Notes under the pieces: generated by a model | Database searches by the model: none | What the model was told of the DNA's origin: nothing | Seen by the model: the letters and a program-made list of their open reading frames with translations, nothing else | Translations under genes and position numbers: made by a program | Origin: Candidatus Methanoperedens sp. BLZ2 | GTDB lineage: Archaea > Halobacteriota > Methanosarcinia > Methanosarcinales > Methanoperedenaceae | DNA length: 33,063 nucleotides | Direction: 5' to 3' | Assembly (NCBI RefSeq): GCF_002487355.1 | Contig: NZ_NTMG01000049.1 | Location: 1 to 33,063 of the forward strand | Shown here: in pieces, positions 1-33,063 of the stretch | How the letters are laid out: every line of letters starts with the position of its first letter | Numbering within the stretch: the first letter of the stretch is position 1

Positions 1-115
1 AAATGTAGAACTAGTGATTTTTTTTAAAAATAGGAAGTTTTGGGACAGCCTGTACGATACGTTTTAATAGTTTACTCAATAAACTATATATAGGGAATTA
101 TTGGAGGTTAGACTT
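1..115 (+). promoter_or_regulatory. upstream region and promoter of the alpha/beta hydrolase gene
   Basis: This is an AT-rich leader with two possible TATA elements: GTTTTAATA at 61-69 and TATATATAG around 85-93. A strong Shine-Dalgarno GGAGGT lies at 103-108, seven bases before the ATG at 116, which decides the start. The first TATA element would leave room for a short leader that includes the Shine-Dalgarno. No gene is visible in the first 100 bases. Confidence 0.45.
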
Positions 116-1063
116 ATGTCCCGACTTTCACTAATAATCATAATTCTGGGCGGTATCATAGCAGTGATCTTGATTGCGACCTACCCGAGCTATCGAAGCG
201 ACATCCGTGCAGCACGAGAGCGGGTTATGTCAGGAAGCCAGGTAATAGAGACCAGATGCGGCACGATCGAATATGCCACAATGGGAGAAGGCCCTCCTGT
301 GCTTGTGGTGCACGGGGCTGGCGGTGGGTATGACCAGGGGCTGTGGATAGCACGGGATAGTGTGGGCGAAAGTTTCCGCATTATCGCCCCTTCGCGTTTT
401 GGTTACCTGCGCACACCGCTTCCTCAAGATGCTTCCCCGGCTGCCCAGGCAGATGCACATGCTTGCCTGCTTGATGCACTTAATATAAGCAAGGTAGCTG
501 TCATGGGCGTCTCGGCTGGAGCACCTTCATCTATGCAATTTGCCCTGCGCTATCCTGAGAGGACTTCTTCGCTGGTGTTGATAGTGCCCGGAACTTATAC
601 CCCCGACAAACCTGTTGAAAGCCCAAGACCGGTACCTTTGCCATTCATACTTAGTATGATATTCAAATCGGATTTTCCACTCTGGATTGCAATGAAAGTA
701 TACCCATCGAGTGTGCTCTATACCATAGGAGTGCCTCCATCATCCCAGGCCAGGCTCACGGACGCACAAAAGGATGATCTCATGCGAAGTTTGCTCCCGT
801 TCAGTCCGCGTATAGATGGAATGGTTAATGAGGGTAAGATTGCCTCGTCCCTTAATCGGTATCCACTGGAGAATATCACTGCGCCGACACTGGTAATTAG
901 CGCTGCCGATGACCCATGGAAAACTTTTGATGCAGCTAAATATACTGCCGAAAATATACCTGGTGCGAAATTCATAGGGTTTGAAACCGGCGGTCATCTG
1001 CTGACCGGACAAGAGGAGGAAGTGCGGTCAGAAGTAGCACAGTTTATAAAGCAGCATAATTGA
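116..1063 (+). CDS. membrane-anchored alpha/beta hydrolase
   Basis: A 315-residue alpha/beta-hydrolase-fold enzyme; the substrate cannot be told. Residues 4-22 form one hydrophobic helix after a short basic N-terminus, which suggests a signal anchor holding the enzyme on the outer face of the membrane. The oxyanion-loop motif VVHGAGGG is at 64-71, the nucleophile elbow GVSAG at 131-135 (Ser133), a candidate acid at Asp265/266 (AADDPW) and the catalytic His at 294 (GGHLL), so the triad is complete. I chose the ATG at 116 over an in-frame TTG at 101 because GGAGGT at 103-108 serves the ATG. The next gene starts three bases after the stop, so the two hydrolases are probably co-transcribed. Codons look richer in G and C than in neighbouring genes, which hints at transfer from bacteria. 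Confidence 0.85.
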   Translation: MSRLSLIIIILGGIIAVILIATYPSYRSDIRAARERVMSGSQVIETRCGTIEYATMGEGPPVLVVHGAGGGYDQGLWIARDSVGESFRIIAPSRFGYLRTPLPQDASPAAQADAHACLLDALNISKVAVMGVSAGAPSSMQFALRYPERTSSLVLIVPGTYTPDKPVESPRPVPLPFILSMIFKSDFPLWIAMKVYPSSVLYTIGVPPSSQARLTDAQKDDLMRSLLPFSPRIDGMVNEGKIASSLNRYPLENITAPTLVISAADDPWKTFDAAKYTAENIPGAKFIGFETGGHLLTGQEEEVRSEVAQFIKQHN

Positions 1064-1066
1064 GGC

Positions 1067-2275
1067 ATGAAGATGAAGCAAACAAACGTCGCAATATCGG
1101 GTCATGTAAAGCCGGAGTTTGAGGCCGTGCAGGAAGCGTTCGTCGAGAACTTTACTCGCCGCAATGAGCTTGGGGCCGCCTGTTGCATATACTACCGTGG
1201 TGAAAAAGTCGTTGACCTGTGGGGCGGCGTCCGGAACAAGCGAACTTGCGAACCCTGGGAAGAAAATACGATGGTGATTGTGTTCTCCGCAACAAAGGGA
1301 ATGTCCGGTCTGGCTATGGCGCTTGCCAATTCGCGGGGCTTGTTTGATTACGATGAGCGTATCTCGAAGTACTGGCCGGAGTTTGCCCAACAGGGTAAGG
1401 ATAATATCACCGTCCGGCAACTGCTGGCGCACCAGGCCGGATTGTTTGCCTTTGATGAGACAGGGGACAAGAGCATCATAGCAGATCTCGACCGGCTGGC
1501 TGTGGTCCTGGCGCGGCAGAAACCGGTATGGGAGCCGGGAACGCGGCAGGCATACCATGGCATGACCCTTGGATACTACGAAAGCGAGCTTTTGCGCAGA
1601 GTCGATCCCAAACACCGAAGCTTAGGGCAGTACTTTCAGGATGAGATTGCAGCTCTGCTTGGACTGGATTTCTACATTCGCCTGCCCGAAGAAATTCCCA
1701 ATACGAGACTGGCTACCCTCGAGCAAGCTAACCTCTCTCTGGCAACGTTCCGCGCTCGCCTGCCTATCCCCTTTTTCCTCGCTGTGATGAACCCGCGCTC
1801 GAACATCAGACGTGCATTGCTGGGATCGCTCTTACCTCTGGATAAAGAACGCATCTATGCCAGGAATTTCGAAGTTCCAGCAGGTGGGGGAGTGGGAACA
1901 GCTCGCGCCATTGCCCGTGCATACAGCGTCTTTGCGACGGGCGGAAAAGAGCTTGGGTTGCGAGAGGAAACACTCCGGCAGCTCATGGCACCACCTGTCG
2001 CGCCTGTGCATGGATTCCACGATGAAGCCCTGAAAGTGGACATCCGATTCTCACTCGGTTTCGCAAAGCCCGGTCCGAAGAATCCTTTCGGTCATCCGGG
2101 CTCCTTTGGAATGGCGGGATCGGGAGGGTCATTTGGGTTTGCAGACCCGGAGGCTAAGATAGGATACGGATACGCCCCCAATCGGATGAATAGATACCTG
2201 GAGGACCCACGAGACCTTGCTTTGCGCAACGCAATGTACAGCTCGATTGGCGAGATAGATCCGTACCATAGGTGA
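1067..2275 (+). CDS. beta-lactamase-fold serine hydrolase (EstB-like esterase)
   Basis: A 402-residue protein of the class C beta-lactamase / penicillin-binding-protein-like family (Pfam Beta-lactamase type). Such stand-alone proteins are often esterases or peptidases, not true lactamases. The nucleophile motif SATK is at 74-77 (Ser74, Lys77), followed by the family marker LLAHQAGL at 119-126. A Tyr motif (YHG, 163-165) stands where class C enzymes have YxN. The C-terminal third carries the Gly-rich HPGSFGMAGSGG segment before GFADPE. There is no signal peptide, so it is probably cytoplasmic. It starts three bases after the alpha/beta hydrolase stop, with TGAGG just upstream; an ATG two codons in (1073) is also possible. 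Like its partner it has bacterial-style codon use. Which ester or amide it cuts is unknown. Confidence 0.85.
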   Translation: MKMKQTNVAISGHVKPEFEAVQEAFVENFTRRNELGAACCIYYRGEKVVDLWGGVRNKRTCEPWEENTMVIVFSATKGMSGLAMALANSRGLFDYDERISKYWPEFAQQGKDNITVRQLLAHQAGLFAFDETGDKSIIADLDRLAVVLARQKPVWEPGTRQAYHGMTLGYYESELLRRVDPKHRSLGQYFQDEIAALLGLDFYIRLPEEIPNTRLATLEQANLSLATFRARLPIPFFLAVMNPRSNIRRALLGSLLPLDKERIYARNFEVPAGGGVGTARAIARAYSVFATGGKELGLREETLRQLMAPPVAPVHGFHDEALKVDIRFSLGFAKPGPKNPFGHPGSFGMAGSGGSFGFADPEAKIGYGYAPNRMNRYLEDPRDLALRNAMYSSIGEIDPYHR

Positions 2276-2388
2276 GTTCGGAGTGGAGAGCTTCATTTAT
2301 TGAAGACGACCACGACCAACACTGTAAGGGCAATCACTTTCAGATAGCTTGCATTTATTTTATATCCTTTTGTATCATCAACTGATAT

Positions 2389-3642
2389 ATGGAAAGCCCG
2401 GATTCGCTATTTAGCGGCCAGAGCGATGCCCTGTGCATCCTCTGCCGCGGTTCAAAATTGCTATGCGGCAAGCAGAGGTGTCCGGTCCTTGTCAAATTCT
2501 ATTCGAACGTGAAAGTCAAATCCCTGACAGACAGCCTGAATATCGATGGCTCTTCCCCGCCGGGGGTTTTTATAGGCAGGATCGGCTACCCTTATGTTTC
2601 TGTTGGGCCCCTTATTCCCCCGACACACGGCGATACGACCCTTCTTGATACCCCTGAAATGTGGCTCGGGAAAAGTATCGATGAGATAGTGGATTTTCGC
2701 TCGCAGCTTGTCCGGGGAAAACATCTTGTTCATATAAGAGACCTTGACAGCAGCCGCATCGTAGAAGCTACCCGCGAGATGGCTCTTTGTGCATCTCCTA
2801 TTGATGTAGAGGCTGAATTCTTGAAAAAACCACATGCAAGGCTCGTACTGGATGATGAAGTCCAGCCTTTTGGCCCGACGGCTCCGCTTAAAAAGATCGA
2901 TGTAGGGAACACAAAATTCGACCGGAGGATGGAGAAGGCATTTAATGATACTGACCTCAAAGCAAAAGATGCAGTCCTGGAGCTTTATAAAAAAGATACG
3001 ATCATATCAAGCATCCAGAAAGCGTTCTCTGTGGGTGCATTCGGGGAAGGAAAAGCGCGCCGCTTTGTTCCGACAAGGTGGAGCATAACAGCAGTTGACA
3101 GCATGATAGGCGCGAATCTTATGGAGAAAATGAAGGATTTTCCCCTTATTAATGAATATCTTGTTTTTGAGTCGTGGCAGCTTGATAACAGGTTTGCCGT
3201 AATGATGATACCCCGCGCCTGGAGCTATGAACTTATTGAGGCATGGTATCCAAATACTGTATGGAACCCGTTCGGGAAAGATGTGGCAATAATGTCATCT
3301 TCCGAGGGTTATGAAGGGCGCACGACTTATGCTGAAATCGGGGGCTGCTATTATGCTGCGCGGCTTGCAGTGAATGAATATCTCGTAAAAGAAAGACGGC
3401 AGGCGCGCGTTGTGATCTTGAGGGAAGCCCATCCCGGTTATATCATGCCAGTGGGCGTGTGGAATGTAAGGGAGAATGTCCGGGCAGCCCTTAAGGCAGC
3501 GCCTAAAAAATTCTCATCTCTTGATGATGCTTTTTCATACATCTCTACAAGGCTTGTTATCCCGAAAGCCCGGTGGATCAAGGAAAGTACGGTTTTGAAA
3601 AATACATTATACCAGAGAGGACTTGAGGATTTCTTTACATAA
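2389..3642 (+). CDS. nreA: Nre-family archaeal DNA repair protein with zinc finger and PIP box
   Basis: A 417-residue protein of the archaeal Nre family (Nre_N and Nre_C domains). In Haloferax the NreA homologue acts with UvrABC in repair of mitomycin C damage and depends on PCNA. Near the N-terminus C16-x2-C19-x6-C26-x4-C31 forms the zinc-binding motif typical of the family. The extreme C-terminus ends QRGLEDFF-T, an exact QxxLxxFF PCNA-interacting (PIP) box. The core contains the conserved segment GRIGYPYVSVGPL at roughly 63-75. No good Shine-Dalgarno precedes the ATG, but a TATA-like TTTATTTTAT lies about 25-35 bases upstream, so the mRNA may be nearly leaderless. The radical SAM gene follows after 16 bases and is probably co-transcribed. 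Confidence 0.9.
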   Translation: MESPDSLFSGQSDALCILCRGSKLLCGKQRCPVLVKFYSNVKVKSLTDSLNIDGSSPPGVFIGRIGYPYVSVGPLIPPTHGDTTLLDTPEMWLGKSIDEIVDFRSQLVRGKHLVHIRDLDSSRIVEATREMALCASPIDVEAEFLKKPHARLVLDDEVQPFGPTAPLKKIDVGNTKFDRRMEKAFNDTDLKAKDAVLELYKKDTIISSIQKAFSVGAFGEGKARRFVPTRWSITAVDSMIGANLMEKMKDFPLINEYLVFESWQLDNRFAVMMIPRAWSYELIEAWYPNTVWNPFGKDVAIMSSSEGYEGRTTYAEIGGCYYAARLAVNEYLVKERRQARVVILREAHPGYIMPVGVWNVRENVRAALKAAPKKFSSLDDAFSYISTRLVIPKARWIKESTVLKNTLYQRGLEDFFT

Positions 3643-3658
3643 ATGCTAAGGTCATCAA

Positions 3659-4459
3659 ATGATAAAAGAAGTAAAAGTAAAAACTGCTCTCTCACCTTCA
3701 AAACTTCCCGGGCTTGAATATGCCCTTAATCCCTACAGGGGCTGCGCGCATGCCTGTGTCTATTGCTACGCGCCCTCGGTCATTCACTGGGATAAAGGGA
3801 AATGGGGCGAGCTTGTGGAGGTAAAAGTGAATCTGCCACGGATACTTTCAAAAGAACTCAGGGTAAAGAAAAAAGGTGTTGTGGGGCTTGGAACGGTTAC
3901 TGATCCTTACCAGCCTGCTGAGAAGAAATATGAAATTACGCGCCGGTGCCTTGAACTGCTGTCATTGCATGATTTCCCGGTTTGCATCCAGACAAAATCG
4001 TCACTTGTATTGAGGGATATGGATTTGCTGAAAAGTTTTTCAAACTTGGAAGTGGGTGTCACTCTTACAGCGCTTGATGAGAGCGTGAGGGCAAAAATGG
4101 AACCTGGCGCATCGACTGTTGAGGAGAGGTTACGTGCGCTGGAGGAACTTTCGAAAAATGGGATTAATACATGGGTTTTTTTGGGGCCGGTAATGCCATA
4201 TATTACTGATGTTGATGCGCTCGTTGATACCATCGCAAAGGTGAAACCGAAGTATATGCTTGTTGATAGGTTGAGGCTGAAGGAGGGAGTATGGGAGAGG
4301 GTTCGGGGATTTATTGCAGGATTTAAGCCTGAGCTGCTTGCTGATTATGAAAGGATTTTTTTAAGAGGGGAGGATTATTATAGAGAGATTTTTGAAGGGG
4401 TTAAGAGGAGGTGTGAGGAAAAGGTAGTGAGGTGTGAAGTTAATAGGTTGGGGGATTGA
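3659..4459 (+). CDS. SplB-like radical SAM protein
   Basis: A 266-residue radical SAM enzyme of the 'DNA repair photolyase-like' group (COG1533, SplB-related). The 4Fe-4S cysteines are C29-x3-C33-x2-C36 in the context NPYRGCAHACVYCYAPS, typical of this group. The motif GTVTDPYQPAE (about residues 81-91) is also characteristic. It is cytoplasmic and lacks extra cluster-binding cysteine sets. True spore photoproduct lyases repair a thymine dimer in spores. Archaeal members have no proven substrate, and their placement beside nreA suggests a nucleic-acid repair or modification role (inference). The start is supported by AAGGT a few bases upstream. A strong terminator follows at 4569-4606. Confidence 0.85.
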   Translation: MIKEVKVKTALSPSKLPGLEYALNPYRGCAHACVYCYAPSVIHWDKGKWGELVEVKVNLPRILSKELRVKKKGVVGLGTVTDPYQPAEKKYEITRRCLELLSLHDFPVCIQTKSSLVLRDMDLLKSFSNLEVGVTLTALDESVRAKMEPGASTVEERLRALEELSKNGINTWVFLGPVMPYITDVDALVDTIAKVKPKYMLVDRLRLKEGVWERVRGFIAGFKPELLADYERIFLRGEDYYREIFEGVKRRCEEKVVRCEVNRLGD

Positions 4460-4547
4460 GTTTTGAAATACGGCGAAACACAATCTTTGACGGCATATTT
4501 TAATAACCAGGAATACAATAATAAACTTAGTGTGATCGATCAGATAT

Positions 4548-4565
4548 CAGTCTGTTACCAGACTG
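4548..4565 (+). other. 7-bp perfect hairpin downstream of the radical SAM gene
   Basis: CAGTCTG (4548-4554) and CAGACTG (4559-4565) form a perfect stem around a TTAC loop, just before the terminator hairpin. It may add to 3'-end stability of the nreA-radical SAM transcript; this role is inference. Confidence 0.5.
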
Positions 4566-4568
4566 CCG

Positions 4569-4606
4569 GGGCGCTCGCTTGATGCCTGCGCCCTTCTGTT
4601 TTTTTT
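4569..4606 (+). terminator. intrinsic-type terminator after the nreA-radical SAM operon
   Basis: GGGCGC (4569-4574) pairs with GCGCCC (4588-4593) and is followed by a short spacer and a run of eight T residues at 4599-4606. The T-run is on the plus strand only, so the element ends the plus-strand operon and not the converging folD operon, whose stop lies a few bases further on. Confidence 0.7.
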
Positions 4607-4612
4607 GATGAC

Positions 4613-5485
4613 CTATTCACTCTGGATTTTCGCTGCCTCCAGCGTATGCTCCATAAGGATGGCTATCGTCATGGGACCCACGCCTCCGGGAACAGGCGAT
4701 ATCAATTTTACCTTTGGCAAAACGTCTTCAAAATCCACATCCCCATAGACCTTCTCATCCTGCCAGGTAATACCTACATCAAAAACGATCGCCCCTTCCT
4801 TCACCATATCAGCTTTGACCAGTCCCCGCACGCCTGTTGCCACAATGAGGATATCGGCTTTTTGTGTCTGGCTCTTAAGATCCTTTGAAAAAACATGACA
4901 TATCTTCACAGTCGCATTGCGGTTTAAAAGCATAATCGCGGCAGGCTTTCCCACAACATTGCTGTGCCCGACAACAACAACTTCCATTCCTTTCGGGTCG
5001 ATGTTATGTTCAGAAAGTGCCCTTATTATCCCTTTAGGAGTACAGGGAACAAAACCTTCGCTTCCGATTAGCATTTTACCCATATTGAGAGGATTGAAAC
5101 CATCCACATCCTTAATTGGCGCTATTTTCATCATCACTATGCGTTCGTCAATATGTTTGGGTAAAGGCAGCTGTACGAGTATGCCGTGTATCTCCGGACG
5201 CCTGTTCAAGGTATCTATGAGCCCGATTATCTCTTCCTGTTCTGTTTCATGGGGAAATTTGTGGTCTTCTGATATGATACCAACGCGTTTTGCAGCCCAG
5301 TGTTTAAGTTTTACATACAGTTTTGACGGGGGATGTTCCCCTACAAGAATTGTGGCAAGAGCCGGCTTTGTGCCATGTTCTTTTACAAATACCTCAACTT
5401 CGTTCTTTACTTTAGCTTCAATATCCTGTGCTATTTTTCTCCCATCTATTATTCTGGGATCAGTAACCTCGGGAAGCGGCTCCAT
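4613..5485 (-). CDS. folD: bifunctional methylene-THF dehydrogenase / methenyl-THF cyclohydrolase
   Basis: A 290-residue FolD. It interconverts methylene-, methenyl- and 10-formyl-tetrahydrofolate, feeding 10-formyl-THF to purine synthesis. The catalytic pair is visible as Tyr57 and Lys61 in SKLYVKLKHWAAKRVGI. Also present are the family motifs KDVDGFNPLNMGKML, the Rossmann segment VVVVGHSNVVGKPAAIML and the C-terminal PVPGGVGPMT. The length is normal for the family. It lies eight bases downstream of glyA on the same strand, so serine-derived methylene-THF made by GlyA is passed directly to FolD. THF-specific GlyA and FolD are known in Methanosarcina alongside the methanopterin pathway, so this is an expected archaeal arrangement. 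Confidence 0.96.
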   Translation of the reverse strand: MEPLPEVTDPRIIDGRKIAQDIEAKVKNEVEVFVKEHGTKPALATILVGEHPPSKLYVKLKHWAAKRVGIISEDHKFPHETEQEEIIGLIDTLNRRPEIHGILVQLPLPKHIDERIVMMKIAPIKDVDGFNPLNMGKMLIGSEGFVPCTPKGIIRALSEHNIDPKGMEVVVVGHSNVVGKPAAIMLLNRNATVKICHVFSKDLKSQTQKADILIVATGVRGLVKADMVKEGAIVFDVGITWQDEKVYGDVDFEDVLPKVKLISPVPGGVGPMTIAILMEHTLEAAKIQSE

Positions 5486-5493
5486 CAGTTACC

Positions 5494-6729
5494 TCACTCG
5501 TATGGGATCGGGAACTGGTTGCAAAGCTCAAGAATGGTTCTCCTTACTTCCTTGATCTTATTTGCATCATTAATGTTCCGGATGACCTCGTCGATCGCCT
5601 CTGCAATAATTATCATTTCCTTTTCCTTCATTCCCCGTGTAGTTGCAGCCGGCGTGCCTATCCGGATACCGCTTGTAATGAAGGGGCTTTTTGTCTCAAA
5701 AGGAATAGTATTCTTGTTAAGGATAATACCTGCTTCCTGAAGTTTTGCTTCAGCTTCCTTGCCGGTTATGCCAATCGGATTCAGGTCAACAAGCATAAGA
5801 TGGTTATCCGTGCCCCCTGATACAAGTTCGTTGCCTCGCATCATCAATTCACCAGCAACTTTTTTTGCATTTTTCACGATTTGCTTCTGGTAGTCATTGA
5901 ATTCTTTACTCATCGCTTCTTTAAATGCCACTGCTTTTGCTGCTATTACATGCATAAGAGGACCGCCCTGCATCCCCGGGAAAACCGTCTTATCTATATC
6001 TTTTGCATATTCTTCCCTGCACATTATCATGCCGCCGCGCGGTCCACGCAGGGTCTTATGCGTTGTCGTTGTAACAAAATCCGAATATGGCACAGGGTCA
6101 CAGTGTACTCCTGCAACAACCAATCCTGCAATATGCGCAATATCCGAAAGCAACATCGCCCCTGCCTCATCTGCAATTTCCCTGAATCTTTTAAAATCAA
6201 GTTCACGTGGATATGCGCTTGCTCCTGCAACTATGATCTTTGGTTTGTGTTCCTTTGCGATTTTTGATAATTCATCATAATCTATCGCTTTTGTCTGCCT
6301 TGAAACACCATACGGGACTATCTTAAATAATTTTCCTGAAAAATTCACAGGACTGCCATGTGAAAGATGACCACCGTGCGACAGATCCATGCTCATTATC
6401 GTATCCCCGTACTTGAGCATAGCAAAATAAACTGCCATATTCGCCTGCGACCCTGAATGCGGCTGTACATTGATATGTTCTGCCCTGAATAGTTTCTTTG
6501 CCCTGTCTATTGCAAGATTTTCTGCGGCATCCACAAACTCGCAGCCTCCGTAATATCTCTTACCCGGGTATCCTTCAGCATATTTATTTGTCATTACAGA
6601 GCCTTGCGCCTGCAGGACTGCGCGGCTTGCATAGTTCTCAGAGGCTATCAGGTTGAGTTTGGTTCTTTGCCTTTCAATTTCATGTCTCATTATTTCATAA
6701 ATTTCAGGATCTATTGTTTTTAACGGCAT
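5494..6729 (-). CDS. glyA: serine hydroxymethyltransferase
   Basis: A 411-residue PLP enzyme that splits serine into glycine and a methylene group carried by a pterin. The internal-aldimine Lys225 lies in [14 protein letters not shown]. The motifs [15 protein letters not shown] (48-62) and HSGSQAN (91-97) are standard for the family. The next gene, eight bases downstream, is folD, and purN lies 58 bases upstream, so the acceptor is probably tetrahydrofolate and not methanopterin (inference from context). A GAGG element lies about eight bases before the ATG on the minus strand. In the 58-base gap to purN, the motif ATCGTATGAT and a near copy CATATGATC are seen; their meaning is unknown. Confidence 0.97.
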
Positions 6730-6787
6730 AATAATTCCTCTTAAGTTATTCTGTTATCATATGATCTATCGTATGATTCATCGTAAT

Positions 6788-7393
6788 TTATTTTATGATC
6801 TTCACTTTCCGTCCTTCAAGACGCAGCTTATTTTCGACGAATAATTTAACCGCTTCGGGATAAATCTTGTGCTCCTGCTCAAGTATCCTTTCCGCAAGAG
6901 TCTGGTCCGTGTCGTCTTCTTTCACTTCCACGCATTTTTGCAGTATTATGGGTCCGCAGTCAAGTTCTTCATCCACAAAATGAACTGTGCATCCCGCAAC
7001 TTTTACACCATACCTGAATGCCTGTTCCTGCGCATGAAGGCCGGGAAAAGCAGGAAGTAGCGCAGGATGGATGTTGAGTATGCGGTTCTTATATGCGGTA
7101 AGCAGTGTCTTTCCGAGAATTTTCATGTATCCTGCAAGAAGTATAAGTTGAACATTATTGTTTTTCAAAATTCTCAGGATCTCTTCCTCGTATAAGTCCT
7201 TTGATCCAAATCCCTTCGGATCTACATGAAAAGAATTTATTCCGTGTTTCCTGGCGCGTTCCAGTGCGTAAGCATCTCCTATATCGCTTACCACAACACA
7301 TATTTTAGCTTTCAGATAGCCATTTTCAATACTATCTATGATAGCCTGGAGGTTTGAACCTCTTCCTGAAGCAAGCACTGCTATTCTGGTCAC
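6788..7393 (-). CDS. purN: phosphoribosylglycinamide formyltransferase (GAR transformylase)
   Basis: A 201-residue PurN that moves the formyl group of 10-formyl-THF onto GAR in purine synthesis. The N-terminal GRGSNLQA phosphate-binding loop is at 10-17. The catalytic triad Asn107, His109 (NIHPALLPAFPG) and Asp145 is intact. It is the folate-dependent type, not the formate/ATP-dependent PurT, which fits the neighbouring glyA and folD. The start codon is GTG at 7393-7391 on the minus strand with AGGG six bases upstream. The three genes together make, oxidise and use THF-bound C1 units. Confidence 0.94.
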   Translation of the reverse strand: MTRIAVLASGRGSNLQAIIDSIENGYLKAKICVVVSDIGDAYALERARKHGINSFHVDPKGFGSKDLYEEEILRILKNNNVQLILLAGYMKILGKTLLTAYKNRILNIHPALLPAFPGLHAQEQAFRYGVKVAGCTVHFVDEELDCGPIILQKCVEVKEDDTDQTLAERILEQEHKIYPEAVKLFVENKLRLEGRKVKIIK

Positions 7394-7433
7394 AGGATGC
7401 CCTGATACCTTCAGGAATATAATAGCTTTTGGT

Positions 7434-7595
7434 TTATTTACGTTTATAAAATTCTGTTAATAAATCGTTGGTACAATTGATTTGCGCTTTTGCCATTCCC
7501 ACAGGGCAATCCGGTTTGTGTTTGTCGCCACAATGTAAGCAGCCTTTTTCGATAGCGCGTAGATAATCTATTTTAGATGTAAATAATTCGGTCAA
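7434..7595 (-). CDS. small 53-residue Cys-rich protein, putative metal-binding
   Basis: A short gene with a TTG start at 7595-7593 and the strong Shine-Dalgarno GAGGTGA (minus strand, plus coordinates 7601-7607) five bases before it; it ends in TAA at 7436-7434. The 53-residue product carries CLHCGDKHKPDC (C19, C22, C30) and another Cys at 41, a spacing fit for one zinc ion or a small cluster. It lies just upstream of purN on the same strand and divergent from the zinc-ribbon gene at 7722. I do not recognise the family. Support for it being real is the Shine-Dalgarno, the clustered cysteines and the exact fit between neighbours. An in-frame GTG at 7604 overlaps the Shine-Dalgarno and is less likely. 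Confidence 0.6.
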   Translation of the reverse strand: MTELFTSKIDYLRAIEKGCLHCGDKHKPDCPVGMAKAQINCTNDLLTEFYKRK

Positions 7596-7721
7596 ACTGT
7601 TCACCTCTTTCTTATGATAACGTCTGTAAAAATAAATGTTCTGTTTTGCATGATTTTGGGATTATCGCAAAAAACCCGTAAAGTTTTAATATATCCTGTT
7701 ATTATTAAGTTAAAATGGAAT

Positions 7722-8039
7722 ATGGTTTCAGAATTAAAAATCAAGTGCGATGACGAATATTCATTATCTGCGATCAATACAAAGAATGAAGTGATCAATG
7801 TTGTTGTTCGTAAATGCAATCATTGTAATGAAATAGTCCCGATAGTCGGAATATGTTCGGATTGCAACACAGAATATGAACACAAAAATACAGTGGAGAA
7901 CCCGGAAACAGGTTTTATCCATTTTATATATGAATGTTCAGGCTGCCCCCCGGCAAAAAGGAAAGCCCAGAAAATCATTAAAATAAATGATGGCAACAAC
8001 AGACAGTCAAGTGATGATTTGATAAAGAATTTCCTTTAA
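7722..8039 (+). CDS. zinc-ribbon protein of unknown function
   Basis: A 105-residue protein with CNHC (32-35) and CSDC (45-48), together a zinc ribbon, and a third CSGC at 72-75. The C-terminal tail is charged (KRKAQKIIK). I took the ATG at 7722 because the reading frame upstream of it crosses a TATA-like TTTAATATAT at about 7685-7694, some 30 bases before this ATG, pointing to a nearly leaderless mRNA. The stop overlaps that of the convergent mqnD within the palindrome TTAA (8036-8039). No family was recognised. It might bind nucleic acid or be a small regulator. Confidence 0.6.
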   Translation: MVSELKIKCDDEYSLSAINTKNEVINVVVRKCNHCNEIVPIVGICSDCNTEYEHKNTVENPETGFIHFIYECSGCPPAKRKAQKIIKINDGNNRQSSDDLIKNFL

Positions 8040-8860
8040 TCAACAAAAATCGTTTTTCCAGAATGCGGAATAAGATTTAATTCCTCTGCTGTTTTCAGCA
8101 GTTTTTCTACTGCGACGATGCCGTCCCCTAAATCCCTCGTATAATCATTTACATATAGCCTGATGTGCTGTTCAATCACATCGTCATCAAGCTCCTGTGC
8201 GTTCTTTTTGATATATTCCACTGTTTCTTCAGGATGCTCGAATGCATATTCCAGACTCTGCCTGATGAACCCATCGATTTTCCCGATCACGGTTGCTCCC
8301 AGGTCTCTTCTTGCAAGGATTCCTCCAAGCGGGATAGGTAAACCTGTTTCATTTTCCCACCATTCACCCAGGTCCATTACTTTTACAAGATCATATTGTG
8401 GATAAGTAAAACGGCTCTCATGGATTATCAAGCCTGCATCAACGGTACCCATGCTAACCGCGTTCATGATCCTGTCAAAAGGCATCTCAACAATATTTTT
8501 CGCATCTGGCGCAAACAATTGCAATAGCAGATAAGCAGTTGTCATTTTTCCGGGTATGGCAATTTTTTTCGAACTGAGTTCCTGTTGACCTACTCTTTTC
8601 CTGGCCACTATCAGAGGCCCGCAACCTCTACCGAGAGCGCTTCCCGAATGCAGGAGACAATAATCGTCCCTTAAAAAACCAAATCCATGGAATGAGGCTT
8701 TCGTTACATCAAATTTTTTCTGCAAAGCCAGGCGGTTCAGGGTTTCCACATCTTTTAAAGTTTCCCTGAATTCAACATCGGAAGATAGTTTATTATGGGT
8801 CAGAGCATAGAAAGTAAATGTGTCATTGGGACATGGTGAATAACCTATAGAGATTTTCAT
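8036..8860 (-). CDS. mqnD: 1,4-dihydroxy-6-naphthoate synthase (futalosine menaquinone pathway)
   Basis: A 274-residue protein of the MqnA/MqnD family, which has a periplasmic-binding-protein fold used as an enzyme. The N-terminal signature YSPCPNDTF (7-15) is the MqnD form, as against MqnA. MqnD converts cyclic dehypoxanthine futalosine to 1,4-dihydroxy-6-naphthoate. Its start overlaps the mqnB stop by four bases (ATGA), so the two are translationally coupled. The presence of two futalosine-route genes argues that the cell makes menaquinone instead of, or besides, methanophenazine. mqnA and mqnC are not in this window. Confidence 0.9.
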   Translation of the reverse strand: MKISIGYSPCPNDTFTFYALTHNKLSSDVEFRETLKDVETLNRLALQKKFDVTKASFHGFGFLRDDYCLLHSGSALGRGCGPLIVARKRVGQQELSSKKIAIPGKMTTAYLLLQLFAPDAKNIVEMPFDRIMNAVSMGTVDAGLIIHESRFTYPQYDLVKVMDLGEWWENETGLPIPLGGILARRDLGATVIGKIDGFIRQSLEYAFEHPEETVEYIKKNAQELDDDVIEQHIRLYVNDYTRDLGDGIVAVEKLLKTAEELNLIPHSGKTIFVD

Positions 8861-9564
8861 TCCATCTTCCTGATCAGTTCACTGACTGCCTTATTACAAT
8901 TCGATACCGCAAGAGGAATGTTCCATTTCTTCATATCCCTGTCCTCAATAATATTGCTTATTCCCCTGACCTCGATCACCGGGATATCGTACATGGAACA
9001 AATATGGGCTACAGCTGCACCTTCCATGTTTTCACATAAGCCATTAAAACGCTTTTGCATGATATCACCGCTAATGCGTGTTCCGGAACACTGGGATACT
9101 GTTATGAAATGACCTGCATGCGTGTTCAATCCAATGTCTTTTGAAGCATTTATTGCAAGCTTCAATAACTTCCGGTCCATCAGGAAAGTATTGAAATATT
9201 CGATTTTATTTTTCAGAAGTGTAAAACCTGTGAAATCCATAGGTTTCCATCCCTCGCCGGTCATTACTCCTTCCTCTCCGTAATTCTCAGTCTCTGCAAC
9301 CACAACATCTCCGATAGCTGCATTTGAATATGCGCCAGCAATACCGAAAAGTAGCAGGAAATCTATTTCGTTGTTTTCAAGGATAAGGGTTGTGGAGTGC
9401 GCCGCATTCACCTTGCCTACGCCGCAATGGGAAAAAATAACATGATGCCTGTGTAAATAACCCTTCATAATAACTCCCTGTTCTTCATGAGGCGAAGGTT
9501 TGATCTGGCACCTCAAGCCTGCTGATTCTAAAGGAGTAGGTGCGATAAGCCCGATGTTTGCCAT
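8857..9564 (-). CDS. mqnB: futalosine hydrolase
   Basis: A 235-residue nucleoside phosphorylase/hydrolase-fold protein. It begins IGLIAPTPLESAGL, the futalosine hydrolase form of the MTA/SAH nucleosidase N-terminus. It carries LLLFGIAGAY, the nucleoside-binding NMEGAAVAH and the segment EVRGISNIIEDRD, in the order expected for the family. It frees hypoxanthine from futalosine. The gene overlaps mqnD by four bases, and this context separates it from ordinary MTA/SAH nucleosidases. A TATA-like element (minus strand, plus coordinates about 9596-9604) lies some 35 bases before the ATG, and no Shine-Dalgarno is seen. Confidence 0.88.
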   Translation of the reverse strand: MANIGLIAPTPLESAGLRCQIKPSPHEEQGVIMKGYLHRHHVIFSHCGVGKVNAAHSTTLILENNEIDFLLLFGIAGAYSNAAIGDVVVAETENYGEEGVMTGEGWKPMDFTGFTLLKNKIEYFNTFLMDRKLLKLAINASKDIGLNTHAGHFITVSQCSGTRISGDIMQKRFNGLCENMEGAAVAHICSMYDIPVIEVRGISNIIEDRDMKKWNIPLAVSNCNKAVSELIRKME

Positions 9565-9853
9565 ATAGAAGCCATATTTGTTTCATGGGATATAGCTTTT
9601 ATATTGAGGGAAGTTGCAGCATGGAGGGTGGATGAAGAGGCGTTATTGTGCAACTTCCTCACAATTGCATAATATGTCCATACCAATATTTAAATTTTGT
9701 GCAAAAAGATAACATTTGCATATACATTTTTTAGTTGCTTTTCGTAATACATTGATTAGGTATATATATGTGTTTGCACAGTATACTGTAAATGTGCAAA
9801 GGTTGCTCATCACGTTCCAATTCTGCGACTTGCATTTGTGCACTGGAGATAAA
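9565..9853. promoter_or_regulatory. divergent promoter region with repeated TTGTGCAA-like sites
   Basis: This 289-base gap separates mqnB (minus) from the winged-helix gene (plus). Sites resembling TTGTGCAA occur at 9646-9653, 9697-9704 (inside TTTTGTGCAAAA), 9773-9780 (TTTGCACA), 9793-9800 (TGTGCAAA) and about 9835-9841. The 9773 and 9793 sites form a perfect 8-bp inverted repeat with a 12-base spacer. They sit just after the TATA box TATATATATG (9761-9770), where the transcription start is expected. Separately, GGAAGTTGCA (9609-9618) and TGCAACTTCC (9649-9658) are a perfect 10-bp inverted repeat. The arrangement looks like operators for a dimeric regulator, perhaps the winged-helix protein itself (inference). 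Confidence 0.6.
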
Positions 9854-10258
9854 ATGAATTCAAATATGGAAACACACTCAAATGATAATATGAAGGTCTT
9901 TGAGAAAAGGCTTCAGTCACTTGAACGCAGGGTAGGAGAGATTGAATCGCGTCTTCACCCGGTTGTAGAAGACCAGATTGCTCTATACCTCACAATCCCA
10001 GACAGTTTAAGGAAATCACTTTTTGCAGTATCAGAATTATCAAAGGCAACTGCGGACGAAGTGTGCATTCGAACAGGCCGTCACAGGTCAATTGAGAATA
10101 AATACCTTAATGAACTTGTCAGGGCGGGCTGGCTAAAACGAGAACGGGTCGGAAAAAAAGTATACTACTCATCACGAAAAAAGAAAGAGGAAGAGTCTCC
10201 TGAAGTGATCAGATCAATAGATGAACTGGATAAGAAACTTGAAGAGATACTGGGTTAA
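9854..10258 (+). CDS. winged-helix DNA-binding protein with N-terminal coiled coil
   Basis: A 134-residue putative regulator. Residues 14-36 form a short charged coiled coil (EKRLQSLERRVGEIESRL). About 42-107 form an ArsR/MarR-like winged helix ending in the wing AGWLKRERVGKKVYY. The C-terminus is again charged and helical. The ATG at 9854 was chosen because GGAG (9845-9848) lies five bases before it; a longer upstream reading frame would run through the promoter. It is followed 35 bases later by a ParA-type ATPase and probably forms an operon with it. The inverted repeat at its transcription start suggests autoregulation. The precise target is unknown. Confidence 0.75.
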   Translation: MNSNMETHSNDNMKVFEKRLQSLERRVGEIESRLHPVVEDQIALYLTIPDSLRKSLFAVSELSKATADEVCIRTGRHRSIENKYLNELVRAGWLKRERVGKKVYYSSRKKKEEESPEVIRSIDELDKKLEEILG

Positions 10259-10293
10259 GATATTATGGATAGAATTTATTTAAGGTGCAAGAA

Positions 10294-11034
10294 ATGTGGA
10301 TAAGCTTTCATTCTTATAAGGGCGGGACAGGCAAGACGAATATATCAGGGAACCTTGCCTGCTATCTTGTCAGCAAGGGTTATAAAGTCGGACTGGTAGA
10401 CACTGATTTTTCAGGCCCGGGCATTCATGCACTTTTTAGCCTGAATACCAAAAAGACATTAGTAGATTACGTCCAGAACAAGGCAGCACTTGAAGATATC
10501 GTACACAAGAGAGGTGAGGGGGAGCTTTATATTATCCCGTCATATGCAACTGAGGAAGATATTGTGAGCTTCTCAAAAGACCCTGCCCAGGCAAAAGAAA
10601 AGCTTCAGGCGTTACTGCGGGATTTCCAGACCAGGTATAATCCCGACCATATAATATTTGATTGCAGCCCAGGGCTTAACAGGTCAAGCCTACTTATCAT
10701 GGGTACGACAGAAATCAGCATTATAGTATGTACACTGGATAAACAGGATATCCGGGGAACTTATGTTATTTCCGGTGTGGCCCAGCGTTTGAGATCCAGG
10801 CCACGGATCCTGTTCAACAAGCTTCCTAAAAATAAATATGAAGCTTCAAAAAAAACGCTTGAAGAACTGAGCCGAAAATTAGGTCTTGAGCCTATCGGAG
10901 TTATCCTTTATGACGAAGCAATGGCAGGCGCCTGGTCAAGAAAGATCATGGTACATGCTTATCCCAATTCGGAATACAGTAAACAGATCGCGCAACTCTG
11001 GGAACGGATCAATCAATCAACTGGTTCCCCATAA
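10294..11034 (+). CDS. ParA/MinD-family P-loop ATPase
   Basis: A 246-residue ATPase of the deviant Walker A class. KGGTGKT at 9-15 carries the signature Lys9 as well as Lys14. DTDFSGPG (36-43) is the expected switch segment, and FDCSPGL lies near residue 123. Such proteins position cargo (plasmids, division or motility machinery) or load clusters. The winged-helix gene just upstream could be a DNA-binding partner, like a ParB/CopG-type adaptor, but this is inference. The ATG at 10294 is preferred over the GTG at 10285 because that GTG is part of the Shine-Dalgarno AAGGTG (10282-10287). Its 3' end overlaps the convergent KaiC-like gene by 22 bases. Confidence 0.85.
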   Translation: MWISFHSYKGGTGKTNISGNLACYLVSKGYKVGLVDTDFSGPGIHALFSLNTKKTLVDYVQNKAALEDIVHKRGEGELYIIPSYATEEDIVSFSKDPAQAKEKLQALLRDFQTRYNPDHIIFDCSPGLNRSSLLIMGTTEISIIVCTLDKQDIRGTYVISGVAQRLRSRPRILFNKLPKNKYEASKKTLEELSRKLGLEPIGVILYDEAMAGAWSRKIMVHAYPNSEYSKQIAQLWERINQSTGSP

Positions 11035-11756
11035 AGATGCGCTTTCTCCTCTACTTCACGCTCCAGTTTTTTCTTTTCTTCAGATGTCAGGCTGAATAAT
11101 TCCTGTAGATCTTTATCTGCATTAACGCTACCAAGTATAAGCTCACTGCCTGTGAAGCAAAACGGAATGCTCAATTCTTTGCTTCCCACCTGTGCATGAA
11201 TTTCGTTTTGTTCAACCCTGATGATAACATCGATAAGTCCAAGAAGTTCAGATTCAACGCTTCCCGGTAATGCTTTATTTACCAGCATTGTCACAAGACC
11301 CCCTCCTTCGGTCCGTATTCTTGTATCCAGGTATTTCAGGGGACGCACAATAACATCCAGACGATCAAGCAACGCCATCATGCCAATGTTGTCAAGCATA
11401 ACCAGGGATGCAGGATATTTTTTCAGCAATTTAACTACTTCCATGATCATACATGTGTAGTCCATGGGATTGCACCGGGAGGTCTGATGCGCAATTGTTT
11501 TGTCTCCGATGATAGTGGCATCAACAAACCATATATTCTCAATCGATCCTGCCAGAGGCAGCTCATAGGAGGAGAACTTGGAAAGTATTGTATTTGGTGT
11601 GTCCCTCAGGCATATCCATATAACGTTTTTTTTATCACTGATATTTTCATACAATATATGGTACACAATACGCTCGGTGGGCGTCTCTGCAGAGCCCATA
11701 AAAACACTGCTCCTGCCGTATAGGGCAGTTCTCAATTCAGCAGTAATGTCCTTCAT
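11013..11756 (-). CDS. KaiC/RecA-like protein with degenerate P-loop
   Basis: A 247-residue protein whose layout follows the archaeal KaiC/GvpD-type RecA fold, but its Walker A has decayed. Where GxxGxGKT is expected it reads MGSAETPTER (20-29), with no Lys-Thr. The strand NVIWICLRDTP and a Walker B-like SLVMLDNIG (about 117-125) match the fold order, as does the later GGGLVTMLVNK. The C-terminus is a charged helix. It is therefore probably a pseudo-ATPase, perhaps a signalling or scaffold protein. It converges on the ParA gene with a 22-base overlap of coding ends, so the two transcripts are partly antisense. The family assignment is by fold pattern only. Confidence 0.55.
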   Translation of the reverse strand: MKDITAELRTALYGRSSVFMGSAETPTERIVYHILYENISDKKNVIWICLRDTPNTILSKFSSYELPLAGSIENIWFVDATIIGDKTIAHQTSRCNPMDYTCMIMEVVKLLKKYPASLVMLDNIGMMALLDRLDVIVRPLKYLDTRIRTEGGGLVTMLVNKALPGSVESELLGLIDVIIRVEQNEIHAQVGSKELSIPFCFTGSELILGSVNADKDLQELFSLTSEEKKKLEREVEEKAHLYGEPVD

Positions 11757-11785
11757 AATGAATCTGTTTTAGCACATGAATAGCA

Positions 11786-12565
11786 TTAAACATTACTATT
11801 ATTAACATTCCCGTTCTTAAAATTCACTGTCATGCCATCCCGGGCAGCAATGACTTCCACACCGGTTTTTTCTGATATGAGCTTTGCCTGGTGCTCCGGG
11901 GATGATTTCAAAACCTGTAAACCGAAATGGGTCAATATAGCCTTTTTCGGTCTTATCATGTTGATCAACTCTGCCGCCTCATCCATATTCAGGTGACGGA
12001 TCCTTTTATCGGTCTTCATCCGCACAACATTAAGAATCAGGTAATCAACACCCTCATAAGCAGTTACCAGTCCTGGAAAATATTCAGTATCGGGAATATA
12101 TCCCAGGCGCCCTGATCTGAATGTGTAAATGACCCCGTAAGTTTCCACAGGATGCATATTTTCGACAGGGAACTTCATTGTGATATCCTTAAGGGTTATT
12201 TCCATTCCTTTTTTAATTTCATTTATTTCAACAAATGGCCTCACATACTGGAGTATAACCGGGTCAGAATTAAAGCAATCAGAAGGCGCGATCAAGTGCC
12301 CTCTTGGAGTAAATCCTCCACCCGTCATTGCTTCCGTTACAACATTCACATCACATGAATGATCTATATGCCTGTGGGATAAAATAATAGCATCAAGATC
12401 TCTTGGTTTAAGGCCAAGCTGGTGTATCATTACAAGGGAACCGGGCCCCGGATCATGGAGGATATTCAGGTCATCAAGTTTTAACCAGAACCCGCCGCTT
12501 TTTCGCAACTGGTTAAGAACAACCATCCTTCCACCACCAGTTCCGAGAAAGGTTACACTTGACAT
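11786..12565 (-). CDS. MBL-fold metallo-hydrolase
   Basis: A 259-residue metallo-beta-lactamase-fold protein. The metal motif HRHIDH is at 64-69 (H64, H66, D68, H69), and later ligands are seen in PDTEY and LTHFG. The N-terminus VTFLGTGGGR resembles the RNase Z/PhnP-like branch, which cleaves phosphodiesters or cyclic phosphates. The substrate cannot be told. It is cytoplasmic with no signal peptide. It diverges from the moeA fusion gene across an 85-base gap that holds a perfect TTCCGGAA palindrome (12622-12629). Confidence 0.85.
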   Translation of the reverse strand: MSSVTFLGTGGGRMVVLNQLRKSGGFWLKLDDLNILHDPGPGSLVMIHQLGLKPRDLDAIILSHRHIDHSCDVNVVTEAMTGGGFTPRGHLIAPSDCFNSDPVILQYVRPFVEINEIKKGMEITLKDITMKFPVENMHPVETYGVIYTFRSGRLGYIPDTEYFPGLVTAYEGVDYLILNVVRMKTDKRIRHLNMDEAAELINMIRPKKAILTHFGLQVLKSSPEHQAKLISEKTGVEVIAARDGMTVNFKNGNVNNSNV

Positions 12566-12650
12566 ATATTATTATAAATGTATAAGTTGTACAAAAAAAT
12601 ATCTGAATAGATTTTCTAAAATTCCGGAAAACGATTTAACCACAGGATTC
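12566..12650. promoter_or_regulatory. divergent promoter between the MBL gene and moeA fusion gene
   Basis: The gap contains TATA-like ATTTATAAT for the minus strand near 12575-12583 and the plus-strand AT-rich ATTTTCTAAAAT at 12611-12622. The perfect palindrome TTCCGGAA follows at 12622-12629, extended to a broken TTTTC/GGAAAA. The palindrome is placed where a regulator could control the moeA gene, but the site is short and unproven. Confidence 0.35.
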
Positions 12651-14567
12651 ATGATAATGCATGTGAGAAAAGAATTCAGGAAACTTGTAACCCGTGATGA
12701 AGCAAGGCGGATCATCAACAGCCTTGATATTAAACCCCAGATATTCGAAGTGGATATAGAAGGCGCTTCTGGACATACCCTTGCAATGGATGTTGTTTCG
12801 CAGGTGGATGTTCCCCCTTTTACCAGGGCATCGATGGATGGTTATGCAGTTTATGCGTCTGATACTTACGCTGCGCGTGAGGATAGGCCGATCCGGCTTA
12901 AAATTATCGGATCCATCCCTGCAGGAATAGATCCCGGTGTTTTTCTTCAAAAGGGAGAGGCCGCTGAAATCGCAACCGGTGCAGTAATGCCTGAAGGGGC
13001 GGATTCCGTTGTTATGGTTGAGTACACACATTTTGATAAAGATGTTTTTATCCACCGTCCTGTCTCCATTAATGAAAATGTTATGCAGGCAGGTTCGGAT
13101 ATAATGGCCGGGGAGAGGGTTTTAAGAAAGGGAACCTGTCTTGGTGCACGGGAAATAGGTGTTCTTTGCGCGATTGGTAAACCGAAAATAAGCGTCTTCG
13201 GGCTTACAGTGGGAATAATCTCAACCGGAAATGAACTGAAAGCACCAGGCTGCCCACTTGACGCAGGTGAGATCTATGATGTGAATTCTTTTTCGCTTTC
13301 ATGCGCGGTCAGTGAGTGCGGAGGCACTCCTATCCGTTACTTTAATGTAAGGGATGATGAAACAAAGATCAGAAAAGCATTAAGTGAACTCTCAAAAAAT
13401 TGTGATCTCATTCTCACGTCAGGAAGCACGTCAGCGGGTTCTGGCGACATAATGTACAGGATAATTGAAGAAAATGGCACAGTCCTTGCCCATGGGATTG
13501 ATATAAAGCCTGGAAAACCTGCAATTATCGGAAAGGTTTTTGGAAAACCTGTTTTTGGGCTCCCTGGATATCCGGCTTCATCTCTTACGATTTTCAATGA
13601 ATTTGTAGCGCCATTGATCAGGAAAATGACCGGAAAAACAAACATAAATAATAAAACACATGCCAGAGCGGCTATAAGGATACGTTCCGAGGGCAGAAGC
13701 CAGCTTCTTCCTGTGGGTCTTATAAGGGGTATCGCTTATCCTATCGAAAAAGGGTCGGGAGCTATTACAACGCTTTCCGAGGCGGACGGTTTTATAGAGA
13801 TCCCGCCAACAGTTGAGATCATAGAAGCAGGCGATGATGTTGAAGTCACATTGTACGGAGAACCTGAAAAACCGGATATATTCTTTGTTGGCAGCCATTG
13901 TCTTGGTCTTGATACGCTCGCAGACCTAACCGGACTTAAAATGCGAATAATAAATGTGGGTTCATCTGGCGGAATAAGTGCGGTCAAAAACAATATTGCT
14001 GATATAGCCGGAGTGCATCTCCTTGATGAATCCGGTGTCTATAACATTACTTTTCTTGAAAGAACCGGGCTTTTTAATGTTGTTCTTATAAAAGGATACC
14101 TCAGGGAACAGGGCCTGATAATACGAAAGGACAGCGAAATAAAAGAATTTGAGGATTTGATCAATGCTAGGTTCATTAACAGGAATACCGGTTCGGGAAC
14201 AAGAGTCATGACCGATCTAAAGCTAAAGGAGGTCGCAAAGCAGCGTGGAATATCTTTTGAAGAACTCGCTAATTCGATAAAAGGTTATCATACTGAAGCA
14301 AAAACCCACAGTGCGGTCGCTGCTGCGGTAAAGCTGGGTAAAGCAGATGTCGGGGTAGGAATTCGTACAGTTGCAGAACTGAATGATCTAAAATTCATAA
14401 AAATAGCTGATGAGGAATATGATTTTGTGATTCCAAAAAGAATTATGGAATATGATGAGATTAAGAAATTCCTGGAAGGGCTTAGATCGCAAGAGCTCAT
14501 TGATAATTTACCTTCGGGGCTAAGGGCATACGAAAGAACAGGGGAAGTAGTACAAATTATTAAGTAA
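12651..14567 (+). CDS. moeA: MoeA fused to a substrate-binding-protein-like domain
   Basis: A 638-residue fusion. The N-terminal ~400 residues are MoeA, which inserts molybdate or tungstate into adenylylated molybdopterin. DVPPFTRASMDGYAV, the central HGIDIKPGKPAIIG and GLPGYPAS are all present. The C-terminal ~230 residues are a LysR-substrate-binding/periplasmic-binding-like domain (COG1910 type), seen in FFVGSHCLGLDTLADL and GSGTRVMTDL. The fusion is a known archaeal and bacterial architecture; the extra domain may sense molybdate, tungstate or a cofactor intermediate. The start is either ATG 12651 or ATG 12657; AGGA at 12643-12646 does not settle it. Cells with formate, CO2-reducing or nitrate enzymes need this cofactor. 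Confidence 0.93.
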   Translation: MIMHVRKEFRKLVTRDEARRIINSLDIKPQIFEVDIEGASGHTLAMDVVSQVDVPPFTRASMDGYAVYASDTYAAREDRPIRLKIIGSIPAGIDPGVFLQKGEAAEIATGAVMPEGADSVVMVEYTHFDKDVFIHRPVSINENVMQAGSDIMAGERVLRKGTCLGAREIGVLCAIGKPKISVFGLTVGIISTGNELKAPGCPLDAGEIYDVNSFSLSCAVSECGGTPIRYFNVRDDETKIRKALSELSKNCDLILTSGSTSAGSGDIMYRIIEENGTVLAHGIDIKPGKPAIIGKVFGKPVFGLPGYPASSLTIFNEFVAPLIRKMTGKTNINNKTHARAAIRIRSEGRSQLLPVGLIRGIAYPIEKGSGAITTLSEADGFIEIPPTVEIIEAGDDVEVTLYGEPEKPDIFFVGSHCLGLDTLADLTGLKMRIINVGSSGGISAVKNNIADIAGVHLLDESGVYNITFLERTGLFNVVLIKGYLREQGLIIRKDSEIKEFEDLINARFINRNTGSGTRVMTDLKLKEVAKQRGISFEELANSIKGYHTEAKTHSAVAAAVKLGKADVGVGIRTVAELNDLKFIKIADEEYDFVIPKRIMEYDEIKKFLEGLRSQELIDNLPSGLRAYERTGEVVQIIK

Positions 14568-14644
14568 CATTAAGTAACAACAATTATTTACAGAACGCAA
14601 AAGTTATTAGTTTTAAAAGTAAACAATAGGATCGGAGATTTTAT

Positions 14645-15670
14645 ATGTCCATAAAAAAAATTGTTGTTTGTTTTATTATTGTCTTGTTGATGATTTTTCC
14701 GGCATCGGCAGCAGATATAAGCCTTAACCGCTGGATATTGAACGTAACTGTGAATGAAGACGGCATGGTGGATGAGTTAATACAGGTTGAAGTTGCAAAT
14801 AGCGGCCCATCACCTCTTGATGGTATTTCATTCGTAGTCCCTGCATCGAATATTATAGTTATATATGATTTCGAACATACTTTCAGCTCAAAAGGCCAGG
14901 TAGTAGAACAGCAGATTGTTGGAAATGGAATAAAATTGACCGTGAATTTCAATACGTCTATAAAAACCGGCGAAACATGGAACGGGCGTATCGGTTTCAG
15001 GGCAGAGAATTTTGCCAGGAAAGTAGACGGCAATTATTCAATTGAAATTCCCATTGATATGCCGCAGGCAATAATAGCCGGGAAAACTGCGGATATCGGG
15101 GTTTCTCAGGACGCAGATATCAGGAGCCAGGTATTCTTGCCAAAAGGAATTGAAGTGACATCAGTAACACCCAAACCATTCAGGATACTTTTCCAGAATA
15201 GTCATATGGTTCCGACATGGACCCCGGAAAATCTGCATATGAAGGACACTATTATACTGAAAGGCTCATTTTCAGAAATATTAAAAAAAATAGCAGATAT
15301 CGATGAAAGATCAAAGACATTATCCAAACAAATAAAAGAAGCAAAAACGAAAGGTATTGATGTCACAGAATCTGAAGCATACCTTAAGCAAGCTGAAGAT
15401 TATAATACAAATAATGCAAATTCAGCCCTATCTTCGTTCTGGAAAAAAGATGACACATCTGCTCTTGAATTCATTGGATATGCCGAGAATGAATTAAATC
15501 TTGCTGAAAAGAGTTTTGCTACATCAGGAAAGACAGAAATCAAAGCTACAGTGAAGGCTACAGGAGAAACAGAAGAAAATAACGAAACTCCTGGTTTTGA
15601 TGCAGTTAGCCTGATTCTTATGATCATAAGTTCTTTTATGATATTGAGGATAATCAGGTCTAAACCATAG
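14645..15670 (+). CDS. secreted, membrane-anchored protein with possible PGF-CTERM signal
   Basis: A 341-residue exported protein of unknown function. It has a classic signal peptide (basic SIKK, hydrophobic core, ASA-A near residue 23). The region after it (24-205) looks rich in beta strands and resembles an adhesion- or CARDB-type domain. Residues ~212-290 are a charged helical, coiled-coil-like stretch (KTLSKQIKEAKTKG). The tail has TPGFDAVS, then a hydrophobic helix, then RIIRSK. PGF followed by a helix and basic end is the tripartite pattern of PGF-CTERM proteins cut by archaeosortase A; the fit is good but not certain. CGGAGA a few bases upstream supports the ATG. It probably sits outside the membrane in or below the S-layer. 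Confidence 0.65.
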   Translation: MSIKKIVVCFIIVLLMIFPASAADISLNRWILNVTVNEDGMVDELIQVEVANSGPSPLDGISFVVPASNIIVIYDFEHTFSSKGQVVEQQIVGNGIKLTVNFNTSIKTGETWNGRIGFRAENFARKVDGNYSIEIPIDMPQAIIAGKTADIGVSQDADIRSQVFLPKGIEVTSVTPKPFRILFQNSHMVPTWTPENLHMKDTIILKGSFSEILKKIADIDERSKTLSKQIKEAKTKGIDVTESEAYLKQAEDYNTNNANSALSSFWKKDDTSALEFIGYAENELNLAEKSFATSGKTEIKATVKATGETEENNETPGFDAVSLILMIISSFMILRIIRSKP

Positions 15671-15779
15671 CGTTTTTTATTTTTATCAGTAATGTTTAAA
15701 TACTATCCTATGATAATGAGGTAGTAATTAAAAGTATGCCTATATGTGGTGGCATTGCTTTTTTTTAAGGAGTTATAAA
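15671..15779 (+). promoter_or_regulatory. promoter and hairpin/T-run leader of the DUF5371-like gene
   Basis: A T-rich stretch at 15672-15688 could end the upstream transcript. TTTAAATA near 15695 is a TATA candidate. Inside the leader, ATGCC (15736-15740) can pair with GGCAT (15751-15755). This hairpin is followed at once by a run of eight T residues (15759-15766) and then the Shine-Dalgarno AAGGAG (15768-15773). A terminator-like element so placed could act as an attenuator; alternatively it is a plain U-rich leader. Confidence 0.4.
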
Positions 15780-15986
15780 ATGGCAAAAATAATGCACGCA
15801 CAAACAGTTCTTACAGAAGATGATATTGAAGCACTTAAACAAAAAACAGGGGAGACAAGCACCAAAGATGCAATTGCAAAAGCAGTTTCTCATTACCTTG
15901 AGTGTGAATATACAAAAGTAGAGGATATGTGGGCTAAGAAACTTGAAAAAGTAGTAAAAAGAAAACAGAAAGAAGAAGAAGAATAA
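15780..15986 (+). CDS. small helical protein, DUF5371-like
   Basis: A 68-residue protein, MAKIMHAQTVLTEDDIEAL at the start, ending in a run of Lys and Glu. It resembles a small Methanosarcinales family that I recall as DUF5371 (name from memory). The pattern, a short strand then two helices (TKDAIAKAVSHYLEC), is like a ribbon-helix-helix or antitoxin fold, which would suggest DNA binding; this is inference. AAGGAG at 15768-15773 fixes the ATG at 15780 over earlier in-frame codons. A paralogue with a longer N-terminus lies at 18038-18331. It converges with endA with a gap of seven bases. Confidence 0.7.
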   Translation: MAKIMHAQTVLTEDDIEALKQKTGETSTKDAIAKAVSHYLECEYTKVEDMWAKKLEKVVKRKQKEEEE

Positions 15987-15993
15987 ATACAGG

Positions 15994-17094
15994 TTACAGT
16001 CGCATCCGCCCTATCATAAAAAAATCAACATGCGAATCGACTGTGCCAAAAATCATTTCTTTTCTTACGCTGTTGGCCAGGCGCACTGCGCGTGAAAGCT
16101 GCTGCAGTGAAAAAACATGATCCTCTTCTATTGCATGGACAAGATAATCTGAATGGGGCAGTTTTATCATATCATCAGTTTTCTTGATGTCCTCAATATT
16201 CTCAGTATTCTCAATTTTTTTGATGTTCTTATAGACCCGAAAGTGCGTCCCGAATTTAAATCCTGTCTTCGGAACGAGTCCCTCATTCCTTAGTTTTTCA
16301 TAAACAGAATATTTTACCATGAAATTTGATTCTATGCCTGAAGCTGATTTAGAAAAACTATCAAAATCAAGCAGTTCTTTGTTCCTGTTCTCAATGTCCA
16401 GTATCCCTTTTTTTAAAAGATAACATGATTCAATGAGCGATAATTGCAGATGGCCTTCATCCATAGGTTTGCCAAAAAAACCATCTTTTTGAAGTGCTAA
16501 AGAAGCATCCGGATTCCAGACAATCACCCTGTCTTCAAGCAGGATCGCAGTTGACAGCTTTTTACCCAATTTTAATTCATAAGTGCCTGTCGGAGTGATT
16601 TTTTTCACCTCGTAATATGTAATATCACTTTCTTCGTCAACTATAGCAAGAACCAGGCGTTTTTTAAGGTTCTCGACCGTCCCGAGATGAGTCCTTAATT
16701 GGGATAGTAATAGAGGTATCCTTTCTGAAGTTACAAACATGAAAAATTCAGCCGGTGTTTTTCCGGGGTGTCCACCACGTGGATAAACACGAAAGCCAGT
16801 TACCCCTGGCTGGACATAATATCCGCGTTCCCTCATATCTTTATAAACGATATAAAATAATTCAAAATTTTTTAGTAGTGAGGATGCTTTCAGGAAAAAA
16901 TCCTCAAAACCAATTTCTTTTCCCCCAAATTCAACTTTTATTTTTCCCATATAAATGAGAAAGGCGGTTTCGGTAAGAGAAACTTCGAGGTTGTCACCCT
17001 TAGGCCGCCCATAATAACTCTTATTATGCAATTCTTCAATTGCATTTTTTTCAAGTAATACATTATCTCCAGTTAATTTTCCTTTGAGTGTCAT
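15994..17094 (-). CDS. endA: tRNA-splicing endonuclease, internally duplicated type
   Basis: A 366-residue tRNA-intron endonuclease, which cuts the bulge-helix-bulge motif of archaeal pre-tRNAs. The length and two repeats place it in the form with a tandem duplicated subunit working as a homodimer, as in Archaeoglobus. In the C-terminal repeat the catalytic Tyr288 (FRVYKN), His314 (LPHSDYLVH) and Lys345 (SVRKEM) are present. The N-terminal repeat keeps GFRVYPRGGHPGK but probably serves structure. Between Tyr288 and His314 is a loop of about 25 residues, made largely of short repeats (KKIENTENIEDIKKTDD). This is longer than I expect for the family and looks like slippage of a short DNA repeat (minus strand, 16175-16235). 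The fold seems intact, so it should be active. Confidence 0.9.
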   Translation of the reverse strand: MTLKGKLTGDNVLLEKNAIEELHNKSYYGRPKGDNLEVSLTETAFLIYMGKIKVEFGGKEIGFEDFFLKASSLLKNFELFYIVYKDMRERGYYVQPGVTGFRVYPRGGHPGKTPAEFFMFVTSERIPLLLSQLRTHLGTVENLKKRLVLAIVDEESDITYYEVKKITPTGTYELKLGKKLSTAILLEDRVIVWNPDASLALQKDGFFGKPMDEGHLQLSLIESCYLLKKGILDIENRNKELLDFDSFSKSASGIESNFMVKYSVYEKLRNEGLVPKTGFKFGTHFRVYKNIKKIENTENIEDIKKTDDMIKLPHSDYLVHAIEEDHVFSLQQLSRAVRLANSVRKEMIFGTVDSHVDFFMIGRMRL

Positions 17095-17129
17095 AATATT
17101 AATTAATATTCTATTATTCCAGTTATATT

Positions 17130-17495
17130 CTATCTATTTAAATTTTCATCAAATTCCATTTGTCCGCCTATAGACAGATTGAATTTTACGATTGTTCCTG
17201 CTTTCATTTCAAGAACATACTTGATGTCCTCCATTGTTTTATATCCAACCCAGGGTTTTAATCCTGAAAAGCCCATGATTTTTTTTTCGTTATTTAAGAA
17301 TATTACATCGATCGGGAAAAATACAAAGAGCATGTGAACATTGACCTCGGATGGTTTTTTTAAGATAAATATCATTGAATAATCCGGGAGAATACTTCTC
17401 CGGAACATCAACCCCATTGCCTGTTTTGCCATTGTTCGTGCAAACTCAATGTTATTTGCTATCATTACACCATCATATTTTAATACGGGAAGCAT
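17130..17495 (-). CDS. DUF192 family protein
   Basis: A roughly 121-residue DUF192 protein with AKQAMGLMFRRSIL, the GLMxR hallmark, then SMIFIL and PIDVIFLNNEKKI. No function is established for the family. Members are often secreted, but this one shows no signal peptide when begun at the chosen start. A longer reading frame to 17618 would run into the divergent aIF1 gene and is rejected. The start at ATG 17495 keeps the first beta strand of the domain (VLKYDGVMI). A later ATG at 17465 is also possible, since a minus-strand TATA candidate (TTATATAG, 17503-17510) lies about 40 bases before it. Confidence 0.75.
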   Translation of the reverse strand: MLPVLKYDGVMIANNIEFARTMAKQAMGLMFRRSILPDYSMIFILKKPSEVNVHMLFVFFPIDVIFLNNEKKIMGFSGLKPWVGYKTMEDIKYVLEMKAGTIVKFNLSIGGQMEFDENLNR

Positions 17496-17551
17496 CAAGT
17501 AGCTATATAACAATCTTGTGTAATATAAGAATGGAGGTATTAATCCAATAA

Positions 17552-17860
17552 ATGAGTTCAGAAATGTGTGCTGTATGCGGCTTGCCAAAAGAGCTTTGCA
17601 TCTGCGAAGAAGTAGCAAAAGAACAACAGAGAATAGTAATTAAGGTAGATACACGTAAATATAAAAAAGAAGTAACTGTGATCGATGGTCTTAATCCAAG
17701 CGAGATTAATTTGCAGGAATTAACATCTTATCTCAAATCAAAATTCGCATGCGGTGGTACTATAAAAGATAATGTTATCGAACTTCAGGGAAATCATAAA
17801 AGCAGAATGAAAGAAGTTCTTATTAAGAAAGGATTTTTGCCGGAACAGATCAAAATATAA
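17552..17860 (+). CDS. translation initiation factor aIF1 (SUI1 family)
   Basis: A 102-residue SUI1/eIF1-like factor that helps start-codon choice on the small ribosomal subunit. A zinc-binding N-terminus (C6, C9, C16, C18) precedes the SUI1 domain, with its conserved [21 protein letters not shown] and [19 protein letters not shown]. The family assignment is secure. GGAGGT at 17533-17538 is 13 bases from the ATG, unusually far. The same stretch forms a six-codon open frame (ATG 17531 to TAA 17549-17551) that ends directly before the aIF1 ATG. This may be chance or a translational coupling device. It is divergent from the DUF192 gene. Confidence 0.93.
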
Positions 17861-18037
17861 ATTATTCCTTGTGGGGTGGGTTCAAAAACATATCTCTCAT
17901 TTTGGATTTTCTTTTTAATATAGATATTTATAATATTCTTTGAAATTATATTGTAGCCTTTTTGTGTGAAGTATCTTTTTATCTTTGTGAAATCATGATA
18001 CTTATTATCATGACATAAACTGACCGGGTTGAAAAAT
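17861..18037 (+). other. AT-rich intergenic region, no gene seen
   Basis: A very AT-rich gap between aIF1 and the second DUF5371-like gene. Only T-runs that may end the aIF1 transcript and weak TATA-like stretches are seen. A minus-strand reading frame crosses it but overlaps aIF1 and has an AT-driven composition, so I do not call it. Confidence 0.4.
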
Positions 18038-18331
18038 ATGAAACTTATAACTGCCATTAAACTGATCGAAGAGCGCGAAAAACAAAAACGAAAGGCTGAA
18101 AAAGAGATGCGAAGAAATGGGATGCTTTTAAAAAATGATAATAATAAAGAAAATCCAGCCAGCTTATTGGGAGAAGGAAACGAACCAAAAAACCTGGTTC
18201 ATGTACAATCTATTTTTCCCCAGGATGATATTATTGCGTTGAAAGTGAAAACACGAGAAGCGCATGTAAGAGAAGCAATTTCAAAAGCAGTTTATTATTA
18301 TTTAAGATTTGGCAATGAAGATACAAGTTAA
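18038..18331 (+). CDS. DUF5371-like paralogue with N-terminal helical extension
   Basis: A 97-residue protein whose C-terminal half (VHVQSIFPQDDIIALK to ISKAVYYYLRF) is clearly related to the 68-residue protein at 15780. It differs by an added N-terminal charged helix (LIEEREKQKRKAEKEMRRNG), which may be a coiled coil, and a polar linker. I chose ATG 18038; an in-frame TTG at 18029 is also open, and no strong Shine-Dalgarno separates them. Function is unknown; ribbon-helix-helix-like DNA binding is a possibility. A hairpin terminator follows at 18334-18355. Confidence 0.65.
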   Translation: MKLITAIKLIEEREKQKRKAEKEMRRNGMLLKNDNNKENPASLLGEGNEPKNLVHVQSIFPQDDIIALKVKTREAHVREAISKAVYYYLRFGNEDTS

Positions 18332-18333
18332 AG

Positions 18334-18355
18334 CAGGAAGCAAAAATGCTTCCTG
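18334..18355 (+). terminator. hairpin after the second DUF5371-like gene
   Basis: CAGGAAGC (18334-18341) and GCTTCCTG (18348-18355) form a perfect 8-bp stem around AAAAAT, starting three bases after the stop. T-rich sequence follows within 20 bases. A second, weaker pair TTCACA/TGTGAA is at 18376-18393, in the gap before the converging mtd gene. Confidence 0.55.
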
Positions 18356-18409
18356 ATAGGATGTTTTGATTATTTTTCACAACTTGCTGTGAAGAGGTTC
18401 ACTTTACTG

Positions 18410-19237
18410 TTACTGGGGCTTCTCCAGTAATTTTGTCTTGGTCAGCAATCTGCCATCTTTTGCATGGGGCTTCCTGAGCACTGAGTCATTTGCTTTTTCC
18501 ATTTCGCGGGCTTCATCAGCAAGTCTTGCTGCCGCGCGCATGGCTTCATGGCCTGATGCTGCTGCTATGGCTACCTGATCTGCCTCTTTTAAAACAAAAC
18601 ATGCCGGAAAGTCGATCTCTGCTACCTTGGTGGCGATGTGCAGGGCTGCCAGGGCTTTTGCCTTAGCGTATGGGTTGTTGAATCCCGCGCTCTCCACACA
18701 TTTATCAGGTTTTGCAAGGATCTTGGGGAGCACAAGTGGTTTTGTACCTGCCGCTACCTGGTCTATCACTTTGTCGATCTCGGTCTGGACCAGCCTTATT
18801 GCGCCGCATATAGATAATACCTTTAAAGCATCTGTATTGAAGGTAGCCATCTCAACGCAATCAAGGAATTCCCTTTTTGCGCCGATCAACGGGTCAACCG
18901 GGAGGATTATGTATCCAAAGCCTGCCTGTTCCAGTTTTTCCCTGTCCTCTTTCTTTGTTGGGCCGTCGGATACTACTATTGTGGGTGTATCTTTCCAGAC
19001 ATCGCGTGCTGCTGTCGGGCCTGGCGCACTTGAGTTGGGGCTGATCATAACAACAAAATTCGGCCCCCAATTCTTGAAGGATGCTGTTTCTGCGGCTTCA
19101 TCCTTCCCCATCTTTGCACCGGTTCCGAATACACGGACTGCTATTCCCTCTCTCGCTGCTATCTCATCAAGTAATAGATCTATTACCTGTGAGGTTCCAA
19201 GATTTCCAAGTTTAATAAAACCTACTTTAACGACCAT
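18410..19237 (-). CDS. mtd: F420-dependent methylene-H4MPT dehydrogenase
   Basis: A 275-residue Mtd. It interconverts methylene- and methenyl-tetrahydromethanopterin with coenzyme F420. In methanogens it works in CO2 reduction, and in methane-oxidising relatives in the oxidative direction. The N-terminus VKVGFIKLGNLGTSQVIDL, the SPNSSAPGPTAAR segment and the GFGYIILPVDPLIGAKREF block are strongly conserved features, and the length is normal. A minus-strand TATA (CTTATAAATG, about 19266-19275) and a GGTG before the ATG are visible. It stands alone, with the duplicated segment containing the cdc48 fossil starting some 70 bases upstream of its start. Confidence 0.96.
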   Translation of the reverse strand: MVVKVGFIKLGNLGTSQVIDLLLDEIAAREGIAVRVFGTGAKMGKDEAAETASFKNWGPNFVVMISPNSSAPGPTAARDVWKDTPTIVVSDGPTKKEDREKLEQAGFGYIILPVDPLIGAKREFLDCVEMATFNTDALKVLSICGAIRLVQTEIDKVIDQVAAGTKPLVLPKILAKPDKCVESAGFNNPYAKAKALAALHIATKVAEIDFPACFVLKEADQVAIAAASGHEAMRAAARLADEAREMEKANDSVLRKPHAKDGRLLTKTKLLEKPQ

Positions 19238-19307
19238 ATTTGATCACACCGGAATTTCGCTGGGTTCATTTATAAGGTTTTTGAAATTGTTCTGGGAATT
19301 CCAATTA

Positions 19308-19390
19308 GATGATGAATTCATAAAGCAATTGAACCCAAGAAAGAACTGGAGAAATATACCAAGATATCTGAGAATTTCATATACCAGTGA
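19308..19390 (+). pseudogene. fossil of the cdc48 3' end
   Basis: This stretch matches the last 132 bases of the intact cdc48 gene (31391-31522) but is about 49 bases shorter. GATGATGA...ATAAAGCAATT (19308-19330) aligns with 31391-31413. A deletion follows, and AAGAAAGAACTGGAGAAATA up to a stop codon (TGA 19388-19390, TAA in the intact gene) aligns nearly base for base. No start or ATPase body is present, so it cannot be expressed as Cdc48. It marks the left part of a duplicated segment that continues through the Lrp-like and UbiA genes. Confidence 0.85.
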
Positions 19391-19418
19391 AAAACCGGTG
19401 CATAGAAATTCCTGATTT

Positions 19419-19472
19419 TTTGTTTATCGAAAGTTATTTTAGTAAAGCGAATAATTATTGTCGTTGATTATA
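19419..19472 (+). promoter_or_regulatory. conserved promoter of Lrp-like copy A
   Basis: This region is nearly identical to 31553-31606 before Lrp-like copy B. It contains GTTATTTTAG, a TATA-like element 32-41 bases before the ATG, and the palindrome AATAATTATT, which might be an operator. Little Shine-Dalgarno is seen, so the mRNA may be close to leaderless. Confidence 0.5.
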
Positions 19473-20111
19473 ATGAATGAGATAATTCCGGAAAGAGTTA
19501 AAAAAACCGCACAGATTATATCTGAAGTATCGCATTTAAATGAAACAGACATGTTTATTCTGCTGTCCCTGCTTGCCGACAGCAAAATGACCAATGCGGA
19601 GCTTGCAAAAATAATGAATTTCAAGGACGGGAATTCTACTGCATATCACACACGAACCATGCAGGAGGACGGAATGATCGACCGTTATACAATTGTTCCA
19701 AACTGGAAACGTGTTGGACTGCCAACTGAATTTATAATACTTGCAGAAACGCAAAATGAGGAACAACTGCTTGAGATTGAAAAAATGCATGTGGTTATGG
19801 CTGATGAATATGCATCAAGTACAGGGGATATTGTTGTAACTCCAATGGTTTCAGGTTGTATTATCCTTCAGGATGTCTACTACTGTTATGGTGATAGACA
19901 GATGGGGGTAATAATCGGCAGGGCAACATCGGATCAGGACGCTGCGGTTTATTGCAAGAATTATCTTGTCAGCAGGTATCCGAATATCAAAGTAAGTCTG
20001 CTTATCAACAAATACAGGACAATAAGCAATTTCTTCATTGATAAGCCTGCTATAAAAAAATTGAAAGAAATATTCCATATTGAAAAGTCCGGTGCGCCTG
20101 ATGCATTGTAA
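19473..20111 (+). CDS. Lrp/AsnC-like regulator, copy A
   Basis: A 212-residue putative regulator. The N-terminal helix-turn-helix is visible as SKMTNAELAKIMNFKDGNS and YHTRTMQEDGMIDRYTIVPNW, the Lrp/AsnC arrangement. The C-terminal half would bind ligand or form oligomers. It is about 78% identical by manual count to copy B at 31607-32272. The ATG at 19473 aligns with copy B's start and is preferred over an upstream TTG. The coding end converges with UbiA copy A, with 11 bases between stops. In both copies the regulator keeps its UbiA neighbour, so a functional link is plausible. Confidence 0.8.
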   Translation: MNEIIPERVKKTAQIISEVSHLNETDMFILLSLLADSKMTNAELAKIMNFKDGNSTAYHTRTMQEDGMIDRYTIVPNWKRVGLPTEFIILAETQNEEQLLEIEKMHVVMADEYASSTGDIVVTPMVSGCIILQDVYYCYGDRQMGVIIGRATSDQDAAVYCKNYLVSRYPNIKVSLLINKYRTISNFFIDKPAIKKLKEIFHIEKSGAPDAL

Positions 20112-20122
20112 TAATTGCATTA

Positions 20123-20959
20123 TCAGTATAGAAATACCTCCATCTTAAGAAGTAGCATAATAAAATTCGGAACAGTCAATGCCAGGATCATCCTGTCTTT
20201 AAGTCTATGCCCTTCCGCTACCGGATTTCTCAGCAGGATTTTTATGCACCCGATAATAAGAACGATATAGATTACAGCAGCCGGAGCCAGATATGAATAT
20301 TTTGTGACAGCATATATCATTGGGATAAGAGGCAGTATTGTCAGTGCGCTGCATACTATTGCTGCTCTGCGAATACCCAGCAACAGCGGCAATGAATTTA
20401 TGTCGCCTGCCACATCTTTAAAATCCTTCATGAATGTGAGGGAGAATACCAGTGTGAAAATATAAATAGCAACCATCAGGCTATCTGCATTGATCTGTGC
20501 GTATATACTCCAGACACCTATCGATTCCAGAGCAAAATACAATGCCATAACCGCCATCGCAATTCCGGGTTTGTCTTTGAACCTGAATGAAGGATGTGAG
20601 TACATGATGCCGCCGACAATGATTCCTCCGATTAAGAAACATATGGAGAGGATAAGGCTCAGGCCGATCGAAAGAACGAGGGCTGTTGAAAATAACAATA
20701 TCATGTATATCCACGCATTTTTCACAGAGATCTGACCGGATGCTATAGCTCCATTTGGTTTGCATATTTTGTCTATCTCGATATCATAGATGTCGTTTAT
20801 TATATCGCAACCGCTGTGGACCATTATTCCTGCAAGGATTGCAATAGCTGCCCTGTAATCCCAGACTCCTAAAACGGCGCATGTTACAGCCACGACAGAG
20901 ATGTCAACTATACTTCCTTTCAATTTAAGGATTGATATATATGGATTCTTTAAAACCAT
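20123..20959 (-). CDS. UbiA-family prenyltransferase, copy A
   Basis: A 278-residue integral membrane enzyme with about eight or nine hydrophobic helices. Both Asp-rich motifs that bind Mg and the prenyl diphosphate are present: NDIYDIEID (55-63) and KDFKDVAGD (178-186). Archaeal UbiA proteins include digeranylgeranylglyceryl-phosphate synthase and quinone or methanophenazine prenyltransferases. The sequence alone does not decide, and the presence of mqnB and mqnD makes a menaquinone role possible. Copy B at the window's right end keeps the motifs. A perfect 8-bp inverted repeat lies just upstream of the start at 20975-20994. Confidence 0.85.
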   Translation of the reverse strand: MVLKNPYISILKLKGSIVDISVVAVTCAVLGVWDYRAAIAILAGIMVHSGCDIINDIYDIEIDKICKPNGAIASGQISVKNAWIYMILLFSTALVLSIGLSLILSICFLIGGIIVGGIMYSHPSFRFKDKPGIAMAVMALYFALESIGVWSIYAQINADSLMVAIYIFTLVFSLTFMKDFKDVAGDINSLPLLLGIRRAAIVCSALTILPLIPMIYAVTKYSYLAPAAVIYIVLIIGCIKILLRNPVAEGHRLKDRMILALTVPNFIMLLLKMEVFLY

Positions 20960-20974
20960 TTTATTCCCCGCTTT

Positions 20975-20994
20975 GATTCATAAAAATATGAATC
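20975..20994. promoter_or_regulatory. perfect inverted repeat upstream of UbiA copy A
   Basis: GATTCATA (20975-20982) and TATGAATC (20987-20994) surround AAAA, 16 bases before the minus-strand start of the prenyltransferase. This is a plausible operator for a dimeric regulator such as the adjacent Lrp-like protein; no binding evidence exists. Confidence 0.45.
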
Positions 20995-21072
20995 ATTTTC
21001 AATATATTAGAGCATAATTTGTTATTTAAACATTTCTTTTTAGTTTTTTGTAGTAATTCAAAAAAAAAGCGA

Positions 21073-21084
21073 TATATTTAAATA
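21073..21084 (+). promoter_or_regulatory. TATA box of the PPC-propeller-ABC operon leader
   Basis: TATATTTAAATA, preceded by a purine-rich AAAAAAAAGCG stretch that could be a BRE. Transcription would start some 25 bases downstream near 21105, at the base of the first leader hairpin, giving a 5' leader of about 235 bases. Confidence 0.6.
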
Positions 21085-21104
21085 CAATGCATGGAAATAA
21101 GATT

Positions 21105-21341
21105 GGTGTACAGATGAATAAATCCTGTACAAAAAAATGGGTCAGTAAAGTTGGCAGGTTGGGGAGATAAAACTCCAAAAATGGATTTTACTGACTATAA
21201 AAAAAACATGGGGTTCAACTGAACCATCCAAAGTGCGGTTGAATCCCAATGGCCCGTAGGCAAATAAGGTTAGGACTTTCAAAGTATTAAAGACTTGCCT
21301 GGTTTTGCCTCCGGAGTAAATGAAAAAGGAGGTGAAAAAGA
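21105..21341 (+). ncRNA. structured 5' leader, candidate translational riboswitch
   Basis: The leader holds a series of near-perfect stems. These are GTACAG/CTGTAC (21108-21113 with 21125-21130), GTCAGTAAA/TTTACTGAC (21141-21149 with 21187-21195, enclosing GGAG/CTCC) and GGGGTTCAAC/GTTGAATCCC (21210-21219 with 21238-21247, one G-U). The 46-base core (21242-21287) is repeated at 27818. In it, AGGCAA (21258-21263) can pair with either of two TTGCCT copies (21295-21300 or 21305-21310). The second copy overlaps CCTCC (21308-21312), which could mask the Shine-Dalgarno GGAGGT (21328-21333). This gives mutually exclusive folds, as in a translational switch. It matches no riboswitch class I know. All pairing was found by eye. 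Confidence 0.55.
21242..21287 (+). repeat. 46-nt conserved element, copy 1
   Basis: Identical at 44 of 46 positions to 27818-27863. It starts AATCCCAATGG and ends ACTTTCAAAGTAT. The flanks on either side are not obviously alike, so this core is what has been kept. Confidence 0.9.
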
Positions 21342-21752
21342 ATGAAAATAAGCAAGATAATAGGCGTTTCGGCTATGACACTGCTGCTTGCGACATTAAT
21401 GGTAAGTGTAGCTTCAGCCGCAGGAGGGTCTTCGTATTCGACTGCAGAGCTTATAAATGTACCCGATAATGATATAACCTATTTTGGACTATATTCGAGT
21501 CATACCGAGGACTGGTGGAAATTCAATGCTAATCCCTATGATATAATATATATCGATTTGGATTACACATTCTCTCAGAACGGAGGCAAGGAATATCTCC
21601 ACGACCCATACGAGAATGTCATCAAAGCAGCGGTATGCTCTTCTGGATGTCAGATCGACCATACTGGACAGGTGACTGGGAGCCAACCACGTATTGAAAT
21701 AAATCGTGGTACTTCCTCAACTTACGACCACGTTGTCGGCCGAAATTGGTAA
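21342..21752 (+). CDS. small secreted protein with PPC-like domain
   Basis: A 136-residue exported protein. Residues 1-26 are a signal peptide ending ASA-A. The mature part SSYSTAELI...DWWKFNANPYDIIYIDLDY resembles the bacterial pre-peptidase C-terminal (PPC) beta-sandwich, which is usually a stalk or binding module. It lacks the expected final strands and stops after VVGRNW, so it may be a truncated or minimal member. GGAGGT at 21328-21333, eight bases before the ATG, gives a strong ribosome site. It is the first gene after the long structured leader and is separated from the propeller gene by an 83-base gap with a hairpin, so it may be made in excess over the downstream operon. Confidence 0.7.
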   Translation: MKISKIIGVSAMTLLLATLMVSVASAAGGSSYSTAELINVPDNDITYFGLYSSHTEDWWKFNANPYDIIYIDLDYTFSQNGGKEYLHDPYENVIKAAVCSSGCQIDHTGQVTGSQPRIEINRGTSSTYDHVVGRNW

Positions 21753-21786
21753 GTGAATGGAAAAAATCAAAAAAAATTTAAAATTG

Positions 21787-21812
21787 GAAAGGCTGAAATA
21801 TTTCAGCCTTTC
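21787..21812 (+). terminator. 11-bp perfect hairpin between the PPC gene and propeller gene
   Basis: GAAAGGCTGAA (21787-21797) and TTCAGCCTTTC (21802-21812) form a perfect stem around ATAT. No T-run follows, so it may be a processing or partial termination site that lowers expression of the downstream operon, not a full terminator. Confidence 0.5.
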
Positions 21813-21835
21813 AAAATATTTAATATGATCAAAAT

Positions 21836-23413
21836 ATGAACATCCAAAATAAAAAATTAATAATAGTATTTATTGTGATTTATTTTACATCTTATCAGGC
21901 AGCAGCAGAAGAATCCAGGCTGCCGATTATACTGGAGACAAATGTATACTCATTAATAAACAAAGATATCCTGAGCCATGTGGATATGAATCGTCTCGAT
22001 ACTCACGGTACTACAGACATGAGATTTTACTGGAGCCCGGATGAAAGAAAAGTACTCATCGAAGCATCTATAAGTGCTTATGCAAAAGGAGGGAAAGCAG
22101 CTTTAGGCGGAGTGAGTGCACTATATTTGGCGGATATCTCACAGATAAATTCTCCAAAGCTTCTTAGAAGGGGCGAGGACACCAATAGCATTGCTGATGA
22201 ATCAAGAAGCATGATTGATACCTTCCATTGGAGCCCTTCGGGCAAATATTTTTCTTTCGTAGAGCGAAGTGGGGGAACTTTCAGAAGAAAATTTGATGAA
22301 ACGTGGATTCTTTGGATAATCAATACAAGCACACTTGATGTGGTCTCCAAAAAAGATGTCTCTGATGCAACAATTGGTGAAGACTTTCATCGGGGTTATT
22401 CCTGGTCACCTGTTGAGGATAAAATTGCATACATCGGGTTTAATGAAAACAAATCGAAGGATATATTCGTCTTGGATGTTTCTGAAAATAGTTTCTATGA
22501 AACCGGAATTAAAGAGTATATAAAATCTTTTGAAAACACAGTTTTAACATGGTCACCGGATGGCAGGAAGCTTGCATTGGCAGAACAGACATATAACGCA
22601 GGAAATTATAGTTTATTAATTATAGACCCTGCAAGCAGGAAAATTACGAATCTTCTTTCAGCCGCAACAATAATAGCACCCAGGTACGCGTTTTGGAGCC
22701 CTGATAGCAGAAACATCCTTGTAACGGAAATGAAGCCAGATGATAAAATCGATGTTTATCTGGTAAATATGGAAAATGGAGAACACAGGATACTAACGAC
22801 CTTAAATAACTTAGCAAGTTATGTAATAAAATGGAGCATGGATGGTAAGAAAATCTTATTTAAAACATCTAAAGGAGATATTAATCAGTTCTATTCGATG
22901 GATATAGATGGTAGCAGTTCCCCGGTTCTAATTTTTGAGAATAGTATATCTTCTGAATCGGCGGATGTTTCTGGAAATTTCACTATATTGACATTTAGTA
23001 GCGATTTATATAATTTAAATAATTTAGTTGTTCTGGAAAATGAGAACAAGCCATTAGTTATAAATAATGTGAGTTATTATTATTTTAATTATAAATTAGA
23101 TAGCTTATTATACGTGAGTCAAAACAACGGTCAAAATGCACTTTTCAGACTTAGCCCGGGAGCAGGTAGTAAGCAGCTCTCCATCTTACCGGATGTTAAA
23201 ATATTCAGCTTTAGTCCAAGTGGCAATTTTATAATTGTGGATAATGGTTCAGAATCATTTGAAAAAGAAAATAGTAACGGGACCAATTTTACAACTCAAA
23301 AGGTTGATAATTCAAAAGGTACAGCATCCAAAGCCCCCGGACTTGCTTTTATATTTGCCGGAACTTCAGTATTTGTTGTATACTATATTATAAAAATGAA
23401 GAGGTATTTATGA
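21836..23413 (+). CDS. secreted seven-bladed TolB/WD40-like propeller, membrane-anchored
   Basis: A 525-residue exported protein with a signal peptide (about 1-24, QAAAEE). Seven repeats of the form W-S-P-x-x-(K/R) are seen: W66, W132, W190, W239, W287, W333 and F459. This is the pattern of a seven-bladed TolB-type beta-propeller. Near the end, a Ser/Thr/Asn-rich linker leads to APGLAF, a hydrophobic helix and KMKRY, a C-terminal anchor that loosely resembles PGF-CTERM signals (PGL in place of PGF). It probably sits outside the membrane and binds a ligand or surface polymer for the ABC system. It overlaps the first permease by four bases (ATGA), so it belongs to that operon. TolB-like propellers are common as binding modules, so the ligand is unknown. 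Confidence 0.8.
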   Translation: MNIQNKKLIIVFIVIYFTSYQAAAEESRLPIILETNVYSLINKDILSHVDMNRLDTHGTTDMRFYWSPDERKVLIEASISAYAKGGKAALGGVSALYLADISQINSPKLLRRGEDTNSIADESRSMIDTFHWSPSGKYFSFVERSGGTFRRKFDETWILWIINTSTLDVVSKKDVSDATIGEDFHRGYSWSPVEDKIAYIGFNENKSKDIFVLDVSENSFYETGIKEYIKSFENTVLTWSPDGRKLALAEQTYNAGNYSLLIIDPASRKITNLLSAATIIAPRYAFWSPDSRNILVTEMKPDDKIDVYLVNMENGEHRILTTLNNLASYVIKWSMDGKKILFKTSKGDINQFYSMDIDGSSSPVLIFENSISSESADVSGNFTILTFSSDLYNLNNLVVLENENKPLVINNVSYYYFNYKLDSLLYVSQNNGQNALFRLSPGAGSKQLSILPDVKIFSFSPSGNFIIVDNGSESFEKENSNGTNFTTQKVDNSKGTASKAPGLAFIFAGTSVFVVYYIIKMKRYL

Positions 23414-24312
23414 AACAAAATGTTAGAAATGTGCTTGTAATCGCTCAAAAAGAATTCACTGACCATTTATGGAGTCCGAGATTTGTAACATTACTTTCGG
23501 TATTCTTACTAATAATATTCTCATTTAGCTATAAAGCTGCTTCAGCCGGGCTAAACATATTCAAAATGGGTTTTCTCGATGTCTCCCAGATAATTGCTGT
23601 TTTTCTGCCTTTTTTAGGAATGGCACTAGGATTTGACTCAGTAGTCAAAGAAAGTAAATCAAGTTCGTTGAATGTTCTTTTAAGCCATCCGGTTTTCAGA
23701 GATAACATAATTACTGGAAAAATACTGGGATCTCTGGCAACATTATCACTTGTTATCGGAATATCTATTATTGCCTCTATAGGAACTATGCTCATCATCT
23801 CCGGCGTGCAAATAAACCTCCTTGAGATTGAACGAATATTAATTTTTGCCATTTTAACATTTATTTACATTTCCACATTTGTGGGCATTAGTATTCTATT
23901 ATCAATATATTCAAAAAATACAGCCAGTTCATTAATATATTCGGTCGTTATCTGGATCAATTCAATAATAGTATTTAGTGCAATCGTTGCAGTACTTGCT
24001 GCCATTATAACCGGGCAGTCATATCTGGATTTAGGAAAAAACCACCAGGTACTTGAACTCAATGCTAACCTTCAAACGTTCTCGCCAATCCATCATTATG
24101 CAGAGGCAGTTAGCGGTGTACCAAGTTTAAGTTTTGGTGGAGTCAGTTTGAATTCTGGTTCCGATAGAAGCTTGGGAATTTTTGATACAAGATATACGTT
24201 AGATCAATGGATGTATGAGTACTGGACAAATCTTGTAGTATTAATTACAGTACCAATAGTATTGTTTATTGCATCATTTGTGGCATTTTTACGAAGAGAT
24301 ATAACAATGTGA
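23410..24312 (+). CDS. ABC-2 type permease, copy 1
   Basis: A 300-residue membrane protein with about six hydrophobic segments, of the ABC-2/NosY-like kind. The cytoplasmic motif VVKESKSSSLNVLLSHPVF and DNIITGKILGS is characteristic. It overlaps the propeller gene by four bases and is followed after six bases by a sister permease with the same motif, so the two would form a heterodimeric channel with the ATPase at the end of the operon. Substrate and direction are unknown; ABC-2 permeases are usually exporters or mechanical devices. Confidence 0.87.
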   Translation: MKQNVRNVLVIAQKEFTDHLWSPRFVTLLSVFLLIIFSFSYKAASAGLNIFKMGFLDVSQIIAVFLPFLGMALGFDSVVKESKSSSLNVLLSHPVFRDNIITGKILGSLATLSLVIGISIIASIGTMLIISGVQINLLEIERILIFAILTFIYISTFVGISILLSIYSKNTASSLIYSVVIWINSIIVFSAIVAVLAAIITGQSYLDLGKNHQVLELNANLQTFSPIHHYAEAVSGVPSLSFGGVSLNSGSDRSLGIFDTRYTLDQWMYEYWTNLVVLITVPIVLFIASFVAFLRRDITM

Positions 24313-24318
24313 GGTACT

Positions 24319-25230
24319 ATGAAGAAAAGTCTCAATAATTCAATTACGATTGCTCAGAAAGAATTTGCAGATAACATATGGAGTCCTGTTTTTTTGCTAT
24401 TACTTATAACCTTCACTTTGATTGTTTTTACCTACAGTTATCAGAACGGATTAAAAGTAGAACGCGTCGGATTGCAGGATGGAACCTCTCTTTTACTAAA
24501 TGGGTTTGCTGGTCTTGCAAAAATTATGGGATTTTTTGCTCCCTTGATCGGCTTTGCTTTAGGTTTTGACGCAGTCGTAAAAGAGAAAAAATCCGGGTCA
24601 TTAAACGTACTTTTAACCCATCCGGTATTCAGGGATAATATTATTAGTGGGAAAATTCTGGGTTCATTCTTGACATTAGCTCTTGTTATCGTAATTTCAA
24701 CATTAATTTCGATTGGCACTTTGCTTTTGATCATAGGGGGCACTTTGAATGGATTTGAACTTGGAAGGATAGCAGTATTTTCAATAATAACTTTTTTTTA
24801 CAGTATTATTTTTATGGGGATCGGAGTTATCCTTTCTATCGTAGTAAAGGATGCTGCAGACTCACTTGTTTACAACGTTGTTGTTTGGTTTGTCCTCTGT
24901 ATTCTATTTGGTGCTATTGTTATCGCAATAGCAACTATTATTACAGGTCAGCCATTTGGCATTGGTACCAGCTCTTTTGAACTTGCTTTGAACATGGCAA
25001 ATATATCGCCGCTTCATCATTATGCAGAAGCAACTGTGGGCAGGGTTGATCTTAGCTGGGGCGGTATTGGCTTCGCCGATGCTTCAATAAAAGGGATATT
25101 TGACACCCGTTTTACCCTCTTCCAGTGGTTTGGCGAGTTCTGGATGAATTTAACCGTACTAATAGTAACTCCGATCATCCTTCTAATCATTGCTTTCATA
25201 GCATTTCTCAGGAAGGACATAAGTACATGA
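24319..25230 (+). CDS. ABC-2 type permease, copy 2
   Basis: A 303-residue paralogue of the preceding permease. It shares the blocks SLNVLLTHPVFRDNI and SGKILGS, the HHYAEA segment and the C-terminal helix ending AFLRKDI. The pair arose by tandem duplication. A GAGGT lies five bases before the ATG. It overlaps the NEW3 protein gene by four bases (ATGA at 25227-25230), a sign of tight translational coupling. The extracytoplasmic loop before the last helix is distinct from copy 1. Confidence 0.87.
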   Translation: MKKSLNNSITIAQKEFADNIWSPVFLLLLITFTLIVFTYSYQNGLKVERVGLQDGTSLLLNGFAGLAKIMGFFAPLIGFALGFDAVVKEKKSGSLNVLLTHPVFRDNIISGKILGSFLTLALVIVISTLISIGTLLLIIGGTLNGFELGRIAVFSIITFFYSIIFMGIGVILSIVVKDAADSLVYNVVVWFVLCILFGAIVIAIATIITGQPFGIGTSSFELALNMANISPLHHYAEATVGRVDLSWGGIGFADASIKGIFDTRFTLFQWFGEFWMNLTVLIVTPIILLIIAFIAFLRKDIST

Positions 25231-26798
25231 ATAAAACCTTAAGAATTCTCGGAATCATATCAATCATCATCTTACTCCTGATACCATTAGCCGCAGCAGA
25301 ATTCTCTCAGATATCTGCTACATCGGACATAACCGGCAAAGTCGTTCGCCCGGGCGACACAGTTGAATTCACCACAACCCTGCAGAAATTCTACAACACC
25401 ACAAAAAGCGTCTCAGTCAAGCTATTCATCGACAAAAAACCAGACAACTGGCTCGCCGGCTTCTATGCAGAAAACAACCAGGTAAGCCAGATAACCTTCC
25501 CTGCCGACTCAACCGAGTCAAAGCAGGTTGTCGTAAGAGTGAGGGTGCCAGCCAACACCAGCGATGGCTCCTACCTGGTAAGGATAGGGTTGCAGCCTTT
25601 TGGCGAGGATGTTACCAATTATGAATTGATATACCGCGATTTTGCTGCGATCGTGGACAGGAACGCCATGCCTAACCTTGACATATACTCAGGCATACCC
25701 GGAAGAAAAACCCATCCTGGCATTCCAGTCAGGTTCAGCATCACTGTAGAAAATAAATACGACAGCAGGGCGACAGTAAAGCTCTCGGTACTTTCAAAGC
25801 CAGGTGAATGGGGCGTGGACCTGCTCTCTTCAGACGGCGCAAGGATCACAAAAATGAGTATTCCTGCAAAAGGTAAGCAGGATTTTGATGTTGTCGCCCA
25901 GCCTCCTGTTAATTCAACCGACGGGGATTATGAGGTGCTGGTAGGCGCTTCTATGGAAAGCGGCAGCCAGTTCATCTCACTGCCGCTAAGTGTCACCATT
26001 AATCCTGAGCTTGATCCAACCCAGGCATTGAGTGCATATCTTGAAATGCGCTCAGCTATAGCAGGGCTTGAAGTCCGGCCTGAAAATACAGCAGAGTTTG
26101 CCGTATCCCTGAACAACAGATATGACCAGCAGCTCAAGCTGAACCTGAAAGCACTGGATAAGCCGCAAGGCTGGAATGTGGAGTTTCTTTCAGATACGGA
26201 TGATAATGTGAGGCTTACCACGCTTGAACTGCCTGCAAAAGGCGAGCAAAATTTCATAGTGAAAATCAAACCTTCCCTGAACGCAAGCGATGGCATATAT
26301 CCTGTACTCGTGGGTGCTGTCAGCGGGGATGACAGGAGCGTGTCCCGGAGACTTGAAGTTACCGTCAATAAAGGTCTTGAGAACAGCCAGATACTCGGCC
26401 TTTATCCGGGATACAGCGAAGTGACGCTCAATCCTGGCAGTTCGACAGATATCAGTGTAACACTGAGGAACGGCGGGGATGAGGCATTAAGCGACGTTCA
26501 GCTTGAGATACAGGAAGTAAGCGGCATCAGTACCCAGATACGAAGCTTCGGGACAATAGAAAAACTGGAGGCCGGCGAATCAAGGAATATTCCTGTTGAG
26601 ATTACAGCACGGGCAGACGCAGGCTCAGGGATAAAAGAAATATTCATGCGTGCAAAGAGCGGCGATATCCAGGGTGAGGAAAAGACCATCAAAGTGAATG
26701 TTGAAAAATCAGGATCAAGCGGAATAGCAGGGATCGGGATGGTAGTGCTTGCTATTGTTGCGCTTGTGTTTATAATTCGCAAGTTCGGGAGAAGATGA
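25227..26798 (+). CDS. secreted NEW3-repeat protein (COG1470-like), membrane-anchored
   Basis: A 523-residue exported protein. It has a signal peptide (MNKTLRILG, hydrophobic core, PLAAAE near 24) and at least three or four repeats of an Ig-like NPCBM-associated NEW3 module. These are marked by recurring GxxVxPGxTVEF, 'KPxxW' (KPDNW, KPGEW, KPQGW) and 'DGxYxVxVG' motifs. The C-terminus has a single helix, then IRKFGRR, leaving the repeats outside the cell. I began it at the ATG that overlaps the previous stop, since that gives a clean signal peptide. COG1470-like proteins are often found beside ABC-2 permeases and an ATPase in archaea, and this operon fits that pattern. They may act as surface-bound adaptors. 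Confidence 0.83.
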   Translation: MNKTLRILGIISIIILLLIPLAAAEFSQISATSDITGKVVRPGDTVEFTTTLQKFYNTTKSVSVKLFIDKKPDNWLAGFYAENNQVSQITFPADSTESKQVVVRVRVPANTSDGSYLVRIGLQPFGEDVTNYELIYRDFAAIVDRNAMPNLDIYSGIPGRKTHPGIPVRFSITVENKYDSRATVKLSVLSKPGEWGVDLLSSDGARITKMSIPAKGKQDFDVVAQPPVNSTDGDYEVLVGASMESGSQFISLPLSVTINPELDPTQALSAYLEMRSAIAGLEVRPENTAEFAVSLNNRYDQQLKLNLKALDKPQGWNVEFLSDTDDNVRLTTLELPAKGEQNFIVKIKPSLNASDGIYPVLVGAVSGDDRSVSRRLEVTVNKGLENSQILGLYPGYSEVTLNPGSSTDISVTLRNGGDEALSDVQLEIQEVSGISTQIRSFGTIEKLEAGESRNIPVEITARADAGSGIKEIFMRAKSGDIQGEEKTIKVNVEKSGSSGIAGIGMVVLAIVALVFIIRKFGRR

Positions 26799-27766
26799 AC
26801 ATGAATGAAATCAGTCAAAATGAAAATATTATTGAAACCATAAATCTTACCAAGCGTTTTGGTAAGAAAAACGAGCTTGTAGCAGTGGATTCGCTAAACC
26901 TTGGCGTTAGAAAGGGCGAAGTATTTGGTTTTGTTGGGCCAAACGGTGCAGGAAAGACCACTACGATGAAGATGCTGATCGGTTTGCTTGAGCCCACGGA
27001 CGGTTCTGGTAGGGTAGCAGGTTTTGATATTGTAAGAGAGGTAATAAAAATAAGGGAAGCAACAGGTGTTTTGCCTGAACCTGCCGGATTTTATGATAAT
27101 CTCACGGCAAGACAGAACCTCAGGTTCTATGCAAAGCTCTACGATATCGATGAAAAGACACGAGAGAAGCGGATCGTCGATTTACTTGAGCTTGTGGGTC
27201 TTGGTCGTGCCATAGACCAGAAGACAGGTGGATTTTCAACAGGTATGAGGAAGCGTTTCGGTCTTGCCCAGGCATTGATAAATGAGCCAGGTGTCCTGTT
27301 CCTGGATGAACCCACAAGCGGCATCGATCCTCTTGGCGCACAGATGATGCGGGATTTGATCAAAAAACTGAGTAAAGAGAAGGGTGTGACCGTGTTCCTG
27401 AGCAGCCACAGCATGGCAGAGGTTGAGGAAATATGTGACAGGATCGGGGTGATTGCGCGCGGTAAGCTGCTTGCCGTAGGTACGGTGGAGGAACTCAGGG
27501 ATAGGGTGAGGGAAAAAGTAGGTGTAAGGTTTACACTTGAAGTCCAGGATTTGCCTGTGCAGAGGGTCTTAGAGGGATTGAAAGGAGTTAATGGTGTGCG
27601 TTCTGTTGAGCCGGTTAACGGTCATATCTCGCTGCTGACAGATGTGGGAACGCGCATGGAGATAGCTGTAGCTGTGAAGTCCATGGGCGGAACCATATCC
27701 CGATTCGAGGAGGAGAGAATGGATTTGCAGCGTGTGTTCCTGAAGCTGATAGAAGAAGCGGCATGA
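26795..27766 (+). CDS. ABC transporter ATP-binding protein
   Basis: A 323-residue ABC ATPase. Walker A is GPNGAGKTT (48-56), the signature is FSTGMRKRFGLAQAL, Walker B is VLFLDEPTSGIDPLG and the switch is LSSHSMAE. The extra C-terminal ~90 residues are of the kind seen in NodI/DrrA/NosF-type exporters. It overlaps the NEW3 gene by four bases and closes the operon. With the two permeases it should form one transporter; the propeller and NEW3 proteins are its likely surface partners (inference from context). Confidence 0.93.
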   Translation: MNMNEISQNENIIETINLTKRFGKKNELVAVDSLNLGVRKGEVFGFVGPNGAGKTTTMKMLIGLLEPTDGSGRVAGFDIVREVIKIREATGVLPEPAGFYDNLTARQNLRFYAKLYDIDEKTREKRIVDLLELVGLGRAIDQKTGGFSTGMRKRFGLAQALINEPGVLFLDEPTSGIDPLGAQMMRDLIKKLSKEKGVTVFLSSHSMAEVEEICDRIGVIARGKLLAVGTVEELRDRVREKVGVRFTLEVQDLPVQRVLEGLKGVNGVRSVEPVNGHISLLTDVGTRMEIAVAVKSMGGTISRFEEERMDLQRVFLKLIEEAA

Positions 27767-27817
27767 TGTGTATACAGATAAAAAATGTGTGGTTCAGCCG
27801 TTTCGCAAAAGCAACTA

Positions 27818-27863
27818 AATCCCAATGGCCTGTAGGCAGATAAGGTTAGGACTTTCAAAGTAT
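27818..27863 (+). repeat. 46-nt conserved element, copy 2
   Basis: Differs from copy 1 (21242-21287) at two positions: T for C before GTAGGC, and G for A in the A-rich part. It lies 51 bases after the stop of the ABC ATPase. Upstream there is only a weak echo of the first leader (GGTTCA..C..AAAG), and the first hairpins are not kept. Confidence 0.9.
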
Positions 27864-28061
27864 AGGAGTTATGACTCTAATTAATGATGGCAAAATCGAT
27901 CAGATAAACATGCAATTGGAGATGGATGTATGATCCTGAGATGGAAATTTGAAATGAATGCGGACATGGTGGAAATCTTGTGGATGGCAAATTGAGAATA
28001 TATCATGTTACCCCAGCATGTATGTGGACACTAAGATTAGCTTTGAACGTATTTACGCGTT

Positions 28062-28123
28062 AAGTTTATATACTATACTCACTAACTTAAGGTTAGTAAC
28101 CTCAAGTCACTAACTCGGGGTGA
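28062..28123 (+). promoter_or_regulatory. heat-shock promoter with CTAAC-N5-GTTAG operator
   Basis: The TATA box TTTATATAC is near 28066-28074. The palindrome CTAAC-TTAAG-GTTAG occupies 28082-28096, over the expected transcription start, and another CTAAC half-site is at 28110-28114. The Shine-Dalgarno GGGGTGA is at 28117-28123. In Archaeoglobus fulgidus the heat-shock regulator HSR1 protects a CTAAC-N5-GTTAG palindrome in its own promoter (from memory). The match here, including the five-base spacer, is exact. Confidence 0.85.
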
Positions 28124-28132
28124 AACATAAAC

Positions 28133-28765
28133 ATGGAATCAGCACAACTATTAGACATACTCGGAAACGAGAACCGAAGGAAGATCCTGCACCTCCTGGC
28201 AAGCCGCCCATGCTATATGAGCGAGATAGCAGAAAGGCTTGACGTGGGTGCAAAGGCAATACTCGGGCATCTTCTCCTCCTTGAGCAGGCAGGTCTGATA
28301 GAAGCCAACGTAGATGAACAACGGCGCAAATACTTTCATATTACAGACAACCTCCGTCTTGAAGTGTTTGTGTCGCCATATTCATTTGAGATTGAAATTA
28401 CTACTGCCGCCTTATCTGCACCAAAAGAGCATGCACCAGCAGACCAGCAAGTGATCATGACCTTAAAATCGCTTTACGGCCAGATACAGGACCTCATAGA
28501 AAAAAGACAGCAGTTAATGCAGGAGTACCAGCAAATCCAGGGAAACATAACCGAGGCGATGGGACATTACATGGATGCCATCGAAGATACTGCCGAAGAT
28601 AACATTGAGGCGGAAATACTCTATGCGCTGTTAAAAGGCCCGACGAATGCGCGTATGTTGTCCATGCAGCTTGGGATTCCTGAGTATGTGATCGAGGGAT
28701 ATATTGTAAAAATGGAACGAAAAGAACTCCTTAAAAGAGACGGGAATAATTATATAATAGGCTAA
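28133..28765 (+). CDS. hsr1: ArsR-type heat-shock regulator, HSR1-like
   Basis: A 210-residue regulator. Residues ~6-75 form an ArsR-type winged helix (LGNENRRKILHLLASRPCYMSEIAERLDV, read in two parts). After it comes a helical region rich in Gln and Glu (about 110-150). A second winged-helix-like part lies at the C-terminus (LYALLKGPTNARMLSMQLG). The gene is directly upstream of hsp20 and cdc48. This gene set and the operator in its promoter match Archaeoglobus HSR1, a repressor that is released on heat shock. It most likely represses its own operon. Confidence 0.85.
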   Translation: MESAQLLDILGNENRRKILHLLASRPCYMSEIAERLDVGAKAILGHLLLLEQAGLIEANVDEQRRKYFHITDNLRLEVFVSPYSFEIEITTAALSAPKEHAPADQQVIMTLKSLYGQIQDLIEKRQQLMQEYQQIQGNITEAMGHYMDAIEDTAEDNIEAEILYALLKGPTNARMLSMQLGIPEYVIEGYIVKMERKELLKRDGNNYIIG

Positions 28766-28769
28766 AGAA

Positions 28770-28799
28770 TATAAAATATATACAAATTAAAAAAGAGGT
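28770..28799 (+). promoter_or_regulatory. internal promoter and ribosome site of hsp20
   Basis: TATAAAATATATA (28770-28782) is a strong TATA-like stretch 24-36 bases before the hsp20 ATG, and GAGGT (28795-28799) precedes it. No CTAAC/GTTAG site is seen here, so hsp20 and cdc48 may have a second, HSR1-independent promoter. Confidence 0.45.
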
Positions 28800-28805
28800 A
28801 AAAAT

Positions 28806-29300
28806 ATGGAAAGAGATTGGAGAAAGACTGAAAAGGGATTTTTCAATGAATTTGAAAAAGAGATGGAGCAAATGAATGACCTTGTAAACCGCATGATGCA
28901 ATCCATGGGAAAAGAGCCGCAGGTTTATGGCTTTAGCATGCAGGTAGGACCTGACGGCATACCGCATGTAGAGCGTTTCGGAAATGTGTCGCCTGTTGGT
29001 AAAGACAGGGATGTCAGGGAGCCATTCACAAGCACATTGACCGATGAAAAAAATAATGAATTTAATATTACGGCAGAAATGCCAGGGATCAATAAAGAAG
29101 ATATCGAACTCAATGCGACGGAAAAAGAAGTTATTATCAAAGCAGATAGCAATGCAAGGAAATACTACAAGTTCATAAAAACACCAGTACCTGTTGATCC
29201 GGATAGCGCTGCGGCAAAGTACAACAACGGAGTGCTTGAAGTAACATTGAAATTCAAAGACAATTCGAAACAGGATGTAAAGTCGATAAAGATCGAATAA
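28806..29300 (+). CDS. hsp20: small heat-shock protein Hsp20 (alpha-crystallin family)
   Basis: A 164-residue small heat-shock protein. A variable N-terminal arm rich in Met and Glu (1-75) precedes the alpha-crystallin domain, visible in FNITAEMPGINKEDIELNA and in NNGVLEVTLKFK near the C-terminus. It holds unfolding proteins in a refoldable state in the cytoplasm as a large oligomer. The gene lies between the HSR1-like regulator and cdc48, the order known from Archaeoglobus-type heat-shock operons. GAGGT precedes the ATG. Confidence 0.94.
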   Translation: MERDWRKTEKGFFNEFEKEMEQMNDLVNRMMQSMGKEPQVYGFSMQVGPDGIPHVERFGNVSPVGKDRDVREPFTSTLTDEKNNEFNITAEMPGINKEDIELNATEKEVIIKADSNARKYYKFIKTPVPVDPDSAAAKYNNGVLEVTLKFKDNSKQDVKSIKIE

Positions 29301-29338
29301 ATGGATGAAACATAACTGGAGATTAATAAAAGAGAAAT

Positions 29339-31522
29339 ATGGATAAGAAAGAGAAAACTGTAAATCTCAAGGTCATTGAAGCAAAATCCTACGATGCAGG
29401 ACGCGGTATTGCCAGGATCGATCCTGAAGTGGCTTATGAACTGGGGTTGCAGACAGGCGATGTCATAGGTATTGAGGGCACTAAGAGGACGGCTGCACTT
29501 GTATGGCCGGGTTATCCTGAGGACAGCAATTCGGGATTAATACGCATTGACGGAACAGTACGGAGAAATGCAGGAGTTAGTATCGATGACAGGGTACATA
29601 TCCGAAAAATTCATACTGCGCCTGCAGAAAAAATCCTGTTCTCACCCACACAGCCATTAAAGATACAGGGTGGGGAGGCATATCTTGCCCATAATCTTGA
29701 GGGACGCGTGATCACCCGCCATGATGTAGTTGAACTAAATATTATGGGCCGACGCGTTGACCTTGTGGTCGTGTCTATAAAACCAGTTTCTGATTCTGTG
29801 ATTATCAGCGGAAATACAATAATAGAGATCAGCGATAAGCCAGCTAAAGAGATGCCTTCTATTCCCAGGGTCTCGTATGAAGATATTGGCGGGCTGGGAG
29901 ATGAGGTAAGGAAAGTCAGGGAAATGATCGAACTTCCTTTGCGGCATCCTGAACTCTTTGAACGCCTCGGAGTAGAAGCGCCAAAAGGAGTTCTCCTTCA
30001 TGGTCCTCCTGGCACCGGGAAAACCATGCTTGCAAAAGCACTTGCCTCGGAAACAAATGCAAATTTCCTTACCCTTTCCGGGCCTGAAATAATGAGTAAA
30101 TTCTATGGCGAATCAGAAGAGAAGCTGAGGGATATATTCCAGCAGGCTGAGGAGAACGCGCCAAGCATCATATTAATTGATGAGATAGACAGCATCGCTC
30201 CCAAGAGAGAGGAAGTCACAGGAGAAGTGGAGCGGCGTGTTGTAGCACAGTTGCTTGCTGTAATGGATGGACTTAAAGCCCGCGGAAAGGTAGTGGTAAT
30301 CGGAGCCACGAACAGGCCCAATGCCCTTGACCCTGCACTTCGCCGCCCCGGGAGATTTGACCGCGAGATCGAGATCGGAGTCCCGAACAGGAAAGCCCGT
30401 TTCGAGATAATGCAGATACATACCAGGGGAATGCCTGTGGCTGATGATGTGAAACTTGACAGGATCGCAGACCTGACACATGGTTTTGTGGGTGCAGACC
30501 TTGCCGCCCTGACGCGCGAGGCTGCCATGAATGCTATCAGGCGCCTGCTTCCAGAGCTTGACCTTGAAGTACAGAGCATCCCCGCAAATATTCTTAACAG
30601 GTTGATCGTTACAGGAGAGGACTTTACAAATGCACTGCGGGAAATGACACCATCCGCGCTTCGTGAAGTATTCATTGAATCCCCTAATATCCACTGGAGC
30701 GATATTGGCGGGCTTCCTGATGCAAAACAGGAATTAAAGGAAGCTGTTGAATGGCCAATGAAATATCCGAATATATTCAAGCAGACCGGGGCAAGACCGC
30801 CAAAAGGGATACTGCTTTATGGCCCGCCTGGAACAGGAAAGACCCTGCTTGCAAAAGCGGTTGCTACCGAAAGCGAGGCAAATTTCATAAGCGTGAAAGG
30901 ACCGGAATTCATGAGCAAATGGGTCGGGGAAAGCGAAAAAGCCATCCGCGAAACATTCAGGAAAGCAAAGCAGGCAGCGCCATGTATCATTTTCTTTGAT
31001 GAGATCGATTCAATTGCCCAGATACGAGGCTCGGGTTCTGATTCCCATGTGACTGAGAGGGTTATCAGCCAGATGCTTTCTGAGATAGACGGGCTTGAAG
31101 AGATGCATAGCATTACTGTAATTGCAGCGACCAACAGGCCGGATATCATTGACCCTGCGCTTCTTCGGCCTGGGAGGATTGACCGCCTGATCTACATAAC
31201 GCCCCCTGACAGGAACTCAAGGCTTGAGATATTCAAAGTCCATACTGCCAGGACGCCACTTGATGGTGATGTTGACCTTGAAACGCTTTCGGATGATACT
31301 GAAGGTTTCACCGGGGCTGACATTGCATCAGTATGCAATGAGGCTACGATACTGGCTATCAGGGAATATGTGGTTTCAGGAAAACAAACAGATGATGAGT
31401 CTATAAAGCAATTAAAAGTGGGCTATCATAATTTCAGGGATGCCATGGTAAAAGTGAAACCCCATTCCAAGAAAGAACTGGAGAAATATACTAAGATATC
31501 TGAGAATTTCATATACCAGTAA
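29339..31522 (+). CDS. cdc48: Cdc48/VAT AAA+ ATPase
   Basis: A 727-residue Cdc48/VAT unfoldase. The N-domain (1-~175) has the double-psi barrel typical of the family ([19 protein letters not shown]). D1 has Walker A GPPGTGKT (222-229) and Walker B ILIDEID. D2 repeats it with GPPGTGKT near 495 and FFDEIDSIA near 555. Both lids and arginine-finger regions ([19 protein letters not shown]) are present. The last residues IYQ fit the hydrophobic-Tyr-X (HbYX) motif used to dock on the 20S proteasome. It is third in the heat-shock operon, 38 bases after hsp20. The 3' end exists again as a fossil at 19308-19390. Confidence 0.96.
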
Positions 31523-31555
31523 AAAACTGGTATATGGAAATTTCTGCTTTTTTTT
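31507..31555 (+). terminator. terminator of the heat-shock operon
   Basis: ATATACCAGT (31511-31520) pairs with ACTGGTATAT (31526-31535), and the stem can be extended outward to about 14 bp. It is followed by a T-run at 31548-31555. The left arm overlaps the cdc48 stop codon. A decayed version, with a shorter T-run, lies at 19376-19419. Confidence 0.8.
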
Positions 31556-31606
31556 GTTTATCAAAAGTTATTTTAGTAAAGCGAATAATTATTGTAGTTG
31601 ATTATG
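31553..31606 (+). promoter_or_regulatory. conserved promoter of Lrp-like copy B
   Basis: This is the counterpart of 19419-19472, with a TATA-like GTTATTTTAG and the palindrome AATAATTATT. The high identity to the other copy, compared with more diverged coding DNA nearby, suggests that the control region is under selection in both. Confidence 0.5.
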
Positions 31607-32272
31607 ATGAATGGAATTACTACAGAAAGAATCAAGAAAATTGCTCAAATAATCTCCGAAGTCTCCCGTCTGGATGAAACTGATATGTTCATTCTTCTGG
31701 AATTGCTCCAGGACAGCAAAATGACCAATGCCGAACTTGCAAAAATAATGAATTTCAAGGACGGGAATTCAGTGGCGTATCACACGCGAACCATGCAGGA
31801 GGAGGGAATGATCGACCGTTATACAATTGTTCCGAACTGGAAGCGTGTTGGACTGCCAACTGAATTTATAATACTGGCAGAAGCGCAAAATGAAGAACAA
31901 CTGCTTGAGATTGAAAAAATACATGTTGTAATGACTGATGAATATGCATTGAAGAAGGGGGATATTACAGTAATTCCGACCATCTCAGGATGTGTGGTCC
32001 TGCAGAATGTTTATCACTGTTTTGGTGACAAGACTATGGCGATAATAGTCGGAAGGGCAACATCTGACCAGGATGCTGCGGTTTATAGTAAGAATTATCT
32101 TGTCAAAAGATACCCGAATATCAAAATAAGCCTGCTGATGAACAAATATAAAACAATAAGTGATTTCTTCATTGACAAAAATGCAATAAAAAAATTAAAA
32201 GAATTCTTCCAGATTGGTGAAGGAAACGATTCTACTGAGGTTTTGAAAGATTTGCATGATTTGCCTTTATAA
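31607..32272 (+). CDS. Lrp/AsnC-like regulator, copy B
   Basis: A 221-residue regulator, paralogous to copy A at 19473. The helix-turn-helix and the linker SKMTNAELAKIMNFKDGNS, then DRYTIVPNWKRVGLPTEF, are identical, which suggests the same DNA target. The sensor half differs more, and the C-terminus has about ten extra residues. The start is set by alignment with copy A; ATG 31604 is one codon earlier. It lies 84 bases after the cdc48 stop and terminator, on its own promoter, and converges with UbiA copy B. Confidence 0.8.
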   Translation: MNGITTERIKKIAQIISEVSRLDETDMFILLELLQDSKMTNAELAKIMNFKDGNSVAYHTRTMQEEGMIDRYTIVPNWKRVGLPTEFIILAEAQNEEQLLEIEKIHVVMTDEYALKKGDITVIPTISGCVVLQNVYHCFGDKTMAIIVGRATSDQDAAVYSKNYLVKRYPNIKISLLMNKYKTISDFFIDKNAIKKLKEFFQIGEGNDSTEVLKDLHDLPL

Positions 32273-32275
32273 TGA

Positions 32276-33063
32276 CTAAATAACCGTAGCAAAGAACATA
32301 CTGAAGTTGGGAACGGCCAATGCCATGGTCATCCAGTCTTTAAGCCTGTGACCTTGCGCAACTGGATTTCCCATAAGGATTTTAATACAGCCCGCAATTA
32401 ATATAATATAAATTATCGCAGCCATATAAAAATTCAGGTATCTGATCATTATGTATAATAGAGGGATTAGCGGCAGTATCGACAGGGCGCTGCATACTAT
32501 TGCAGCCCTTCGAATACCAAGTAAGAGCGGCAATGAATTGATATCTCCCGCCACATCCTTAAAATCCTTCATGAACGTCAGGGAGAATACAAGTATGAAT
32601 ATGTAGGCGGCAATCATCAAACTTTCTCTGCCAACAGGGGAATATATACTCCATATACCTATTGATTCAAGGGCGAAACATAATCCCATATTTGCCATTG
32701 CCATGCCGGGTTTATCCTTTAAACGGAATGAAGGGTGGGAGTACATGACCCCTCCCACAAAAATTCCTGCCAGAAGACATATAAAAAGAATAAAGCTCAG
32801 GTTAAATGAAATAATAAGCGCAGCCGAAATTAACAAAATCATGTATCTCCATGCATTTTTTTCTGATATCTGACCTGATGCTATCGCACCCTCTGGCTTG
32901 CAGATTTTATCTATTTCAACATCGTAAATATCGTTTATGATATCACATGCGCCGTGGATCAGTATTCCGGCGATGATCCCGATAGCTGCCCTGTAATCCC
33001 AGGTGCCAAGGACGGCGCATGTTACTGCTACTACAGAAAGGTCAACGATACTGCTTTTCAATT
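32276..33063 (-). CDS. UbiA-family prenyltransferase, copy B (partial)
   Basis: A membrane prenyltransferase, cut by the window edge: the first ~13 residues, judged by copy A, lie outside. Both Asp motifs NDIYDVEID and KDFKDVAGD are intact, and the sequence is roughly 70-75% identical to copy A by eye. The reading frame is open to the edge (LKSSIVDLS). As copy B sits at the locus with the intact cdc48, it is probably the parent gene. The two copies could attach different prenyl chains or act on different head groups (menaquinone, archaeal lipid), which the sequence cannot tell. Confidence 0.85.
   Translation of the reverse strand, partial: LKSSIVDLSVVAVTCAVLGTWDYRAAIGIIAGILIHGACDIINDIYDVEIDKICKPEGAIASGQISEKNAWRYMILLISAALIISFNLSFILFICLLAGIFVGGVMYSHPSFRLKDKPGMAMANMGLCFALESIGIWSIYSPVGRESLMIAAYIFILVFSLTFMKDFKDVAGDINSLPLLLGIRRAAIVCSALSILPLIPLLYIMIRYLNFYMAAIIYIILIAGCIKILMGNPVAQGHRLKDWMTMALAVPNFSMFFATVI

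Follow-up and report, generated by a model that had tools for sequence, protein, structure and literature searches.

Natural riboswitch-like RNAs described in archaea are few. A familiar kind of large RNA regulon is that of the c-di-GMP-I (GEMM) riboswitches (RF01051), which recur many times within a genome, ahead of genes for surface and secreted proteins. Translational riboswitches with an anti-Shine–Dalgarno (anti-SD) platform sit in 5′ untranslated regions (5′ UTRs) and combine a conserved structured domain with a shared strand, which can close an upstream helix or else mask the Shine–Dalgarno (SD) sequence. Structured RNAs reported in archaea include the flpD motif (RF01737), found in Euryarchaeota, and the crcB/fluoride motif (RF01734) (PMC2864571). 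In the methanogen Methanolobus psychrophilus, long 5′ UTRs and predicted stem-loops that mask the ribosome-binding site (RBS) have been linked to the cold response (PMC5378194).

Here, we describe a leader RNA that shares features with all of these systems. It lies in a 33,063-nt stretch of the genome of Candidatus Methanoperedens sp. BLZ2 (contig NZ_NTMG01000049.1; hereafter the window). The 237-nt leader consists of two modules on the forward strand: module A (21105–21209) and element B (21210–21341). Element B resembles the translational riboswitches in its 5′-UTR position, its conserved structured domain and its shared strand, but its sequence and structure fit no Rfam family and it is known here from sequence comparison. 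At the level of the regulon it recalls the c-di-GMP-I riboswitches, from which it differs in structure, core, archaeal spread and the lack of an Rfam match. Like flpD and crcB/fluoride it is a candidate cis-regulatory RNA in archaea; neither of these models matches it, however, and its targets are secreted proteins. With the M. psychrophilus leaders it shares an RBS-masking structure in the 5′ UTR of a related methanogen, whereas those stem-loops, in the passages that describe them, concern alternative transcription starts (Hsp20 genes) and no conserved RNA family, and these passages hold no mention of element B that we could find (PMC5378194).

At the gathering score, none of the 4227 families of Rfam 15 (TPP, c-di-GMP, SAM, fluoride, guanidine, cobalamin and flpD included) matched the window, nothing riboswitch-like appeared there at E ≤ 10, and the element in Methanosarcina and Methanoculleus-type loci had no Rfam match either. 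This bears out the preliminary description of the leader, made from the sequence of the window alone, which had found it unlike any familiar class. No description of element B was found in the open-licence literature, mostly at the level of titles and the opening lines of abstracts. A translational switch is a known general kind of regulator; the element B family appears to be new. We propose that element B probably acts in cis, in the manner of a riboswitch, as a two-state regulator of translation for an archaeal regulon of secreted proteins, with a small molecule or second messenger as its most likely signal.

Architecture of the leader

In the window, a TATA-like promoter element (TTTAAATA, 21077–21084), read from the sequence, lies upstream of module A, and transcription is predicted to start near 21100–21110. 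Element B opens with the P1 hairpin (21210–21247), which forms its 5′ edge and has 10–12 bp and a variable loop. It is followed by P2, in which CCCGnAGGCA pairs with TGCCTnCGG at a distance of about 50 nt, enclosing a GTTnG motif and the P3 hairpin. The 5′ strand of P2 (GGCCCGTAGGCAA.., 21252–21264) contains AGGCAA (21258–21263) and can alternatively fold into a local GCC-CGTA-GGC hairpin. The enclosed core spans 21269–21292, with P3 formed by CTTT (21276–21279) and AAAG (21289–21292). A first TTGCCT (21295–21300) precedes the 3′ strand of P2 (TTTGCCTCCGGAGT, 21304–21317), which carries a second TTGCCT (21305–21310) and CCTCC (21308–21312) and doubles as the anti-SD strand: it is common to P2 and to a further helix, P4, formed with the SD region (GGAGGTGAA, 21328–21336, including GGAGGT at 21328–21333), whose partner in a constrained fold is 21304–21312. 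The preliminary description had built its proposal on AGGCAA, the two TTGCCT copies, CCTCC and GGAGGT, all of which we find where it placed them. The stems it reported are also real, as both modules fold more stably than shuffled sequences: module A has z = −6.2 (0/200 shuffles equally stable) and element B z = −3.2 (3/200).

The ATG at 21342 starts a predicted 136-aa secreted protein (21342–21752) with the signal peptide MKISKIIGVSAMTLLLATLMVSVASA. The rest of the putative operon (21836–27766) encodes, according to Pfam, a beta-propeller protein, two ABC-2 permeases, a NEW3-domain surface protein and an ABC ATPase.

Distribution and copy number

BLAST of the leader (21105–21341) against its own genome gave nine matches at E ≤ 1, the first five of which are clear homologues, and 33 of 60 relatives matched at E ≤ 0.1. 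Strong matches to query positions 1–113 (module A) are confined to the genus Methanoperedens; those to positions ~106–237 (element B) spread wider. A covariance model (R1) was built from 19 copies of element B that were aligned with MAFFT and then folded. It matched 86/150 genomes of the order (16/24 genera), 101/238 genomes of the class (all, among the matches listed, inside the order) and 38/247 genomes of the phylum. The last set reaches into several families beyond the class, in which the same parts of the element can be recognised by eye. A refined model (R2), built from 76 copies, matched 91/393 phylum genomes in 26/136 genera, among them Methanoperedens, Methanosarcina, Methanolobus, Methanohalophilus and Methanoculleus; the majority of phylum genomes, which have no match, serve as a useful negative control. 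The homologues that the preliminary description had proposed to seek with a covariance model are thus plentiful. They are also numerous within single genomes: at E ≤ 0.001, R2 finds 10 copies in the genome of the window, and four other genomes of the order, all from one family (f5), carry 16, 17, 25 and 28. The RNA family is phylum-wide, multi-copy, absent from Rfam 15 and present in the genetically tractable Methanosarcina.

One Methanosarcina region (G106:C1:2844584-2875854; L108, L109) has a copy every 3–6 kb ahead of genes for secreted proteins. Several of these genes are related, and the region is a cluster of locally duplicated leader–gene units. A strict pattern of the element gave no match in viral contigs; two pattern matches (L159, L162) on short contigs labelled as WOR-3 and Cloacimonadota metagenome-assembled genomes probably mark mis-binned archaeal contigs.

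The preliminary description had also counted a second copy in the window, at 27818. Its similarity is limited to the middle 46 nt, running from the 3′ half of P1 to the 5′ half of P3 (27818–27863); it folds no better than shuffles (z = +0.45), and the covariance model does not recover it from the window at E ≤ 0.001. On these grounds we reject it as an independent functional homologue and regard it as a truncated, probably non-functional remnant. It has a positional counterpart in one relative (G021:C2).

Covariation and conservation

An alignment of 76 copies, made with MAFFT without using the structure in the fitting, was used to assess covariation. In total, 89% of its cells pair, and changes on both sides of a pair occur in 130 cells, versus 45 ± 5 in shuffles; sliding the partners by one column lowers pairing to 51–54%. 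In P1, such double changes are seen at all ten tested pairs. A tree-aware null re-placed each column's substitutions on a tree in 1000 replicates. For all helices together, and likewise for P1, neither the pairing nor the double changes were reached in any replicate (0/1000 each). P2 was matched in 1/1000 replicates for pairing and 21/1000 for double changes, and P3 in 8/1000 and 114/1000, respectively. Within Methanoperedens alone, covariation in P2 is absent. A scan of all column pairs against a tree null, which has low power, returned no pair at E < 0.05; its top three pairs all lie in P1. The compensatory changes that the preliminary description had asked of any homologues are thus present, and element B has the covariation-supported secondary structure expected of a riboswitch. 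Columns of the core (21269–21292) are mostly 80–97% conserved; the conservation of its unpaired part is below that of many riboswitch aptamers.

The position of the element is also regular. The start codon follows it by 14–37 nt in 82/86 copies and is ATG in 82/86. In a set of 139 distinct copies, TATA-like hexamers are most frequent between −35 and −28 relative to P1, and a second group lies between −54 and −48. With the main peak just before P1, transcription should in most copies start near P1. The positions of TATA, SD and ATG together predict a 5′-UTR location, as in riboswitches. A transcription start inside or downstream of 21242–21300 had been named as the finding that would speak against the proposal; the predicted start lies upstream of the element instead.

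Genes downstream of element B

What the genes behind element B have in common is export. By a crude hydropathy rule, 130 of the 133 distinct proteins encoded directly downstream (97.7%) carry a strong hydrophobic segment at the N terminus, compared with 42.9% of 317 control ORFs from the same loci, and the sequences look like classical signal peptides (MK..GIGALLAAMLLVSMAFVPAVSA). In further loci, a signal peptide is found in 23 of the 25 with an ORF. Most of the downstream proteins belong to no Pfam family. Peptidase domains are the commonest assignments (of 104: M12 reprolysin 9, C39 8, M10 6), and S8, C25 and C70 also occur. The surface/ABC operon from which the preliminary description took its context is therefore true of the window, but is one case of a far wider secreted-protein context. 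Element B would tie translation control to protein export; as one copy stands before each of many signal-peptide genes, a single signal could retune many secreted proteins together.

Two exclusive pairings at the ribosome-binding site

P4 pairs the 3′ strand of P2 with the downstream SD region, and the two strands co-vary. An SD will generally fit CCTCC, so the pairing of each anti-SD strand with its own SD was compared with that of swapped partners. Over 86 copies, the energy was −9.07 kcal/mol for own pairing versus −7.54 ± 0.17 kcal/mol for swapped. No swap was equally good in Methanosarcina (g19; 0/5000) or in the remaining mixed copies (0/5000); inside Methanoperedens alone, the signal is not significant (372/5000). 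A further 29 loci, none of them used to build the models, come from 10 genera, seven of which the models lack; here, 14/5000 swaps were equally good. Matching changes can also be read directly: CCTTTTG/CAAAAGG (L116), CCTCTTG/CAAGAGG (L110), CTCCTG/CAGGAG (L119, L122), CCTCCTA/TAGGAGG (L122) and GTGCCTCA/TGAGGCAC (L135).

As P2 and P4 draw on the same nucleotides, they are mutually exclusive. Element B thus has, with the limit that P4 is not significant within Methanoperedens, an expression platform in which SD masking excludes the sensor fold. At 37 °C, the two states of the window leader are nearly isoenergetic (P2 −41.4 versus P4 −41.1 kcal/mol), with P2 in the minimum free energy structure and P4 in the centroid. 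Across the family, P2 is the lower-energy predicted state in 68/83 copies (median difference −2.9 kcal/mol), so folding energy alone gives no balanced switch.

The preliminary description had proposed an either/or logic in which AGGCAA holds one or the other TTGCCT. Imposing the SD-masking hairpin when the window is folded reproduces the second state of this proposal, as AGGCAA pairs with the first TTGCCT and CCTCC with GGAGG. The proposed switch logic is largely borne out: the CCTCC strand is common to the upstream helix and the SD-masking hairpin. The first TTGCCT, in contrast, is rejected as a general competitor for AGGCAA, as it is conserved in part (TTGCYT in 29/76 copies); its pairing beats the best 5% of shuffles in 24/76. 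An alternative competitor is the local GCC/GGC pairing, which is almost invariant and therefore carries no covariation signal.

A subtype within Methanoperedens (L040:6985-7091, L039:1956-2062, L043:5386-5489, L044:2086-2188, L045:5779-5880) has GCGCCTGATGAGG or similar as its 3′ strand of P2, lacks an anti-SD and forms P4 at about −3 kcal/mol. These copies possibly have a different expression platform, or are unregulated.

Proposed mechanism and alternative explanations

In the mechanism that we favour, P2 would form when a signal occupies or stabilises the core; this would keep the CCTCC strand away, leaving the ribosome site free and translation on. Upon opening of P2, its 5′ strand would pair elsewhere (with the first TTGCCT or the local GCC), and P4 could close on the SD, switching translation off. 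P2 as the ON direction is our inference. The signal would most likely be one that all copies share, a small molecule or a second messenger. A bolder version, which we put forward tentatively and would not yet back over its alternatives, is that element B represents a riboswitch class specific to archaea and of ancient origin in the phylum, and that a single intracellular signal, perhaps a second messenger, acts through it to set the translation of a whole set of secreted peptidases and surface proteins. If true, it would be an archaeal counterpart of the bacterial multi-copy second-messenger riboswitch regulons. In either form, the switch raises the question of which signal lies behind the retuning of secreted proteins in methanogens and in anaerobic methane oxidisers.

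Among the other explanations, the rough order is a protein trigger first, then sensing of temperature or ions, then a constitutive leader. The same two-state leader could be operated by an RNA-binding protein, such as a secretion or envelope regulator or an autoregulating product, with no small molecule involved. The unpaired conserved core is small, and the targets share export and no metabolic pathway, which fits a regulator linked to the envelope or to secretion; we regard this as unlikely overall, if a serious contender. Temperature or salt could instead set the balance between P2 and P4 without a dedicated ligand, as the near-isoenergetic states of the window and the cold-linked, RBS-masking leaders of M. 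psychrophilus (PMC5378194) might suggest. RNA thermometers, however, conserve stability and little sequence outside their stems, whereas the GTTnG core and the P3 loop are conserved here, and the conservation of the GTTnG/P3 core and of AGGCA/TGCCT exceeds what a simple melting hairpin needs. The element also occurs in genera with different growth optima, and a thermometer or ion sensor seems to us quite improbable.

We give similarly little credence to a constitutive leader, whose structures would do no more than protect the 5′ end of the mRNA or determine how strongly secreted proteins are translated, without regulated switching. The location of P1 at the predicted transcript 5′ end and the subtype without an anti-SD strand would suit it, but two mutually exclusive, independently conserved pairings are hard to explain without a switch. 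Finally, a mobile or recombining cassette of leader plus signal peptide, or a genomic repeat without RNA function, would account for the multiple copies, the tandem clusters (as in the G106:C1 region) and the similarity of signal peptides that precede different mature proteins, but is very improbable given the pairing excess over the tree-aware null, the constant placement ahead of SD and ATG and the phylum-wide spread with sequence divergence. Duplication explains copy number and not structure.

Accessory modules and promoter motifs

The two-state regulator that we favour is accompanied by further elements in some loci. Module A comprises two additional hairpins (21107–21131 and 21140–21196) and, judged by its sequence matches and an alignment of 15 sequences, is a Methanoperedens add-on 5′ domain present in some copies. 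It lies mostly upstream of element B; two matches (L015:1339-1405, L027) have no element B behind them, and it may be a structured element in its own right.

Several loci (L145, L113, L099, L106, L136 and others) share a promoter motif, AGTTnGATGATnTGG, that lies ~53 or 75 bp before P1, just 5′ of the TATA box, and is sometimes half of an inverted repeat. Allowing three mismatches, it is present in 40/146 copies versus ~2.5% of random 160-bp stretches, which suggests that genes behind the element also share a transcription factor. In copies with a TATA near −50 (L049, L054, L106, L117, L119, L136), an optional additional hairpin, ACATCAAAAAGATGTT, lies between the predicted transcription start and P1.
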